From the NCBI GenBank assembly GCA_030746435.1, contig JASLMV010000008.1:1-64000 (forward strand): a stretch of 64,000 bases of DNA, written 5' to 3'. Within the stretch, counting starts at the first letter, position 1. Each line of letters begins with the position of its first letter. Below, in pieces: positions 1 through 64,000 of this stretch. Below the pieces are notes generated by a model. That model was given only the letters and a program-made list of their open reading frames with translations, made no database searches and was not told the DNA's origin. Origin of the DNA: Gammaproteobacteria bacterium (lineage in GTDB: Bacteria > Pseudomonadota > Gammaproteobacteria > Steroidobacterales > GCA-2729495). The translations under genes and the position numbers were made by a program.

Positions 1-527
1 GGCGGCACCGGCACCCGGATGCGCTGGCAGCGGCTCACGACGGTTGCCGGCAAGCGGGCCAGCGACTCGCTGATCAGCACGATAACCACCCGCGCCGGTG
101 GTTCTTCCAGCGTTTTAAGCAGGCTGTTGGCCGCCTGCAGGGTCATCGCATCCGCCGGATAAACAACGGCAACCCGGCCTGCCCGCCCATGACTGGTCAA
201 CGCAAGGAATTTGATCAGTTCACGGACCTGGTCGATACCGATCGTGGTCTTCTTCTCCTTGGAGTTCTTTTTGAACTCAAACTCGAGCGCAACGAAATCC
301 GGATGACCGGCTTCCGGAGCCCCTTCCTCTGCCGAACTTGGCCGCGACGGGTCCGCGCCCAGCAGGCTTTCGGTGAGCCACAACGCCAGTTGCCGCCGGC
401 CGGTACCGGCACGTCCTTGCAGCAGCAAGGCATGGGGACAACGGCCTGCAGCGGCCAGACCGGCCAGCTGCTGCCGTGTCTCGCTCAGCCAGGGTAAAGA
501 TTCATACTTTTTTTCAAGTTCAAACAA
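1..527 (-). CDS. holB: DNA polymerase III delta' subunit, partial (3' end outside window)
   Basis: Delta' is the structural clamp-loader subunit that helps load the beta clamp onto DNA. About 175 N-terminal residues are visible. They include a degenerate P-loop (GRAGTGRRQ, residues 38-46, no GKT/S, as expected for the non-ATPase delta'), the conserved LLKTLEEPP segment, and the clamp-loader SRC motif in TVVSRCQ. I start the gene at TTG (525-527), the first usable start after the in-frame tmk stop, with an AGGT-type ribosome site just upstream; no ATG or GTG fits. Residues 57-76, where E. coli delta' carries its Cys4 zinc module, contain no cysteine. It follows tmk, the usual gammaproteobacterial arrangement. 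Identity is secure; the start is less so. Confidence 0.88.
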   Translation of the reverse strand, partial: MFELEKKYESLPWLSETRQQLAGLAAAGRCPHALLLQGRAGTGRRQLALWLTESLLGADPSRPSSAEEGAPEAGHPDFVALEFEFKKNSKEKKTTIGIDQVRELIKFLALTSHGRAGRVAVVYPADAMTLQAANSLLKTLEEPPARVVIVLISESLARLPATVVSRCQRIRVPVP

Positions 528-551
528 ATAGTTACCTATATTTCCAAGAAT

Positions 552-1166
552 CTATATTCGGTCTAGTTTAGCTTTGATCGCTGCCTGTACGCTTTCCGGC
601 GGCTGGCTCGCATCGATCAGCTTAACCCGATCCGGCTCACGGGCCGCAATCTCGAGGTAAACAGCGCGCACCCGGCCGAAAAACTCGGTCTTTTCCTGCT
701 CGAAGCGGTCCTGCCAGTCACGACCCGCGATGCGTTCCGCGGAGACTTCGAGTGGCGCATCCAGCAACAACGTCAGGTGTGGCTGCAGGGGGCCCTGTAC
801 TGCTATCCGCAGGCGGTCTATAACTTCGGGATCCAGCCCCCGACCGCCGCCCTGGTACGCAAAACTCGCATCGGTAAACCGGTCGCAGACGACCGTTTCC
901 CCCCGTTCCAGCGCGGGCCTTATCAACGACTCCAGGTGCTCCGCGCGGGCAGCGAACATCAATACCAGCTCGCCAAGGTCGGACAATTCGTCCCTGCCCG
1001 CCGCGAGTATGAGGTCGCGGATACGTTCGGCCATCGGCGTACCGCCCGGTTCGCGGGTGACATGTACCGTTTCGCCGCGGGCCCTGAAATGTTCGGCCAC
1101 AAAATCAACGTTGGTCGACTTGCCGACACCTTCGATGCCCTCGATCGTAATAAAACGGCCGGTCAT
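552..1166 (-). CDS. tmk: Thymidylate kinase
   Basis: Phosphorylates dTMP to dTDP with ATP in the cytoplasm, for DNA synthesis. The 204-residue protein has the normal family length. The P-loop GIEGVGKST lies at residues 10-18, REPGGTPMAE at 38-47, the DR motif (CDRFTDASFAYQGGGRG) around 94-110, and a lid-like segment with several arginines at about 145-163. The ATG overlaps the mltG stop by four bases (ATGA), so the two are probably translationally coupled. holB follows after about 24 bases. This tmk-holB order is typical of Gammaproteobacteria. Confident call. Confidence 0.97.
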   Translation of the reverse strand: MTGRFITIEGIEGVGKSTNVDFVAEHFRARGETVHVTREPGGTPMAERIRDLILAAGRDELSDLGELVLMFAARAEHLESLIRPALERGETVVCDRFTDASFAYQGGGRGLDPEVIDRLRIAVQGPLQPHLTLLLDAPLEVSAERIAGRDWQDRFEQEKTEFFGRVRAVYLEIAAREPDRVKLIDASQPPESVQAAIKAKLDRI

Positions 1167-2200
1167 TCGGGGCTGCCCCGCGCTTTCCGGCTTGCCTGTC
1201 GCAACCGTGCGATATACGCAGCTACCGCGGCATTGTGCTCCGCCAGTGTCGCGCTGAATACGTGCGTACCGTCCGGATCGCCGGAGGCAACGAAGTAAAG
1301 TGCCTTGCCATCATCGGGATGTGCCGTCGCCTGTAGCGAACTTTCCCCCGGCAGCGCTATGGGGGTCGGTGGCAGACCGTTGCGCGTGTAAGTGTTGTAC
1401 GGATTGTCGGTCAGCAAATGATTGCGCGTAAGGTTGCCGTCGAAGGCTTCACCCAGCCCGTAGATAACCGTCGGGTCGGTCTGCAGGCGCATGCCCTTCT
1501 TCAGCCTGCGTATGAACACGCCTGCAACCTGCGCCCGCTCGCTGTCCACCCCGGTTTCCCGTTCCACGATCGATGCGAGGATCAGCAATTCATAAGGATC
1601 CTTGAAAGGCAGACCGTCCGCGCGATCTTCCCAGGCGGCGGCGAGTTTTTCCTGCATCAGTTCATTGGCCTGCTGCAGAATTACGGCATCGCGCGTTCCG
1701 CGCGACACCATGTAGGTGTCGGGAAAGTACTGCCCTTCCGGGTGTCCCGCCTGCAGTAGGTCCGGTAAAGCCCCGCTATCCGTATCAATCGGATTGCCGA
1801 GCGTATTGGTCACCGCAGGGTTTTCCGCCAGGGCGGCAAACAGTTCCCGCGAAGTCCAGCCTTCGACGATGGTGACGGGATACAGCTTCACCTTGCCCGC
1901 GACCAGCTGGGCGAGCAGTTCGCTTGGACTGATGCCGGCTGCGAGCAGGTATTCGCCCACCTTGATGTTCTCAGCCTGCCCGGTCACGCGCCCCCATGCT
2001 GAAAAAACCCGGGGCCAGTTCACCAGCCCGCGTTCTGCAAGTTCGTTAGCGACCGCCCTGAGCGATGCACCCTCGCGCACTTCGAATACCTGCTCTTCCC
2101 CGAGTGCATCGATGGGAGAGTGCAGCCAGTACTGTGCGGCGATACCGGCAATGACGCCCGCTACCACCAGGGCAGCCACCACAATGCGCAGCTGACTCAT
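1163..2200 (-). CDS. mltG: Endolytic murein transglycosylase MltG (YceG-like)
   Basis: Inner-membrane lytic transglycosylase that cleaves nascent peptidoglycan strands and so terminates glycan elongation. I use the ATG at 2200 (345 aa) because it overlaps the pabC stop (ATGA) and has a GGAG ribosome site; a longer frame reaches 2302 but lies inside pabC. Residues 4-23 form one transmembrane helix. The periplasmic part carries the YceG signature ASIVERETGVDSER (about 209-222) with the predicted catalytic glutamate, followed by MRLQTDPTVIYG. Family membership and the pabC-mltG-tmk neighbourhood agree. Confidence 0.95.
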   Translation of the reverse strand: MSQLRIVVAALVVAGVIAGIAAQYWLHSPIDALGEEQVFEVREGASLRAVANELAERGLVNWPRVFSAWGRVTGQAENIKVGEYLLAAGISPSELLAQLVAGKVKLYPVTIVEGWTSRELFAALAENPAVTNTLGNPIDTDSGALPDLLQAGHPEGQYFPDTYMVSRGTRDAVILQQANELMQEKLAAAWEDRADGLPFKDPYELLILASIVERETGVDSERAQVAGVFIRRLKKGMRLQTDPTVIYGLGEAFDGNLTRNHLLTDNPYNTYTRNGLPPTPIALPGESSLQATAHPDDGKALYFVASGDPDGTHVFSATLAEHNAAVAAYIARLRQASRKARGSPE

Positions 2201-3021
2201 ACCGCGCACTCCGTAACACCCGCATCGGCAAGTAACTGCATGAGCCGCAAAGTCAGCGCACTGCGCGTAAATGTTTGCCCGTCGAGTTCCGCAACCGGCC
2301 ACACGCCGATAAGCGAGTTGGTCAGGAACATATCTTCTGCATTCTCGATATTGGTCCTGCTCACCCGTAACTCCGCCACGGAAATATTGTTCTGCTCGGC
2401 AACCCGTATAACCCGGTCACGCATTACACCCCTGACACCACACTCACCCAGGTCGGGCGTCAGCAAACCACCGCCGCTTACCAGGAACAGGTTGGTCATC
2501 GTACCGCATACGACATCCCCCCTGTCGTTCAGCATGAGACCTTCTTGTATCCCGGGGTCATCCCATTCGGCACGCGCCAGGACCTGCTCCAGCCGGTTAA
2601 GCGACTTGATTCCCGCCAGTGCCCGGTTAACAGCAACGGGTGTAGCGCAGTAACGCACGCGGACCGCTGCGACCGGAGTAAGGTCTGCTTCGCTCTCAGT
2701 GAGCCCCAGGATACGGGTTACTGTCGCAACTTCCGGTGGCGCATAACCGCGTGGACCGCTACCCCGGGTCAGCAGAATTTTCAGCGTACCGTGCTGGCAA
2801 TCACCAAGCAGTCGAATGTCCGCTTCCAGTCTTTCGTTCCCCGGATACGGGATGCCGAGCCGGTCACAACCCTGCTGCAGCCGTTCGAGGTGCGCGTCCA
2901 GGAAACGCGGCTGTCCGGCGCGGATGGCAATGGTCTCAAACAAACCATCGCCGTAAGCAAGGCCACGGTCATCTACCGGTACGCTCTCACCAGGGCTGCC
3001 GTTTACGAGCCAGGCGGTCAC
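2197..3021 (-). CDS. pabC: 4-amino-4-deoxychorismate lyase
   Basis: PLP enzyme that releases pyruvate from aminodeoxychorismate to give 4-aminobenzoate for folate synthesis. The 274 residues show the class IV aminotransferase fold: DRGLAYGDGLFET at 18-30 and the PLP lysine in AGIKSLNRLEQV (Lys139). The start is GTG at 3019-3021, overlapping the pabB stop (GTGA), which indicates coupling with pabB. The adjacent pabB supports a lyase rather than a branched-chain or D-amino acid aminotransferase role. Confidence 0.93.
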   Translation of the reverse strand: MTAWLVNGSPGESVPVDDRGLAYGDGLFETIAIRAGQPRFLDAHLERLQQGCDRLGIPYPGNERLEADIRLLGDCQHGTLKILLTRGSGPRGYAPPEVATVTRILGLTESEADLTPVAAVRVRYCATPVAVNRALAGIKSLNRLEQVLARAEWDDPGIQEGLMLNDRGDVVCGTMTNLFLVSGGGLLTPDLGECGVRGVMRDRVIRVAEQNNISVAELRVSRTNIENAEDMFLTNSLIGVWPVAELDGQTFTRSALTLRLMQLLADAGVTECAV

Positions 3022-4436
3022 GGGCGATCCTGGCCGGGGTCCAGCGCGAGGATCATTCCCTTGGCCTTCGCGCGGGTTTCCTCGAGCTCGGCCTCCGGGT
3101 CGGAGTCGGCAACGATACCGCTACCCGCCGAGAGCTCAATCTGCGACCCGCGCACCACCAGCGAGCGAATCAGGATATTCAGGTCGCAGTCACCGTTCAG
3201 GTTCAGGTAACCCATCGATCCCGTGTATGCGTTGCGGGGTGAATCTTCGAGTTCCCGAATGATTTCCATGCACCGCACTTTGGGACACCCGGTAATCGTG
3301 CCGCCGGGAAACACGGCTCGGATTAGCTGTCCCGGCGTCAGGTCGGGGCGCGCGGTGCCGGTAACATTCGAAACGATATGGTGCACATGGCTGTAGGACT
3401 CAACGACCATGTGTTCATCGACATGCACACTGCCGCCGACGCAAACACGACCAAGGTCGTTGCGTTCGAGGTCGATCAGCATAATGTGTTCTGCACGTTC
3501 TTTAGGATGAGTCAGAAGCTCCTGCTTCCTGGCCTCCAGCTGCTCCGGCGCCTCGGTGCGCGGGCGGGTGCCGGCGATCGGCCGGGTATCGATCCGCCGG
3601 CCGCTTTTCCGGACCAGCCGTTCAGGCGATGAGGACAGCAAAACGAAATCGGGGTGCTGAACAAGGCCCGCGAACGGGGCCGGATTGGTTTCCCGTAACC
3701 GCGCATAGATGTCGATAGCCCGCGCACCCGGCTGCAGGTTGCCGCGCCAGCTGCGTGAGAGATTGGCCTGGAAAATATCGCCGGCGCGAATGTATGCCTT
3801 GGCCTTGTTAACAGCGGCGAGAAAGCGTTCGGGGGCATCCTCGTCAAGAACACCCGCGGACGTTGCCAGGGGCGCCGCACTCGTAACCGCATCCAGATCT
3901 GTCCACATTACGGTGATCAAATGCGCGTGCGATGCTTCGGCAACCGCAATAATCTCCCGGCGCTCGTGGTCTACGATCATTGCGGCCGCAATCCGGGTTG
4001 CGAACGCAACGGGTACGGACGGATCGGTCTCGAGCCCGAGCCCCGGCTCTACCTCCCCTGCCAGTTCATAGCCGAGGTACAGGAACCAGCCGCCCGTAAA
4101 CGGCAGATGGGCCAGTTCTTCGCCCGGACCCGCCCAGTTGCGCAGCTCGCTGGCCCACCACTTATCCAGCGAGCCCAGGAAACCGTCGGCCCTGCAGGCA
4201 TCGGGTCCGTCAAGTTTGCCCGGGCTGCCCAGGTTCAATGTTTCACCAGGGAACGCAAACAGGATGTCGAAACGTGCCAGCGACGGCGCCGAAGCGACGC
4301 TTTGTAACAGATAAGGATAACGTTCCGGGTTGAGGCGGCTTAAGTCCGCCAGGTCCGCATACCCGCTGCGGCGACTGATGCTGTAAGCACCGGACCGGGA
4401 CTGGCTATACCTGTCAGCCGCCGTGTTCACCAGCAC
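3018..4436 (-). CDS. pabB: Aminodeoxychorismate synthase component I
   Basis: Chorismate-utilising enzyme that makes 4-amino-4-deoxychorismate, normally with glutaminase PabA, which is not in the window. The 472 residues carry the chorismate-binding domain: FQANLSRSW (222-230), SSSPERLV (268-275), PIAGTRPR (286-293), FPGGTITGCPK, and GSGIVADSDPEAELEET near the C-terminus. Position 288 is Ala where E. coli PabB has its catalytic Lys (PIKGT); TrpE also has Ala there. Its place directly before pabC argues for PabB rather than TrpE. The start is GTG at 4436 or the in-frame GTG two codons on; neither has a strong ribosome site. It begins only two bases after fabF. Confidence 0.85.
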   Translation of the reverse strand: MLVNTAADRYSQSRSGAYSISRRSGYADLADLSRLNPERYPYLLQSVASAPSLARFDILFAFPGETLNLGSPGKLDGPDACRADGFLGSLDKWWASELRNWAGPGEELAHLPFTGGWFLYLGYELAGEVEPGLGLETDPSVPVAFATRIAAAMIVDHERREIIAVAEASHAHLITVMWTDLDAVTSAAPLATSAGVLDEDAPERFLAAVNKAKAYIRAGDIFQANLSRSWRGNLQPGARAIDIYARLRETNPAPFAGLVQHPDFVLLSSSPERLVRKSGRRIDTRPIAGTRPRTEAPEQLEARKQELLTHPKERAEHIMLIDLERNDLGRVCVGGSVHVDEHMVVESYSHVHHIVSNVTGTARPDLTPGQLIRAVFPGGTITGCPKVRCMEIIRELEDSPRNAYTGSMGYLNLNGDCDLNILIRSLVVRGSQIELSAGSGIVADSDPEAELEETRAKAKGMILALDPGQDRP

Positions 4437-4438
4437 CG

Positions 4439-5686
4439 TCAGGTGTAGCGTTTGAAAAGCAGGCTGCCGTTCGTGCCGCCGAAACCAAACGAATTAGAAA
4501 TCACCATGTTGAGCTCCGCATCCCGGGCGGTATTAGGCACGTAATCCAGGTCGCAGTGTTCTCCCGGCTCATCCAGGTTAACAGTCGGAGGAATTACCTG
4601 CTCGTGCAGCGCCAGGATACTGAATACGGCCTCTATGGCGCCCGCTGCGCCCAACAGGTGACCGGTGGTCGACTTGGTCGAGCTGACCGCGAGCCTGGTC
4701 GCATGATCGCCAAAGGCCGACTTGAGTGCGCGGGTTTCCGCCACGTCGCCCAGCTGCGTCGAGGTGCCATGTGCGTTGACGTAATCGACCTCCGATACAT
4801 CTATACCCGCGTCCTTCATTGCAGCTTCCATGCAACGCGCCGCGCCGTCGCCATCTTCCGGCGGCGCAGTTATATGGTAGGCGTCCGCACTCATGCCGAA
4901 ACCGGAGAGCTCGGCATAGATCGTCGCGCCACGTGCCTTTGCATGTTCAAGCTCTTCCAGGAGCAGGCAGGCACCGCCGTCACTCAGCACGAAACCATCG
5001 CGGTCTTTATCCCATGGCCGGCTGGCCGCTTCCGGATCGTCGTTGCGAGTCGACAACGCCCGTGCCGAACAGAAACCGCCTATCCCCAGCACCGTCGTTG
5101 CGTGCTCGGCGCCTCCGGCAATCATGATATCGGCGTCGCCATACGCGATGGTGCGACCCGCAATACCGATACAGTGTGTCGATGTTGTGCAGGCTGTCAC
5201 GAGGGCCAGGTTTGGCCCGCCCAGGCCATACTCGATAGATACATGGCCGGAGATCATGTTAATGATGCTGCCCGGAACAAAAAACGGCGATATGCGCTTC
5301 GGGTTGTTGTCCGATTCGATGTACTTGGCGTAATTACCCTCGATCGTGCCAATACCGCCTATGCCGGAGCCCATCGCAACGCCGATGCGGTTGCGGTTAG
5401 CGTCGCTGATTTCGATCCCGGAACTCTCGACCGCCTCGCGCGCAGCGGCAATGCCGTAGTGCATGAAGATGTCAATTTTGCGGGCTTCTTTGGGCGCCAT
5501 ATATTCGGATATATCGAAATCCTTGATGGTGCCCGCGAAACGGGTACTGAAGCGCGACGCATCAAAACCGGTAATCGGGCCGACACCGCTCTTACCTTCG
5601 ACTGCGTTCGTCCACGCGGTTTTTGTATCGTTACCGACGGGCGAAATAGTACCCAAGCCAGTAACGACGACACGTCGCCTGCTCAT
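4439..5686 (-). CDS. fabF: Beta-ketoacyl-ACP synthase II
   Basis: Condenses malonyl-ACP with acyl-ACP in fatty-acid elongation. The 415-residue protein has the full Cys-His-His triad: Cys166 in VTACTTSTHC, His306 in NAHGTSTQ and His343 in TTGHLLGAAG, plus Lys338. Length and motifs are normal for FabF. It lies 46 bases after acpP, its substrate carrier, and just before pabB. The ATG at 5686 begins MSRRRVVVTGLG, the standard N-terminus. Confidence 0.97.
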   Translation of the reverse strand: MSRRRVVVTGLGTISPVGNDTKTAWTNAVEGKSGVGPITGFDASRFSTRFAGTIKDFDISEYMAPKEARKIDIFMHYGIAAAREAVESSGIEISDANRNRIGVAMGSGIGGIGTIEGNYAKYIESDNNPKRISPFFVPGSIINMISGHVSIEYGLGGPNLALVTACTTSTHCIGIAGRTIAYGDADIMIAGGAEHATTVLGIGGFCSARALSTRNDDPEAASRPWDKDRDGFVLSDGGACLLLEELEHAKARGATIYAELSGFGMSADAYHITAPPEDGDGAARCMEAAMKDAGIDVSEVDYVNAHGTSTQLGDVAETRALKSAFGDHATRLAVSSTKSTTGHLLGAAGAIEAVFSILALHEQVIPPTVNLDEPGEHCDLDYVPNTARDAELNMVISNSFGFGGTNGSLLFKRYT

Positions 5687-5732
5687 GGTTGGTATCCCGC
5701 TTTTATTGCCTGCCGTCTGGCCAGCTCAGAAG

Positions 5733-5975
5733 CTAGCCGCCGCCGGAGTTCTTATTGATGTAATCGATCGCCTGCTGAACCGTGGTGATCTTCTCGGCTT
5801 CCTCGTCCGGAATCTCGGTCTCAAATTCTTCCTCGAGCGCCATGACCAGCTCCACCGTATCGAGCGAATCCGCCCCAAGATCATCGACAAAGGAAGATTC
5901 ATTTTTGACTTCTTCCCCTTTTACACCGAGTTGCTCGGCGACGATGTTTTTTACTTGCTCTTCAATGTTGCTCAT
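5733..5975 (-). CDS. acpP: Acyl carrier protein
   Basis: Small acidic carrier of growing acyl chains. At 80 residues it has the expected length, with the phosphopantetheine-attachment serine at Ser37 in [11 protein letters not shown]. Helix II after the DSL motif is strongly acidic ([11 protein letters not shown]). It sits between fabG and fabF as in most Gammaproteobacteria, and a plausible sigma70 promoter lies about 50 bases upstream of the start. Essentially certain. Confidence 0.98.
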
Positions 5976-6032
5976 AGTCTTCTAGTGCCCTCTGGAGGAT
6001 CAAGCTGGTCATAACATAACGGATGGCTGCGT

Positions 6033-6061
6033 ATTCTAAGGGACGCGGCATATTGTGGGAA
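6033..6061 (-). promoter_or_regulatory. Putative sigma70 promoter of acpP-fabF
   Basis: Read on the minus strand, TTCCCA (6056-6061) and TAGAAT (6033-6038) are separated by 17 bases, matching four and five of six consensus positions. Initiation near 6026 would give a leader of roughly 50 bases before acpP. acpP commonly has its own strong promoter. Prediction from sequence only. Confidence 0.45.
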
Positions 6062-6139
6062 GTCTGGTTTCCACCTAAATGGCAAGCCCGTGCCCGAAGG
6101 CTCAACCCCTTGCAAGACGGAGATTTCCGGCCGCCGACT

Positions 6140-6913
6140 CTAAATCATGTACATTCCGCCGTTAACGTGCAGCGTTTCGCCCGTAACGTATGCCCCGGCG
6201 GAAGAGGCAAGAAACAGCACGGCACTGGAAATGTCCTCGGTCCGTCCCAGCCGGTTCAGCGGTATCTGCCTGACCAGTTCATCCCGCTGCGTGTCTTCGA
6301 GCGCCTCCGTCATGTCCGTCTGGACAAACCCCGGGGCGACAACATTGACCGTGATGCCGCGCGACCCGACTTCACGTGCCAGCGATTTGCTGAAACCGAT
6401 AATGCCGGCCTTCGCGGCCGCGTAGTTGGCCTGGCCCGCATTCCCCATAACGCCGACTACCGAGGCAATACTAATAATTCTCCCGCCCTGCGCTTTCATC
6501 ATCCCGCGCAGGCAGCACTTGGACAGGTGATAAAGGCCGGTCAGGTTGGTCGCTATCAGGTCATCCCATTCCGCGTCTTTCATACGCAGCAGCAGATTAT
6601 CCCGGGTTATGCCCGCGTTATTGACGAGTATGGTGACAGCGCCTTCAGCGCCCGTTATTTCTTTCACCAATACAGCCGAAGCCTCGCGGTCGGCAACGTC
6701 CAGAACAGCACCCCTGCCGTTGGCGCCGGCCCGGGCCAGCCGCTCACCGATCTTCCCGGCACCGTCTTCACTCGTGGCCGTGCCTATTACAATCGCCCCG
6801 GCCGCAGCAAGATCGTCCGCAATGGTTGCACCGATTCCACGCGAAGCACCCGTGACCAGTGCTACCTGGCCTTCGAGCGAGAACCGGTCATTTAAAAGAG
6901 TTTGCTCGGACAT
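6140..6913 (-). CDS. fabG: 3-oxoacyl-ACP reductase
   Basis: NADPH-dependent reductase of 3-oxoacyl-ACP. The 257-residue short-chain dehydrogenase has TGASRGIG at 21-28, NNAG at about 98-101, and the catalytic residues Ser151, Tyr164 and Lys168 (YAAAKAG). It ends NGGMYMI, as FabG proteins usually do. It lies 164 bases upstream of acpP. fabD and fabH, which often precede fabG, are absent: the next gene upstream is divergent gspG. Confidence 0.95.
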   Translation of the reverse strand: MSEQTLLNDRFSLEGQVALVTGASRGIGATIADDLAAAGAIVIGTATSEDGAGKIGERLARAGANGRGAVLDVADREASAVLVKEITGAEGAVTILVNNAGITRDNLLLRMKDAEWDDLIATNLTGLYHLSKCCLRGMMKAQGGRIISIASVVGVMGNAGQANYAAAKAGIIGFSKSLAREVGSRGITVNVVAPGFVQTDMTEALEDTQRDELVRQIPLNRLGRTEDISSAVLFLASSAGAYVTGETLHVNGGMYMI

Positions 6914-7216
6914 GCGCTGTCCCTGGTTGAAAATATGCTATCGGAGGCAGCCCTTGTAGCTGCGCGCCCGGATTATACCCGCTGTCCTGCGTTACGGAAC
7001 GGCCGATTACCCAGCGCAAACAGAACCGGAAACCGAGCCGGCAGCCACGATAGACGGCGCTATAGCCTTGGTGTTTTTACTATAATTTTTAGTGGTTTAT
7101 TCCATATACCTAGTGAATAATTTATAATCTGCCGCCTGTCCGGTTGCGCGTTACCCGCGGTCTGGCAGTATCCGCGCGCAAGGCAGGACGCCACCTGCAT
7201 TCCAGTAGGAAAGACG
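6914..7216. other. Divergent intergenic region between fabG and gspG
   Basis: This 303-base gap must hold promoters for fabG leftward and the gsp operon rightward. It contains an AT-rich core at about 7075-7130 with two exact TATAAT hexamers on the plus strand, 7081-7086 and 7123-7128. Neither has a good TTGACA-like box at the right distance. A ribosome site AGGAAAG ends a few bases before the gspG ATG. No coding sequence is convincing. Confidence 0.6.
7123..7128 (+). promoter_or_regulatory. Candidate -10 box for the gsp operon
   Basis: An exact TATAAT lies about 90 bases upstream of the gspG start in an AT-rich stretch. The expected -35 position has only a weak match, so an activator may be needed, or the other TATAAT at 7081-7086 may be used. 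Confidence 0.3.
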
Positions 7217-7642
7217 ATGCAACGCTTCAAAGCAGTTAGAAAAGGATTACAACGAGGCTTCACGCTGATCGAAATCATGGTCGTCGTGATTATTTTGGGA
7301 ATCCTCGTCAGTCTCATCGCACCCAATGTATTTGGTGTGCTGGACGACGCCGAAGTCACCGCAACCCGAATCCAGATCCGCAACCTGAGCGTTGCACTGG
7401 ACACCTATCGCATGAACCACTCGCGCTACCCGACGACAGAAGAAGGGCTGGAACTTCTTATCGAGCCGCCGGGGCGCGACCGGGGTTATATCGATTCGAT
7501 TCCGCGCGACTCCTGGAATAACGAGTTCGAGTACCGCTCGCCCGGCGAACGCGGCGACTACGACCTCTATTCCTATGGCCGTGACGGCCAGGAAGGCGGC
7601 GAGGGACTGGACGCCGACCTCGGTAACTGGGCCGACGAATAA
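7217..7642 (+). CDS. gspG: Type II secretion major pseudopilin GspG
   Basis: Main subunit of the periplasmic pseudopilus that pushes folded proteins through the secretin. The 141-residue prepilin has a basic leader and a cleavage site RG|FTLIEIMVV after Gly14; mature +5 is Glu19. The soluble part includes the GspG-like YPTTEEGL (about 74-81) and a C-terminal calcium-site-like region with GQEGG. The ATG has AGGAAAG upstream. It opens the gspGHIJKLMN operon. Confidence 0.96.
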   Translation: MQRFKAVRKGLQRGFTLIEIMVVVIILGILVSLIAPNVFGVLDDAEVTATRIQIRNLSVALDTYRMNHSRYPTTEEGLELLIEPPGRDRGYIDSIPRDSWNNEFEYRSPGERGDYDLYSYGRDGQEGGEGLDADLGNWADE

Positions 7643-7667
7643 TTCGGGGCCGCAGCGGAACTCCGTG

Positions 7668-8288
7668 ATGCGCCCTCCCCGCTACCCTGCTTGGCGCCGT
7701 CTTTCGGGTGGTTTCACCCTGCTCGAACTGGTCGTCGTGATCGTCGTTATCGGCGTGCTGGTCTCCATCTTTACGCTGTCGTTCGGCTCGTTTACCGAGG
7801 ACACAACGGACGAGCATGCCCGCCGACTGGAAGCGCTGCTAACGCTGGCCTTCGAAGAAGCCGGTATCCAGGGACGGGAGCTCGGGATTCGCTTCTACCA
7901 GCACGGTTACGAGTTTTCGGTCCGGGACAGCTATTTGGACAAGAACGGCAACCAGGCCTGGGCCTGGCTGCCACTGGACAATGACCAGTTACTGAAACCC
8001 CGGGACCTCGGCGAGGAAATCCGGGTCGAACTCGAAATCGAGGGCAGGGAAATCATCCTCGAGTTCGAACGCAGCACGGACATCTTTGCGGATGAAAACG
8101 AAGCAGACACCGACCAGGAGGTCGATGCCGGGGAAGCCCAGCGCTACCGGCCACACGCTTTCCTGCTCTCGAGCGGCGATGTCGAGCCGCCCTTCCAGGT
8201 GCGCATCCGGCCGGCCTTCGCCTCGAAGGGTATCGTTCTGGACGTAAAACCCGAGGGCACCGTTGAGGTGACTCCCGATGAATACTGA
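7668..8288 (+). CDS. gspH: Type II secretion minor pseudopilin GspH
   Basis: Minor pseudopilin of the secretion pseudopilus. I start it at ATG 7668 (206 aa); a longer frame begins inside gspG and would give an unnaturally long leader. Prepilin peptidase should cut GG|FTLLELVVV after Gly15, leaving Glu at +5 (Glu20). A hydrophobic helix follows, then an acidic soluble domain. It lies 25 bases after gspG, and its end overlaps gspI by 11 bases. The adjacent GTG at 7665 is an alternative start. Confidence 0.9.
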   Translation: MRPPRYPAWRRLSGGFTLLELVVVIVVIGVLVSIFTLSFGSFTEDTTDEHARRLEALLTLAFEEAGIQGRELGIRFYQHGYEFSVRDSYLDKNGNQAWAWLPLDNDQLLKPRDLGEEIRVELEIEGREIILEFERSTDIFADENEADTDQEVDAGEAQRYRPHAFLLSSGDVEPPFQVRIRPAFASKGIVLDVKPEGTVEVTPDEY

Positions 8289-8793
8289 GAGACAGGCCAC
8301 GGGCTTCACGCTCGTCGAAGTGCTGGTTGCGCTGGCGGTGGTCGTCGTCGCATTCATGGCCATGTACGGCAGCCTCCAGCAAATGGTCGGTGCCGCCATA
8401 CTGATGCAGGAGAAAACCTTCGCAAGCTGGGTAGCCTTCGACGAGATCACGAAGATGCGCATCAACGGGGATTTCCCGACAGGCGAAAAAAGCCAGGGCG
8501 AAGCCGAAATGGCCGGTGTGACCTGGCTCTATTCCATGGAATTTAACAAGCGCAGTGACGACATACTGCAGGTAATCGTGCGGGTAACGACCGAGGACGA
8601 ACCCGGCCGCGAAGTCGCCCTAGCCACCGGCGTGTTGTACCGCCCCCCGCAAAATACGCCGTCTGGTCCGCCGGGGCAGCAACCCAGTAACGGCAAGAAC
8701 GAAAACTCCGGCAAGCTCATGATGAAGGCCGGCGCAACCGACGGCAGCCTGGTCGAAGTACCCGGGGAAACGGATGACGGGATCCAGAGATAG
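8278..8793 (+). CDS. gspI: Type II secretion minor pseudopilin GspI
   Basis: One of the pseudopilus tip proteins that assemble with GspJ and GspK. The 171-residue protein has a short leader ending TG|FTLVEVLVALAVV (cut after Gly9, Glu14 at +5). A GAGGTG ribosome site sits inside the end of gspH, so translation is probably coupled. The C-terminal third (about 125-171) is rich in Pro, Gly, Ser and Asn and looks disordered, a longer tail than typical GspI. The stop overlaps the gspJ start by one base. Confidence 0.9.
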   Translation: MNTERQATGFTLVEVLVALAVVVVAFMAMYGSLQQMVGAAILMQEKTFASWVAFDEITKMRINGDFPTGEKSQGEAEMAGVTWLYSMEFNKRSDDILQVIVRVTTEDEPGREVALATGVLYRPPQNTPSGPPGQQPSNGKNENSGKLMMKAGATDGSLVEVPGETDDGIQR

Positions 8794-9410
8794 TGGTTAG
8801 CCCCCTGAAACGGATATCCGCGGGCTTCACGCTGATCGAACTCCTGGTCGCGATGGCGATATTCGTGTTCCTGGCCGCGGCCATGTACGGCGGCACCCAG
8901 TACATCATGTTGCAGCGGGAAATCATGCTGGTACGCCAGGGTGAACTGGAATCCCTGCAGCGTACGGTGCGGTATCTGCAAACCGACCTCACGCAGGCCT
9001 TCCCGCGCGATGTGCGCGATGAACTCGGCCGCGACCGCCTGCCCGCAATGTTTACCGACCCCGCCAATGACATCGCGTTGCGGCTGAGCCGGGACGGCTG
9101 GCGCAACCCGGCCGAATTCAAGCGCGGCACGCTGCAGAGGGCGCAGTACCGCTACGACGAAGACGACAATATCCTCTACCGGGATTACTGGCCGGTGATG
9201 GACCGCGTGCTCGGGATGGAGGCACGTGAACAGGAAATCCTGACCGGCGTCGAGGAATTCGACATCGAGTTCCTCGACGAGGATAGCGAGTGGCAGCAAA
9301 GCTGGCCGCCCGCCGATTCGAAAAGCACCCTGCTGCCCAAAGCCGTGCGCTTCCGCTTCCTGCTCGATTCCTACGGCGAAGTGATTCGTGTAGTCGAGGT
9401 GGCAGGATGA
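8793..9410 (+). CDS. gspJ: Type II secretion minor pseudopilin GspJ
   Basis: Tip-complex pseudopilin. The start is GTG at 8793-8795, sharing one base with the gspI stop (TAGTG). The leader ends SAG|FTLIELLVAMAIF, cut after Gly11, with Glu16 at +5. The 205-residue protein has the usual GspJ length, and its order between gspI and gspK is standard. Confidence 0.92.
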   Translation: MVSPLKRISAGFTLIELLVAMAIFVFLAAAMYGGTQYIMLQREIMLVRQGELESLQRTVRYLQTDLTQAFPRDVRDELGRDRLPAMFTDPANDIALRLSRDGWRNPAEFKRGTLQRAQYRYDEDDNILYRDYWPVMDRVLGMEAREQEILTGVEEFDIEFLDEDSEWQQSWPPADSKSTLLPKAVRFRFLLDSYGEVIRVVEVAG

Positions 9411-10417
9411 TTAACAAGCTGCCGCACAGAATCGCAGCACCGCAAAGAAAGCAGCGCGGCGTAGCGCTGGTAACCGCGATCCTGCTGGTCGCACTAGCGA
9501 CGGCTATCGCGGCCAAGCTCTCGTGGGACAGCCATCTCAGTATGCGGCGCACGGAAACGCTGCTCGCCCAGGAACAGGCGCGGCTGTTCGCGCTCGGCGC
9601 GGAAGCCGTAGCAATAGAGGCCTTGCTCGATGACAACAACCCCAACGCAGACTTTTATATCAGTCCCGCCGACGGTGAAGACTGGGCCGTTCCGATCGAA
9701 CCCGTCACTATCGGTATCGACGACCTGGTGCTCGGTGAGATGAAGGGCTGGCTGGAGGACGCGCACTCACGGCTGAACCTGAACAACCTCGTCAAGCCGG
9801 CCCCTGGCGGCGGACCCGACCAGATCGCTATCGACCAGTTCGACCGGCTGTTTGCCGACCTGAAAATCGACCGCCGGATCCTCGACAATATCGTGGACTG
9901 GATCGACGACGATACGGTGCCCTACCAGTTCGGCGCCGAAGACGGTTCTTATACTTCGCTCGAGGTACCGTTCCGGCCTGCCAATAATTATTTTCTCAGT
10001 GCGAGCGAGTTGCGCGCGGTACACGAGGTCGACGAAGATGTTTATGCCGTGCTCAAGGACTACGTAACGGCATTGCCGCCGGGCTGGTGCGGCACGGGAG
10101 CAGGAATTTCGGTAACGGCGGTAAACCTGAACTTTGCGTCGGCCCCTGTCATCCAGGCGCTGGACCCCAGCATCACCGAATCGCAGGCGGAAGTCTGGAC
10201 CGAGGAAGCGGAAAACACGGCTTTTCTGAGCATTAGCGAAATAGGCGGGCTGCCGGAGAATGTCAAGGCGGGCGGTTATGCGGACGTCAAAAGCAGCTGT
10301 TTTGAGTTGCGGGTCCTTGTCAACATTGGCAGTTCCGTGTTGTCTATGTACAGTTTGCTGGACCGTTCCGCGTCAAGCGGTGTCGTCACCCGTATACGCT
10401 CCTACGGTATAGAGTAG
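9407..10417 (+). CDS. gspK: Type II secretion minor pseudopilin GspK
   Basis: Largest pseudopilin, expected to cap the pseudopilus tip. The ATG at 9407 overlaps the gspJ stop (ATGA), giving 336 residues; the longer frame from 9290 lies inside gspJ. Cleavage is expected at RG|VALVTAILLVAL after Gly18. Position +5 is Thr rather than Glu, a known GspK feature. The large soluble domain contains DNIVDWIDDD (about 163-172), typical of GspK, and its two cysteines could form a disulfide. Confidence 0.94.
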   Translation: MINKLPHRIAAPQRKQRGVALVTAILLVALATAIAAKLSWDSHLSMRRTETLLAQEQARLFALGAEAVAIEALLDDNNPNADFYISPADGEDWAVPIEPVTIGIDDLVLGEMKGWLEDAHSRLNLNNLVKPAPGGGPDQIAIDQFDRLFADLKIDRRILDNIVDWIDDDTVPYQFGAEDGSYTSLEVPFRPANNYFLSASELRAVHEVDEDVYAVLKDYVTALPPGWCGTGAGISVTAVNLNFASAPVIQALDPSITESQAEVWTEEAENTAFLSISEIGGLPENVKAGGYADVKSSCFELRVLVNIGSSVLSMYSLLDRSASSGVVTRIRSYGIE

Positions 10418-10419
10418 AA

Positions 10420-11694
10420 ATGGCTGAATCACTGGTAATAAGGCTGCCCGACGCGAGTACCGGCCCCGCCGAATGGGTGGTCGTGGATGACTCCGGCGCG
10501 CGCGTCAGTGACCCTGGCCGCGGTAGTCTTAACGAAGCAAGCGTACTCACGGAAAATCGCAAGGTTATCGTCCTGGTTCCTGCGACCCGCGTGTTACGCC
10601 TCAGCGCGGACGTACCCCTGAGGTCGGTGGCCAAGATACGCCAGGCGCTGCCCTTCGCCCTCGAAGAACAGCTGGCGGGCGATGTCGAAGCACAGCACTT
10701 CGCCTGTGAAAAACGCAACGAATCCGGCCTGATCCCTGTTGCGGTCGTCGCAACCGAACTCATGGAACAATGGGTGGATACATTTGCCGAAAATGACATC
10801 AAGGCAGACGCAGTATTTGCCGAGAGCGACGGCATCGCAACGGTACCTGCAACGATATCGGTCTACGTCGATGACGACAGCTTCATCATTCGTGACACCG
10901 CGGGCGACATCACCGTGGCCGATGCCGCCTCCATGGATGTCGTGCTCGACCTGTTACTCGAGCAGCAAACGGGTGAACTCGACGATGAAGAGGACGATGT
11001 TTCGATCCCGCCCGTAAATTTGCTGATCTATTGTTCGGCGTCTGCGCACGAACAGCACCAGGAATACTGGGAACGGCTGCGTATGCGTGCCGAGAACCTG
11101 GACATCAAGATACTCGCCGAGGGCGCGTTGCCGCGCATGGCCGGCGAAGTAGTCATGAACCGCGGCGTTAACCTGCTCCAGGGCAAGTACGCAAGAAAGG
11201 TGGAGTTAGGCGCCCACTGGAAACGCTGGCAACCCGCTGCAACTTTACTTGCCGCATTTGTGCTGCTGGTCCTCATTTTCCAGGGCGCCAGTTACTTTCA
11301 ACTCAGCCGGCAGGAAACGGCGCTGGACCAGGCAGCCAGCAGCGTCCTGAGCGCAACCTTCAACAATATCGGCGAAGTTGCCGACCCGTGGAACGAACTG
11401 ACTTCAAGGCTGGGAACCGCAAGTCCCGAAGCAGTCGTCAGTGGCCCTGGCTTCGTCGAGGCGCTTGAAGCCCTGTCGATTGCTTTCGCCGAAACACCCG
11501 GCATAAAGATGCAGACGATGAGTTTCCGCGGCGGCGTAGTCGACATGCAACTGGTTGCCCCGAACGTGGATGCCCTGGATCAGTTGCGCCAGCTTGTTAG
11601 CGGGCCGGGTAAATTTACGGCCGAGATTCAGTCAGCCAATCCAAAAGACGACGCGATAGAGGGCCGGATGCAGATCATGGCGAGCAAGCAATGA
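10420..11694 (+). CDS. gspL: Type II secretion platform protein GspL
   Basis: Inner-membrane protein linking the cytoplasmic ATPase GspE to the rest of the machine. The 424 residues form an actin-like cytoplasmic domain of about 265 residues, one transmembrane helix at about 273-292, and a periplasmic ferredoxin-like domain. It begins two bases after the gspK stop, and its stop overlaps the gspM start (ATGA). gspE itself is not in the window. Confidence 0.93.
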   Translation: MAESLVIRLPDASTGPAEWVVVDDSGARVSDPGRGSLNEASVLTENRKVIVLVPATRVLRLSADVPLRSVAKIRQALPFALEEQLAGDVEAQHFACEKRNESGLIPVAVVATELMEQWVDTFAENDIKADAVFAESDGIATVPATISVYVDDDSFIIRDTAGDITVADAASMDVVLDLLLEQQTGELDDEEDDVSIPPVNLLIYCSASAHEQHQEYWERLRMRAENLDIKILAEGALPRMAGEVVMNRGVNLLQGKYARKVELGAHWKRWQPAATLLAAFVLLVLIFQGASYFQLSRQETALDQAASSVLSATFNNIGEVADPWNELTSRLGTASPEAVVSGPGFVEALEALSIAFAETPGIKMQTMSFRGGVVDMQLVAPNVDALDQLRQLVSGPGKFTAEIQSANPKDDAIEGRMQIMASKQ

Positions 11695-12182
11695 TTATCC
11701 AGGAGTGGTTCGAGCAACTGGCGCCGCGGGAACGCATTATGGTTTCTGCGTGCGGGATCGTGATTGTTATTGCCCTGCTCTGGATAGCCGTAATTCAGCC
11801 CATTTTTGCCGGTAGTGCCCGGCTCGAAGCACGGGTGGAGGAAAAGCAGGCGCAGCTCGCCAACCTGCAGGAACTGGCCAGCCAGGTAAGTCCCGGACAA
11901 CCGTCTCAGCGCCGCACGGTGCAGGGTCGCAACGAGTCGATCGTCGTCATCATCGACCGCACCACCCGCAACCGGCAGCTCGCCGCGTATCTAAAACGCA
12001 ATCAACCCGAAGGAGATACCGCGGTGCGTCTGCGGCTCGAAGGCGCTCCGTTCGATGCGATCGTCGAATGGATCGGTGAGTTGCAACAGACCTACGGAAT
12101 GACGGCAGTAACGGCGAATATGGACCTGGCCGGTTCCGGCCGCGTTAACTGCACCCTGTTGTTAAGCCGGGCGACAGGTTAA
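11691..12182 (+). CDS. gspM: Type II secretion protein GspM
   Basis: Bitopic inner-membrane partner of GspL. The 163-residue protein begins MIIQEWFEQLAPRERIM, the common GspM amphipathic start, followed by a transmembrane helix at about 18-36 and a periplasmic domain. It overlaps gspL by four bases. Called from size, topology and position, supported by the family-like N-terminus. Confidence 0.9.
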   Translation: MIIQEWFEQLAPRERIMVSACGIVIVIALLWIAVIQPIFAGSARLEARVEEKQAQLANLQELASQVSPGQPSQRRTVQGRNESIVVIIDRTTRNRQLAAYLKRNQPEGDTAVRLRLEGAPFDAIVEWIGELQQTYGMTAVTANMDLAGSGRVNCTLLLSRATG

Positions 12183-12185
12183 CGC

Positions 12186-12944
12186 ATGGATAAGCACAAG
12201 AAACTTGCCGGTGCAGTCCTGGCCCTGGCGCTGCTGTTTGCGGTTCGCATGTTTCCTGCACACGTCGCGTTTGCGATCGTTACGCCGGCCGAGGTCACCG
12301 GATTCGGGATCAACGGCACCGTGTGGCAGGGAAGCGCCCGGATTATTAACGCGGGGGGCCAGCAGTTCCGCAACACGGAATGGGACCTTGCTTTGTCGCG
12401 CCTTTTTATCGGGAAGTTCGGCGGTGATTTCAAAACCCGCTGGGGTGACGGCTTCCTGGAGGGCTTCGGCACGCTAAGCATCCTGGGAACTATCGCGCTT
12501 ACAGAATCGCGCGCGAGCTTTAATGCGGCATCTCTTGAATCCGTTATTGGCATTCCGCGCGTCGGTGGTCAGGTCAGCCTGCAACTCGAGGAACTCGAGG
12601 TGAAGGAAAACTGGCCGCACCGCCTGGTCGGCACCGGGGAGATACGCAACTTCTCCAGCCCGCTGATGGGCCAGGGTGAAGCCGACATCATTGGCAACCT
12701 GTCCCTGGATTTCGATACGGGCACCGAAACCGACGTCAACGCCATTACCGGCAAACTTGCAGACATGGGTGGCCCGCTCGAGCTCAAGGGCACACTTCTG
12801 CTGCGACCGCCGGGCAGTTACACGCTGAAGGCAAGGGTGAAAGCACGCGACAGCGCGCCGGAAGCGTTAAAGAAAAACCTGGAGTTCCTGGGGGCACCGG
12901 AAAGCGACGGGATGCGAATCTTTCAACTCGCCGGATCTATTTAG
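12186..12944 (+). CDS. gspN: Type II secretion protein GspN
   Basis: Inner-membrane accessory protein found in a subset of type II systems; its exact role is unsettled. The 252-residue protein has an N-terminal hydrophobic anchor and a beta-rich periplasmic part including a GTVWQGSAR segment typical of GspN. It lies three bases after gspM. Its stop overlaps the stop of the convergent helicase gene by a few bases, so the operon ends here without gspD or gspC. Confidence 0.88.
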   Translation: MDKHKKLAGAVLALALLFAVRMFPAHVAFAIVTPAEVTGFGINGTVWQGSARIINAGGQQFRNTEWDLALSRLFIGKFGGDFKTRWGDGFLEGFGTLSILGTIALTESRASFNAASLESVIGIPRVGGQVSLQLEELEVKENWPHRLVGTGEIRNFSSPLMGQGEADIIGNLSLDFDTGTETDVNAITGKLADMGGPLELKGTLLLRPPGSYTLKARVKARDSAPEALKKNLEFLGAPESDGMRIFQLAGSI

Positions 12945-15900
12945 TCGCCCTGCCCGACCTCCCTGAACACACCCAGCAACGGAAAATACAAAGCCGTGCG
13001 AACGGTTCGTTCCGGTTCGAGCAGCTGCATGGCGTTGCGGTAGTTAGCCAGTTGCGGCGCGTAGCGCTCGACCTCTGAATCGATAAAATCTTCGAGACCC
13101 CCACCCTCGTGCGCACTGCTTTTGTAGTCGATGATCCAGCGAATGCCTTCCGCGTCGACGAAAGTTCGGTCGATCACGTAAGACTTCAGCCTGTTCTCCC
13201 GAAAAAGCGAAACCGGGTACTCCGCAGCTGCCGTTTCGTAATCGCCGCCAAGTATCCAGCGCCCTTTCTCATCATCCAGTATTTGCCGCAAGGCCGTTTC
13301 GACCCGGTCGACACTGTTGTCAAGCTCAGGTTCCGGAACCTTTTCCGAGAGCAGCATATTTGCGAATACAGGCCGCAGCGCCTGCAAGCGTTCCGCGTCA
13401 AATTCGCCAATACCCTCTTCCGCTATGCGCTGTAACCAGGCATGCACGACCGTGCCGATATGCTTGGCCACTGGGCTGACCCAGTCATAGCTGACAGGCC
13501 GCATTTCGTCGTCGACAGCGACCGGTGCGGGCGGGCGATATTCCTCCGGCGCGGCGGGCACCTCCCAGCCCTCACGGTAGCGGCGGATACGCGGCGCCAG
13601 CCAGGCATCCGGTTTCGGCTCGGTACCGGGCGCACCCCCAAGATGCTGGTGTCCTTCGCCGATCGCGGGCCACAGGTGTTTCAGCAGGGAATCCGCTGCC
13701 GGCTGCGCGACACCTTTCTCCGGATCCACTTTAAGGCCGAAAAACAGATGCAGTCGCTTACGCGCACGTGTCGTGGCTACGTAAAGCAAACGTGCTTGCT
13801 CATTCTCATCCTGCTCCGCGTTCAGCCGCCGGGCCAGTTCGAATATGCCGTCCTTTGCATCGCCCATGCGTTCCACCGGCGCGATTACAAGGCCCGGTGA
13901 GCCGTCGTCCTGCACCACTTCCTGCCAGGCGAGCACCGGTTTCTTGTCACGCTGCCGACCGGCCTCCAGCGCCGGCAATATCACCGTATGAAACTGCAAG
14001 CCCTTGGCTTTATGAATAGTCAGCAGGTTGACGCGCGCATCCTGCTCTTCAACTTTAAGCCTGTCTTTGATGAGTCCATGCAGGTCAAAAGCGTCGGCGC
14101 AATCGCCACCGGTGTCGAACTGGTCGAGCGCCGTGAAAAAGGCAGACGCACGCTCGAGATCGACGTCCTCTTCGAGGAACGCGGGGCCGCCGAGCTCTAC
14201 CCACACGCCCTCCACCACATCACGCAGAGGCAGCGAGCCGCGCCGTGCGAACACGGGTGCGAGCACGGACTTAAGACGCTCGACCCGGCCTCTGCCGTCC
14301 GCCGATAGCGCGGCAATAGTTTCAGATTTGTTAAGCAAATCCCAGATACAGGCCTTCCTGTCGCTGCCGGCCAGGGCTTCCAGATCAGCGAGACTCAGGC
14401 CGCACCAGGGCGCCCGCAACAAACCCAGCCAGGCCGTGCGATCTCCCCGGTGGCTTAGCGCCCGCGTCAGGCAGAGTAAATCCTGCACCACCGGCGATTC
14501 GACCGGGTTTTCCAGCCCCGTACCGGCAAACCGGATATTCTGCTTGCGCAATTCGTTAACGATCAGTGCAGCCTGCCGGCGGCTGCGCACGAGAATGCCG
14601 ATGTTTTCTTTCGGCCACTGTTCGAGCGTTCGGGCGACCAGCGCCACGACCTGTTTGGCCTCGTCCACGCGGGACGGTTTTATAAGCGCATGTTCTTCGA
14701 CTACAGCCGCAGCATCTTCGACGCGCGCGGCGGCCCCCGGTGCATAACTGACGGCACCGCTCGTCAGGTCATCGACAGCCGGCATGACCCGGGCGAATAC
14801 CGTGTTTACCCAGTTCATGATTTCCGGGTCGGAACGGAAATTCGTTTCCAGAGTAATGCTCTGCAGATCGAGGTTTGGCAGGCCGTCACGCTGCAGCTCC
14901 ATGAACAACCCGACTTCTGCTTTGCGGAAACGATAAATGGACTGCATCGGGTCGCCGACGACGAACAGCGTGCGGCCGTCGCCTTCCTGCCATCCGGCCG
15001 TCAGCGACTTGACGAGTTTGAGCTGCGCCGACGACGTATCCTGGAACTCATCGATCAGGATGTGCCTGATACGGAAGTCCAGCCGCAGGGCCAGGTCCGT
15101 CGGCATATCGTCTTCATCCACCAGTGCGTTAATCGCGCTCTGCGCCACGGCCGTGTAGTCGGATTCGCCACGTTCATCGAACACCACAAAGAGTTCGGCA
15201 GCCGCCTGTCGCAAAACGTCGAGCAGAGCCTCCAGCGTTTCCCACTGTTCTTCCCCGTAACAGGGAGCGGGTAACTCGCGGACGAGACCGAAGGTCTCTT
15301 TTACAGCTGATCCCGCCAGCGACCCGAACAGTTCGACAGCGCGGTCCTTGTATTTTTTTTGAGGTCCTTTGCCGGGAGGGAATCCCTGTCTTGCGTTTAC
15401 CGTTTTGCGAATACCGCCATCCTGTTTCAGCAGAAATTCGGCTAGCAACCTCCAGGCGTTGAGATTATCGGGCACGGGTTCGGGGAAGCCGACCGCTTCG
15501 GCAACGGCCGACCATGGACTGTCAGGGTCAGCTGCAAAGAGATTGGTCGCGGCAAAAGCGGCCAGTTTAAATATTTCCTTGCGTTGCGAATCGTTAAGGC
15601 TCGCATAGGCCGCCCGCAAATCCCGCGTAACGAGGCCATGAAGAACCCGTTCCAGTTCCGCGCGCAATCCGCCGGAACTCTTCGCCGCCTGCATATCGAC
15701 GACAAAGCCGAGCCATTGGTCGCGGCGCTCGAGCATGCCCGCCAGCAGCCGCACGACGAGGTCGCCGCGGTTGTCCAGGTGCAGCAGCAGGCTGCGTACT
15801 TTCGCACCGGTATCGTTGTCGGCACCCGCCTGCTCCACGGCCCTCTGCGCAGCCAGCCGGTAAAGCTCTACCGGGGTTTCACTGACGGTCGTGGTGCCGC

Positions 15901-16318
15901 CCCCGCCCAATAACGGAGCCGTTGCGCTGAGCCACGCGTTGGCCGAGTCGATAGTGCGCACGCGCAGCCGCGCCGGGTAGCGGGCAAGCTGCCAGCCGCT
16001 GTCCTTGTCACGTTCAAGTACCGTGTTTGCCAAATCGATGGTCTCAGGCAGCCGCTTATCTTTTCCGGGCGGCGGATACATCGCGTCGAGAATCCGGTTG
16101 CGCATTTCTGCCGCGGCCTTGCGCGTAAAAGTGACCGCGAGTATTTCTTCGGGGTACTCGACCGCTGCAAGCAGGCGCAGATAACGCTGGGTCAGGAGTT
16201 CCGTTTTTCCCGAACCGGCCGGCGCCTGAATAACGAAAGACTTGTCGGGCAGTAACGCCTGTTCGCGCAGGTGCTTGTCAGTAATGCGCGCCTGATCGAC
16301 CTCACCCATTGTTGCCAT
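12941..16318 (-). CDS. UvrD/Rep-type helicase-nuclease, AddA-like
   Basis: Probable double-strand-break end-processing enzyme. The 1125 residues contain a UvrD-type superfamily 1A helicase: Walker A in QAPAGSGKTELL (31-42), the Walker B box ILIDEFQDTSSAQ, motif V-like LLTIHKAKGLQFH and motif VI-like LLYVATTRARKR. A C-terminal PD-(D/E)XK nuclease follows (WIIDYKSSAHEGG, about residue 1065). This is the AddA/RecB domain order. Its start overlaps the next gene upstream by 17 bases, and the two are likely coupled. Assignment to the AddA-like branch rather than RecB rests on the partner gene; recC and recD are not beside it. Confidence 0.88.
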   Translation of the reverse strand: MATMGEVDQARITDKHLREQALLPDKSFVIQAPAGSGKTELLTQRYLRLLAAVEYPEEILAVTFTRKAAAEMRNRILDAMYPPPGKDKRLPETIDLANTVLERDKDSGWQLARYPARLRVRTIDSANAWLSATAPLLGGGGTTTVSETPVELYRLAAQRAVEQAGADNDTGAKVRSLLLHLDNRGDLVVRLLAGMLERRDQWLGFVVDMQAAKSSGGLRAELERVLHGLVTRDLRAAYASLNDSQRKEIFKLAAFAATNLFAADPDSPWSAVAEAVGFPEPVPDNLNAWRLLAEFLLKQDGGIRKTVNARQGFPPGKGPQKKYKDRAVELFGSLAGSAVKETFGLVRELPAPCYGEEQWETLEALLDVLRQAAAELFVVFDERGESDYTAVAQSAINALVDEDDMPTDLALRLDFRIRHILIDEFQDTSSAQLKLVKSLTAGWQEGDGRTLFVVGDPMQSIYRFRKAEVGLFMELQRDGLPNLDLQSITLETNFRSDPEIMNWVNTVFARVMPAVDDLTSGAVSYAPGAAARVEDAAAVVEEHALIKPSRVDEAKQVVALVARTLEQWPKENIGILVRSRRQAALIVNELRKQNIRFAGTGLENPVESPVVQDLLCLTRALSHRGDRTAWLGLLRAPWCGLSLADLEALAGSDRKACIWDLLNKSETIAALSADGRGRVERLKSVLAPVFARRGSLPLRDVVEGVWVELGGPAFLEEDVDLERASAFFTALDQFDTGGDCADAFDLHGLIKDRLKVEEQDARVNLLTIHKAKGLQFHTVILPALEAGRQRDKKPVLAWQEVVQDDGSPGLVIAPVERMGDAKDGIFELARRLNAEQDENEQARLLYVATTRARKRLHLFFGLKVDPEKGVAQPAADSLLKHLWPAIGEGHQHLGGAPGTEPKPDAWLAPRIRRYREGWEVPAAPEEYRPPAPVAVDDEMRPVSYDWVSPVAKHIGTVVHAWLQRIAEEGIGEFDAERLQALRPVFANMLLSEKVPEPELDNSVDRVETALRQILDDEKGRWILGGDYETAAAEYPVSLFRENRLKSYVIDRTFVDAEGIRWIIDYKSSAHEGGGLEDFIDSEVERYAPQLANYRNAMQLLEPERTVRTALYFPLLGVFREVGQGD

Positions 16319-18965
16319 CCTCGTCGGCGTAACCCGGCAACTCGCAAACCCGGGTCAGGACTGCAAACTGCCCTCTCGCAAGGTCGTCATGCTTCGGGTT
16401 AATACTGCAATTGCCGTCGGCAAACTCATCTGCAAGTGACAACAGACATGCCCTCCATGCGTCCACCAGCGCTTCCCAGCTCTCGAGCTTCGCGCCTTCG
16501 CCGTCCGTAAATTTGTGGTGCAGCCTGTCGACAGAGATAAGCCCGTCGATTTCAACAGCCGTATCTGCGAGACCGTCGTACTGCACATCGTGTGCCGACA
16601 GTTGCGCGAACGCGATACCGCTGACGGGCTTACCGACGAAAGTGGCATACACAGGTAACTGCATGTCACCGGGCTTGCCCGGATTCCAGCCGCCCTTAGC
16701 AACCTGCCCTGTTTTGTAATCCACGACCAGCAAGGAACCGTCTGCCAACCGGTCGAGCCGGTCCAGCTTCAACCCGACCCTGAGCGGCCCGACAGTAACC
16801 TCTTCGTCTTCTTCCGACTGCAGGACCTCGAATTCGCCGCGCTCCTGATCCAGGAAAATGAATTCAATGAGCTGGGGCAAGATTCGCTGCGTTTCCAGGT
16901 CCGCTACCGTGCGCATGAACGGCCGCCGCATGCCGGGCAATTCCCGCATGCGCTTTGCCAGCAATTCGTTCAGGCAATCCGCCAGTTCTTCTTTGGTCAG
17001 GCCGGCCAGCGCCTTCGACGACCGGTAAAGCCGGTAGAAATCCTCGAGCACGCGATGCGCGAGACTGCCTCTTTGCTTGTAACCGATGCCGGTGACCGGT
17101 TCGTCGATTTCTTTCGCGCCGAGGCGCAACTCCAGGAAGGCTCTGAACGGACAAGTTGCCTGCAGGCGAAACAGCGCGGTACCCCCGCCCGCCCGCGCGC
17201 CTTCCTGCCACGCCTGCGGGCGGTCGTCATCGAGCGTGTCGACCGCGGCACTCCCGAACATTCCGTCACGCCAGAGCGGCTCGTGCCAGCCGCCGGCAGC
17301 TTCTGCCTGCGGTATGCCGCTAATGAGGTCGCTGACATGCAGGCTTTTGCCGTCACGCATGGCCGCCCAGCTAAACACCGTCTCCGGACTGCTGTGTCTT
17401 AAGCGCGTAATAAGCGCAGCGGCGTATTCGAGTTCCAATTGCGGCGTGCTGCGCGGCATTCCGCAGCGGCGTTGCAGGCCGAATGGCAGCAGGGGATTCA
17501 GGGTCGCCGGCCGTGGCCAGTCCTCTGCGGCCATGCCCGTAACCCAGAGCCGGTCAAATTCGTGGCCCGCCGCCTCGAGGATTCCCATAACCTGCACCAC
17601 GCCGCTGCCCGCTTCCGGCTGGTACAGACGAACGGCGGCCAGGTTACCAAGCAATACCAGGGCAGCTTCCCGGTCGATCTCGCCACAGATCCGTGAACAG
17701 TCCGTAAACTCCCGGAGCAGTTCGTGCCACGCTTCGAGTTCCTGGTGTGCTACGGAATCGAGACTTTCATCCCCCGGCCACTGAACTGCTTCGAGCAATC
17801 CGGATATGAATTGAGCCCACGCGGCCGGCGTTCTGTGGCTCGTGTCGCTGCCGGCTTCGAGTACCGCAACCAGCAGTTCACCGAAACCCGGTGCATAAGC
17901 CTCCGCAAACACCTTTGCATCACGCACCGCAAACCTCGCCCCGAGGCGATCACGCAGGCGCAGGTCCAGCAAAGCGCGTGGGCCGGCTTCCTTGCGCCCG
18001 CCACCGAGGAACGGCGTCCGCAGCGCCAGGCTAAAGCGCTGGTAGTCGACACTGTTCTTCAGTAAATGCAAAAGATTGAGGGCAGCCGTGACACGCGGCT
18101 GCTGGTCGAGCGGCTCGCCGTATGAAAAATTCACCGGTAATTCATAACCGTGGCGGGTACGCCAGTCCGGACAAAACACATCCATAAAGACGCGCCGTGC
18201 CTCCGCTGCGCGCGCGTCCAGATCTGGAACAATCACACATACATCCAGCGCGGAGTCGGCCTCTACCTGGCCGCGGGCCCACCTTGCCGCCGCTTCCAGT
18301 TCGGCAGCTTCGCAGGAACACTGCACCCGTTGCTCACTGCCGCCGCCCGGCTGCGGCTCGGCGCTGATCGTGACTGCTACGCCGCGCGCCGCGAGCGCGT
18401 CCCTGAGGCTTCCCCGGGTCGGAGTCCATGCATCGAAACCCGCGAATACCAGTGGGGGCAGTGCATCGAACAGGCCGGCGTCGATATCTTCGCGCAGCAC
18501 CGCAGGTAACATCCGGATATCGACCCAGCCGGCTGCAGCACAACGGTCGCGATACTGGTTGAACCAGCGCAGAAAGAGTTGCTGATCGGGGGACAGGCCG
18601 GCCTCGACCCACTCGGGCGCGGCCAGCTCGTCCCAGTCACAGAGGATTGCCCATGCTTTTTGCGCGAGTCCGGCAGACGGCCCGGCGGCGCGCTGATCGC
18701 CCCTTACGATCACTTCCCATAAGACATGCGCGTCGGTCTCGCCGAGGAACTGCAGGTGCGCCGCCCGGCCTTGCGAGAGTTGGGATATCGCCCAAAGCCT
18801 CGCAAGCCATGCTTTCCAGCTGAGCACTTCCGGCGAGGGCCACGCCTGCAGCCCTTTGGCGAGTCGGGAACGGCCGTAAGCGAGGGCAAGGTTGCGGGCC
18901 AGACGGTTGTTCGCGGTGACGACGGTGGCACCGGATTCGAGCGCGTCCAGTAAGGGCCCGTACAT
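16302..18965 (-). CDS. AddB-like PD-(D/E)XK nuclease, DNA repair partner
   Basis: Partner of the helicase-nuclease downstream. The 887-residue protein begins with ATVVTANNRLARNLAL (about 14-29), a helicase-like N-terminus without an intact GKT P-loop, and ends with a RecB-type nuclease (LLVVDYKTGQV, roughly residue 750). It resembles the 'probable DNA repair protein' group often found beside an AddA-like gene in Gammaproteobacteria. Cysteines in CPFRAFLELR and two near the C-terminus could hold an iron-sulfur cluster as in AddB, but the usual spacing is not clear. An AT-rich region with an exact minus-strand TATAAT lies just upstream. Confidence 0.82.
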   Translation of the reverse strand: MYGPLLDALESGATVVTANNRLARNLALAYGRSRLAKGLQAWPSPEVLSWKAWLARLWAISQLSQGRAAHLQFLGETDAHVLWEVIVRGDQRAAGPSAGLAQKAWAILCDWDELAAPEWVEAGLSPDQQLFLRWFNQYRDRCAAAGWVDIRMLPAVLREDIDAGLFDALPPLVFAGFDAWTPTRGSLRDALAARGVAVTISAEPQPGGGSEQRVQCSCEAAELEAAARWARGQVEADSALDVCVIVPDLDARAAEARRVFMDVFCPDWRTRHGYELPVNFSYGEPLDQQPRVTAALNLLHLLKNSVDYQRFSLALRTPFLGGGRKEAGPRALLDLRLRDRLGARFAVRDAKVFAEAYAPGFGELLVAVLEAGSDTSHRTPAAWAQFISGLLEAVQWPGDESLDSVAHQELEAWHELLREFTDCSRICGEIDREAALVLLGNLAAVRLYQPEAGSGVVQVMGILEAAGHEFDRLWVTGMAAEDWPRPATLNPLLPFGLQRRCGMPRSTPQLELEYAAALITRLRHSSPETVFSWAAMRDGKSLHVSDLISGIPQAEAAGGWHEPLWRDGMFGSAAVDTLDDDRPQAWQEGARAGGGTALFRLQATCPFRAFLELRLGAKEIDEPVTGIGYKQRGSLAHRVLEDFYRLYRSSKALAGLTKEELADCLNELLAKRMRELPGMRRPFMRTVADLETQRILPQLIEFIFLDQERGEFEVLQSEEDEEVTVGPLRVGLKLDRLDRLADGSLLVVDYKTGQVAKGGWNPGKPGDMQLPVYATFVGKPVSGIAFAQLSAHDVQYDGLADTAVEIDGLISVDRLHHKFTDGEGAKLESWEALVDAWRACLLSLADEFADGNCSINPKHDDLARGQFAVLTRVCELPGYADEDGNNG

Positions 18966-18986
18966 TAACTTACTTTATAGGTATAT

Positions 18987-18992
18987 ATTATA
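18987..18992 (-). promoter_or_regulatory. Candidate -10 box for the AddBA-like operon
   Basis: On the minus strand an exact TATAAT lies 22 bases upstream of the addB-like start codon, in a 55-base AT-rich spacer after the aminotransferase gene. TTAATT sits 17 bases further upstream as a weak -35 match (three of six). Confidence 0.4.
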
Positions 18993-19020
18993 AACAACTG
19001 TTTTTATTAAATTAATAATC

Positions 19021-20226
19021 TTAACCCAGGACCTCGTGCATCCGCCGGAACACGTCTTCTATGACCTGGGCCTCCGGCAGGATCGTGATCCGGAAATAGT
19101 TGTTGTAGTCAACGTTGAAACTGGAACCGGGGGCGATCAGTACATGCTGCGACTCCAGCAACTCCAGCGCAAATTCATGGTCGTCGAAGTCCGGCAGTTT
19201 ATCCCGGTTGGCACCGATGAACGCATACATCGAGCCGCCTGGCGTCACCAGGCTCAGGTATTCGCTTGCGGCCACGCCATCGATCACGGCCTTGCGCGAC
19301 TCGTACAGGCGACCGCCCGGCCGGACCAGTTCCTTGAGGCTCTGGTAACCGCCCAACGCCGTCTGCACGCCCCACTGCCCCGGCACATTACTGCACAGGC
19401 GCAGCGATGCGAGCAGGTCAAGGCCGTGCAGGTAATCTTCGGCCAGCTCGTTCGTGCCGCTAAAGGCGACCCACCCGACCCTGAAACCGCAGGCCCGGTA
19501 TACCTTGGACAAGCCGCTGAAGGTTCCGCACAGCGTATTCTTTACAAGCGGTGCTATGGGGACGAACTCGGCATCGTCGTAAACCATCCCGTCGTAGATC
19601 TCGTCGCTGAATATCACCAGGCCGTGCTGCTCGGCCAGCGCGACCATCGTTTCAAGTGTTTCGCGCGTATACACAGCCCCGGTCGGATTGTTGGGATTAA
19701 CGATGACCAGCGCCCGCGTACGGTCGGTTATCAACCCGGCCAGGGTGTCGAGGTCCGGCTGAAAGTCGTTTTCAGGCGGGCACGGGTAATGCACCGCTTT
19801 GCCGCCATTCAGCGTGACCGCGGCCGTCCACAACGGGTAGTCCGGACTGGGTATCAGTACCTCGTCATCGGTATTCAGCAGGGCTCGAAGGGCCAGGTCG
19901 ATGAGCTCGCTGACGCCGTTGCCGATAAACACGTGTTCGGCTGTGACGTTCATGACCCCACGCTCCTGCTGCTGCATGACGACAGCTTCGCGGGCCGGGA
20001 AAATGCCTTTCTCGTGGCAGTAAGCCTCGCTCGCCGGCAGGTTCTCGATCATCGCCATGCGCATGGTCTCTGGCGTACGAAAACCGAACAGCCCCGGGTT
20101 GCCGATATTCAGGGAAATAATCTCAAAGCCCTGGCGCTCCATTTCGTGCGCGCGCTGCGCAAGCTGTCCGCGAATTTCGTAGCGGACCTCGTGCAGGCTC
20201 TTGCTGGTTTCTATTTGGGCGCTCAT
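19021..20226 (-). CDS. alaA: Alanine aminotransferase, AlaA-type
   Basis: PLP-dependent aminotransferase that should interconvert pyruvate and alanine with glutamate as amino donor. The 401 residues match E. coli AlaA from memory along the whole length: SLNIGNPGLFGF near the N-terminus, GNGVSELIDLA, PSPDYPLWTAAVTLNGGKAV, NPNNPTGAVY, DEIYDGMVYDDAE, and the PLP lysine in FSGLSKVYRACGFRVGW. I start at ATG 20226 (MSAQIETSKSL) rather than 20262, which would overlap the upstream MFS gene. It lies about ten bases after that gene, so the two form an operon. Confidence 0.88.
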   Translation of the reverse strand: MSAQIETSKSLHEVRYEIRGQLAQRAHEMERQGFEIISLNIGNPGLFGFRTPETMRMAMIENLPASEAYCHEKGIFPAREAVVMQQQERGVMNVTAEHVFIGNGVSELIDLALRALLNTDDEVLIPSPDYPLWTAAVTLNGGKAVHYPCPPENDFQPDLDTLAGLITDRTRALVIVNPNNPTGAVYTRETLETMVALAEQHGLVIFSDEIYDGMVYDDAEFVPIAPLVKNTLCGTFSGLSKVYRACGFRVGWVAFSGTNELAEDYLHGLDLLASLRLCSNVPGQWGVQTALGGYQSLKELVRPGGRLYESRKAVIDGVAASEYLSLVTPGGSMYAFIGANRDKLPDFDDHEFALELLESQHVLIAPGSSFNVDYNNYFRITILPEAQVIEDVFRRMHEVLG

Positions 20227-20236
20227 CGATATTCCG

Positions 20237-21505
20237 TCAGGCCGCATCCGGGGCGAACTCATGGTAAACGCCTTTGGCCATATTCAGCAGACAAGCAGCA
20301 ATGGTAGCGATTATGAGCAACGCCGCAATGACCAGGAACGGCTGCAGGTAGCCCCCGGTGGTGCCGACGAGGATACCGGTCAGCACCGGCCCCATCGCAC
20401 CGCCAAAGGTATCCAGAACGTTTATCGCACCAAGGATTTTGCCAAGCGCCAGCATGCCGAATAAATCGGCGGCAAGCACCTGTATAAGCGTGTAGATGCC
20501 ACCCCAGCCGAAACCGAACAGCGACAGCCCGCCCCAGACCAGCAGGGCATTTTTGGTAAGCATCGCGCCCACCATCGTGACAATACCGCCCAGCATCATG
20601 ACAAGGCCGGTCAGCAGAACCCTTTTACGCCCGAAGCTTTCGGCCAGGTAGCCGCTAATGACCTTGCCTACAAGTCCGCCCAGGAACACGATTGACACCG
20701 CGGTACCCGCGGACGCTTCGGAATAGCCTTCGCCGCGGAAGAACAGGTAGGTGTGGCCGCTCATGGCCAGGATGCTGTAGAACGTACACATCGCGATGGC
20801 GGCCAGCGCCCAGAAGTTCAGGCTTAGCAATGCCTCTTTCAGGGTATAGCCGCTCAGCGGCGGCAGTTCCGACTGCCCGCCCTGGTCCGCTTCGCTTTCC
20901 AGCGACGGCGAATCCTTCAGAAAAATCATGAGCAGCGGGATGACCGCCAGCGGTATCCACGCAATCCAGTTAAACACCTGCTGCCATTCGGTCAATGTCA
21001 TCAGGTACCCGTTCAGCTTGGGGAACGCAGCGTTACCGAGGCTGGTACCAGCAAGAACGATACCGATGGCTAGGCCGCGCTTTTTGGTGAACCAGCCGGA
21101 CACCAGGTAAATGTTGATCATCAGGCCGCACAGGACCAGCACCAGCCCAAGCAGCGCGGAAACAATGTAGATATCCGTCAATGTGTTGACATCGCTGTAC
21201 ATGAAATTGCCGGCAGCGAGCAGCACCAATCCGCTGAGCAGGAGTTTCTTCGCGCCGACGATGTCGCAGAGCCAGCCGCCGAGCATTCCCAGTACGCCCG
21301 CCGTTGCAAACATGATGGACAGCCCGCCCTTGAATGCGCCCAGCGAAATTTCGGTGCCGGTCTGTGCGCCCAGGTGTGCTAATAGCTTTTCATCGAAAAC
21401 CTGCAGCCCGCCCAGCGTCATGCCCTGGGAAATGAAGAGCACGGCGAAGGCACAGGCCACGATGACCCAGCGGTAGGTGTTTGAATTCTGGATGGCAGAC
21501 GCCAT
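20237..21505 (-). CDS. Major facilitator superfamily transporter (monocarboxylate/OFA-like)
   Basis: Twelve-helix transporter of 422 residues, starting at ATG 21505 with a GGAAG ribosome site; a start at 21523 is possible. It contains MFS-type loops such as YLAESFGRKRVLL between helices 8 and 9, and a long hydrophilic central loop (DSPSLESEADQGGQ). The pattern resembles oxalate/formate or monocarboxylate porters, but the substrate is unknown. Adjacent alaA suggests a pyruvate- or amino-acid-related substrate, which is inference only. Confidence 0.8.
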   Translation of the reverse strand: MASAIQNSNTYRWVIVACAFAVLFISQGMTLGGLQVFDEKLLAHLGAQTGTEISLGAFKGGLSIMFATAGVLGMLGGWLCDIVGAKKLLLSGLVLLAAGNFMYSDVNTLTDIYIVSALLGLVLVLCGLMINIYLVSGWFTKKRGLAIGIVLAGTSLGNAAFPKLNGYLMTLTEWQQVFNWIAWIPLAVIPLLMIFLKDSPSLESEADQGGQSELPPLSGYTLKEALLSLNFWALAAIAMCTFYSILAMSGHTYLFFRGEGYSEASAGTAVSIVFLGGLVGKVISGYLAESFGRKRVLLTGLVMMLGGIVTMVGAMLTKNALLVWGGLSLFGFGWGGIYTLIQVLAADLFGMLALGKILGAINVLDTFGGAMGPVLTGILVGTTGGYLQPFLVIAALLIIATIAACLLNMAKGVYHEFAPDAA

Positions 21506-21635
21506 AAGGCTTCCGGCTCGCACTCTGAATGGCTGACCAACGGGCGATTCTACACGGAACGGCGCAATGCAGCTTGCCGGACTCGCCCTGCAGCGAGGTC
21601 TGGGGCATGATTAAGACAAGAAAAAGGTTACCGTC

Positions 21636-22532
21636 ATGCTAAAAGAAATCGCTATCGTCACCATCATCGCTACCAACATTGGCCAGGTTGAGACCGGCTG
21701 GGAAAAATTCCTGGGTTACACGGTCGCCGACCGCGGCAGTGTCAGCTCGGAACTCAGCGAACACTGGCAGGCGCCCGAAATGGAAGGCGCCAGGTACATC
21801 ACCATGCAGCCCGCCAACGGCGCGCCCGTTTATGTGCGCTTCGTCGAGGACGAAACCGCCGCCGGTTACCGGGCCATGACCACGCACGGCTGGAACGCTA
21901 CCGAACTGTTGGTCAACGATCCCGACCACCTCGCCCGCACGATCGAGGGCCGTTATTTCGAAACGGTGGGCAAACCAAAGGATTTATGGGATGCGCCGGA
22001 TGCGCCGCGCGCCATGCAGGCTTTGGGTCCCGGCCGGGAACTCCTTTACCTGACCCGCAACAACCGACTGGCCGCAGCTTTGGGGTTGGATGACACGATG
22101 CCACCGGTCGAACGCGTGTTCATCATGGTGGTCGGCGGCCCGTCGATGGAAGCGTTCCGGAAGTTTTACGGGGACACGCTGGGACTGGCTGTCGGCGATG
22201 CGACGCCCTTCCAGCTGGGCGTATTCGCGAGGATGAACAGCGTCGATGCCGGCATTACCTATCCACTGGCCGTCGTGCCGACCGCACCCGGTTACCTGAT
22301 CGAACTCGACGAACTGCCGGAGTCACTGCCCGACCGTAAAATTGTGCCGGGCCATCTGCCGCCGGGCATCGCAGTGGTCGGCTTCAACGCGAGTGAGCTC
22401 TCGAAGGGCCTGCAATGGCACAGCAAACCGCGCAGCCTGGACGAATTCCCCTACCAGGGGCGCAGGACCGGGATACTGAGAGGCCCCGCCGGAGAGCTGA
22501 TCGAAGTCATCGAAACCCCTGCTGAAGAATAG
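21636..22532 (+). CDS. VOC-superfamily (glyoxalase/dioxygenase fold) protein, paralogue 1
   Basis: A 298-residue protein with two vicinal-oxygen-chelate modules. It shares GWNA-E, RAMQ-LGP--E--YLT, VFI-V-GG-SM, LPPGIA-VGF and GP-GELIE with the gene at 50491-51345, so the two are paralogues. The first strand of each module lacks the usual metal-ligand histidine, while glutamates in the ELLYLT, YLIELDE and GELIEV segments remain; metal use is therefore uncertain. It is divergent from the MFS-alaA operon and abuts the convergent NCS1 permease. Substrate unknown; an aromatic or thioester substrate is conceivable. Confidence 0.75.
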   Translation: MLKEIAIVTIIATNIGQVETGWEKFLGYTVADRGSVSSELSEHWQAPEMEGARYITMQPANGAPVYVRFVEDETAAGYRAMTTHGWNATELLVNDPDHLARTIEGRYFETVGKPKDLWDAPDAPRAMQALGPGRELLYLTRNNRLAAALGLDDTMPPVERVFIMVVGGPSMEAFRKFYGDTLGLAVGDATPFQLGVFARMNSVDAGITYPLAVVPTAPGYLIELDELPESLPDRKIVPGHLPPGIAVVGFNASELSKGLQWHSKPRSLDEFPYQGRRTGILRGPAGELIEVIETPAEE

Positions 22533-23876
22533 CTACGGGACGGCGTCGGTCTGCGCTTCGCTCGGCACAAGCCTGTAAACAACCAGGTAAACGATGATCG
22601 AAACCACCAGCCCGAGCAGGGCCGGCACCGTGGTCTCTGCATCGAAAATGATACTGCGCGAATTCATAACCGCGGCAACCGCGCCCACCACGTAACCGGC
22701 GATGGCCGCCGGCCGCCATACCGGCAGACGTTGCAATTCATCCGCATGGAATTTGCGCCCCATTACGAAATAGTAGTGCGCGATCACGGGACCAATTAGC
22801 GGCGGCACGATACTTGCGAGCAAATTAATCCAGTCAAGAAAGTATGTGTAAATATTCAGCCCCACGATGGTGCCGATCACTCCGCACACGACGGTCATCA
22901 CCCTGGTCGGGCGTTTAAAAACGCTGCTGGTCTGGATAACCGGTAAGTAAAGGTTTGCATCGCCAGTAGTCCACAACGCCAGGCTCATGCCGATGATCCC
23001 GATGTACATGATGACCAGCCCCTGCTCGCGCAGGTAAGTCGTGAAGTCGAAGGTACCTGACACAACGCCACCCAGCGCGCCGACCACCTGCAGGAACCAC
23101 TGCGCAATGATCATCACGATAAAAGGAATTGCAATTGCGACCCACGCCTTGCGCGCGAAGCGCGTGTACTCGGGCATGACGATGGCGCCGACAATCCACG
23201 AGCCGATCACCATGTTCATCGCAGCGAGGAAAGTCAGCGGGTTTTCCGACGCGGCAACCTGGTCCGCCGACATTTGCAGGAACCCGTCCCAGCCGCCCGC
23301 CTGATCGATGTTCAGCCACCCGGCGTACAGGCCGACTGCAACCAGCGCCGCAACCGCCGGAATACTGACGAGTTCGAGTCCGCGCACGCCGAAATAGGTC
23401 GTCACGGTAAACAAAATTCCGGACGCTATAGCAACTATATAAAAAGTGGTGCTGTCGGAATTGCCTGCCCACGCGGTGCCGAACGCACCGACGATAATGC
23501 CCTGCCAGCCAATCAACAATAATGCGATTACCAGAACAGGCACGTAGGCGCCGATCTCGCCGTACACGAGTTTGTACAAAAGTCCGCTGTTGCAGGCGGT
23601 TTTGTAGCCGATGTAGCCGATTACCGCACCGATTAGAAAGTTGGCGGTATTACCGGCAAGCGAGGCCTGCACCATGTCAGGCCAGAATACTTGCCCTGCG
23701 CCCAGTAATCCGCCCGTGAACAAACCCGTAACCAAAAAACCCCAGCCGAAGGCCAGGGTCAGCAGGGGTCCGGTGCCGCGACGCTGCGACTCATCCAACG
23801 GCGTTACCGGGTTATCTTCGCTGTTGCGTTCTGCCTCGGCGTCGTAGGTCCACCATTCGCGGATTTTGTCCGGCAT
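22533..23876 (-). CDS. NCS1-family nucleobase/hydantoin-type permease
   Basis: Sodium- or proton-coupled symporter of the nucleobase:cation symporter-1 family (CodB, Mhp1 relatives). The protein of about 447 residues (ATG at 23876, MPDKIREWW) has a cytoplasmic N-terminus, roughly 12 hydrophobic helices, GWGFLVTGLFTGG in helix 1 and a conserved GWQGIIVGAFG segment. It converges on the VOC gene with no gap. Two hydantoinase-type subunits are encoded about 20 kb away, so a hydantoin or other cyclic-amide substrate is possible but unproven. Confidence 0.83.
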   Translation of the reverse strand: MPDKIREWWTYDAEAERNSEDNPVTPLDESQRRGTGPLLTLAFGWGFLVTGLFTGGLLGAGQVFWPDMVQASLAGNTANFLIGAVIGYIGYKTACNSGLLYKLVYGEIGAYVPVLVIALLLIGWQGIIVGAFGTAWAGNSDSTTFYIVAIASGILFTVTTYFGVRGLELVSIPAVAALVAVGLYAGWLNIDQAGGWDGFLQMSADQVAASENPLTFLAAMNMVIGSWIVGAIVMPEYTRFARKAWVAIAIPFIVMIIAQWFLQVVGALGGVVSGTFDFTTYLREQGLVIMYIGIIGMSLALWTTGDANLYLPVIQTSSVFKRPTRVMTVVCGVIGTIVGLNIYTYFLDWINLLASIVPPLIGPVIAHYYFVMGRKFHADELQRLPVWRPAAIAGYVVGAVAAVMNSRSIIFDAETTVPALLGLVVSIIVYLVVYRLVPSEAQTDAVP

Positions 23877-23945
23877 GACTTCGCCCCCCGAACCCAACCT
23901 GGTTAAACCAACGTTAACATGCCAACAAACTTTGCAGGAACGGCT

Positions 23946-23966
23946 TTGTAGGAGCCGCTCCTACAA
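23946..23966. repeat. REP-like palindrome (TGTAGGAGC core)
   Basis: TTGTAGGAG and CTCCTACAA flank a three-base centre, a perfect 9-bp inverted repeat. It shares the TGTAGGAGC core with the arms of the element at 36802-36950. It lies between the NCS1 gene and the uncharacterised gene upstream. There is no T-run, so it is not a standard terminator. Confidence 0.65.
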
Positions 23967-23994
23967 GTAGCGGTTTGGCCCCCCGCGCAAAACG

Positions 23995-24735
23995 CTACTC
24001 CCCGTCGCCCTGCAACTCAACAAGTTCATAGTAGGTCTGCATATAGCCGCCTATATCACCACGCAGGAACGTGTAATTGCCGTCAGAGGTGCACCAGAGA
24101 TCGTAATCGGGATGCGGATCCGGCAGACCCGGTGCCGACACCATCTGGAAATGATAGGAATCGAACTCGCCCGCTTCGACGGTAATCTTTTCTTCGCCGA
24201 CATATTTCACGTGCATGCCGATCTTGAACAACATCGGCCCCGTCGCGCCACGATGGTCGGGCGAGCACAGCAGCATTTCATCCAGTGCCTGCACCTCACC
24301 CGGCTTGTCGCGGTCGAACAGTCGCATGTGCCAGGCATCGCAGGCGATCGCGTGGTTCTGGAAAGTCTTTGGCCAGCCATTAGTGTCCATGCGCTGGGTC
24401 ACGCGGCCTTCGAGTGATGTATAGGTTTCACATTCGATAAAACCGTCGCCCATCCGGAACCAGCCGCTGCCCATGAATTTGTCATCGACAACCAACCGCA
24501 CGAAACAATCCGTGGGCCGCCAGTCTTTATCCAGACTGTAGGTAGCATCGCGCATCACGTTCGGACGGTCATCGATCTCGCTGTGCACGATAATGGTCCG
24601 GCTGCCGTCGCCGAAAGTATTGACCATGAAATACTCGCGGCCGCGAACCTGGCCTTCCCGGCCCTCTTTCTTGCTGGTGTAACGAATGGTGCCGCGTACA
24701 GACGAATGATCGCGCTGCAGAATACTGTCGCTCAT
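23995..24735 (-). CDS. Uncharacterised conserved protein (possible DUF3108-like beta-rich fold)
   Basis: A 246-residue protein with no signal peptide or membrane segment. It is rich in beta-prone, aromatic segments (GSGWFRMGDGFIECETY, KYVGEEKITVEAGEFDSYHF). The 'AGEFDSYHFQM' phrase resembles DUF3108 proteins, where such a strand forms part of a lipocalin- or LolB-like barrel; I regard this as weak. It is upstream of the NCS1 permease on the same strand, separated by a REP-like palindrome. I do not recognise a function. Confidence 0.7.
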   Translation of the reverse strand: MSDSILQRDHSSVRGTIRYTSKKEGREGQVRGREYFMVNTFGDGSRTIIVHSEIDDRPNVMRDATYSLDKDWRPTDCFVRLVVDDKFMGSGWFRMGDGFIECETYTSLEGRVTQRMDTNGWPKTFQNHAIACDAWHMRLFDRDKPGEVQALDEMLLCSPDHRGATGPMLFKIGMHVKYVGEEKITVEAGEFDSYHFQMVSAPGLPDPHPDYDLWCTSDGNYTFLRGDIGGYMQTYYELVELQGDGE

Positions 24736-24910
24736 GTAGCTCTCTTTGTATTGTTCAGGCGCTAAAATCAGCGGGCGCCTATTCTAGCTAATAAGAGGCA
24801 CATCGAAAATCCATCAGATGTGTATAGAAGTCGACAAATCCTGTGGATTTGCGACATAAATTCCAACTCTAGCCCTCCAGCAGCACTGCGTGGCCGCCGG
24901 AGGCCTGTTG

Positions 24911-25405
24911 TCATTCAATATCCGTTTCGACTTCGGCGCCGGGCGATTCCTCGGCTTTAACGTCCTTGTCGCGAGCTTTGCGGGTCGCCTCGTAGGCCAG
25001 GACGGCATCTTCGTCCATGCGCCTTACGTCCATCACCATGTGGCGCTGATCCAGTCTCGAGCCTGTCAACAGGCGCTCGCCCGGACGGCCACAAATACGG
25101 TCGCGCCCCGCAAACGCTATGGTGGAGCCAAAATGCCGGCTCGCCGAAGGTGGCGCGATGGTTAACAGGTAGGCGCGTCTTTTAGTGGGTGCATAGATAA
25201 TCAGTTGTGTCCGGTTGACCGCCACCCAGTTGTTAACATCGCGTACATAGAAACAACCCGTTTTCAGGCCCTCGGTACTTATGGTTTCTGCCTTAGGTTT
25301 CGTGTCGTCTGAATTATCGGAGTCGTCCGTATCGTCATCTGCATAAACCGCACTCACCGGTACCAGCAACGCGACAAGCAACAATAGGTATGCACTGGTT
25401 TTCAT
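24911..25405 (-). CDS. Small secreted protein (possible DUF6491 family)
   Basis: A 164-residue protein starting at ATG 25405 with a clear signal peptide (residues 1-22, MKTSAYLLLLVALLV then VYADD), a very acidic linker (DDDTDDSDNSDDTKP) and a domain with two cysteines (GCFYVRDV and DRICGRP) that may form a disulfide in the periplasm. The cysteine spacing and the 'CFYVRDVNNW' start recall DUF6491 from memory, with low certainty. It follows the sulfurtransferase gene by 13 bases and is probably cotranscribed. Confidence 0.75.
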   Translation of the reverse strand: MKTSAYLLLLVALLVPVSAVYADDDTDDSDNSDDTKPKAETISTEGLKTGCFYVRDVNNWVAVNRTQLIIYAPTKRRAYLLTIAPPSASRHFGSTIAFAGRDRICGRPGERLLTGSRLDQRHMVMDVRRMDEDAVLAYEATRKARDKDVKAEESPGAEVETDIE

Positions 25406-25418
25406 TTTCGCCTCCCGC

Positions 25419-26291
25419 TTAGGCGGCCGACTCACGCGGGCGCTCTTCCGAACGTATCCACTCGCTCCACGAACCCACGTACAGGGCCGGTATTTCTATT
25501 TGATCCGGTACGAGGCCCGCAAGTTCCATAGCAAATACGATATGGCAGGCGGTAACGCCGGAACCACACATACATGCTACCGCGCCCGGCTGCCCGGCAC
25601 CTAAGCGCTCGCGAAGCATACTTTGCAACTCGCCGGCGCCCCGGAATCGGCCGGCATCGTCGAGACAGGCGTCGTAGGGAAGGTTTAGCGCACCGGGGAC
25701 GTGCCCGGCCACCGGGTCTATGGGTTCGTGAATACCGGCAAAACGTTTCGGGGCCCGCGCATCAAGTAAGCAAAGCGCATCCTCGCCGAGTGCCGCCTGT
25801 ACTTCAGTCACCGAGATCACCGGCATCGAACCCGGCTTGACGGGGTAATGTCCCGCGGACAGTTTCGGTTGCTCAGTCTGTATCGGAAGTCCGGCCTCTT
25901 CCCAGGCCGGCAGGCCACCGTCGAGCAACAAAGCCTTTTCATGCCCAACCCACCTTAGCAACCACCAAAGGCGCGCGGCAACACCACCACCCGCATTGTC
26001 GTAGGCGATGACACGCGTCTCAGGCCCCGCTCCCCAACTGCCTAACAGTGCGCCAAAAGCTTCCGGATCCGGCAGCGGATGACGCCCGGAGTCGGCGGTT
26101 ACGGGCGATGCGAGGTCCTTATCCAGGTCTGCATAAAAAGCCCCGGGGATGTGTCCGGACTCCCACGCCTGCCGCCCGGCACCGGGCTTTTTCAGGTTAA
26201 AACGGCAATCGACGATAACCTGGTCGTCCCTGTCCAGTTCCCCGGCCAGTTCTTCCGGCGTCACCAATAGTTCCGCCCGGTTCGTCGGCAT
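25419..26291 (-). CDS. sseA: 3-mercaptopyruvate/thiosulfate sulfurtransferase
   Basis: Transfers sulfur from 3-mercaptopyruvate (or thiosulfate) to an acceptor through a cysteine persulfide. The 290-residue protein has two rhodanese domains. The N-terminal one is inactive-type; the C-terminal one carries CGSGVTACH (Cys242), the CG[S/T]GVT loop that favours mercaptopyruvate over thiosulfate. AGG-AG ribosome site upstream. Confident on family, moderately so on substrate. Confidence 0.9.
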   Translation of the reverse strand: MPTNRAELLVTPEELAGELDRDDQVIVDCRFNLKKPGAGRQAWESGHIPGAFYADLDKDLASPVTADSGRHPLPDPEAFGALLGSWGAGPETRVIAYDNAGGGVAARLWWLLRWVGHEKALLLDGGLPAWEEAGLPIQTEQPKLSAGHYPVKPGSMPVISVTEVQAALGEDALCLLDARAPKRFAGIHEPIDPVAGHVPGALNLPYDACLDDAGRFRGAGELQSMLRERLGAGQPGAVACMCGSGVTACHIVFAMELAGLVPDQIEIPALYVGSWSEWIRSEERPRESAA

Positions 26292-26436
26292 GTTTTCCCG
26301 CTCCTGTTAGTGCTTGTGATTAACGACCCGGATAGTAGAAAATACCGGCCGTTTCGTGGCCACGTCACGGTGGCAACGATAGCCAATAGTTTTTATAGCT
26401 TATAGCATCCCTGCCCGAAAGCTGTCTGGAGTTTAA

Positions 26437-27189
26437 ATGAACAAAATTCTCATTTGCCTAAAGCGCGTGGTCGACTACAACGTGCGTATCCGGGTCAAGC
26501 CGGATGGCGATGGCGTCGTGACAGATGGCGTCAAAATGAGCATCAACCCCTTCGATGAAATCGCACTGGAAGAAGCGCTGCGTATCCGCGAGGCCGGCAA
26601 CGCAGAAGAAATCGTCGCAGTAACCATTGGCAGCCAGGACTGTCAGCAGCAACTGCGTACGGGTCTCGCGATGGGCGCCGACCGCGCGATCCTGGTAGAA
26701 AGTGACACCGAGATCGATCCGCTGGCAGCTGCGCGCGCGTTGCACGCGCTGGTCGAAAAAGAATCACCCGATCTCGTCATCCTGGGCAAGCAGGCCATAG
26801 ACGATGACTGCAACCAGACCGGCCAGATGCTGGCCGCAATCTGGGGGCGCCCGCAGGCAACCTTCGCATCGAAGCTGGAGCTTGCGGGCACGACGGCTAA
26901 AGTCACCCGCGAAGTCGATGCCGGCCTCGAAACGATCGAAGTCGATCTGCCTGCTGTCGTTACATCCGATTTGCGGCTGAACGAACCGCGCTACGTCAAA
27001 CTGCCGGACATCATGAAGGCGAAGAAGAAACCGCTGGAAAATATCGCTGTAAGCGAACTACTCGGGGACACGGAGCCGCAACTGAACGCTGTAGGCTGGG
27101 CACCGCCTGCGCAACGCGCCAAGGGTATCCTGGTAGACGATGTGGACGGCCTGATTGCCGCACTCAGAGAAAAGGATCTGGTAACTTAA
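26437..27189 (+). CDS. etfB: Electron transfer flavoprotein beta subunit
   Basis: Beta subunit of the soluble ETF heterodimer that accepts electrons from acyl-CoA dehydrogenases and passes them to ETF-ubiquinone oxidoreductase. The 250-residue protein has NPFDEIALEEALRI (about 37-50), LVILGKQAIDDDCNQTGQM (about 108-126), and the C-terminal AKGILVDDVDGL. A GGAG ribosome site precedes the ATG. The stop shares one base with the etfA start. No acyl-CoA dehydrogenase is adjacent. Confidence 0.96.
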   Translation: MNKILICLKRVVDYNVRIRVKPDGDGVVTDGVKMSINPFDEIALEEALRIREAGNAEEIVAVTIGSQDCQQQLRTGLAMGADRAILVESDTEIDPLAAARALHALVEKESPDLVILGKQAIDDDCNQTGQMLAAIWGRPQATFASKLELAGTTAKVTREVDAGLETIEVDLPAVVTSDLRLNEPRYVKLPDIMKAKKKPLENIAVSELLGDTEPQLNAVGWAPPAQRAKGILVDDVDGLIAALREKDLVT

Positions 27190-28127
27190 TGAGCAAAGTT
27201 CTGATCATCGCCGAGTTGAACGGTTCGGCGCTTAATCCAAGTACTGCAAAATGCGTGGCCTGCGCGCAGGCAGTGTCACCCGACAGTATCGATATCGCCG
27301 TGTTCAGCCACCAGTGTGCAGACGCGGCGGCGACCGCTGCCGGCATTACGGGCGTCAGCAGGGTTCTCTGCATCGAATCCGAGGCTAACCGGCACCCGCT
27401 GGCCGCAGTACTCGCGCCGCAAGCGGCCGAACTCGCCGCGGACTACGATTACGTATTCGGACCCTCGACGACCTTCGGCAAAGACGTCATGCCGCGCATT
27501 GCCGCTCTGCTCGGCGTCGGCCAGGTCAGTGACATCATGAGCGTTGCATCACCGAGGAGTTTTGCCCGGCCAGTTTATGCGGGCAACGCGGTACTCACGG
27601 TCGAGGTCCCGGAAGGTAAAACTATAGTCGCGACGGTGCGTACAGCCTCGTGGAAAGATGCGCCCACAGGCGGTTCCGCTTCCGTGGAAAACGCGTCCGT
27701 GACCGCGGAAATCCCGGCGCATACCCGCTTCGTGGAACTGGCTTCGGAAGCCAGCGAACGGCCTGACCTGCAAACCGCCAAAAAGGTTATCTCGGGCGGA
27801 CGCGGCGTGGGCAGTTCCGAAAACTTCGACCTGATATACCAACTGGCCACCAAGCTCGGTGCGGGCGTCGGCGCATCACGCGCAGCCGTCGACGCCGGCT
27901 ACGTTGCCAACGACATGCAGGTCGGCCAGACGGGCAAGATTATTGCGCCGGAACTCTATATAGCGTTCGGCATCTCGGGCGCGATCCAGCACCTGACCGG
28001 CATCAAGGACGCAGGAACCATAGTCGCCGTCAACAAAGACCCGGAAGCGCCGATTTTTGAGATCGCCGATATCGGGCTCGTAGGCGACCTGTTCGAGGTG
28101 CTCCCCGAACTGGAACAGAAACTTTAG
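27189..28127 (+). CDS. etfA: Electron transfer flavoprotein alpha subunit
   Basis: FAD-binding alpha subunit of ETF. The 312 residues include the C-terminal FAD domain with [14 protein letters not shown] (about 198-211), [12 protein letters not shown] and [23 protein letters not shown] as separate conserved blocks, and [18 protein letters not shown] near the end. It starts within the etfB stop (TAATG). A strong intrinsic terminator follows 27 bases after the stop. Confidence 0.96.
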
Positions 28128-28153
28128 TCTCCGGTCGCCTCTAGCCACACGGC

Positions 28154-28183
28154 AAAAACCCCGCTAAAAAGCGGGGTTTTTTT
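28154..28183. terminator. Bidirectional intrinsic terminator after etfBA
   Basis: An 11-bp perfect stem (AAAAACCCCGC / GCGGGGTTTTT) closes a six-base loop and continues into a T-run on the plus strand. The A-run on the left makes it workable for the convergent membrane-protein gene as well, which ends at 28187. Confidence 0.92.
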
Positions 28184-28186
28184 GCT

Positions 28187-28909
28187 TTAACCGCCGAAGA
28201 CCTTCGAGTAATCCACGCCGCTGCGGTTGAGGATGCCTATAATGCCTTCGTAAAGTACGCCGGCCCAGATACAAAAGACAAAAATACGGACCTTGAACAG
28301 GCTTTTCTCCAGCGCATCGTCTTCCTCGGTACTCAGCTGCTTGCCCTGACGCACCGACACCACCGCGTTTATGAACGGGCCCAGATGACGGCGGATCATA
28401 ATTCCGCAGAACACCAGGAAGGAAAACAGCACCAGCTTGCCCGCGACCCATGGGTAGTCGCCCAGGTTATTGCTGTCCCAGTGCCACCAGACAGAAATCG
28501 GTATACCAATTACGACAGCCCAGCGGATAAACATGTCGAATTTGGTGATGGCTGCGTGCGCAGCGCCGCCGTGCGCGAAATGGAGGTACAGCACGCAAAA
28601 CAACCAGACCGGGCCCAGCAGGATGATGCCGACCATCTGGTAAGCTGGATGCGGCACACCGATAAACTCGGTAAGTATGCCGCCCACCGTCAGCATCAAC
28701 GCCATGCAGCAGCGCGGGATCAGGTCGAGATCCAGCATGATCTTGGACGCGATTGCACGTGTCTCGGGCTGCAGGTCCCTGCGCGCCACAAACCTGCTGG
28801 AGTAAAACACACCCAGGTCGCCGCCCAGCCAGTAAACAAACAACAACAGGTGAATTATCACGACCAGCGCGTGGCCTGCTCCGAGATAACTGGTATTCGG
28901 ATCAATCAT
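28187..28909 (-). CDS. Multi-spanning inner-membrane protein, uncharacterised
   Basis: A 240-residue protein with about six hydrophobic helices. Histidines occur within or beside the helices (GHALVVIIH, LHFAHGGAAH, WWHWDS), a pattern seen in heme- or metal-binding membrane proteins such as CopD or DUF2269 types. I do not recognise a specific family. It lies 48 bases after the peroxiredoxin gene on the same strand, so a redox link is possible. It ends at the terminator shared with etfA. Confidence 0.75.
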   Translation of the reverse strand: MIDPNTSYLGAGHALVVIIHLLLFVYWLGGDLGVFYSSRFVARRDLQPETRAIASKIMLDLDLIPRCCMALMLTVGGILTEFIGVPHPAYQMVGIILLGPVWLFCVLYLHFAHGGAAHAAITKFDMFIRWAVVIGIPISVWWHWDSNNLGDYPWVAGKLVLFSFLVFCGIMIRRHLGPFINAVVSVRQGKQLSTEEDDALEKSLFKVRIFVFCIWAGVLYEGIIGILNRSGVDYSKVFGG

Positions 28910-28957
28910 TGCTAGCTCCCTTGTTAAGCAATGCTTCGATTATGGATAAGCAGCTTG

Positions 28958-29443
28958 TCAAGCGGTTTGCTCGAGCGCCGTTTCAGCATTGCTGACTTCG
29001 AATTCTCCGGGTCCTTCGATATTCACATGGGTTGCAACGCCGTCATCGACGATGATCGAAAAACGCTGCCCGCGCGTCCCCATGCCAAAGCCGCTGGCGT
29101 CCAACTCGAGACCGAGCGCCTTGCTGTATTCGGCGTTACCGTCCGCGAGCATTTCGACCTTGCCATCCGTGCCCTGGTCCCTGCCCCACGCATCCATCAC
29201 GAACACATCATTGACGGCCATGCAGGCGATGGTATCTACCCCGTTGCCCTTGAGCTCCCCCGCATTCTCGACAAAACCAGGCAGGTGCTTCATGGAACAG
29301 GTGGGCGTGAACGCGCCCGGCACCGAAAAAAGCACCACCTTCTTGCCGCTGAAAAGTTCGTCTGTACTGATGCTGCCCGGACCATCGTCCGTCATCACCG
29401 CAAAACTTCCGTCAGGCATCTTGTCACCGACCTGAATCGTCAT
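28958..29443 (-). CDS. Prx5-type peroxiredoxin
   Basis: Thiol peroxidase that reduces hydrogen peroxide and organic hydroperoxides in the cytoplasm. The 161-residue protein has VPGAFTPTCS with the peroxidatic Cys at position 49 and the conserved SVNDVF-like segment (MAVNDVFVMDAWGRD). There is no fused glutaredoxin domain, so reduction must come from a separate thiol donor. One other cysteine precedes MAVNDV. AGGAG ribosome site upstream of the ATG. Confidence 0.92.
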   Translation of the reverse strand: MTIQVGDKMPDGSFAVMTDDGPGSISTDELFSGKKVVLFSVPGAFTPTCSMKHLPGFVENAGELKGNGVDTIACMAVNDVFVMDAWGRDQGTDGKVEMLADGNAEYSKALGLELDASGFGMGTRGQRFSIIVDDGVATHVNIEGPGEFEVSNAETALEQTA

Positions 29444-29810
29444 ATCTTTGCTCCTGGAAAAATGTTTAAGCGTTGTTGGTTGTTCTTGTTAATTGTTCTA
29501 GGGGCCACCGGCCCGGAGACCGAGCATTTTAACCTCAGCGGCGTGGCAGTTGGTAACAGGCGAGCGCGACTTGTACTTTTTTCCCGCGCTTGAAGTTCAG
29601 GCGCCTGATTTGACCTCATAAACTGTTGGTTTTATTGGTGGGCACAAAAAAACCCACGACCAGGGCGAGGCTTTCTGCATCCTGTTGATATTAGTCCAGG
29701 CTGTCCGTCAGCGGCGCACCCGGCCCGGGAGGCCTGGCCCGGAACCAGACAACCATACTGCGGCAGGAATGGGGGCGGCCGAATCAGACCGCTGTTAGCA
29801 AGACAGATGC
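29444..29810. other. Intergenic region, 367 bases
   Basis: Holds the upstream region of the peroxiredoxin gene and the downstream region of the AlbA_2-like gene. A short inverted repeat GTGGG/CCCAC around an A-run lies near 29637-29662, and there is a GC-rich stretch with CCCGG/CCGGG repeats near 29715-29745. No open frame with a ribosome site or family resemblance was seen. Confidence 0.5.
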
Positions 29811-30971
29811 CTAGCTAAATTTAATCTTCAAACGCCCGCTGACGTCGCTATTTTTGTTATTCGCTTTAAGCGAGTACTTGATAGAAACTTCCTTTCCGCG
29901 CACTTCTGGCTTGACCGCCAGCCGTAACGCGCTACTAAACAAGGGCCGCGGAACGTTCCTCTCAAGATCACCGAGAACGGTGTGCACAATGACGGTATCG
30001 TCGAGTTGCTGCACCTCCGGATAGTCGGCCATATCGATCTCGTGCTGCGAGCGTGTGTCATCCGGGGATGTATATAAATGATCCACCACGTCAAAATCCC
30101 GGGATCGCGGAAACACGAGTTTTATGCTTGTGTTGCGGAGCCGATGTTTGCCTGTATTGCACGCGACCAGATTCAGCTTCAACGCCTGTTCCTCGAAATA
30201 GTAGTAGTTATCGGCGTCGGCGAGATCTTCTTCCCCTTCCATATTTGACTGGAGTTCATTCAGTGTATCGACACCGCGATCGTCAAACGGTGCATCAGGG
30301 CCATGCTCACGCACGTGTAGCAGTCTTGAAATGTGCGTGTTGATTGTACCCAGTGTTTCGTGCGCTTTTTCTTTCCAATCCAGAGCTTCTTTAATCTCCG
30401 TTTGCTCACGGGAGGAAGGCGGATTCGATGTGTCAGGTACTGTCAGTTCCAGTAGTTCACATTCTGGCTGCTCATAGAACCCGATCTTGACCAGCACCGG
30501 GTGTTCACGTGCCCCGCGGTTGCGAATCTGCTCGGCTTCAAGGGGGTCGACCGCGCGAAGTTTGCTACCTTCCCTGACCCAGCACTGGCCGCCGCTAAGC
30601 GTGTCGGAAAAATCCTTTCGCACAACATAGGGCGCATTGTCACACCCGTCGATCTCAAGCACCCCGACAAGTTTTCCCTCGATTCTGTCGAATATGAATG
30701 CGAGTTCGAGAACCGGTTTGACATGCCGCAAAATTATCCGGCGGGCCTTTTTTAAACTGGCGATAGTATTTTCGCTTATTCCGACTATCCCCTCGCCTTC
30801 CCTGGACCCGGTATTAACGCCGAAGAAGATGTACCGGGGGCCATCTACAGCGGCATTGGCCAGGCCGATAACTTCCTGGATCAAATGCTCCCCGGTCTGT
30901 TCCTCGAGTGAGTTCCAGAACAGAATATTCGGAGAAATTTCCGGCGTTTGTAGGAGCTCTTGCAAAAGCAA
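29811..30971 (-). CDS. AlbA_2/Schlafen-type nucleic-acid or ATP-binding domain protein
   Basis: A 386-residue protein. Residues about 18-150 resemble a divergent AlbA_2 (Schlafen-like) domain: a glutamate-rich start (WNSLEEQTGE), a helix (IQEVIGLANAAVDG), the strand YIFFGVNTG and GIVGISENTI, and later a VREGSKLRAV strand. The C-terminal half is acidic and unfamiliar. No ATG or GTG lies between the upstream stop and residue 1, so the start is TTG at 30971 or 30965. It stands alone. AlbA_2 domains occur in regulators and some phage-defence proteins; the role here is unknown. Confidence 0.65.
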   Translation of the reverse strand: MLLQELLQTPEISPNILFWNSLEEQTGEHLIQEVIGLANAAVDGPRYIFFGVNTGSREGEGIVGISENTIASLKKARRIILRHVKPVLELAFIFDRIEGKLVGVLEIDGCDNAPYVVRKDFSDTLSGGQCWVREGSKLRAVDPLEAEQIRNRGAREHPVLVKIGFYEQPECELLELTVPDTSNPPSSREQTEIKEALDWKEKAHETLGTINTHISRLLHVREHGPDAPFDDRGVDTLNELQSNMEGEEDLADADNYYYFEEQALKLNLVACNTGKHRLRNTSIKLVFPRSRDFDVVDHLYTSPDDTRSQHEIDMADYPEVQQLDDTVIVHTVLGDLERNVPRPLFSSALRLAVKPEVRGKEVSIKYSLKANNKNSDVSGRLKIKFS

Positions 30972-31224
30972 GATAGATGAGTGCGTATAGGGCCAACCGC
31001 AAATATTATGACTAATGGTTTACACGAAACTGTGACTCCAGTCCCGGTTTTCAGCCGGTAACGCCCTGTGTTTCCTTACCGGGCGGTGGTTAACCGTGTC
31101 GCATTTTTATTGCGCCAGACACACCCGCACAGGTAACTCACCCAAATAGCTAAGACACAACGCACCTTATTTCATGCTGTATTTTTGAGTTGTACCGGCA
31201 GCAGCTGATAACATGGACCCGATA

Positions 31225-31243
31225 ACCTGGTTGGGAACCAGGT
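31225..31243 (-). terminator. Hairpin just after dctM, possible terminator
   Basis: A perfect 8-bp stem (ACCTGGTT/AACCAGGT) with a three-base loop begins six bases after the dctM stop. It is followed on the minus strand only by TTATC, so termination may be weak, or the hairpin may mainly protect the mRNA 3' end. Confidence 0.5.
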
Positions 31244-31248
31244 GGCCA

Positions 31249-32508
31249 TTAGTCGAGCAGAATTGTTGATAGCGACGGATAAAAGGCGATGAGCAGAAGC
31301 CCCGTCAGCATCAGCAGCACGAAAGGCAAAACCGCCCGGCATATCGTCCAGAACTCCTCTCGGAACACGCCCATCGCGACGATCAGGTTCAGCCCGAGCG
31401 GCGGTGTCAGGTAGCCGATCTCGAGGTTCACGACCATGACGATCCCAAAATGAATCGGGTTCATGCCGTTGTCCGTCATCAGCGGCGCCAGCATCGGTGC
31501 GAGCACCAGGATGGCGGAACCGATGTCCATGAGGCAGCCGATCATGATCAGAAACACATTGGTGCCGATCAGCAGTAACGTGGGTTCGCTAATGCGTTCG
31601 CTCAGCCAGCCCACCATCGCTTCGGGCACCTGCTGGTAGGTCAGGAACATGTTCAGGCTAAACGCCAGCATCAGGACCGGAAACAGTGCACCCAGTAAAC
31701 GACCCGTCTGCAACATCACGGCACCGAGATCCCTGACGTGCATCTCCCGATAGATAAGTGCTTCGGTCAGTATCGCGTACACGACGGCAACGGCCGCTGA
31801 CTCGGTCGGCGTAAAGATACCGCTGTAGATGCCCCCGAGTATTAACACCGGCATGAACAGCGCCCAGATACCGTCACGCAGGGAATCGAACAACTCGCGG
31901 ACCGACCATGCCTCGCGATCCCCTCGCCGGTTACACCACAGTGCATACCCGATCATCAGGAAGGTCAGCAGCAGACCCGGGCCGATGCCCGCGATGAACA
32001 GCTCCGCGATGTTCGTGCGCGTCATGACCCCGTACAGGATCAAGGGGATGCTCGGCGGAATGATCACACCCAGCGTGCCGGCCGCACACAATGCCCCGAG
32101 CGCGAAACTTTTGTTGTAACCGGCTTCGATGAGTGCCGGGTACATCACGGCACCGACTGCAACGAGCGTTACGGTGCCCGACCCCGTCACAGCCGCGAAA
32201 ACCGCACAGGAAAGCACGGCTGCAATTGCCAGCCCGCCGGGAACCGGCGCAGTCATTGCCCGCATGAAACGGATCAGCCTGCCCGCGATACCGCCGCGGG
32301 CCATGATGTTCCCGGCCAGTATGTACAGCGGTATGGACAGCAGTATGTCCTTGTTAAGTGCGCTCCAGGCATCGAGGATGATGCCGTCGAGCGGCTCACC
32401 TGCGAATACGAAATACGCGTAGCCGGTGACACAACCCAGGATCACGAACAGGTTCTGGCGCAGAAGCATGAGCGCCAGCACGATAACGATAAGTCCGGCG
32501 GCGCTCAT
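31249..32508 (-). CDS. dctM: TRAP transporter large permease
   Basis: Main membrane subunit of a tripartite ATP-independent periplasmic transporter, which uses a sodium gradient to import organic acids. The 419 residues have about 12 hydrophobic segments and characteristic DctM phrases: LSIPLYILAGNIMARGGIAG (about 54-73), SGSGTVTLVAVGAVMYPALI and GTLGVIIPPSIPLILYG. Its start overlaps the small subunit stop by four bases. The substrate-binding protein DctP is not in the window. Confidence 0.93.
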   Translation of the reverse strand: MSAAGLIVIVLALMLLRQNLFVILGCVTGYAYFVFAGEPLDGIILDAWSALNKDILLSIPLYILAGNIMARGGIAGRLIRFMRAMTAPVPGGLAIAAVLSCAVFAAVTGSGTVTLVAVGAVMYPALIEAGYNKSFALGALCAAGTLGVIIPPSIPLILYGVMTRTNIAELFIAGIGPGLLLTFLMIGYALWCNRRGDREAWSVRELFDSLRDGIWALFMPVLILGGIYSGIFTPTESAAVAVVYAILTEALIYREMHVRDLGAVMLQTGRLLGALFPVLMLAFSLNMFLTYQQVPEAMVGWLSERISEPTLLLIGTNVFLIMIGCLMDIGSAILVLAPMLAPLMTDNGMNPIHFGIVMVVNLEIGYLTPPLGLNLIVAMGVFREEFWTICRAVLPFVLLMLTGLLLIAFYPSLSTILLD

Positions 32509-33044
32509 GTCCGGCCCGCCTCGCCCAAGGCCTGCATCGCGCCCGTTTCAACCGGACGCAGGTCGGGTATGAACGCATACAGCGCATGCCGGACCGCCGA
32601 CGTATAGAACGCGGCCGGCAGCAACGCCTGCACCGGCCATATCGGCATATACAGGTCGAGCGACACTTCACCGAGCTGCCAGGAACCGAGCACGATAGAT
32701 AAAGCCACCGTGCCGATGGCGATACAGAACAGGCTCATGACCCCGTGCTGCAGGAAACCGAGTGCGCGTTCCCATTTACCCGGCAGCCAGCCGTCCGCGA
32801 ACCGAGGCCGCAAATGCGCCCCGCCGGCTGACGCCAGTCCGAAGCCGGTCATGACGACGAAGACGTTGGCCCAGACTCCGACCTGTGAGGCCCAGAAGAG
32901 TCCGGCGCCCGTCAGTTCACGGCTCACGACATCCGCAAACACCACGCCGATAAGAATACAGAAGGCAGTAATCGCCAGGAGTTTCTCAACCCGCCGGATG
33001 ATCTGCAGAAACGTCACAGCGTATTTGTTGTACCGATCTGCCAC
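32505..33044 (-). CDS. dctQ: TRAP transporter small permease
   Basis: Small four-helix membrane subunit that partners DctM. The 179-residue protein shows four hydrophobic stretches and the DctQ-type segment VVFADVVSRELTGAGLFWA (about 29-47). It lies three bases after the MFS gene, forming one transcription unit MFS-dctQ-dctM. Called from size, topology and adjacency. Confidence 0.88.
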   Translation of the reverse strand: MADRYNKYAVTFLQIIRRVEKLLAITAFCILIGVVFADVVSRELTGAGLFWASQVGVWANVFVVMTGFGLASAGGAHLRPRFADGWLPGKWERALGFLQHGVMSLFCIAIGTVALSIVLGSWQLGEVSLDLYMPIWPVQALLPAAFYTSAVRHALYAFIPDLRPVETGAMQALGEAGRT

Positions 33045-33047
33045 GAC

Positions 33048-34316
33048 TTACACGGCGGGCCTAAGCATCCGGATACGCGGCACGAACAGGTTAACGAGAA
33101 GCGCCGACACGATATGCATGAGAGCGACAGCCGCGAAAAGCGGCGCCCAGGAATAGTGGTCGATCGTCCAGCCGGCCAGTGCTGAGAAGGCCATTCCGCC
33201 AAAGCTGCCCACCGCACCGTACATGCCCCAGATCGTGCCAACATCGCACGCAGGGAACAGGTCGGCAGGCAGCGTAAACATGCTGGAGGCCTTGAACTGG
33301 ATGGCGAACATTGCAACTGCGATCAGGGCGAGGGCCGTCCCGGCCGATTCCGTGGTCGCGGCCGGCATAGCGGCCAACACCAGCAATGCCCCGATCCAGA
33401 TCACAAGTTTGCGCGCCCGGTCCAGAGTTATCCCTTTATCAATTAGTATCTTACCAACATATCCTCCGGTAATTCCTCCGATATCGACAGCCAGGAATGG
33501 AATCCAGGCAAATAACGCAATGGCCTTCAGGTCGAAGCCCCGTTCCTGGCTCAGGTACAGCGGCAGCCAGAACACGAAGAAATAAAACGCGCCGTCCGAG
33601 ACGAAGCGGCTGATCATCAGGCCCCATACTTCCCGGTAGCGCAGTGCCCAGTACCAGGGGCGCTCAACCTCCGGCTCTTCCGGATCCTTACCCGCCTCGA
33701 TCAGTTGCCGCTCGGCATCGGGCAGGTCCGGGTGATCGTGGGGCAGATAAAACCAGCGTTGCCACAAAATCAGCCAGATGAAACCTATAACGCCGGGGAT
33801 CAGGAAGGCAGCCTGCCAGCCGAGGTACAGGATGATCACCGCAATCATGGGAGGCGCCAGGATTGCGCCGAGTCCCGGCCCCATCGTGAAAATGCCAACC
33901 GCCAGGCTGCGTTCCGAGCGCGGGAACCACTCCGCAATGGCCTTGGTTGCGGCCGGGAAGTTGGCGGCCTCGGTCAGACCCAGCATGACGCGATAGACAA
34001 AAAAGCTCACGAAGCCACGGCCGAGGGCGTGCAGCATCCCGGCGATACTCCAGGCGATGACCGCAAGCGCGAATGAGCGCTTCGTACCCAAGCGGTCGAT
34101 GAGCGGCCCGCACAGCAACTGACCGAGACCGTAGGCAAACAGGAACCCCGAGGTAATCAGCCCGTATTCGCTTGCCGTAATCGAGAACTCGTCCATCAGC
34201 AGCGGGGCCGCGACCGTCAGCGCCTGCCGGTCGATGTAGTTGATGGTCGTGATCAGGCACAGCAGGATCGCGATGCGCCAGCGGTAGGCAATAAAGGGTT
34301 GGCTCGTATCGTTCAT
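33048..34316 (-). CDS. MFS transporter, anion:cation symporter (hexuronate-like) type
   Basis: A 422-residue, 12-helix permease. The N-terminus TTINYIDRQALTVAAPLL (about 18-35) is typical of the anion:cation symporter group (ExuT, GudP-like), as is the conserved GLTEAANFPAATKAIAEWFP segment. I start it at ATG 34316 (MNDTSQPF) because the longer frame overlaps the dehydrogenase gene. It lies about ten bases after the SDR gene and three before dctQ, so two transporter systems share one operon. Substrate probably an organic or sugar acid. Confidence 0.87.
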   Translation of the reverse strand: MNDTSQPFIAYRWRIAILLCLITTINYIDRQALTVAAPLLMDEFSITASEYGLITSGFLFAYGLGQLLCGPLIDRLGTKRSFALAVIAWSIAGMLHALGRGFVSFFVYRVMLGLTEAANFPAATKAIAEWFPRSERSLAVGIFTMGPGLGAILAPPMIAVIILYLGWQAAFLIPGVIGFIWLILWQRWFYLPHDHPDLPDAERQLIEAGKDPEEPEVERPWYWALRYREVWGLMISRFVSDGAFYFFVFWLPLYLSQERGFDLKAIALFAWIPFLAVDIGGITGGYVGKILIDKGITLDRARKLVIWIGALLVLAAMPAATTESAGTALALIAVAMFAIQFKASSMFTLPADLFPACDVGTIWGMYGAVGSFGGMAFSALAGWTIDHYSWAPLFAAVALMHIVSALLVNLFVPRIRMLRPAV

Positions 34317-34326
34317 CGACGGTTCA

Positions 34327-35037
34327 TCAGTAAGGCAACACCGAACCGTCGTAGGCCAGAAGCTGGCCGAGGTGCTGCTCGCCGAGTTTGTCGATAACAC
34401 GAATAATGCCTGCTACGGCCTCCTCCGCGCCGATATCGGCATTCGGTCCGCCCATATCCGTCCGCACCCAGCCGGGATGCATTGCGACCGCGAGTATGCC
34501 GCGGTCTTTGAGGTCGATGCCCAGCGAATGCATCACCATGTTCACCGCCGCCTTGCTGGTCCGGTAGGCATACAATCCCCCATCGGTATTCAGGCCGTGC
34601 GAACCCAACATGCTCGAAAGGGTGACGATTTTCTTCTGGTCGCTCGCCGCCACGTGCCCGACGAACGCCTCCGCCATCTTCATCGGCCCGAACACGTTGA
34701 CCCGGAGTACCTGCGCCCAGTCCTCGAAATCGGAGTTGCCGAAGGCCTGATGCTCCGCCCCGCCCCCGGTGAACGGCACCCGGCCGAGGAAACCGGCGTT
34801 GTTCAGCAGTAAGTCTATTGCCGTGCCTTCGAGTCCTGTGGCCAACGTATCGATCGCCGCATGGTCCGCCACATCCAGCGTATGCAATTGCACTGACCGG
34901 TACTTATCGGCCAGCGCCTGTAATTCACCGGAAACCACCCGGCAACAGGCGAGCACGTCCCAGCCCCGCCGCGCGTACTGGCGCACGAACTCCAGTCCCA
35001 GTCCCCGATTGGCTCCCGTAATCAAGACTGTACTCAT
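34327..35037 (-). CDS. Short-chain dehydrogenase/reductase
   Basis: NAD(P)-dependent oxidoreductase of 236 residues. TVLITGANRGLGLEF at residues 3-17 is the dinucleotide-binding motif, NNAG follows at about 79-82, and the active site is YRTSKAAVNM with an upstream serine in LSSMLG. It resembles the sniffer/C-factor-like group. As first gene of the SDR-MFS-dctQM operon and divergent from an aldehyde dehydrogenase, it probably oxidises an alcohol or reduces a ketone from the imported substrate. Confidence 0.85.
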   Translation of the reverse strand: MSTVLITGANRGLGLEFVRQYARRGWDVLACCRVVSGELQALADKYRSVQLHTLDVADHAAIDTLATGLEGTAIDLLLNNAGFLGRVPFTGGGAEHQAFGNSDFEDWAQVLRVNVFGPMKMAEAFVGHVAASDQKKIVTLSSMLGSHGLNTDGGLYAYRTSKAAVNMVMHSLGIDLKDRGILAVAMHPGWVRTDMGGPNADIGAEEAVAGIIRVIDKLGEQHLGQLLAYDGSVLPY

Positions 35038-35163
35038 CCGGTTATTCCCGCCTGGCTGGCGACCCTGTGCGCTAAATGGCCGCGATTATTACAAATCCTG
35101 TTGATTTCCGGGTGCAATACCCCGGAAAACGTTGCCGCAGGGCGACTGGCTGTTTAGGATAAA

Positions 35164-35172
35164 GGGGGGGGG
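35164..35172 (+). repeat. Poly-G tract of nine
   Basis: An uninterrupted run of nine G between the divergent SDR and aldehyde dehydrogenase genes, about 100 bases before the latter. It could vary in length by slippage, but nothing shows this, and the tract is not in a coding frame. Confidence 0.6.
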
Positions 35173-35272
35173 AAGGTACCAGGCGGCTGCAGGGTTCGCT
35201 TCGGTGTGAAATGAAAATACATAAATATCTATCCGGCGCAGGAATACGCCGGGCCCATAGCAAGGAATCCTT

Positions 35273-36778
35273 ATGAGCGCTGTAGCAGAAGCGGTTGCAA
35301 TCGCACCCGAAACACGTGAGTTCCTGGACCGTGACCACAAGCTGTTTATCGACGGAAAATGGGTAGACGCCCACTCCGGCGAGAAACACGCTGTTTATGA
35401 TCCGGCGACCGAAGGGCAAATCGCGACTTTCGATGTTGCCGATGAAGTAGACGTCGAAGCAGCCATCGCCGCCGCGCGCAGAGCCTTCAAGGGCGAATGG
35501 TCGACCATGAATTCCTACCAGCGGACGATCCTGCTGACGCGTCTTGCCGATGAAATTGACGCCAACCTCCAGACGCTGGCGGAACTCGAAGTCCTGGACA
35601 ACGGCCAGCCGATGGCGCTCGCCCAGTACACGACGACCTACGCAGCCAATTTCGTCCGCTATTACGCAGGCTGGCCAACCAAGATACACGGCGACACGAT
35701 CCCGGTTTCGCCGATGGGCGTACCCAACGGTGAATCGCTGACCTATACGAGGCGCGAACCGGTCGGGGTCGTCGGCGCCATTATTCCCTGGAATGCGCCG
35801 ATCGCGATGTTCATCCTCAAGCTTGCACCTGCGCTGGCAGCGGGGTGCACGATCATTATCAAACCGGCGGAACTGACGCCGCTGACCGCGCTGAAGCTGT
35901 GCGATCTGATCCAGAAAATCGGCTTTCCTCCCGGTGTCGTCAATGTGATTCCGGGTGCCGGCAGGATCGCCGGAGCGGCCCTGGCGGAGCACCCTGATGT
36001 TGCCAAGATTTCGTTCACCGGCTCGACCGAGGTCGGCCAGAGGATCGTCCAGAGTTGTCTCGGCAACCTGAAGAAGGTCACGCTGGAACTCGGCGGCAAA
36101 TCGCCGGTCGTGGTATTCCCGGATGCTGACCTCGAGGCCGTCAAGGTAGGCGCTATCCGCGCCGCGTTCTTCCTGCAGGGACAGAACTGCATGGCCGGTA
36201 CCCGGTTGTTCGTGCACCAGGACGTCTTCGATGAGGTCGTTCAGGGCGTTGCCGCTATCGCCAATGCCATGAAAATCGGCCCCGGGCTCGACCCGAACAA
36301 TGACCTCGGCCCACTGATTTCAGCCGATCAACGCGAGATCGTGATGAGCTACATACAGGCCGGCAAAGACGAAGGCGCCGAACTGATCTGCGGCGGCGAA
36401 GCGCTGCCCGGCAAGGGCCACTTCGTGCAGCCGACGATATTCGCGCACCCGCACCAGGACATTAAGATCGCCCGCGAGGAGATCTTCGGGCCGGTGCTGT
36501 TCGCACAACCCTTCGGCGACTCCGACCTCCAAGCCATCGCGGCCGAGGCCAACGATTCGATCTACGGCTTGTCGGGCAGCGTCTGGACGAAAGACATTTC
36601 GGTGGGGTTGAAAATGGCCTCACTGATCGATTCAGGGCAGGTCAGCATTAACTGTCACGCGGCCGTTGACCCCGCCATTCCCTTCGGCGGCAACAAGATG
36701 TCAGGCTGGGGGCGGGAATTCGGCCAGGAAGGACTGGAGCCCTACCTCAAGACCAAGTCCACGACGGTTATTTTCTGA
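35273..36778 (+). CDS. Aldehyde dehydrogenase
   Basis: NAD(P)-dependent oxidation of an aldehyde to an acid. The 501-residue protein is standard for the class: Asn174 in IIPWNAPI, Glu272 in LELGGKSP and catalytic Cys306 in GQNCMAG. SFTGSTEVG at about 247-255 lines the cofactor site. It resembles betaine/phenylacetaldehyde-type enzymes, but the substrate cannot be read off. AAGGAA ribosome site. Divergent from the SDR-MFS-TRAP operon, which may supply its substrate. Confidence 0.92.
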   Translation: MSAVAEAVAIAPETREFLDRDHKLFIDGKWVDAHSGEKHAVYDPATEGQIATFDVADEVDVEAAIAAARRAFKGEWSTMNSYQRTILLTRLADEIDANLQTLAELEVLDNGQPMALAQYTTTYAANFVRYYAGWPTKIHGDTIPVSPMGVPNGESLTYTRREPVGVVGAIIPWNAPIAMFILKLAPALAAGCTIIIKPAELTPLTALKLCDLIQKIGFPPGVVNVIPGAGRIAGAALAEHPDVAKISFTGSTEVGQRIVQSCLGNLKKVTLELGGKSPVVVFPDADLEAVKVGAIRAAFFLQGQNCMAGTRLFVHQDVFDEVVQGVAAIANAMKIGPGLDPNNDLGPLISADQREIVMSYIQAGKDEGAELICGGEALPGKGHFVQPTIFAHPHQDIKIAREEIFGPVLFAQPFGDSDLQAIAAEANDSIYGLSGSVWTKDISVGLKMASLIDSGQVSINCHAAVDPAIPFGGNKMSGWGREFGQEGLEPYLKTKSTTVIF

Positions 36779-36801
36779 TCGGCAGCGGTAGTCAAATCTA
36801 T

Positions 36802-36950
36802 CTGTAGGAGCGCCTTTAGCCGCGAACCCACCGAACGAAAACGAAGTTGCGATTGCTGTTGCGGCTGATTCGTGGCCAAGTCGGATATCCCTTCCGCAAC
36901 GGGCAAAATCGGAGAGCATAGTGGGTTCGCGGCTAAAGCCGCTCCTACAG
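36802..36950. repeat. 149-bp element with 30-bp terminal inverted repeats (paired REP / MITE-like)
   Basis: Left arm 36802-36831 and right arm 36921-36950 are inverted copies that differ at one position of 30; the shared core is TGTAGGAGCGGCTTTAGCCG-like. The 89-base interior has no open frame of interest. The element lies between the convergent aldehyde dehydrogenase and aldo/keto reductase genes, 19 bases after the latter's stop, as REP doublets often do. A single shorter relative lies at 23946-23966. Such elements are usually mobilised by a RAYT transposase, not seen here. Confidence 0.85.
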
Positions 36951-36969
36951 GTAAACGCATGCTGCCGGA

Positions 36970-38013
36970 CTAAGGTTCCACCTGGTCACATTTCTCCCCG
37001 TGCATCATGGTGCGGTAGAAATCGGTCTGGAACAGTGAGGCCGGATAGGTTGGCGGCGGTGGCGCCAGAATGTCCAATTCGTCGATCTGCGTCTGATTCA
37101 GGCTTATATCAAGGCAGGCCATGTTGGCATCGAACTGCTCGAGGCTGCGCGCACCGAGTATCGGTATCACCTTGCCCTGTGGCCGTTGGAGCAACCACGC
37201 AAGCGCCAGGGCGACCGGTTCGCAACCGGCCGCTGCGGCCAGCTTTGTCAGCCCCTCCGCGATCGCCAGCCGCTGGTCTGCGAGCATCGCCGGGCCGTAG
37301 GATGCAAGCTTGAGGCGCGCGTCGTCAGCCGCCGCCCGGCTGGCATTCCGGTTGTACTTGCCGGTCAGCAGGCCACCTGCAAGCGGGCTCCAGGCCGTCA
37401 GCGCCATATCGTGTGCCACCGCCAGGTCGAAAAAGTCAGCCTCGATACTCCGTTCCACGAGGTTGTAGTGAAGCTGAAGGGCGGTAAACGGTGTGAGGTT
37501 GCGCTCTGCTGCGAGCGTGTTGGCCTCGGCTATATACCAGGCCGGCAGGTTGGACGCACCGACATGCAGGACCTTACCTGATCGCACGAGGTCGTCGAGA
37601 GCGCGCATGACCTCGTCCACCCGCGTGATCTGGTCCCACCCGTGCACCCAGTAAATATCCAGGTAATCAGTATTCAGGCGCTGCAGACTGGCCTCCAGCG
37701 CCTGCACCATGTTCTTGCGGTGGTTGCCACTGCAGTTCGGCTCGGCCAGGTTCGTGCTCATGCTGTATTTGCTGGCAACGATTACCTGCTCACGCTCACC
37801 CGCAATAAATTCGCCGAGCATGCGCTCGCTGGTGCCCCGGGTATAAATATTGGCTGTATCGAGGAAATTGCCGCCGGCCTCACGATAACGGCCGTATATT
37901 TTGCGCGAGACCTCTTTGGACGCACCCGTCCCCAGATCCTCGCCGAAGGTCATTGTGCCGAGGCACAACTCAGAAACCCGGAGCCCGCTTCGCCCTAATA
38001 TTTTATATTTCAT
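36970..38013 (-). CDS. Aldo/keto reductase
   Basis: NADPH-dependent carbonyl reductase with a TIM-barrel fold. The 347 residues carry the full catalytic tetrad: Asp52 and Tyr57 (LDTANIYTRG), Lys82 (VASKYSM) and His124 (YWVHGWD). The C-terminal part has the cofactor segment VIPILGARSLEQFDANM. It resembles the YajO/YghZ-like or potassium-channel-beta-related group. Convergent to the aldehyde dehydrogenase; substrate unknown. Confidence 0.9.
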   Translation of the reverse strand: MKYKILGRSGLRVSELCLGTMTFGEDLGTGASKEVSRKIYGRYREAGGNFLDTANIYTRGTSERMLGEFIAGEREQVIVASKYSMSTNLAEPNCSGNHRKNMVQALEASLQRLNTDYLDIYWVHGWDQITRVDEVMRALDDLVRSGKVLHVGASNLPAWYIAEANTLAAERNLTPFTALQLHYNLVERSIEADFFDLAVAHDMALTAWSPLAGGLLTGKYNRNASRAAADDARLKLASYGPAMLADQRLAIAEGLTKLAAAAGCEPVALALAWLLQRPQGKVIPILGARSLEQFDANMACLDISLNQTQIDELDILAPPPPTYPASLFQTDFYRTMMHGEKCDQVEP

Positions 38014-38232
38014 GATCTTATCTGCTTTTTATAAATTTAATCTTATACTGAAGTCAGCTATAAAACCCAACTTAGACTGGAAAACAAACAGTTACAGCCA
38101 GCCAAGACGGAGTTCCAGCTGACAATATTCTTAATTAACGAATCTAAACTTTTGCCTGCAAACGCTAAACTAAGCCAAAATATGCCTAAACAATAGCCCT
38201 GAAAATAACAACGGTAACCAGAGGGAGATGCC

Positions 38233-39108
38233 ATGCAACACGAAACCGCTGCAGAAGTCGCAGAGGAAGCCGCCCCGGCAATTGACTATACCAACCCCGA
38301 CCAGCTCATGGTCCTGATCCAGGAACAGGGCACCGATATCGGGTTGAAGCTCGTCTCCGCGATACTCATCTTCCTGATCGGTCGCTGGGTAGCCAAACTC
38401 ATCGTCAATGCCGTCAGGAAAGCACTCGACAAGACTGACATGGAGGACACCCTGGAGCGTTTCCTCTGCAACATGCTGAACTCGATACTCCTGGTCGTGG
38501 TGATTATCGCGGCTATCGGCGCGCTCGGGGTCGAGACGACGTCGCTGTTAACGGTAGTTGGCGCTGCCGGCCTGGCCGTCGGCCTGGCCCTGCAGGGCTC
38601 GCTGTCCAACTTTGCGTCCGGCGTGCTGATCGTGATGTTCCGCCCCTACAAGGTTGGCGATGTCATCGATGCGGCCGGTGTGGTCGGCAAAGTGGTTGAA
38701 GTACAGATATTCACCACCGTCCTGCACACCCCGGATAACCGGAAGATCATTGTGCCCAACAGCCAGATCATGGGCGGCATCATCACCAACATCACGGCCA
38801 ACGATACCCGGCGCGTGGACCTGGTATTCGGCTGCGGTTATGACGATGACATCGATAAGGTCTACAAGACGCTGCAGGACGTAATCAACGCGGACGACCG
38901 CATTCTGCAGGATCCGGCGCCAACCATCGACCTGAACACTCTTGCCGACAGCAGCGTGAACTTCAACGTACGCCCGTGGTGCAAGAAAGAGGATTACTGG
39001 GGCGTGTACAACGGCGTGACCGAACAGGTGAAGCGCAAGTTCGACGAGGCAGGCATCAGCATCCCCTACCCGCAAAGCGACGTGCATATGTATACGCACG
39101 AAGCGTAA
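38233..39108 (+). CDS. mscS: Small-conductance mechanosensitive channel
   Basis: Inner-membrane channel opened by membrane tension, protecting against osmotic downshock. The 291-residue protein has three N-terminal helices. The pore helix TM3 (VGAAGLAVGLALQGSLSN, about 112-129) has the Gly/Ala packing pattern of MscS, followed by FASGVLIVMFRPYKVGDVI of the beta domain. GAGGGAG ribosome site. Length matches E. coli MscS. An intrinsic terminator lies directly downstream. Confidence 0.93.
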   Translation: MQHETAAEVAEEAAPAIDYTNPDQLMVLIQEQGTDIGLKLVSAILIFLIGRWVAKLIVNAVRKALDKTDMEDTLERFLCNMLNSILLVVVIIAAIGALGVETTSLLTVVGAAGLAVGLALQGSLSNFASGVLIVMFRPYKVGDVIDAAGVVGKVVEVQIFTTVLHTPDNRKIIVPNSQIMGGIITNITANDTRRVDLVFGCGYDDDIDKVYKTLQDVINADDRILQDPAPTIDLNTLADSSVNFNVRPWCKKEDYWGVYNGVTEQVKRKFDEAGISIPYPQSDVHMYTHEA

Positions 39109-39135
39109 ACACAGACAAACAACGCAACAATAAAT

Positions 39136-39157
39136 GGCCCCGACAGGGGCCGTTTTT
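39136..39157 (+). terminator. Intrinsic terminator after mscS
   Basis: GGCCCC and GGGGCC form a 6-bp stem around a four-base GACA loop, followed by G and five T. It lies about 27 bases after the mscS stop and just before the end of the convergent cytochrome gene. Confidence 0.85.
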
Positions 39158-39177
39158 GTAATTGAATACCGCTTTTT

Positions 39178-39789
39178 CTATACGCAGGGGTTGAACGGCT
39201 GCTCGCCTTCCTGCGGCTCGGGCAATGGCGATATCGTTTCGTCCGAGGGCGCCCCGGGCGCTGTCATATGAAGCAGGTATTCGACGATCATCTGATTGCG
39301 CTTGTCGCACATGTCGTAAAGGATCATAGGCGGATACCGCATCCGGTTTCCGGGCACCATTGTGTGCGGGTCCTCGATAAATGCCTGCATCAGGTCTGGG
39401 GTCCAGACGAAGCCAGACTCACGCAATTCTATAAATGAGTCCGAATAGGGGAAGTGATCTACAACAGCCGCAGGACTGCCGAATATGCGATACAGGTTGG
39501 GGCCAACCCTGTTGTGACCTTCCTGATCCAGGGTATGACAAAAACGACACCAATTGTATGCCGCCTTCATCTCAGACATTTCCAGTTCTGTACGTTCGGG
39601 TAACGACTGCGCATAAAAATCCGGCATATCCTTGTCTGCCAGAAGTGACTGAATGTCGGCTTTGCTGAACTCCTGGTCGGAGCCAAAGGGCGTAACCCCG
39701 AACCAGAGGTACGGAAAATACAGCGCGAGCGCGAGCAGTCCGCCGAGCATGACGACGATATTGATTTTTGCTGTGGCCGAGACGCTCAT
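39178..39789 (-). CDS. Membrane-anchored monoheme cytochrome c
   Basis: A 203-residue periplasmic electron carrier. I start it at ATG 39789, which overlaps the upstream cytochrome b stop (ATGA). Residues about 9-28 form an N-terminal anchor. The heme site is CRFCH (81-85), RVGPNLYRIFG follows as in class I cytochromes, and Met150 in PGNRM is the likely axial ligand. Two extra cysteines occur in the C-terminal part (MCDKRNQ and NPCV end). Together with the cytochrome b561-like gene it should form a quinol- or b-heme-to-c-heme chain. Confidence 0.87.
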   Translation of the reverse strand: MSVSATAKINIVVMLGGLLALALYFPYLWFGVTPFGSDQEFSKADIQSLLADKDMPDFYAQSLPERTELEMSEMKAAYNWCRFCHTLDQEGHNRVGPNLYRIFGSPAAVVDHFPYSDSFIELRESGFVWTPDLMQAFIEDPHTMVPGNRMRYPPMILYDMCDKRNQMIVEYLLHMTAPGAPSDETISPLPEPQEGEQPFNPCV

Positions 39790-40331
39790 CAGACTTGCTC
39801 CCCCGGTAACAGCCGTCGCCAGCCCGCTTTGTATTTGCGGTTCTGCCACCAGCCCAGCACCAACCAGACGGTAATCAGCATGAGGTAATAAAACGCCAGC
39901 GCGCTGTGCGTATAGCCCGTGGATACGCGCAGAGGTTCCGAGGTCTCGGCCAGCTGCGGGAATATGCCGCCGAAGAAATTGACCTGCCGGGCTTCCCCCC
40001 AGGCGTAGAAAATGCCGATCAGAAATTCAAGTGCGAACACCAGGATCAGCGTAAAAAGTATCGCCCTGCTATAGGTGAAGGAATCTTCCGGCAGGCCTTC
40101 GGGCGGTCGCGGTTTGGGCCCGGCGGCGAACCAGTACAACCGTATCAGGCACAAGGCACCGATGATCCAACCCAGGCTGTCGTGCCAGAGTTGCACATTT
40201 TCGCGTTCCCCCAACGGCGTGCGCGGCAGGTAGTTGACGTTGATAAACAGTGCTAAAAAGATGATGAATATCGCCCAGCCCAGGATCGTTGCCGTACGAT
40301 CCTGGATGCCGGGTGCTGCTGGCTGATTCAT
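39789..40331 (-). CDS. Cytochrome b561-like membrane protein
   Basis: A 180-residue, four-helix membrane protein of the cytochrome b561/Ni-Fe-hydrogenase b type. Likely heme-ligand histidines lie in LWHDSLGW (helix 2) and GYTHSALAFYY (helix 4). It is translationally coupled to the downstream cytochrome c. The partner dehydrogenase, if any, is not adjacent. Confidence 0.82.
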   Translation of the reverse strand: MNQPAAPGIQDRTATILGWAIFIIFLALFINVNYLPRTPLGERENVQLWHDSLGWIIGALCLIRLYWFAAGPKPRPPEGLPEDSFTYSRAILFTLILVFALEFLIGIFYAWGEARQVNFFGGIFPQLAETSEPLRVSTGYTHSALAFYYLMLITVWLVLGWWQNRKYKAGWRRLLPGEQV

Positions 40332-40557
40332 GCGGGATTCCCTGGTGTTGTTAGCCCGTCGGTGCGGGCCATACTAACGGATGCGGAATTGCTGTGCAGC
40401 GCCGCATTATGCCAGCCCAGGCTCCGCGGGGCACCCCTGAAACCCTTGTGTTACAAGGGCTGCAGAAATTTGTAACAAATCCTTGTTCACCTATTGGAAT
40501 TGACCGCCAAGCAGATTACTATCATCCACCAGTCGGTCATTTAGAATAAGAATAAAA

Positions 40558-41382
40558 ATGAGTTCAACTCGCCCGATACGTGCCCTGCTGAGGGGCCTCG
40601 AAGTCCTCCACGTACTCAACCGCCACAATGGTGCGACCGTATCCGAAGTGGCCGGTGAGATCGATCTGCCACGCACCACAACCTATCGAATCCTGGAAAC
40701 GCTGTGCGTTGCCGGCTACGCCTACCGGGCGGCCAGTGACGACCGTTACCGGCTGACGATCATGGTCCGCGGCCTGAGTGACGGTTTTGATGATGAAGCC
40801 TGGGTCACACTGGTTGCGCGCGAGTACCTCTATGACCTCTGCCAGGAACTGGTCTGGCCCTGTGCAATTGCGACACTGTCCGGTAACACGATGCTGATCA
40901 GGCAAACCACCGATCACCGCAGCCCGCTGGCCGTAGAGAAACGCGGGCCGGGATTCAGGGTGAATATCCTGACGTCGGCTTCCGGTCTTTGTTACCTGTC
41001 GTTCTGCCCCAAAGAACAGCGCGACACCCTGCTGGAGATGCTGACCAAGTCCAAAGAACCGCAGAATGCTGCAGCCCGCAACAAGAAAAAGGTTTACGAA
41101 ACTCTCGTTGATACCCGTAAAAACGGCTACGCCATCTGGCACCGTAAACGCCGGGTAGCCGACGAAACCAGCCTGGCCGTGCCGATAATCATCGAAGACC
41201 GGCTGCTTGCTGTTCTCATGATGCGCTTTGCCAGTACGGCGGTACCGGAGGCCGAAGCCATCCAGCGGTTCGTACCGAGGCTGCGAAGAACAGCCCGGGA
41301 CATCGCTGAGGAGTTCCTGCGCCAGCACCAGCGTGAACCGATCGCCTCACCGACCATAACCGCCGTCGCCGTAAATTCCTGA
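40558..41382 (+). CDS. IclR-family transcriptional regulator (MhpR-like)
   Basis: A 274-residue regulator. An N-terminal winged helix-turn-helix covers about residues 8-65 (GATVSEVAGEIDLPRTTTYR), and an IclR effector domain follows, with TSASGLCYLSFC around 138-149 and a late RRVADETSLAVPI segment. It resembles MhpR, the activator of 3-hydroxyphenylpropionate catabolism, but the neighbours (cytochromes, Sel1 proteins) give no target. It could act on the catabolic island 3-12 kb downstream. No strong ribosome site is seen. Confidence 0.85.
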   Translation: MSSTRPIRALLRGLEVLHVLNRHNGATVSEVAGEIDLPRTTTYRILETLCVAGYAYRAASDDRYRLTIMVRGLSDGFDDEAWVTLVAREYLYDLCQELVWPCAIATLSGNTMLIRQTTDHRSPLAVEKRGPGFRVNILTSASGLCYLSFCPKEQRDTLLEMLTKSKEPQNAAARNKKKVYETLVDTRKNGYAIWHRKRRVADETSLAVPIIIEDRLLAVLMMRFASTAVPEAEAIQRFVPRLRRTARDIAEEFLRQHQREPIASPTITAVAVNS

Positions 41383-41399
41383 ATAGCAGGCCGCTTCGA

Positions 41400-42257
41400 T
41401 TACGATGCTTCGCTAAGCCACTCGTCGGCGAGCCGCCGAGCCTCGGCGATTTCGTCCGCCGTCATGTAGTTGGCATTGATGATGCTCATGAACGGCGCTT
41501 CGTCGGGCCGCTGTGCTTCGAGTACGTAATGCAGTTTTTGCGCCTCGACCCGGTCAACCGGTGTCGCCTGCCCAAGCTGTAACAGCAGCGCCAGATCTGA
41601 CAGACCGGACGAAAGATTGCTATCGGCAGCCTTGCGCATCCACTTGATCGCCTCATCGTAGTTCTGCGGCGTGCCCACGCCGGAAATATAGGCGATGGCC
41701 ATGTAGAAATAACCCCGCGTATTGCCCTTGTCGGCCTGGCGCTTGAACTCCGCAAATATCTCCGCGTCCGTACGCACTTCCGTTTCCTTCGATTGGTAGG
41801 ACTCGAGCATCACGACGTCCGCATCAGGTCCGCCCAACTCCCGCGCCCTCGCCTGCCACTCGTCCGCTTTTGCATCGTCCTGCGGCAGGCCCAGCCCGCG
41901 CCGGTAGCCGAGCGCGACATATTTAATGGCGTGCGGATGATCGCTCTCGGCAGCTTTCAGGTACAAAGCCATCGCTTTCTCGTAGCTTTGAGGCACACCC
42001 CGGCCGCTGAAATACATCGACCCCAGCGCCTTGGTCGCGTTCACGTGACCGTTGTCAGAAGCCCGCTGCCACCAGTAGGCACACTTGTCGTTGTTGCGTG
42101 CGACGCCTATACCGCCCTCGTACATCCCGCCCAACTGCATCTGCGCCACGGCGTTATCGTTTTCGGCAGCGATAAGGATATCAGTCAGGTCGTCAGCTGG
42201 GGCCGACGTCGAAAATAGAATGGCCACGATCGAAAGCGAAACGGCAAGAACACGCAT
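41400..42257 (-). CDS. Secreted Sel1-repeat protein 1
   Basis: A 285-residue protein with a signal peptide (about 1-22, MRVLAVSLSIVAILF, then SAPADD) and several Sel1/TPR-like repeats (AQMQLGGMYEGGIGVARN, LGSMYFSGRGVPQSYEKA, VALGYRRGLGLPQDDAKA). Such alpha-solenoids serve protein-protein interactions in the periplasm. It is a close paralogue of the next gene upstream at 42384, clearly a tandem duplication. No enzymatic motif. Confidence 0.88.
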   Translation of the reverse strand: MRVLAVSLSIVAILFSTSAPADDLTDILIAAENDNAVAQMQLGGMYEGGIGVARNNDKCAYWWQRASDNGHVNATKALGSMYFSGRGVPQSYEKAMALYLKAAESDHPHAIKYVALGYRRGLGLPQDDAKADEWQARARELGGPDADVVMLESYQSKETEVRTDAEIFAEFKRQADKGNTRGYFYMAIAYISGVGTPQNYDEAIKWMRKAADSNLSSGLSDLALLLQLGQATPVDRVEAQKLHYVLEAQRPDEAPFMSIINANYMTADEIAEARRLADEWLSEAS

Positions 42258-42383
42258 AATAATATCCTCCGTAGTTGCCAGCCCTGGTCTGGACGATTGT
42301 TGTTTGGTGCAGGGTCCAAATTCTTAAGCTATAGATAGCACGAACCACCTGCGCTGGCTAATCCTTGGGCTTGACCGAGCATT

Positions 42384-43256
42384 TTAGCTGTCGGACTGTT
42401 TTTCGCCCCAGGCTTTGAGCCACGCATCGGCTTGGGCGCGGGCTTCGGCTAATTGCCCTTCGTTCATGTACTTGGCGTTGACCTCACTAAGAAAAGGTTC
42501 GTCATCTGGCAGCAGCGCTGCGAGCACGTAATACCATTTTTGGGCTTCGACACGGTTCACTGGCATGCCTTGTCCGAGCTGGTGGAATAATCCCAGGTGA
42601 CGGACGCCAGAGGTCACACCCCGTTCGGCCGCCTCACGCGCCCATTTTTCGGCCTCAATGTAGTTCCGCGCCACGCCGGTGCCGGAAGTGTACGCGACGC
42701 TGACATAATAGAATCCGCGTGCATTTCCGTCTTCCGATTGGCGCAAAAATTCTGTAAAAATTTCTTCTTCGGTTTGCAGTTCTCTTTCCTTCGACTGCAT
42801 TGAATCCAGAAACACGACATCGGCATTCGGGCCTTCCAACTCGGCTGCCTTTGCAGCCCATTCGGCGGCTTTGGCATCATCCTGTGGCAGCCCGAGGCCG
42901 CGCTTGTAGCCCAACGCGACAAACTTAATCGCATGTGGATGGCCGTGCTCGGCTGCAAACAAATGAAGTTCCATGCCTTTTTTTAAATCTTGCGGCACTC
43001 CACGACCGCTTATATACATGGACCCCAGTCCCTTGGCGATATCGATATACCCATTGTCCAGCGCGCGATGCCACCAATAGACTGCGCGGGCATCATTGAG
43101 CGCAACCCCCATACCGTGTTCGTGCATACCGCCCAAAGTCAGTTGTGCCTGGACATTGTCGTTTTCGGCGGCGACGAGTATGTCTGTCAGGTCATCACTG
43201 TTTACGTTCCCCGCGCTCAGCAGAAACGCGAGCACAACAATCATTCTCTGGGTCAT
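42384..43256 (-). CDS. Secreted Sel1-repeat protein 2
   Basis: A 290-residue paralogue of the gene at 41400, in the same orientation. It starts at ATG 43256 with a GGGGGA ribosome site, has a signal peptide (MTQRMIVVLAFLLSA then GNVNSDD), and then the same repeat order (LGGMHEHGMGVALN, LGSMYISGRGVPQDLKKG, VALGYKRGLGLPQDDAKA). The two differ mainly in the first and last repeats, which suggests related but distinct partners. Confidence 0.88.
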   Translation of the reverse strand: MTQRMIVVLAFLLSAGNVNSDDLTDILVAAENDNVQAQLTLGGMHEHGMGVALNDARAVYWWHRALDNGYIDIAKGLGSMYISGRGVPQDLKKGMELHLFAAEHGHPHAIKFVALGYKRGLGLPQDDAKAAEWAAKAAELEGPNADVVFLDSMQSKERELQTEEEIFTEFLRQSEDGNARGFYYVSVAYTSGTGVARNYIEAEKWAREAAERGVTSGVRHLGLFHQLGQGMPVNRVEAQKWYYVLAALLPDDEPFLSEVNAKYMNEGQLAEARAQADAWLKAWGEKQSDS

Positions 43257-43294
43257 GGTTTTCCCCCTTATCGAAAAGCGCATTTTTTTGTTTG

Positions 43295-43951
43295 CTACTC
43301 ACGCAGCTTTATATAAATTTCTCCGTCCCTGATCTGCAGGTCGTCCACGCCGTCGGCGAACGCCTTCCAGAAACCACGGTCGCCGAATTCGCTGACCAGG
43401 TCGACATTTTTCAGGTTACCCAACCATGCATTGGGGATCGGTACACCCATGATGCTGACACCTCTGAGTGCCACAACGGGTTTGCGCGAGGCATCCAGCC
43501 GCACCTCGAGCCCTGCATTAACGCGCAGTATCTGGCCCGGCATGACCGGGAAATCTTCGGGTATGGGCACCAGGATTTTGGCACTGGCCAGGTCGTTGCT
43601 GAGATCAATCGCAACCCGCTTCGCCAGGCCCGGGTTACCGCCGATGAGCGAGTTGACCTCTTTTTCGCTCAGGCTGATTTCCCGGTTGGCACCGGCCTCG
43701 GAATACGCTTCCGGCTCGTTTGAGCCGGCCCGGCCGAGGCGGCGCAGTTTGTCGTCGAGCCGCGCCTCTTCTTTCACGCTTAAGGTGACAGGCACCAGTT
43801 CGGACGGAAAGACGTAGACACGCACGATCACAACCGCGGCGATGGCCGTCAGTACGATCACGCCGAGCACAATCAGTGCGACCTGGCTGCCGGAGAAACC
43901 TTTTGTAGCCTGGGCCAAGTTCTCAGCACCTGCGGAATTAGCTTCGCTCAT
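43295..43951 (-). CDS. Membrane-anchored protein, possibly DUF2140/YpmS-like
   Basis: A 218-residue protein with one transmembrane helix at about 23-47 (VALIVLGVIVLTAIAAVVIV) and an extracytoplasmic beta-rich domain. The phrase ISLSEKEVNSLI followed by paired strands (AKILVPIPEDFPVMPG, GLEVRLDASRKPVVALRG) recalls DUF2140/YpmS, a tentative match. It precedes the Sel1 pair on the same strand, 38 bases before the second Sel1 gene, so they may be cotranscribed. Confidence 0.7.
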   Translation of the reverse strand: MSEANSAGAENLAQATKGFSGSQVALIVLGVIVLTAIAAVVIVRVYVFPSELVPVTLSVKEEARLDDKLRRLGRAGSNEPEAYSEAGANREISLSEKEVNSLIGGNPGLAKRVAIDLSNDLASAKILVPIPEDFPVMPGQILRVNAGLEVRLDASRKPVVALRGVSIMGVPIPNAWLGNLKNVDLVSEFGDRGFWKAFADGVDDLQIRDGEIYIKLRE

Positions 43952-43984
43952 CGCGTTAGTCTACTGTGGTGAAACTATGAGCAC

Positions 43985-44012
43985 AAAAAAGCCCGCTTAT
44001 GCGGGCTTTTTT
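43985..44012. terminator. Bidirectional intrinsic terminator after hyuB
   Basis: GCCCGC and GCGGGC form a 6-bp stem with a TTAT loop, flanked by A6 and T6 runs, so it can act in either direction. It follows the end of hyuB (44037) on the minus strand. Confidence 0.9.
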
Positions 44013-44036
44013 GCTGTATTGCATTGATTTCTGTCC

Positions 44037-45905
44037 TTACCGAAACACCGGCGGTTCCGGCGCAGTAAGTCCTGTTTCGGCCTGGCAACTCGCGCGAATC
44101 TCGTCGATCGACGGACCGAAGTTGAAGGTCTCTATGTCACCGCGAGCGACGCGCATCTCCTCGCGCAGCTTGGTGGTCGCGGCATCGTCCACGGCACCGT
44201 CTTTAATAACAACGCCGTAGTCTTTGGCACCCTCAACAGTCGCAAGCACACGATTAACATCGGCGAGTACAAGGGCCGGGTCGCGTTCCAGCGGGTCGCC
44301 CCAGCCGCCACCGCCCCAGGTGTTGAAATACAACAGGTCGCCGACATTCACACTGATGCCGTCACACTTCGACGGGAGCCATTCCTCGCTGCCGTCGGTA
44401 CGTACCAGCCGCTTGGTCGAACGCATACCAACCTGCCCACCAATCACGCCCCAGGGATAGGTCAGCCAGCGCTCATCATGGATCGCGATCTCACCATCCG
44501 ACAGGAAGCGATAGGCCACGCTCAGGCCGTTACCGCCCCGATGCAGCCCGGCACCGCCGGAGTCAGGAATCGTCTCGTAACGCTCTATGCGTAACGGGAA
44601 GTATGATTCGATAAACTCGTTCGGCACGTTGGTAAATCCGGGCCACAGGGAATGTCCGTCCGGGCCGTCACCCGCCGGTCTGCCGGGAATACCGCCGAAA
44701 CCGATCTGGAAAAGCTGGAACCACTCGCCGTTCTTGCCTTCACGGGTGTCGTGACCCGAGTAGAACAGATGCGGCGAATCGGAAAAGCCCGCGGCGTTCA
44801 GCATCTGCTCCGGCAAACCCATGCCGAGCAGCGCGCCCAGCACGTCAAAGATACGGCCCAGCGCGTGGGTGCGTCCCGACAGCGCCGCCGGAAACTTCGG
44901 TTTCAGTAACGTACCTTCCGGTATGCGCACGTCCACGAGATCGTAGAAGCCATCGTTGAACACGATATGCGGGTCGACGACATTGATCGTAAACGACCCA
45001 AAAAACATCTTGAACATATCCTCGTTCAGATAGAAATTCACCGAGCTCTGCGCCTGCGGGTCCGTGCCGTCGAAATCAAAGATCGCGACATCGCCTTCAC
45101 GCCACATCTTGCACTTGATCTTGTACGGGCCCATACCCATCCCGTCATCACACATATAATCCTCGAAGACCCGAGGCTCCTCCGGGATAAAATTCTGGAT
45201 GATGAACTTCATCGCGTTGTAGTTACGCTCGAGCATGATATCCATCGCGCTGAAGAAGATGTCGTCGCCGAAACGGTTAGCCATCTCCACGCAACGGCGT
45301 GCCGCGGTTTTGCACGCAGCGACGAGTGCGTTCAGGTCGAAGCGGTTCCACTGCGAGGTACGCACGTTGTGCAGGATCAGTTCGAGGATATCGCTCTGGA
45401 GTTCACCCTTCTTGTACAGCTTGGTCGGCGGGATACGGATACCTTCCTGGTAAATCGTGGTCGCCTTGATCGGGATCGAGCCGGGCACCATGCCGCCGTT
45501 ATCGGACATGTGGCCGAACATCGCCGTCCAGGCAATATGCCTGCCGTCCTTGAACACGGGCATCAGCACGATCCAGTCGGGCAGATGCGATACGGCCGCG
45601 TTACACATATACGGATCGTTGGTCAGGATGATGTCACCCTCTTCGATCTCGGCGTCGTAAGCCTCCATGAACGGACCGATGAAGGAACCGAACTGGCCGA
45701 CTACCATCTTGCCCTCCCGGTTTGCGACCATCGGGAAGCAGTCACCCTGCTCGCGTATACCCGGCGACATGGCGGTACGGAACAACACCGCATCCATCTC
45801 GATACGCGCGTTCTTGAGTGCATTCTCGATAATATCTGCGGTTACACCCTCGACCTCGACTTTATTCAGAGGAGCGTCGTTGGTTTCGATAATTCTTGCC
45901 GGCAT
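44037..45905 (-). CDS. hyuB: Hydantoinase/oxoprolinase B-type subunit
   Basis: Beta-type subunit of the ATP-dependent hydantoinase, 5-oxoprolinase and acetone/acetophenone carboxylase superfamily. The 622-residue protein has family phrases such as GDIILTNDPYMCNAAVSHLPD split over about 94-114, GHMSDNGGMVPGS (about 131-143), GRTHALGR, PDSGGAGLHRGGNG and the C-terminal NTWGGGGWGDPLERDP. It is 13 bases after hyuA. Several reactions are possible in this family (N-methylhydantoin, 5-oxoproline, ketone carboxylation); the context does not decide. Confidence 0.9.
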   Translation of the reverse strand: MPARIIETNDAPLNKVEVEGVTADIIENALKNARIEMDAVLFRTAMSPGIREQGDCFPMVANREGKMVVGQFGSFIGPFMEAYDAEIEEGDIILTNDPYMCNAAVSHLPDWIVLMPVFKDGRHIAWTAMFGHMSDNGGMVPGSIPIKATTIYQEGIRIPPTKLYKKGELQSDILELILHNVRTSQWNRFDLNALVAACKTAARRCVEMANRFGDDIFFSAMDIMLERNYNAMKFIIQNFIPEEPRVFEDYMCDDGMGMGPYKIKCKMWREGDVAIFDFDGTDPQAQSSVNFYLNEDMFKMFFGSFTINVVDPHIVFNDGFYDLVDVRIPEGTLLKPKFPAALSGRTHALGRIFDVLGALLGMGLPEQMLNAAGFSDSPHLFYSGHDTREGKNGEWFQLFQIGFGGIPGRPAGDGPDGHSLWPGFTNVPNEFIESYFPLRIERYETIPDSGGAGLHRGGNGLSVAYRFLSDGEIAIHDERWLTYPWGVIGGQVGMRSTKRLVRTDGSEEWLPSKCDGISVNVGDLLYFNTWGGGGWGDPLERDPALVLADVNRVLATVEGAKDYGVVIKDGAVDDAATTKLREEMRVARGDIETFNFGPSIDEIRASCQAETGLTAPEPPVFR

Positions 45906-45918
45906 CTGTGTACTCCTC

Positions 45919-47979
45919 TTACTTGCTCGGGTTAATCAGCAGGTTGCCAATCTTGTCTACCCTGGCCTCGTGGCCAGGCAGGATCACCGTGGTGGAGTCC
46001 ATTTCCATGACAATGGACGGCCCCGGCACCACGATGCCCTCATGCAGCTTCGCGCGATCGTACAACGGTGCATCGTGTAACTCGCCTTCGTAGTAGAACT
46101 TCGACTCGTGGATCAGGCAGTCTTCCAGTGATGCATCAGCCGATCCCACTGCGCGGGCGGCGATTTGCGCAGCCCGGGCTCTTACCACCGCCCGGATCAT
46201 CAGGATCTCGTGCCCGTCGCCCAGCTTGAAGCTGAACAACTGGTCGTGCTCCGCATCGAACTGATCGGTAATTACCGCCAGGCCCTTACTTTTCAGTTCT
46301 TCCTCACTGAAATCCAGCGTAATTTCGAAAGCCTGACCCGCATAACGGATATCAGCCTGGTACACAACTTCGTGTTCTTCCGTGGGAATGCCATCGGCGA
46401 CCAGCGACTCTCCGGCACGCACGCGCAGTTCGGCCAGATCGGTAAGTAACTGGTCCGTGCCCGTGTCTTCGGCCATCTTGATATAAGTACGCGTCGCTTC
46501 GTCCTGCACGGCCGTGGTGGCGTCGCCGTAAGCACACAGCACACCGGGACCCGGAGGAACCACCACCGGCCAGGAGCCGGCCAGTATGCCCATGGCGTTA
46601 CCGTGCAGCGGACCTGCACCACCGAAAGCGACCAGTGAAAAGTCACGCGGGTCATAGCCCTGCTCGACTGACACCAGCCGCAGGGCGCCGAACATGGATT
46701 CGTTGACGACGCGGATGATGCCTTCAGCCGCTTCCATTAACGAGATGCCCAGCGCATCGGCTATCGTCTGCACTGCCTTTTCGGCCGCGTCCTTGCTGAT
46801 CTCCATCTTGCCGCCGAGCTGCACGTCGGAAGGCAGGTAGCCGAGCACGACGTTGGCATCACATACGGTCGGCTTGTCGCCGCCCTTCATGTATGCAGCC
46901 GGACCCGGCACAGCACCGGCCGACTCGGGGCCGACCCGAAGCGCCTGGGTCAGTTCCGGCACAAAAGAGATCGAACCGCCGCCGGCACCGACCGTGCGCA
47001 CGTCCACAGAGGGTGCGCGAACTTTTACGTCACCGACGAAGGTCTCGCGGCGCACACGCGCCTTCGAATTCTGGATCAGCGCCACGTCAGTGGACGTGCC
47101 GCCCATGTCGAACGTCAGGATGTCATCGTAACCCGCACGGCTGCAGAAATAGATCGCACCGGTTACACCTCCGGCCGGGCCGGACATCAGCATGTTCACC
47201 GGCGAATCCGCAGCCGCGCGTCCGGATGCCAGGCCGCCGTCACTGCGCAGGAGCGACAGCAGGACGTCATCGCCCATCTGCTTATTGAGCGCTGCCTGCA
47301 GGTTGTCGATGTAGAGTTGCATCTCCGGACGGACATACGAGTTCATAACCGTGGTCTCGGTACGTTCGTACTCCTGCATTTCCGGCACCACTTCGCTGGA
47401 TACGGAAATCGGCGTATCACCGAAAATCTCCCGGGCAATAGCGGCTGCTTTCTGTTCGTTGGCGCCGTTGATATAGGCATTCACGAAACAGATCGTGAGC
47501 GCTTCGATCTCACCCGTGGCTTTCAGCTTTTCGAGGTCCTTGCGCAGCGCCTCTTCATCGAGTTCACGAATGGTTTCGCCGCCTGCACCGATGCGCTCGT
47601 TCGCACCGATCGTAAGTTCCAGGGGCGCAAGGAGCGGATTCTTATTAAAGGTTACCCAGCCACCCAGACCGCCCGGGCAGAACGAGCGCGCCACCTGCAG
47701 GGTCTGTTCGTAGCCCTGGGTGGTAACAAGCCCCACCTTCGCGCCCTTGCCCTGCAGTACCGCGTTGGTCGCCACGGTGGTGCCGTGCATTACGCGACCG
47801 ATCCTGGTGGGTTCGACACCCGACTCTTCGCATATGCGTGCCACGCCGTTCAGCACACCGACCGATGAATCTTCGGGAGTCGAAGGAACCTTGGCGGTAT
47901 AGGTTTCGCCGGTTTCTTCGCTAATCAAGAGCAGATCGGTAAACGTACCACCGACATCTACGCCAAGACGGTAACTCAT
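45919..47979 (-). CDS. hyuA: Hydantoinase/oxoprolinase A-type subunit
   Basis: ATPase subunit of the same complex. I start it at ATG 47979 with an AGGGGA ribosome site, giving 686 residues. The N-terminal phosphate-binding loop is GVDVGGTFTDLLL (about 6-18), followed by KVPSTPEDSSVGVLNG and GRVMHGTTVATNAVLQGKG; the central ASKHA motif is TFDMGGTSTDVALI, with VSVEQGYDPRDFSLVAFGG later. ATP-driven opening of a cyclic amide or carboxylation is the family chemistry. Paired with hyuB in one operon. Confidence 0.92.
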   Translation of the reverse strand: MSYRLGVDVGGTFTDLLLISEETGETYTAKVPSTPEDSSVGVLNGVARICEESGVEPTRIGRVMHGTTVATNAVLQGKGAKVGLVTTQGYEQTLQVARSFCPGGLGGWVTFNKNPLLAPLELTIGANERIGAGGETIRELDEEALRKDLEKLKATGEIEALTICFVNAYINGANEQKAAAIAREIFGDTPISVSSEVVPEMQEYERTETTVMNSYVRPEMQLYIDNLQAALNKQMGDDVLLSLLRSDGGLASGRAAADSPVNMLMSGPAGGVTGAIYFCSRAGYDDILTFDMGGTSTDVALIQNSKARVRRETFVGDVKVRAPSVDVRTVGAGGGSISFVPELTQALRVGPESAGAVPGPAAYMKGGDKPTVCDANVVLGYLPSDVQLGGKMEISKDAAEKAVQTIADALGISLMEAAEGIIRVVNESMFGALRLVSVEQGYDPRDFSLVAFGGAGPLHGNAMGILAGSWPVVVPPGPGVLCAYGDATTAVQDEATRTYIKMAEDTGTDQLLTDLAELRVRAGESLVADGIPTEEHEVVYQADIRYAGQAFEITLDFSEEELKSKGLAVITDQFDAEHDQLFSFKLGDGHEILMIRAVVRARAAQIAARAVGSADASLEDCLIHESKFYYEGELHDAPLYDRAKLHEGIVVPGPSIVMEMDSTTVILPGHEARVDKIGNLLINPSK

Positions 47980-48147
47980 GGTTTCCCCTTGCTTGTTTCT
48001 CAAGTACTCAATCAGACAACTGCAGCAGGTCGCTGACCTGGCAGTCATAGCTCAATATTTCACTCACTAGTGGTGCAGCATTTTTTATTTGAAAAATAGC
48101 TGCCCCGTGCGGATTCCTGAGGATTTCCAGCGCCTTATTATCTGTCT

Positions 48148-49077
48148 TTAACTGGCTTCCCTGTATTGTTCTGCAATCTGCGGAAAGATGCCTGCCTTGG
48201 GCAACATGGCGGGCGTACCGCGGCCACCCAGCTGTTCATCAAGCCAGTGGCTTATTTCAATAATCTTGTCCAGGGACACGCCGGTCTCCACGCCCGACCG
48301 GTCCAGCAAATACAGCAAATCATCGGTCGGGATATTACCGGTTGCAGCCGGGGCAAACGGACAGCCGCCGATGCCTGCGATACTTGCGTCGAGCGAATCC
48401 ACGCCACCGTCGACCGCGGCCTGTGCGTTGGCCAGGCCGGTGTTGCGCGTGTTGTGGAAATGGAAGCGGAGCGACGTGTCAGGGTATTTTTCCTTGACGG
48501 CGCCGATCATCTCGGTGACCTGTGCGGGCACGCCGACACCGATGCTGTCGGCAAACCCCAGCTCGACCGGGTCACCTTCCATGATCCGATCGGCGATTTC
48601 GAGCACTCGTGACAACGGTACTTCGCCCTCGAAAGGACATCCGAAAGCCGAGGACACCATGCAATTGGCACGTATACCGGCTTGTTTCGCTTCTGCCGCG
48701 ATCTCGAGCCAGGCGGCTATGGATTCTTCCACCGCCGCGCCATTATTACGCTGGTTATAGGTCTCAGAGGCAACAACGGCCATGCCCACCTCGTCGATCT
48801 GTACGTCACGCGCCCGTTCGAAGCCACGCTTATTAAGAACGAGTCCTATTGCGGTGAAATCATCCATGTCAGGCAGACCACGGATCACGTCTTCGGCATC
48901 GGCCATCTGCGGTACGCGCTTGGGATGCACGAAGCTCGTCACTTCCATGCGCCGCACGCCCGCCTCTATTGCACGGTTTATGAAGTCAAGCTTGGTCTCG
49001 GTCGAAAGGATTTCCGGCTCACTTTGCAAACCGTCCCTCGGCCCGACCTCGATTATTGATACTCGTTTCGATCCCAC
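48148..49077 (-). CDS. HMG-CoA lyase-like enzyme
   Basis: TIM-barrel lyase of the HMGL family that cleaves 3-hydroxy-3-methylglutaryl-CoA to acetoacetate and acetyl-CoA, or a related hydroxyacyl-CoA. The 309 residues show Glu10/Asp15 in EVGPRDGLQSE, the metal histidines in FHFHNTRNTG, and the catalytic cysteine loop GIGGCPFAPAATGN, all as in true HMG-CoA lyases. The start is GTG at 49077 with an AAGG site. It is divergent from a CoA-transferase that could make its CoA-thioester substrate. No 3-methylcrotonyl-CoA carboxylase is nearby, so leucine degradation is not supported. Confidence 0.87.
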   Translation of the reverse strand: MGSKRVSIIEVGPRDGLQSEPEILSTETKLDFINRAIEAGVRRMEVTSFVHPKRVPQMADAEDVIRGLPDMDDFTAIGLVLNKRGFERARDVQIDEVGMAVVASETYNQRNNGAAVEESIAAWLEIAAEAKQAGIRANCMVSSAFGCPFEGEVPLSRVLEIADRIMEGDPVELGFADSIGVGVPAQVTEMIGAVKEKYPDTSLRFHFHNTRNTGLANAQAAVDGGVDSLDASIAGIGGCPFAPAATGNIPTDDLLYLLDRSGVETGVSLDKIIEISHWLDEQLGGRGTPAMLPKAGIFPQIAEQYREAS

Positions 49078-49247
49078 AAACTTAAACCTTGCGGCAGGCC
49101 CTAATAAGGCTCAAAATTCAATCGTTCATTGTAACCGACCCATCCGCGACATTGTATATGCCGTGCGATCTGCAGCGGTGCAGGTGAAACCAGAGAATTC
49201 AACGCATCCGGAAGCCATGCGCCCCGGGGCAGCCCAGAAGGTGAAAC

Positions 49248-50462
49248 ATGACAAAAGAAAAACTCCCTAACACAGGGCCACTCGCCGATCTCCGGGTCAT
49301 CGAAATGGGTACTTTGCTCGCCGGCCCCTTCTGCGGCCAGTTGCTGGGTGATTTTGGTGCCGAAGTCATCAAGGTCGAGCCACCGAACCAGGGCGATCCG
49401 ATGCGCGTCTGGGGACGGGAGAAAGCTCACGGGCAGTCGCTCTGGTGGCCTGTCGTGGCACGCAACAAGAAATCCGTGACCCTGAACCTGCGGGAAAAAG
49501 AAGGTCAGGACATAGCAAAAGACCTGATTGCCAAAGCGGATTTCCTGCTGGAGAATTTTCGCCCCGGGACGATGGAACGCTGGAACCTGAGTTACGAAGA
49601 ACTCGCAAAAATTAATCCCGGACTCATCATGATCAGGGTATCGGGGTTCGGCCAGACCGGGCCCTATTCCGTGCGCGCCGGTTTCGGCGCGGTCGGCGAA
49701 TCGATGGGCGGGCTGCGTTATGTCTGCGGCGACCCGTCGACGCCACCAAGTCGCATGGGCATCAGCATCGGCGATTCGCTGGCCGCAACTTTTGCCTGTA
49801 TCGGCGCACTGACGGCCCTGCACTACAAGGAAAAAACCGGTAACGGACAGGTCGTCGATTCGGCAATTTACGAAGCTGTGCTCAACATGATGGAATCGCT
49901 GATTACGGAATACGACAAAGCCGACTACATACGCGAACGCACCGGCGCCATCCTCCCCAACGTTGCCCCTTCCAACGTATACCCGACCAAAGACGACAAG
50001 ATGATCCTGATAGCTGCCAACCAGGATACGGTATTCAAGCGCATGACAGAGGCGATGGGACAGCCTGAACTGGCCGAGAACGAGCGCTATGCAACCCATA
50101 CCGCAAGGGGCGCCGTCCAGCAGGAGCTCGATTTACTGATTTCCGACTGGACACGGACTAAAAACGCCGAAGAGCTCGAAGACCTGATGGCAGAGAACGG
50201 CATCCCGTCGGGCAAGATATACACCGCCCCGGATATGCTCGAAGACGCGCACTTCAAGGCACGCGAGGCAATCATCACGACCATGCACCCGAAATTCGGG
50301 GACCTGAAGATGCAGAATGTGGCGCCCAAGCTTTCGAAAACACCGGGTAGCGTACGTCGTCCCGGACCCGAACTCGGCGAACACAACGAAGAAATTTACG
50401 GCGAAGTGTTAGCCATGACGGCCGAACAGATGGCCGACCTCAACAAACGCGGCATCATCTGA
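49248..50462 (+). CDS. Family III CoA-transferase (CaiB/BaiF type)
   Basis: Moves CoA between carboxylic acids. The 404-residue protein has the family N-terminus DLRVIEMGTLLAGPFCGQ (about 14-31), then NKKSVTLNL and VSGFGQTGPY, and the catalytic aspartate at about 176 in GISIGDSLAA. Divergent from the HMG-CoA lyase-like gene and 28 bases upstream of a VOC paralogue. Donor and acceptor unknown; succinyl-CoA is a common donor. Confidence 0.92.
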   Translation: MTKEKLPNTGPLADLRVIEMGTLLAGPFCGQLLGDFGAEVIKVEPPNQGDPMRVWGREKAHGQSLWWPVVARNKKSVTLNLREKEGQDIAKDLIAKADFLLENFRPGTMERWNLSYEELAKINPGLIMIRVSGFGQTGPYSVRAGFGAVGESMGGLRYVCGDPSTPPSRMGISIGDSLAATFACIGALTALHYKEKTGNGQVVDSAIYEAVLNMMESLITEYDKADYIRERTGAILPNVAPSNVYPTKDDKMILIAANQDTVFKRMTEAMGQPELAENERYATHTARGAVQQELDLLISDWTRTKNAEELEDLMAENGIPSGKIYTAPDMLEDAHFKAREAIITTMHPKFGDLKMQNVAPKLSKTPGSVRRPGPELGEHNEEIYGEVLAMTAEQMADLNKRGII

Positions 50463-50490
50463 GCCTTAATCGAGATCGGGAAGCAAAGCT

Positions 50491-51345
50491 ATGCTCGGAG
50501 CTATCCGCAGCGTCACCCTGAGCGCGCCGGACCTCGCAGCCGTGGAACAGGCTTACGGCGAATGCCTCGACTACCGGGTTACCCGGCGCACCAAGGTCAG
50601 CGCCGGCGAAGCCGCGGCCTGGCAGGCAGAGAAACTGGCAGGCAGGCCGCAACTGGTGATGAGTCCGGCATCCGCAGATGACTTTGAGTTTAGGTTTATA
50701 GAACAAGCTATTGATTCTGAATATATTCCTCTTACTACCTATGGCTGGAATGCGGCAGAAATCATCGTCCGCGACGTCGATGCGATGGCCAGGCGCATCG
50801 AGGATTCGCCCTTCAAGGTCGTGGGCGAGCCCCGTAACCTATCCTTCAGCGACGATATACGGGCCATGCAGATCCTTGGCCCCGCGAGCGAGATCGTCTA
50901 CCTGACCGAGTTCAAGCAACCGGTGCCCGGGTTATCGGTCCCGGACGCCCGCTGTGATGTCGACCGCACTTTCATCGTAATCCTCGGCGGGAAGTCCATG
51001 CACGAGCTGCAGGACTATTACCACGAAACCTTCGGCGTGCCCCGCGCGCCGGTGGTGGAATCGCGCATCACGACATTGTCGAAAGCGCTCGGGGTATCCA
51101 TAGAAACCCAGTACCCGATCGCGGCGATGGCCCTGGACGGCGAATCGCTGATCGAGGTTGACGAAATGCCGGCCCAGGTCGGGCCGCGCAGACGGGAGGA
51201 CGGCTTACTGCCACCAGGTATCGCGATTGTGGGCTTCGACTGCGATGCGGTGCCTACCAATGCAACGCCGGTCGAAGGCACGCCCGGTCGTTACATCATG
51301 GAAGGCCCGACGGGCGAGCTTATCGAGTTAGTCGCTCGTCATTGA
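50491..51345 (+). CDS. VOC-superfamily protein, paralogue 2
   Basis: A 284-residue two-module VOC protein, paralogous to 21636-22532. Shared blocks are GWNAAEI, RAMQILGP..EIVYLT, TFIVILGGKSM, LLPPGIAIVGF and GPTGELIELV. As in paralogue 1, the usual first-strand metal histidine is missing (TLSAPDLAAVEQAY). It follows the CoA-transferase by 28 bases and is probably cotranscribed, hinting at a CoA-thioester or keto-acid substrate (an epimerase/isomerase or lyase is conceivable). Its end overlaps the convergent methyltransferase by 18 bases. Confidence 0.78.
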   Translation: MLGAIRSVTLSAPDLAAVEQAYGECLDYRVTRRTKVSAGEAAAWQAEKLAGRPQLVMSPASADDFEFRFIEQAIDSEYIPLTTYGWNAAEIIVRDVDAMARRIEDSPFKVVGEPRNLSFSDDIRAMQILGPASEIVYLTEFKQPVPGLSVPDARCDVDRTFIVILGGKSMHELQDYYHETFGVPRAPVVESRITTLSKALGVSIETQYPIAAMALDGESLIEVDEMPAQVGPRRREDGLLPPGIAIVGFDCDAVPTNATPVEGTPGRYIMEGPTGELIELVARH

Positions 51346-52002
51346 GCACTTCCGCGCCAACGTCAGGCCATCCCCGATGGGTACCAGCGACAGGTCGACG
51401 CGGTTATCGGTCAGTAACGCCGCATTGAGCTCACGGATTGCACATGTTTCGTCATCCGTGACGGATGCGTCGATAACGCTGCCGCCCCAGAGCACGTTAT
51501 CGATTGCAATAACTCCTCCCGGCCGCAGCAATTTTAGCGCCGACTCGAAGTAAGCCGCGTAGGCTGTTTTGTCGGCATCGATGAACACGAAATCGAAAGT
51601 GCCCGCGTCACTCGCTTCCAGTTTGGCCAGCGTCGTCGTCGCATCGCCCAACTCCAGGTGTATACGGCCGGCAACGCCCGCTTCCTCCCAGTAACGTCGC
51701 GCAACTGCCGTCCACTCCTCGCTGGTGTCCAGTGCATAAACCTCGCCGTCCTCGGGCAGTGCGAGCGCGCAGGCCAACGCGCTGTAACCGGTAAAGGCGC
51801 CGACCTCGAGGTAGCGTTTCGCGCCGATTAACCGGAGCAGGAAAGCCATGAACTGCCCCTGCTCCGGCGCAATCTGCATGTTGGCCATCTCCATGTGGGC
51901 CGTTTCTTCGCGGAGGGCCGTGAGCACAGGTGACTCGCGTAGCGAAACCGACAGCAGGTAATCGTATAACGCGTCATCGAGCGGCAGGGTCCGGTTGCTC
52001 AC
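51328..52002 (-). CDS. SAM-dependent O-methyltransferase
   Basis: Class I methyltransferase of the catechol/caffeoyl-CoA O-methyltransferase group. It has MQIAPEQGQFMAFLL, the SAM-binding LEVGAFTGYSALACALALP segment and the metal-site FVFIDADK. I start it at GTG 52002 (224 aa, NRTLPLDDALYDYLL), because that is where the family normally begins and because the longer frame to 52086 runs through a palindrome and divergent promoter; a start at 52086 cannot be excluded. Convergent overlap with the VOC gene. Substrate likely a catechol-like or CoA-linked hydroxyl. Confidence 0.83.
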   Translation of the reverse strand: MSNRTLPLDDALYDYLLSVSLRESPVLTALREETAHMEMANMQIAPEQGQFMAFLLRLIGAKRYLEVGAFTGYSALACALALPEDGEVYALDTSEEWTAVARRYWEEAGVAGRIHLELGDATTTLAKLEASDAGTFDFVFIDADKTAYAAYFESALKLLRPGGVIAIDNVLWGGSVIDASVTDDETCAIRELNAALLTDNRVDLSLVPIGDGLTLARKCSMTSD

Positions 52003-52036
52003 AGCATGGGCCTGAGGCTTTAGGGGACGTTTATCA

Positions 52037-52052
52037 TGCCCAAGATTGGGCA
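52037..52052. promoter_or_regulatory. 16-bp palindrome in the methyltransferase/tauE divergent promoter region
   Basis: TGCCCAA and TTGGGCA are perfect inverted repeats around GA. A minus-strand TTTGGT / CATGAT pair with 17-base spacing overlaps it on one side, and a plus-strand TACAAT (52071-52076) lies on the other. The position fits a repressor or activator operator serving both genes. Inference from position and symmetry. Confidence 0.45.
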
Positions 52053-52070
52053 AAAACCAAACTTCCCCGC

Positions 52071-52076
52071 TACAAT
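52071..52076 (+). promoter_or_regulatory. Candidate -10 box for tauE
   Basis: TACAAT is 56 bases before the tauE ATG. The best -35 match, TTGGGC, overlaps the palindrome but has a long 19-base spacer, so the promoter is weak or regulated. Confidence 0.35.
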
Positions 52077-52131
52077 CGCGCACCATATCGCTCAGGCCGT
52101 CGCCCGATAAACCTGCAAGAAGGATTAGCTG

Positions 52132-52962
52132 ATGAATCCCGAGACCATCGACCTTCTGCTTTGGCTCGTCCCCCTGTTGCTACTGGCGGGCGCGTTTGCG
52201 GGCCTGCTCGCTGGACTGCTGGGTGTTGGCGGCGGGATCGTGGTCGTGCCGGCGCTTTATCATATTTTCAGTTACCTCGGGATCGACCCCGAGGTACGCA
52301 TGCACCTGGCTGTCGGGACTTCGCTGGCGACCATTATCCCCACCAGCATCCGTTCCGTGCGCGCGCACCATTTACGCGGGAGTTTCGACCGGCACCTGTT
52401 TAGCCAGTGGACCCCTGCAATGATCATCGGCGTGCTGCTCGGGACCTGGCTTGCGAACCTGGCGGATTTCACCGTGCTGACCGCCGTGTTCGCTACAGTT
52501 GCGTTACTGGTATCGTTGTACATGGCTTTCGGTAACCCTGACTGGCGCCTTGGCGAGCAATTGCCCGGCCCCGTCTGGAACCAGCCGATTGCAGCGACCA
52601 TCGGCGCGATCTCCGCGATGATGGGCATCGGCGGCGGGACGATGAGTGTGCCGGTATTGCACCTTTACGGCACACCCATACATCGCGCAGTAGGTACGGC
52701 GGCGGGTTTTGGCATGGTGATCGCCGTACCCGGTGCACTGGGCTTTATCGTCGGCGGATGGAATGCCCCTGCCCTGCCTGAATTCAGCCTCGGCTACGTT
52801 AACTGGCTCGGGTTTTTACTCATCGTACCGGCAACCGTTGCGCTCGTGCCGACCGGCGCGCGCCTCGCGCACTCGTTGAGTCAAAAAGGATTGCGGCGCG
52901 CTTTCGCAGTATTTCTCGGGTTAACGGCGGTGCGCATGTTCGCCGACATCATCCAGGCCTGA
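52132..52962 (+). CDS. TauE/SafE-family sulfite/organosulfur exporter
   Basis: A 276-residue, roughly eight-helix inner-membrane protein of the TauE/SafE (DUF81) family. It has the characteristic duplicated motif: GLLGVGGGIVVVPALYH in the first half and MMGIGGGTMSVPVLHLYG in the second. AAGGA ribosome site. Family members export sulfite, sulfoacetate or similar anions; this gene has no adjacent sulfur-oxidation genes, so the substrate is open. Followed after seven bases by the convergent FAH-fold gene. Confidence 0.9.
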   Translation: MNPETIDLLLWLVPLLLLAGAFAGLLAGLLGVGGGIVVVPALYHIFSYLGIDPEVRMHLAVGTSLATIIPTSIRSVRAHHLRGSFDRHLFSQWTPAMIIGVLLGTWLANLADFTVLTAVFATVALLVSLYMAFGNPDWRLGEQLPGPVWNQPIAATIGAISAMMGIGGGTMSVPVLHLYGTPIHRAVGTAAGFGMVIAVPGALGFIVGGWNAPALPEFSLGYVNWLGFLLIVPATVALVPTGARLAHSLSQKGLRRAFAVFLGLTAVRMFADIIQA

Positions 52963-52969
52963 GATAAAG

Positions 52970-53842
52970 TCAGCCCGCAAGTTTGAAGCCCAGTTCCATT
53001 ACGCTACCCAGGGAGACGCTGAAGACATCGTTTGCCTGTAGTTTCTTGTGCGGACTCTGCCCGGCCGCATCGGCTTCGAATGCGATGACATCACCCGGGC
53101 TGAAGGCATAACTGCGGGACAGGTGCGCGAGGCGCTCGACACAGGCATCCGCCGACGGTCCCAGCGCCCCCGTCCAGACCATCACCCCGTTAATACGCAC
53201 CAGCGCTTCCAGTTCTCCCGGACTGGCAACCTCATCGAGGGTCACGAGTGCCGGGCCCATGGGCAGCGATCCGGGAAACTGACGGGCTTCCGTAAACTCA
53301 TGCCAGGCCGCGAGGTCGACCGGGCTGTCCTGCGCGGGCGCCAGGTCGACCACCAGTGTCCAGGCCGACAAGGCCGCCTCTGCCCCGGCCTTGTCGGCCT
53401 GGTAAAGCGGGCGACCCAGTACAGCGGCGAACATCGGGTGTGCGACGAGTTCCTTCTGACCATGCATACGAATTTGTGCGGCATGCCCGACCGCGGTGTT
53501 GGGGCTCTTGATAAAGCTGGCGGAAAAGCCGTCGCGTTCCGCCTGGCTGATCAGGATCAGCCCGGGCCGCCTTATCGGCGCCATTAGTGCGGTACCCGCA
53601 AGCGACGACAGCGCGCCGTCCTGCCTGAGGCGCGCTTCGCTTTCCCCAACCTGTTCGACAAGGCTTTGTGTGTGCTCGAGGCCGCGTTCGCCCGCTGCCA
53701 GGATGCTGATCGTCGACTGCGGAATCCACTGCGAAGCCGAAAGCGAACCAGGTGCAGCAGTCAGATCGAGAATCGTGCCCGTGTCGAGCAGGACTCCGGG
53801 CCTGCCCGCGACTTCCCGGGCGTCAATGGTTACCAGTTTCAT
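52970..53842 (-). CDS. Fumarylacetoacetase-fold protein, probably altered or inactive
   Basis: A 290-residue protein with the C-terminal FAH/2-oxopent-4-enoate hydratase fold. KSPNTAVG (about 112-119) is the family anion loop, PMGPALVTLDEV (about 194-205) is the plGP strand, and LEALVRINGVMVWTG is present. However the metal-binding ExE stretch of active enzymes (yEvELavVig) is replaced by VAHPMFAAVLG, and the usual KgFD before the GP strand is ARQFPG. So the metal ligands and catalytic Lys appear lost. It ends the island on the minus strand, 39 bases before the ferredoxin gene. Function unknown. Confidence 0.78.
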   Translation of the reverse strand: MKLVTIDAREVAGRPGVLLDTGTILDLTAAPGSLSASQWIPQSTISILAAGERGLEHTQSLVEQVGESEARLRQDGALSSLAGTALMAPIRRPGLILISQAERDGFSASFIKSPNTAVGHAAQIRMHGQKELVAHPMFAAVLGRPLYQADKAGAEAALSAWTLVVDLAPAQDSPVDLAAWHEFTEARQFPGSLPMGPALVTLDEVASPGELEALVRINGVMVWTGALGPSADACVERLAHLSRSYAFSPGDVIAFEADAAGQSPHKKLQANDVFSVSLGSVMELGFKLAG

Positions 53843-53881
53843 GCAGCCACCTCGTCATCGCGACTTCGACGTTAAGAGAAC

Positions 53882-54202
53882 TCAGGACTCGTTGTCACCC
53901 GCCGTTACAACCAGGCCGTCGAGCTCATCGGTGATTTCTATCTGGCAGCTTAACCGGCTGTTGTCATGCCGATCCAGCGCCGAATCAAGCATAGCATCTT
54001 CCATATCATCCATGCCCGGCAGCTTGTCGAGCCAGACTTTATCGATGTAGGCGTGACAGGTTGCACAGGCGCAGGCGCCGCCGCATTCGGCAACGATTCC
54101 GGCAACGTTGTTATCGACCGCAGCCTCCATCACGGTCAGACCAACCGCGGCTTCGACTTCCCGGGTATTTCCCTCCCGGTCATGAAAGATAATCCTGGGC
54201 AT
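53882..54202 (-). CDS. [2Fe-2S] ferredoxin, adrenodoxin-like
   Basis: A 106-residue electron carrier. The cluster ligands fit Cys40-x5-Cys46-x2-Cys49 and Cys86 (CGGACACATC ... SCQI), the adrenodoxin/ISC-type spacing, with an extra Cys44. The end TDELDGLVV matches the family C-terminus. Such ferredoxins feed P450s, ring-hydroxylating oxygenases or iron-sulfur assembly; no iscSUA or oxygenase is adjacent. It lies 71 bases after the TonB-system operon on the same strand. Confidence 0.92.
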   Translation of the reverse strand: MPRIIFHDREGNTREVEAAVGLTVMEAAVDNNVAGIVAECGGACACATCHAYIDKVWLDKLPGMDDMEDAMLDSALDRHDNSRLSCQIEITDELDGLVVTAGDNES

Positions 54203-54273
54203 TTTTCAGCTCACGCTTTGCTCGTGCAAAAGCAGGAAATAATGTTAATGGCAACCGGGGAGAAGGTGCGGGA

Positions 54274-55662
54274 TCACTCGACCAGGCTGGCCTGGGTTTC
54301 GCCCAGCGCCTGCCTGGCTCGTTTCAGCGAGTCCTCGAGCTGTTTCAGGCGGGCTTCCTCGCTTTCGACGTAAGCTATCCAGGAACTGGCCGTTTTCGCG
54401 GCTTTCTCGTATTTCAGTGCCCTGCGGAACGTGGCCTTCGCGGCCGAGAGCTGGTCGGTTTCATACTGGCACATGCCGTAAATCAGATAGACATTGCCCT
54501 GGTTCTTGAGGCCGCCCTTGTTGAGCGCTTTCTTCGACGCATCGATGCAGTCTTTATGCTCACTCAGGTTCAGGTAAGACTGCGCCAGCCGCGCATACAA
54601 TTCGCCGTCATCGCTCAGGCCGGCCGCTTCTTTAAGCGGCGGGATGGCTTTACGGTCTTCTGCCGCCATTTGCCAGGCCTGGGAATACAGCCGCAGGTTC
54701 GAAACGGTGCTCTCTACCTGCTCGGCTTTGAAACCTTTTTCCAGTACCCGTGCACCCTTGTAAGGCGCCTCTGCCTGCAAAAAGAGCTGCGCCAGCTGAA
54801 CAAGTTCTGAACTCTTTTCGAGCAACCCCTGGTCATAGGCCGCCTCGTAGGCGCCAAGCTGCCTGGGCTCGTCCTTGAGTTCGTAGTACACGCCCGACAG
54901 CTGCGTCCAGTACTCTTTCTTGGGCCAGCCGATAACGAGTTGTTCCAGCACTTCCCTGACCTTCGGGTAGTTATCCTGTTCCCAGTACGCGACCCGGAGC
55001 AGCAGCCACCAGTTCTCTTTCATCTCCAGGCCCTTCTCGCGGGCCAGTGACATCGCCTTATCGACCGGCGGAACAATCTTCTGAAAATCGGCCTTCGTCG
55101 GGTTCGCTTTCGCAGCGGCAATCGAGTAGTAAGCCGTGCCGATTAGCGCATACATGTCTGAATCGGGGCCCAGCATATCCATGTACCGATTGGCGTAACC
55201 AATGGCCGCCTGGTAGTCCTCCTTGACGAAGGCCAGCTGGGCCAGGGTACGGATTGCCTGCTGCATAGCCGGTTCCGGCAGGTCAGGCTGCTGCAACAAA
55301 GTTTCGTAGGAATCTATTGCTTTATTGAAATCCCCGAGTGCGAAATAAAGATAACCGTACATGCTGTACATGTTGACCTTCTCGTAGTCGGTCAGCTTGG
55401 GCATCGCCTTAACTTTATTCAGGATCGCAAGCGCTTCATTGTATTTCTCTGCGTCTAGAAGCTCGGTCACTTCGAGGATCATGTCGCCGACCTTGACAGA
55501 CATTGACGCAGACTTGCGGCCCGAGCGGGGTGCCGATTTATTCTCTTTCTCCTCCTGGGCAAGTGCGGTGCCGCCAAGCTCATTGGGCAGCAGCGCCGGT
55601 GCGGCAAATATGAATGCCGCAACCAGTAATGCATACCCCGGAACTCGTGACATCGGATTCAT
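54274..55662 (-). CDS. Periplasmic TPR protein of the TonB system
   Basis: A 462-residue protein with a signal peptide (about 1-35) and about nine tetratricopeptide-like repeats (EKYNEALAILNKVKAM, GDFNKAIDSYETLLQQ, KEDYQAAIGYANRYMD). It is the last gene of the DUF3450-TtpC-ExbB-ExbD-TonB-TPR operon, three bases after tonB. In marine gammaproteobacteria this set is recurrent; the TPR protein may organise the periplasmic part of the complex or select receptors. The C-terminus is a coiled-coil-like charged helix. Confidence 0.87.
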   Translation of the reverse strand: MNPMSRVPGYALLVAAFIFAAPALLPNELGGTALAQEEKENKSAPRSGRKSASMSVKVGDMILEVTELLDAEKYNEALAILNKVKAMPKLTDYEKVNMYSMYGYLYFALGDFNKAIDSYETLLQQPDLPEPAMQQAIRTLAQLAFVKEDYQAAIGYANRYMDMLGPDSDMYALIGTAYYSIAAAKANPTKADFQKIVPPVDKAMSLAREKGLEMKENWWLLLRVAYWEQDNYPKVREVLEQLVIGWPKKEYWTQLSGVYYELKDEPRQLGAYEAAYDQGLLEKSSELVQLAQLFLQAEAPYKGARVLEKGFKAEQVESTVSNLRLYSQAWQMAAEDRKAIPPLKEAAGLSDDGELYARLAQSYLNLSEHKDCIDASKKALNKGGLKNQGNVYLIYGMCQYETDQLSAAKATFRRALKYEKAAKTASSWIAYVESEEARLKQLEDSLKRARQALGETQASLVE

Positions 55663-55664
55663 GC

Positions 55665-56264
55665 TCAGTCTTCCAACTCAAAGGTAATAATGTGCTGAAC
55701 GCCGGGCACTTCTACCGGCTGACCGTTTTGTACCCGTGGCTTGTATTTCCATTTGAGGACAGCGTTTACCGAGGCCCGCTCAAACAGCGAACTGGTGCAC
55801 TCTACGACTCGCGCATCTTTCGTCGCGCCCGTTGTCGTGACCGTGAACTCCATCAGGCACTGTCCCTCCAGCCCCCGGGTCTGGGCACGGCGAGGATAGA
55901 TGGGATTGATCTTGACGATCGGCAAATAGTCGCCCTCGCCTATCCAGGCGCCCCCCTGCGAAAGGTCTATGCCGATCCGGTTGCCCCGGGAAGAGATGTT
56001 GAGCGCCTGGCTCGTGTCGAGGCTGTCCTGCATAACCGGCGGCACATCCGGTGGCGCCTCTTCGACTTCCGGCGGAGGCTCGGGTTCGTTTTCATCCCGG
56101 TTCACAGTTTCCTCACGCTTAACCATGATGAAATCACCGAGATTAAAATCCGGCTCTTCGATAACCGCTTTTTTACCGGTCGCAATCAGGATCTGCATGA
56201 TCCAGAGCAGCGAAAAGGTGACCAGGACACCGGTCATCAGCGATACGGCGAAACGTGGAATCAT
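55665..56264 (-). CDS. tonB: TonB-family energy transducer
   Basis: Spans the periplasm and opens outer-membrane receptors using the proton motive force. I start it at ATG 56264 with an AGGAGGG ribosome site (199 aa). An N-terminal helix (about 2-24) anchors it, a proline/glutamate-rich linker follows (ENEPEPPPEVEEAPPDVPP), and the C-terminal TonB domain contains YPRRAQTRGLEGQCLMEFTV (about 120-139). The short linker is typical of TonB2 types. 58 bases after exbD. Confidence 0.92.
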   Translation of the reverse strand: MIPRFAVSLMTGVLVTFSLLWIMQILIATGKKAVIEEPDFNLGDFIMVKREETVNRDENEPEPPPEVEEAPPDVPPVMQDSLDTSQALNISSRGNRIGIDLSQGGAWIGEGDYLPIVKINPIYPRRAQTRGLEGQCLMEFTVTTTGATKDARVVECTSSLFERASVNAVLKWKYKPRVQNGQPVEVPGVQHIITFELED

Positions 56265-56322
56265 GCCCACACCCTCCTGACAAAAGCGCTGTAGCAATTA
56301 TACGTTGTTGCCAGCCCGCCCA

Positions 56323-56733
56323 TTAATCGCCCTTTTCCGCCGAAACCGAAATGCGCGTAATACCGGCCTGCCGCGCAGCATCTGCGACCAGCACCACCGT
56401 TTCCGAATACGCGTCTTTATCCACCTGTATTACAAGCGAACCCTCGGGGTTCTCCGCCAGCAGCTTCTCAAAATTCGCCTTCACGGCACGCTGGTCGATG
56501 CTCTTGCCGTCGATCCAGATTTCGTTTTGCGAACTGATCGCCAGCAGGATATTAGCTTTCGGCTTGGCCACGGCCTCGGGCGCCACGGGCCGGCGCACGT
56601 CTATGCCCGCCTCTTTAACGAACGAAGCGGTAACGATAAAAAAGATCAGCATGATAAACACGACGTCCAGCATGGGCGTCAGGTTAATCTCTGTTTCCTC
56701 TTCTTCAGCCGCTGCAATTATCGATCTGCGCAT
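56323..56733 (-). CDS. exbD: ExbD-type proton-channel subunit
   Basis: Bitopic inner-membrane partner of ExbB. The 136-residue protein has INLTPMLDVVFIMLIFFIV (about 16-34), with the functional aspartate in the transmembrane helix, then a periplasmic domain. It lies between exbB and tonB, as expected. Standard length. Confidence 0.94.
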   Translation of the reverse strand: MRRSIIAAAEEEETEINLTPMLDVVFIMLIFFIVTASFVKEAGIDVRRPVAPEAVAKPKANILLAISSQNEIWIDGKSIDQRAVKANFEKLLAENPEGSLVIQVDKDAYSETVVLVADAARQAGITRISVSAEKGD

Positions 56734-56764
56734 AGTCGTATGATTGCCTTATCCGCGCCCGCAA

Positions 56765-57292
56765 CTAGTGATCAAGCTCCAGGTCTTCTTCAAGACCTTC
56801 GACCTTGGTTTCGATTAGACGCGTGATAATAGTGACAAGAAAGACGCCGGACAGCGCGCCTACCATCCCTGCCATCGTGGGGATCGTGGCCTTGGAGACA
56901 CCCGATGCCATGGAACGCGCATTACCTGTGCCGGATATAGCCATCACGTCAAACACCTCGATCATGCCCGTAACCGTTCCCATCAGGCCCAGCAACGGAC
57001 AAAGTGCGACGAGCGTCTGAATGACCGGCACCACGCGATTTGCGGACATCGAGTAACGCGAGATCATCGCTTCGCGTATCTGTTGGGCGCCCCACGATTT
57101 GCGGTCGGGACGCGCACGCCACTGCTCACGCTGTTCGTCGCCCAGTCGGATCAAACCGGTCCTGAAAAAAATCAGGCGCTCGACTATCAGTACCCACATC
57201 GCAAAGATGGTTACAGTTATTAGACTCAGGACATCGCCCCCGAGTTCCAGGAAATCCCGGACCGCTTCGATTGGCGCCACTATGAAGTCCAT
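56765..57292 (-). CDS. exbB: ExbB/TolQ-type proton-channel subunit (ExbB2-like)
   Basis: A 175-residue, three-helix MotA/TolQ/ExbB protein. The C-terminal LCPLLGLMGTVTGMIEVFDVM (split over about 110-130) and SKATIPTMAGMVGAL are the signature proton-path segments. Small size fits ExbB2 of the TonB2 system. It lies 51 bases after the larger TtpC-like gene. Confidence 0.93.
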   Translation of the reverse strand: MDFIVAPIEAVRDFLELGGDVLSLITVTIFAMWVLIVERLIFFRTGLIRLGDEQREQWRARPDRKSWGAQQIREAMISRYSMSANRVVPVIQTLVALCPLLGLMGTVTGMIEVFDVMAISGTGNARSMASGVSKATIPTMAGMVGALSGVFLVTIITRLIETKVEGLEEDLELDH

Positions 57293-57343
57293 GTACGGAA
57301 CCCTGCCTGCGAAATAAATATCAAGCCAAACACAAGTCCGGCA

Positions 57344-58711
57344 CTAGCTGCCATGACGCTCCGCGTGCTCTGCAATAATTCCGGCACTTTGCTCCTGCAG
57401 CACCTGCACGATACGTTTGCTGCGACCACTAACGAGCGTGTGCAGCAACACCATCGGAATTGCGACCGTCAGGCCTAGCACCGTCGTAACCAGGGCCTGC
57501 GAGATACCACCCGCCATCAGTTTGGGATCACCCGTACCGTAGAGCGTAATCGCCTGGAAGGTCTGGATCATGCCCGTCACCGTACCGAGCAGCCCCATCA
57601 GAGGTGCCACCACCGAGATAATCTTGATAAACAGCAGCGCACGATTCAGCGTCGGTGTTTCCTTGAAGATTGCTTCCGAAAGCTTCAGTTCCAGCGTCCC
57701 CGTGTCCTTCGCGCGGTTTTCGTTGTAAACCCCCAGTACGCGGCCCAAAGCATTGTCAGAGCTCGGTGTTTCGGTAGCCAGCTGAGCCGTGACCTTGCGG
57801 CTGGCAATGCCCAGTACCACCATCCGCTCTAACGAAATCATCAGTCCGATAATGCCGAGCGCGATGATCAGGTAACCGACCAGGCCACCCTGCTGAATAC
57901 GCTCAACGAGGTTGGGTCGGGCAATAAGCGTACTCAGGACACCGCCCAGCGTCGGGTCGAGTCCGAAGCGCACCAAACCACTCGTTTCATCGAGCAGGTC
58001 TGACGTGCTGCCGGTAAAGCGGCCCTGTTCCGGCTGACGCGGTAACTCTGACAGGGTGCCGTCCTCGTACCTGAGGTACTTGCCGTCAGACACTATATTA
58101 AAGAGACCGACGCGGGCGACTTCCCGCTGCTCTTCGCTTCCGTCAACCGTACGTACGTTCGCGTTGAACCGAACGACCTTACCGCTTTCCGTCATTTCAC
58201 GCTGCAGTTCAAACCACAGACGGTCTATCTCCTCGAGCGATGGTAACTGCGAGCTTGAGCCGATCTTCTTGGCCAGTCCTTCCAGGAACTCTGTACGATC
58301 AGGATACTCAACACTCGTGAGCGAAGTATCGAAGCGGGTCCGGGCATCGCCTGCGACCTGCTGCATCACGCCGAAAAGTTCCTTCAGGGATCCCAGCCGT
58401 TCGTTCAGTTCGTCTTCAAGGTCACGCAGTTCTTTCTTGTTGGCTTCTGCCTGGGCTTCCAGGTTCTGACTGCGGCGTTCCTGGGCGGCCTTTTCGGCTT
58501 CGGCTTCATTCAACAGACGCTGCTGATTCGAGCGCTCCTGGCGGAACCGTGCTTCACGCTCACTGTGTTCCTTATTGTCCTGCACGCGGCCCTGTTCTAC
58601 GGCCCGCAGCAGTTGATCCATGTTCAACGCCTGTTGCGCATTTGCACTCATTGGCATGACCAATACCGCAACCACGGCAAGTGCAACACTCTTATATTTA
58701 ATGTGTGTCAT
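57344..58711 (-). CDS. TtpC-like MotA/TolQ/ExbB protein with periplasmic extension
   Basis: A 455-residue ExbB homologue with an extra N-terminal part. A signal peptide (about 1-25) and a coiled coil (about 50-115, rich in Glu, Arg, Gln and Ala) lead to a periplasmic domain, then the ExbB-type helices GYLIIALGIIGLMISLERM, PLMGLLGTVTGMIQTFQAI and LGLTVAIPMVLLHTLVSG. This is the TtpC architecture, described in Vibrio as an essential extra component of TonB2 transport. It overlaps the DUF3450 gene by one base. Confidence 0.9.
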   Translation of the reverse strand: MTHIKYKSVALAVVAVLVMPMSANAQQALNMDQLLRAVEQGRVQDNKEHSEREARFRQERSNQQRLLNEAEAEKAAQERRSQNLEAQAEANKKELRDLEDELNERLGSLKELFGVMQQVAGDARTRFDTSLTSVEYPDRTEFLEGLAKKIGSSSQLPSLEEIDRLWFELQREMTESGKVVRFNANVRTVDGSEEQREVARVGLFNIVSDGKYLRYEDGTLSELPRQPEQGRFTGSTSDLLDETSGLVRFGLDPTLGGVLSTLIARPNLVERIQQGGLVGYLIIALGIIGLMISLERMVVLGIASRKVTAQLATETPSSDNALGRVLGVYNENRAKDTGTLELKLSEAIFKETPTLNRALLFIKIISVVAPLMGLLGTVTGMIQTFQAITLYGTGDPKLMAGGISQALVTTVLGLTVAIPMVLLHTLVSGRSKRIVQVLQEQSAGIIAEHAERHGS

Positions 58712-59484
58712 CAGCCTGCCTCCGGCGCACTTACGGGCAGCAGTAACAGATCCGGCGCCACTTGTTTCTTGGCGATCTTCAGGCCCTCGCGGATTTCGTT
58801 CTTGTAATCGTCCGCTTCCTGCCAGCTACGGGATTTCTGATCCCAGACGCCTGAGATCGTGCCATCTTCGGTCTGGTAAAGGAGTGCAACACGACCGATG
58901 CGGAGGAATTCAACCTGGCGCGCTTCGCCATCGATATCCAGCGTGCCCGTGTAGAACTCGATGGTCCGGCCGTAGTCATTCTCGATCTGGTACGCCTCGG
59001 TTACCTTGCGGAACTTCTCGGCATCGTTGACCTCCGGATCCTCCATTAAGGATTCCAGGTTGGCCACACGCTCGTTACGTTCTCCCTCAAGAAAGGGGAC
59101 GTCCAGCTTAACGAACGCCTTGAGTGATTCGATCATGCGGGTCATGGAAGGAACGATCTGCCGGCTAATGACTTCAACCTGGTCGATTGAACCGGCGAGC
59201 TGCTGCATTTTGAGCTCCTGCCCCTGAATCTGACGCTCGAGAAGCGTGTTATAGATCTTGAGGCCTTCGATCTCTTTGAGCAGCCGCTTGTATTTCTCTT
59301 CCTTCTTGCGGGTATCGCTGACAACGCCGTCTATGCGTTGCTGTGACTCTTGTGCAAGCCGGGTCCTTTGCTTTTCAGCATTCAGCACCTGATCAACAGA
59401 CTGGGCTGACCCGGCCAATGGTGCAGTCAGGGCTATTGCAGCACTAACCGCGACCAGGCGGGATATCCACTTGGCAGAACTCAT
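58711..59484 (-). CDS. DUF3450 periplasmic coiled-coil protein
   Basis: A 257-residue protein with a signal peptide (about 1-27), a long coiled coil (about 28-105, DQVLNAEKQRTRLAQ onwards) and a beta-rich C-terminal domain (EFLRIGRVALLYQTEDG). DUF3450 genes commonly begin TonB2/TtpC operons; the protein probably contacts TtpC through paired coiled coils. First gene of this operon, with its promoter in the non-coding region upstream. Confidence 0.9.
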   Translation of the reverse strand: MSSAKWISRLVAVSAAIALTAPLAGSAQSVDQVLNAEKQRTRLAQESQQRIDGVVSDTRKKEEKYKRLLKEIEGLKIYNTLLERQIQGQELKMQQLAGSIDQVEVISRQIVPSMTRMIESLKAFVKLDVPFLEGERNERVANLESLMEDPEVNDAEKFRKVTEAYQIENDYGRTIEFYTGTLDIDGEARQVEFLRIGRVALLYQTEDGTISGVWDQKSRSWQEADDYKNEIREGLKIAKKQVAPDLLLLPVSAPEAG

Positions 59485-60029
59485 GAAGTGTCCCCTTCGA
59501 CAAATAAATCGGAGTATTCAGACAACTAAAAAATGGTGGTCAATATGGTTTATCGTAGTTTGCGACCAGTGCGTACCTTACTACATGTGCAGTCGGGCGC
59601 GCACCTTTAAACGTAATGGCGCAAAGCGTTTCCACCAGCCGCCCGGCCCCCCGCGCGACATCGCCGAATATCCCCCGTTCTTGTTGCTAAATCCGTAGCT
59701 AATACGGACCCAGAAATGCTCAATCCTTTAAGCCTTTGGCCCCGTTAACAACGAATACGTTCGGCCAGGCTCATCGCATTCCACGGACGCCTGCAATCAA
59801 GCATTAATCCGGGCTTTTAAGCACAAGTTGGCCAAAAAAACCGGGCGGAAGAATAGCACAAGGGGGGCACTACGCCACCCCCGAGGAAGCGGGTCTGCCG
59901 GACGCTCCCGCAGCGCGGCCGGGGCGCAAACCCGTGGCGCTTGAATGCCATGGCTCCAATTTAATTAACCATTGGTTAAACAATTATTTGCAGACTATTT
60001 CTCATAAGGATACCAATCGACGCTGGCAG

Positions 60030-60049
60030 GGAGACCTCCGGAGGTCTCC
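60030..60049. repeat. Perfect 20-bp palindrome upstream of leuL
   Basis: GGAGACCTCC is directly followed by its reverse complement GGAGGTCTCC, with no spacer. It lies about 115 bases before the leader ATG. The length and perfection suggest a dimeric regulator site; without a loop it is a poor RNA hairpin centre. Confidence 0.55.
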
Positions 60050-60100
60050 GTGAGGGCCGTAACCCTTCGGCGCGTGTCGTGAGAACCGCGAAATGTGAAC

Positions 60101-60123
60101 GCGTTTGCTTAAAATTCAAACGC
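60101..60123. promoter_or_regulatory. GCGTTTG-N9-CAAACGC dyad before leuL
   Basis: A perfect 7-bp inverted repeat with a nine-base AT-rich spacer containing TAAAAT (60110-60115), a five-of-six -10 match. It may be an operator overlapping the leu promoter. No good -35 box is present, so the promoter assignment is tentative. Confidence 0.4.
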
Positions 60124-60165
60124 TTGAGGTTGACAATAACCGGCGATTGGAGGAATATCCCGCGA

Positions 60166-60288
60166 ATGTCTTACACCACTGTATTTCAGACGATTGCAGA
60201 CCGGGCGCCCGGCGTGGGCCGTATCCTGGTGCTGTTGCTGCTCCTGGCAAGCCGGGAGAAACGGTGGTGCGGACACCAGACCGGGTAA
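60166..60288 (+). CDS. leuL: Leucine operon leader peptide
   Basis: A 40-codon open frame with a GGAGG ribosome site 12 bases before its ATG. Residues 20-27 are ILVLLLLL: six leucine codons plus one valine and one isoleucine among eight consecutive codons, a hallmark of branched-chain amino acid attenuation. It ends at TAA 60286-60288, 20 bases before a terminator stem and 120 bases before leuA. Ribosome stalling at the leucine codons when charged leucyl-tRNA is scarce should let the antiterminator form. The peptide itself probably has no other function. Confidence 0.88.
   Translation: MSYTTVFQTIADRAPGVGRILVLLLLLASREKRWCGHQTG
60241..60258 (+). promoter_or_regulatory. Pause/protector hairpin overlapping the last leader Leu codons
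   Basis: CTCCTGG (60241-60247) pairs with CCGGGAG (60252-60258) around a four-base loop, using one U-G pair. The 5' arm contains the last leucine codons, so a stalled ribosome would prevent it. This fits the 1:2 hairpin of classical attenuators. Confidence 0.55.
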
Positions 60289-60324
60289 AAGAACCCTCAA
60301 GACATAGAAACCCCGCACCCCACC
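60263..60324 (+). promoter_or_regulatory. Predicted antiterminator of the leu attenuator
   Basis: GGTGCGG (60266-60272) is exactly complementary to CCGCACC (60313-60319), and GGT (60263-60265) can pair with ACC (60322-60324) past a two-base bulge. The right arm includes the 5' half of the terminator stem, so the two structures exclude each other. Confidence 0.65.
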
Positions 60325-60342
60325 AGGTAGCGGGGTTTTTTT
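60308..60342 (+). terminator. Attenuator terminator before leuA
   Basis: AAACCCCGC (60308-60316) pairs with GCGGGGTTT (60330-60338), with a 13-base loop and a T-run to 60342. It lies between leuL and leuA. In leucine excess the ribosome finishes leuL and this stem should form. Confidence 0.88.
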
Positions 60343-60407
60343 ATGCCGCAGATTGAGTAACAAGCGGCGCTGTGGTTAGTGTAGAGAGTAGATATGGAGA
60401 GCAGGCG

Positions 60408-62006
60408 ATGAACGAGCGCGTTGATGATCAGGGTAACGATCAGAGCGATGATCACGTAATCATCTTTGATACGACCCTCAGGGACGGCGAGCAGGCCCCG
60501 GGCTGCAGCATGACGCTGCGCGAAAAGCTGCGGGTGGCCAATGCTCTGCGTGAACTGCAGGTCGACGTCATCGAGGCCGGCTTTGCGGCCGCCTCCCCGG
60601 GCGACTTTGATTCTGTCCAGGCAATTGCCGAGCAGGTACAAGGCCCGGCTATCTGCAGCCTCGCCCGCTGCCACCCGGAGGACGTTGCGCGTGCGGCGGC
60701 TGCCGTAAAGCCTGCAGAACGCAGCCGCATACATGTATTCGTGGCGACTAGCGAAATTCATCGCAACCTCAAGCTGCAAATGGCCAAGGAAGAAATCATT
60801 CGGCGCGCCGTAGAATCCGTGCAACTTGCCCGCGAACATTGCGACGACGTCGAGTTTTCGCCTGAAGATGCATCGCGCACGGAACCGGGCTACCTGGCTG
60901 AAGTCGTGCAGGCCGTTATCGAAGCCGGGGCACGCACCGTAAACATCCCGGACACCGTGGGTTATACCGTGCCCGGCGAGTTTGCAGAACTGTTCGCCTA
61001 CCTGCGAGACAACGTGCCGAACATCGGCGATGCGGTGCTGAGTGTGCATTGTCACGACGACCTCGGGATGGCAGTCGCAAACAGCCTTGCGGCGGTCAGC
61101 GCGGGCGCAAGGCAGATCGAGTGCACGATCAACGGCATCGGCGAACGAGCCGGCAACTGCTCGCTCGAAGAAGTCGTGATGGCGCTGGACACCCGGCAAA
61201 ACTATTTCGGGGTCAGCTCGAACATCGATACGTCGCGGCTGTATCCGACCAGTCGGCTCGTGGCGAGTATTACCGGCATGCACGTGCCGCGTAACAAGGC
61301 CATCGTGGGTGAAAACGCTTTTGCCCACGAGGCCGGCATACACCAGCACGGCATGCTTAAAGATGCATCAACCTACGAGATCATGAAGCCTGAAAACGTC
61401 GGCCTGAGCCGGTCTAACCTCGTACTCGGCAAGCACAGCGGCCGGCACGCTTTTCGTGAACGCGTCGGGCAGCTGGGCTTCGAACTGGACGACGAAGAAA
61501 TAAACCGCGCCTTCGATGACTTCAAGAACCTGGCGGACCGCAAAAAGGAGCTGTTCGACGGTGACATCGAAGCCATCATCATGAACGTGGGCGAAACAAG
61601 GCCGGGCCCCTGGACGCTGGAGGAACTGCAGATCTCGGCCGGTACGGGCAAGATTGCCGGCGCTGCAGTCAGAATGAGCCATAGCGACGGGCGCAACATA
61701 AATGAGGCGGCTGTCGGTGACGGGCCCGTCGAAGCAGCGTTCAAAGCACTGGAACGGGTGGCCGGGTTCTCCCTGGAGCTGCGCAATTTCGAAGTCCGCA
61801 GCGTAACCATGGGTGAAGATGCCCAGGGTGAGGTAACCGTAACCGTGGAATATAATGGCCACAGTTACCGCGGCCACGGCATCAGTACCGATATCGTCGA
61901 AGCGGGTGCGCTGGCCTACCTTGAAGTGATAAACCGCGTGAGCCGGCGTATAGAATCCGGGACGGATAAACCGGCAGCCCCGTCGGCGGATGCGGCCGCG
62001 GTCTAG
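60408..62006 (+). CDS. leuA: 2-isopropylmalate synthase
   Basis: First committed step of leucine synthesis: condenses acetyl-CoA with 2-oxoisovalerate. I start it at ATG 60408 with a GGAG ribosome site (532 aa); a GTG frame reaches 60372. The catalytic barrel has [16 protein letters not shown] (about 20-35) with the metal-site Arg/Asp, and [13 protein letters not shown] with metal histidines. The C-terminal LeuA regulatory domain, which binds leucine for feedback inhibition, covers about 385-510. Controlled by the attenuator upstream. Followed by ilvE after 33 bases. Confidence 0.95.
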
Positions 62007-62039
62007 CGTCGCAACGGCACAGCCATAAAGAGGAACACA

Positions 62040-63002
62040 ATGCCCATTAATAAATGCGACTGGATCTGGCAGAACGGCAAGATGGTGCCCTGGGATGACG
62101 CCCGGGTGCACGTGTTGGCGCATGGCCTGCACTACGGTTCCTCGGTATTCGAAGGCATCCGTGTGTACCCGACGCCGGCCGGCCTGAGGGCTTTCAGGCT
62201 TGCGGCTCACACGAAGCGCATGTTTGAGTCCGCCAAGATTCACCGTATCGAAATCCCCTACTCGCCGGAGGAAATCAACGCCGCATGCCGCGAGGTTGTA
62301 ACGCGCAACCAGCTAAGCAACGGGGCCTACATACGGCCGATCGCATTTCGCGGTTACGGCGAGATCGGTCTCGCGCCGGAAAATGGCAGCCCGATCGACA
62401 CAGTCGTCGCCGCCTGGGAATGGGGGGCGTACCTGGGCGCGGACGCTTTGGAAAAAGGCGTGGATGCTGGTATCTCATCCTGGCAACGCGTCGCACCCAA
62501 TACACTGCCTGCGCTGGCCAAGGCCGGCGGCAATTACCTGTCGAGTACGCTGATCAGCCAGGAGGCGAAAGCCAACGGGTTTCACGAGGGCATTGCACTG
62601 GCAACTGACGGCACCGTCAGCGAAGGTGCCGGCGAAAACCTGTTCCTGGTAAAGAACGGCAAGGTCTATACGCCGCCCTCCGCGGCCGCGATCCTGACGG
62701 GCATTACGCGCGACACGATCATTACGCTGGCAGCCGATGCCGGTATCGAAGTGATCGAGCAGTCCATCCCGAGGGAAATGTTGTACATCGCGGACGAATT
62801 GTTCATGACCGGTACTGCTGCAGAAGTAACACCTGTACGTTCCGTCGATCGGATCGCGATTGGCGAAGGCAGCCGCGGCGACATTACCCGCATTCTGCAG
62901 GAACTGTTTTTCGGCCTGTTCGGCGGCACCACGGAAGATAAATGGGGTTGGCTCGAACCGGTGGAAGAAAGCACAGGCTCGAGCAAGTCGGCGGCCGGAT
63001 AG
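62040..63002 (+). CDS. ilvE: Branched-chain amino acid aminotransferase
   Basis: PLP enzyme for the last step of leucine, isoleucine and valine synthesis. The 320-residue class IV protein has HYGSSVFEGIRVY (about 31-43), the PLP lysine at 161 in ALAKAGGNYLSS, the phosphate-binding ILTGITRDTI and GTAAEVTPVRSVD. AGAGGAA ribosome site. Its place between leuA and leuC puts the final transamination under leucine attenuation. Confidence 0.95.
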   Translation: MPINKCDWIWQNGKMVPWDDARVHVLAHGLHYGSSVFEGIRVYPTPAGLRAFRLAAHTKRMFESAKIHRIEIPYSPEEINAACREVVTRNQLSNGAYIRPIAFRGYGEIGLAPENGSPIDTVVAAWEWGAYLGADALEKGVDAGISSWQRVAPNTLPALAKAGGNYLSSTLISQEAKANGFHEGIALATDGTVSEGAGENLFLVKNGKVYTPPSAAAILTGITRDTIITLAADAGIEVIEQSIPREMLYIADELFMTGTAAEVTPVRSVDRIAIGEGSRGDITRILQELFFGLFGGTTEDKWGWLEPVEESTGSSKSAAG

Positions 63003-63051
63003 AAACTAAAGAAACGCAAAAAACAGATTCATGGCTAACGGCTAAAGCCGG

Positions 63052-63085
63052 TCATAACGACAGCGACCGCGACTCATAACGACAG
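63052..63085 (+). repeat. 12-bp direct repeat in the ilvE-leuC spacer
   Basis: TCATAACGACAG occurs at 63052-63063 and 63074-63085. The second copy runs into the leuC ribosome site AGGAG. It looks like a small local duplication. Confidence 0.7.
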
Positions 63086-63100
63086 GAGACATGATCCGCC

Positions 63101-64000
63101 ATGGGTGGAAAATCGCTTTTTGAGAAAGTCTGGGACGACCACGTCGTCGTGCCGGAAACTGAAGATACGCCGGCGGTGTTTTACATCGACCTGCATATCG
63201 TGCACGAGGTAACGACACCCCAGGCATTCAACATGCTGCGGGAAAGCGGCCTGCCCGTGCGGCGGCCCGACCTCGTGCTCGCGACTATGGACCACTCTAC
63301 CCCGACGGTACCGATCACGAACCTTGACGAGAGCCTTGACGCGGCGTCGGATCCGGAACCTGCAAACCAGATACGGGCGATGGTCAAAAACTGCGCAGAC
63401 TTCGGGATCGAGCTGCACGGATTCGGTAGCGCCCAGCGCGGTATCGTGCACGTAATAGGGCCCGAGATCGGCGCGACGCAGCCAGGTAAAACCATCGTAT
63501 GCGGCGACAGTCATTCGAGCACCCATGGTGCGTTCGGCGCGATGGGTTTCGGCATCGGGACAACCGAAGTCTGCCACGTGCTCGCGACGCAGTGCCTGCT
63601 GCAGCGTAAACCGAAAAGCATGGCGGTCAACATCACCGGCAAGCTCAAACCCGGGGTGGGCGCCAAGGACGTCATCCTCGCACTGATCGGCAAAATGGGC
63701 GTCGATGGCGGCACAGGCCACGTCATCGAGTACCGCGGTGAAACCATACGCGGGCTGAACATGGAAGAACGGATGACCATCTGTAACATGACCATCGAAG
63801 GCGGCGCACGTGCCGGCATGATTGCGCCCGACGAAACGACATTCGAGTTTCTAAAGGGCCGGCCGCAGGCACCCCAGGGCGCTGACTGGGACGCCGCAGT
63901 CGAGCGTTGGCGCAAACTGGTTTCTGATGACGACGCCGTGTTCGACAAGGAAGTCAACCTGGACGTTTCCGACCTCGAGCCACACGTAACCTATGGCACC
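63101..64000 (+). CDS. leuC: 3-isopropylmalate dehydratase large subunit, partial (3' end outside window)
   Basis: Large subunit of the [4Fe-4S] isomerase that converts 2- to 3-isopropylmalate. The first 300 residues match E. coli LeuC closely from memory: [48 protein letters not shown] and [20 protein letters not shown]. The cluster cysteines lie beyond the window end. ATG 63101 starts [16 protein letters not shown] is 12 bases upstream. An out-of-frame ATG at 63091 opens a ten-codon frame overlapping the start. leuD is expected next. Confidence 0.95.

Follow-up and report, generated by a model that had tools for sequence, protein, structure and literature searches.

A ribosome-mediated attenuator very probably controls the leuA-ilvE-leuCDB operon of this uncultured gammaproteobacterium, with transcription predicted to start at, or one base before, the AUG of the leader peptide, leaving no 5′ UTR. 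The mechanism is the known classical one, probably in a variant lacking the 5′ UTR. Its leader, terminator and antiterminator complementarity, the gene order, the conservation of the whole and the fixed distance between promoter and ATG were established by reading the sequence and comparing it with relatives. Throughout, the window is the whole stretch of 64,000 nucleotides analysed, and coordinates refer to it. Its relevant features are the following.

60130-60158, + strand: predicted sigma-70 promoter (TTGACA 60130-60135, 17-nt spacer, GAATAT 60153-60158)
60149-60153, + strand: GGAGG, Shine-Dalgarno-like, 12 nt before the ATG, seen in the sequence
60166-60288, + strand: leader peptide ORF, 40 codons plus TAA, with counterparts in relatives
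60223-60246, + strand: control codons 20-27, I-L-V-L-L-L-L-L, six of them Leu
60241-60258, + strand: candidate pause hairpin spanning Leu codons 26-27, from the predicted fold
60263-60272, + strand: antiterminator 5′ arm, in the last third of the leader ORF, from folding and swap tests
60308-60342, + strand: intrinsic terminator (stem 60308-60316/60330-60338, T-run 60336-60342), conserved in relatives
60313-60321, + strand: antiterminator 3′ arm, with 60313-60316 common to the terminator's 5′ arm, from folding
60408-62006, + strand: leuA, 2-isopropylmalate synthase (NCBIfam NF002086 and TIGR00973, above cut-off)
62040-63002, + strand: ilvE, branched-chain amino acid transaminase (TIGR01122, 418.5 bits, cut-off 245.55)
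63101-64000, + strand: start of leuC, which runs past the window end; leuD and leuB lie beyond

Parts of the attenuator

The original prediction described a 40-codon leader with six Leu codons followed by a terminator, and both were found in the sequence. The leader is translated as MSYTTVFQTIADRAPGVGRILVLLLLLASREKRWCGHQTG. The terminator stem has nine pairs plus three more inner pairs, and its hairpin was calculated at -18.6 kcal/mol. The antiterminator had been given as 7 bp plus 3 bp past a bulge: the seven pairs (60266-60272/60313-60319) and the one-base bulge are there, and two pairs (60263-60264/60320-60321), not three, lie past it, followed by a few outer pairs. Folding bore out its reuse of the terminator's 5′ arm. 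The hairpin claimed to overlap the last Leu codons (CUCCUGG-CAAG-CCGGGAG, over the last two of them) is likewise present in the sequence and in the predicted fold, and the fold of the leader RNA beat 200 out of 200 dinucleotide shuffles (z -4.58). All the named parts of a classical leucine attenuator were found in this way, in an arrangement conserved among relatives.

An Rfam search of the window gave zero matches at gathering score. The model RF00512 Leu_leader reached 15.2 bits (E 2.9), under its gathering cut-off of 50, and the weak matches to NsiR1, Trp_leader and Leu_leader were rejected as matches to the terminator. A simple consensus scan missed both the leader terminator, because its loop exceeds the length allowed by the tool, and the leader promoter, because the -10 hexamer lacks its first T.

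The leuA gene starts at the ATG at 60408, its reading frame being open from a GTG at 60372. The operon order is leuA-ilvE-leuC-leuD-leuB. Between leuA and ilvE lie 33 nt, between ilvE and leuC 98 nt, and a consensus scan of 61850-63200 on the genes' strand detected no promoter and no terminator. The contrast with leuABCD drawn in the original prediction, namely that ilvE comes under the same control, is true and at the same time ordinary for the family: the leuA-ilvE-leuC order occurs in 28 of 29 leuA-bearing family genomes, and the 29th leaves its contig inside ilvE. In the second set of relatives, mostly of Dyella, Rhodanobacter and Luteibacter types, ilvE stands between leuA and leuC in 21 of 23 loci. 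Membership of ilvE is a family rule, so it is nothing special.

Some further observations concern the surroundings. A second class IV aminotransferase of the same genome (PF01063) is encoded at 2287-2946 on the minus strand of the window, and a perfect inverted repeat, GGAGACCTCCGGAGGTCTCC, occupies 60030-60050, on the stretch that separates the divergent genes from the leu promoter. About 2.7 kb beyond the window end, a small TrpR-like gene (L158:8727-9034), which may resemble YerC/HisR, stands just before an apparent histidine operon; the hisG-like gene there gave zero NCBIfam matches at E <= 1e-60.

A promoter predicted to start transcription at the leader start codon

The first reading of this DNA overlooked a predicted promoter which puts +1 at the leader start codon. 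TTGACA-17-GAATAT has the top score in 59850-60200 (9.2; the next different site scores 6.8), and its predicted +1, at 60165/60166, coincides with the leader's ATG. The pattern TTGAC[AT]-N17-GANNAT recurs in relatives at equal distance from the leader ATG. By eye, promoters of the kind TTGACN-N17 or N18-GANNAT or TANNNT could be discerned in 19 of 20 leaders. Promoter scans used an E. coli sigma-70 matrix.

We scored 43 leaders from two sets of relatives with a scan blind to the ATG; one of the 44 loci, L011, was dropped since the pattern missed its terminator (a second rule gives it a predicted UTR of 7). For 39 of the 43 leaders the predicted +1 lay no more than 2 nt from an ATG, against a background of 6.2% of positions in the same regions, and in all 39 this nearest ATG opens an ORF ending shortly before the terminator. 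The four misses were L021 (decayed leader), L033 (no good promoter), L059 and L069, the last having an alternative promoter that gives a UTR of 1. In 80 loci, read on both strands, a blind scan asked for a promoter positioned at an ATG, with a short ORF and terminator after it. It returned 36 matches, among them 35 Leu/Val/Ile-rich leaders belonging to leuA or ilvC-leuA; shifting the ATG offset in five ways gave 1, 7, 1, 4 and 4. The same scan applied to 60 further genomes of the order gave 21 matches, against 2, 8, 2, 2 and 2 with shifted offsets. Genome-wide, the promoter-ATG pattern matched twice in the window's own genome, at the leu leader and at one other place, with zero matches in the backward control.

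The predicted start at the ATG is not universal among relatives. Under one rule, 67 of 107 loci have a predicted UTR of -2 to 4 nt: 21/24 in family f1, 2/2 in f4, 13/16 in f7, 3/3 in f13, 2/2 in f14 and 22/23 in the second set, then 1/4 in f2 (its other three loci are leaderless matches in the blind scan), 3/19 in f11, 0/7 in f6, 0/2 in f9, and 0/4 in f12 and 0/1 in f16, where the terminator was not found. In family f6 (L173-L179), of the same order, a 5′ UTR 15-25 nt long is predicted for the same attenuator in 7 of 7 loci, a natural contrast to the leaderless form.

In textbook attenuators the ribosome is loaded at a Shine-Dalgarno site. The leaders studied here are, as a group, without one: their mean anti-SD pairing is -3.0 kcal/mol, with 3 of 39 at or below -6. 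Random upstream sequence pairs at least as well (-3.1 on average, and 15% reach -6 or lower). The corresponding values are -6.5 for ilvE (10/22 at or below -6) and -7.3 for leuC (26/39). As a control, the E. coli leuL leader had its +1 placed 29 nt upstream and an anti-SD pairing of -8.3. The window's own leader does have GGAGG, which a +1 at 60165/60166 would leave untranscribed, as part of the promoter.

Alternative readings

This GGAGG is one argument for the same leucine attenuator with an ordinary short 5′ UTR, in which transcription would start at about 60144 and the ribosome would load at GGAGG. Its pairing, -9.3 kcal/mol, is the strongest of the 39 leaders; initiation at 60144 from a second promoter, TTAAAA-17-GACAAT (score 6.8), would bring it into the transcript; and family f6 shows that leadered versions exist (predicted UTR 15-25 nt, 7/7). 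That promoter is nevertheless outscored by TTGACA-17-GAATAT (9.2 vs 6.8), and 12 bases from GGAGG to AUG is long. Moreover, four congeners (L003-L006) share the promoter-ATG distance, with a predicted UTR of 1-2, and do not have GGAGG between the -35 and the ATG. We thus regard the short UTR as unlikely, if worth keeping in mind, and leaderless initiation as likely in the clade, though with slightly less certainty in the window's own species.

Other doubts concern what is sensed and whether anything is sensed at all. The leader might read the branched-chain amino acids jointly rather than leucine only, because the control run includes one Ile and one Val codon. All three amino acids are served by ilvE, and Dyella-type relatives have mixed runs, e.g. 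LVLVLLIT, upstream of an identical gene order. Joint sensing nonetheless appears rather improbable, for Leu makes up six of the eight codons of the run, Ile and Val have at most one codon each, and congener runs read e.g. LLLLLL, LLLLL or LLLL. It is scarcely credible that there is no attenuator here, and instead a plain terminator after a chance ORF or a small RNA gene with its end there. The NsiR1 match which could speak for a small RNA (RF02399, 60283-60344, 25.6 bits, below the cut-off of 39) lies mainly over the terminator; the upstream gene, being on the opposite strand, needs no terminator; and leader, control codons, arm and terminator recur jointly in relatives. The reading that we favour remains a leucine attenuator transcribed from the leader start codon.

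Timing of the switch

Folding under alternative constraints, suggested along with the original prediction, was run for a series of ribosome positions, the RNA counting as accessible from 16 nt beyond the first P-site base onward. For a transcript that stops at 60328, short of the terminator 3′ arm, the antiterminator has a probability of 0.86-0.91 when the P site is at codons 21-29 and of 0.00 from codon 31 on: it is possible in the first case and impossible in the second. The Leu codons 21-27 fall exactly within the permissive positions. Once complete, the terminator has an equilibrium probability of 0.99-1.00 at every ribosome position. Since the finished terminator wins the equilibrium everywhere, the switch must be kinetic.

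We infer the following sequence of events, from transcription start to read-through. RNA polymerase would initiate on the A of the leader AUG or on the base preceding it. With no 5′ UTR made, a ribosome would load directly at the end of the mRNA. When Leu-tRNA is scarce, the ribosome would stall at codons 21-27; the arm 60263-60272 would then be free to pair with 60313-60321 while the 3′ arm of the terminator is still to be transcribed, so that the terminator is pre-empted and the operon read. When Leu-tRNA is plentiful, the ribosome would reach codon 31 or beyond and cover the arm, and the terminator 60308-60342 would form.

Among 90 leaders, the terminator arm was bound by upstream RNA (>0.5) in 87 with the ribosome stalled at the middle Leu codon and in 6 with the ribosome at the leader's end; both halves of the switch were satisfied in 65. 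The antiterminator-when-stalled score is weakly specific, because in most groups the mean for shuffled spacers is likewise about 0.5-0.6. In the window, the first codons of the leader can pair with the antiterminator arm; this 'protector' abolishes the antiterminator when no ribosome is present (0.017). As a general feature it was dropped, 13 relatives giving 0.25-1.0.

As for translation of the leader, counts by codon position over codons 2-20 of 14 Rhodanobacteraceae-type leaders display no excess at the third position (580, 607, 650), hence the amino-acid level gives no confirmation of translation there.

Conservation in relatives

Conservation of the leader frame, on which the original prediction had been made to depend, was examined in family f1 (40 genomes, 29 with LeuA at E <= 1e-100). 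Of these 29, 20 carry a Leu-rich leader and a terminator immediately ahead of leuA. No ilvC directly precedes leuA in 22 of the 29, which divide into these 20, one with a weakened and one with a lost leader. The weakened leader, in G033, has three Leu, and one of the 20, in G037, has a Leu-rich leader with terminator but without recognisable promoter and start. At L021 (G013), promoter and terminator are kept and the Leu leader is gone, which resembles a decayed attenuator. Three loci (L020, L023, L025) appear to be duplicates of L032, L034 and L033, respectively; for two of the pairs the latter copy was analysed, and G018 (L020/L032) was read only in the blind scan over 80 loci.

In the remaining 7 of 29 genomes ilvC directly precedes leuA, and in 3 of 3 examined, leader and terminator precede ilvC. 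These are the ilvC-leuA operons L145, L146 and L147, with the attenuator before ilvC. The attenuator therefore stays at the operon head whichever gene comes first, and ilvC appears to have been gained or lost by the operon downstream of an attenuator that kept its place. For stand-alone ilvC, including that of the window's own genome (G000), no attenuator of the leaderless kind was detected in the 11 stretches scanned. In a class-wide control, 39 of 40 genomes had no Leu leader plus terminator before leuA and one was doubtful; with so few positives the control is little informative on leadered leu attenuators elsewhere.

We also observed, in the Roseiconus family of Planctomycetes, a Leu-rich short ORF and a terminator before leuA in 23 of 30 loci (L227-L256). 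Such leaders were first seen in L068, L073, L078 and L081, with terminators e.g. AACCCGAGTC...GACTCGGGTT. A start at the ATG is predicted for 8 of these 23 leaders; the criteria were loose and some of the short ORFs may be due to chance.

Covariation of the arms

A check of covariation in the two stems had also been proposed. It was uninformative for the terminator stem, which is nearly invariant. For the antiterminator, leader arms and terminator arms were exchanged among genomes, and cognate arms paired modestly better than swapped ones in both sets. In the family set (24 loci), the mean duplex energy was -20.95 for cognate and -19.58 for swapped arms, with 25 of 5000 permutations as good; in the second set (23 loci) it was -19.67 and -18.55, respectively, with 0 of 5000 as good. 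Contiguous pairing beyond the core extended over 2.08 pairs with cognate and 1.68 pairs with swapped arms, the best of 200 swaps reaching 1.92 (n=92, four loci without an arm being left out). Compensated changes from U-A to A-U beside the core were observed in L019, L105, L111, L222 and L223. The advantage of cognate arms is genuine if modest; rows from relatives are not independent of one another.

Comparison with known systems

The leuL attenuators of leuABCD in E. coli and Shewanella, the latter described in PMC2659441, are like the one found here in having a leader with Leu codons and a competing antiterminator and terminator before leuA. Here, in contrast, ilvE is in the operon, the order is leuA-ilvE-leuCDB and +1 is predicted at the leader AUG; also, the window's leader scores below the cut-off of Rfam's Leu_leader. 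In Campylobacter jejuni, LeuL is a 28-aa leader with five Leu codons before leuABCD, and the search described in PMC3847290 required leader ORFs to have a ribosome binding site; the known mRNA class is leadered there, whereas a leaderless one is predicted here.

Leaderless attenuator peptides are described from Actinobacteria. The leuL, ilvL and trpL mRNAs of Streptomyces lividans begin at the start codon, and leuL1 precedes leuA without a typical terminator (PMC8079986); ilvBNC of Corynebacterium glutamicum is discussed as leaderless in PMC11857589. These cases share with ours a control-codon peptide at the mRNA start, predicted in our case, and belong to a different phylum with other peptides. 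In Sinorhizobium meliloti, the ATG of the leader ORF forms the 5′ end of rnTrpL (PMC7298713). The trpL leader RNA and peptide also act in trans in that organism; there the amino acid is tryptophan and the organism an alphaproteobacterium. According to the survey of 2010 in PMC2965389, leader peptides were then reported from Proteobacteria and Actinobacteria only, besides its own Firmicutes case. For Gammaproteobacteria or Planctomycetes we found no leaderless attenuator peptide in the literature searched, which included few subscription papers; Vitreschak et al. 2004 could contain a gammaproteobacterial case.

Significance

A leucine attenuator is an expected device at this place, overlooked in this lineage by Rfam's model, and the comparison supplies a family-wide annotation of an unannotated leader. 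It also suggests that ilvE is tied to leucine supply across the whole family. The leaderless layout matters more, as the coupling of the first ribosome to polymerase would start at a bare 5′ end. Leaderless and leadered versions stand before identical genes within the lineage, so the effect of a 5′ UTR on attenuation is testable by comparison.

We give even odds to a broader proposal, that leaderless leucine or branched-chain attenuators form a widespread and undescribed class, found in this order, in Rhodanobacteraceae-type Gammaproteobacteria and, separately, in Pirellulaceae-type Planctomycetes, in which the control peptide is read from a bare 5′ end by 70S-type initiation. If this is true, attenuation would be set by the moment at which the first ribosome catches the 5′ end and not by a ribosome binding site, and the sister families with UTRs of 15-25 nt would represent an evolutionary switch between the two modes.
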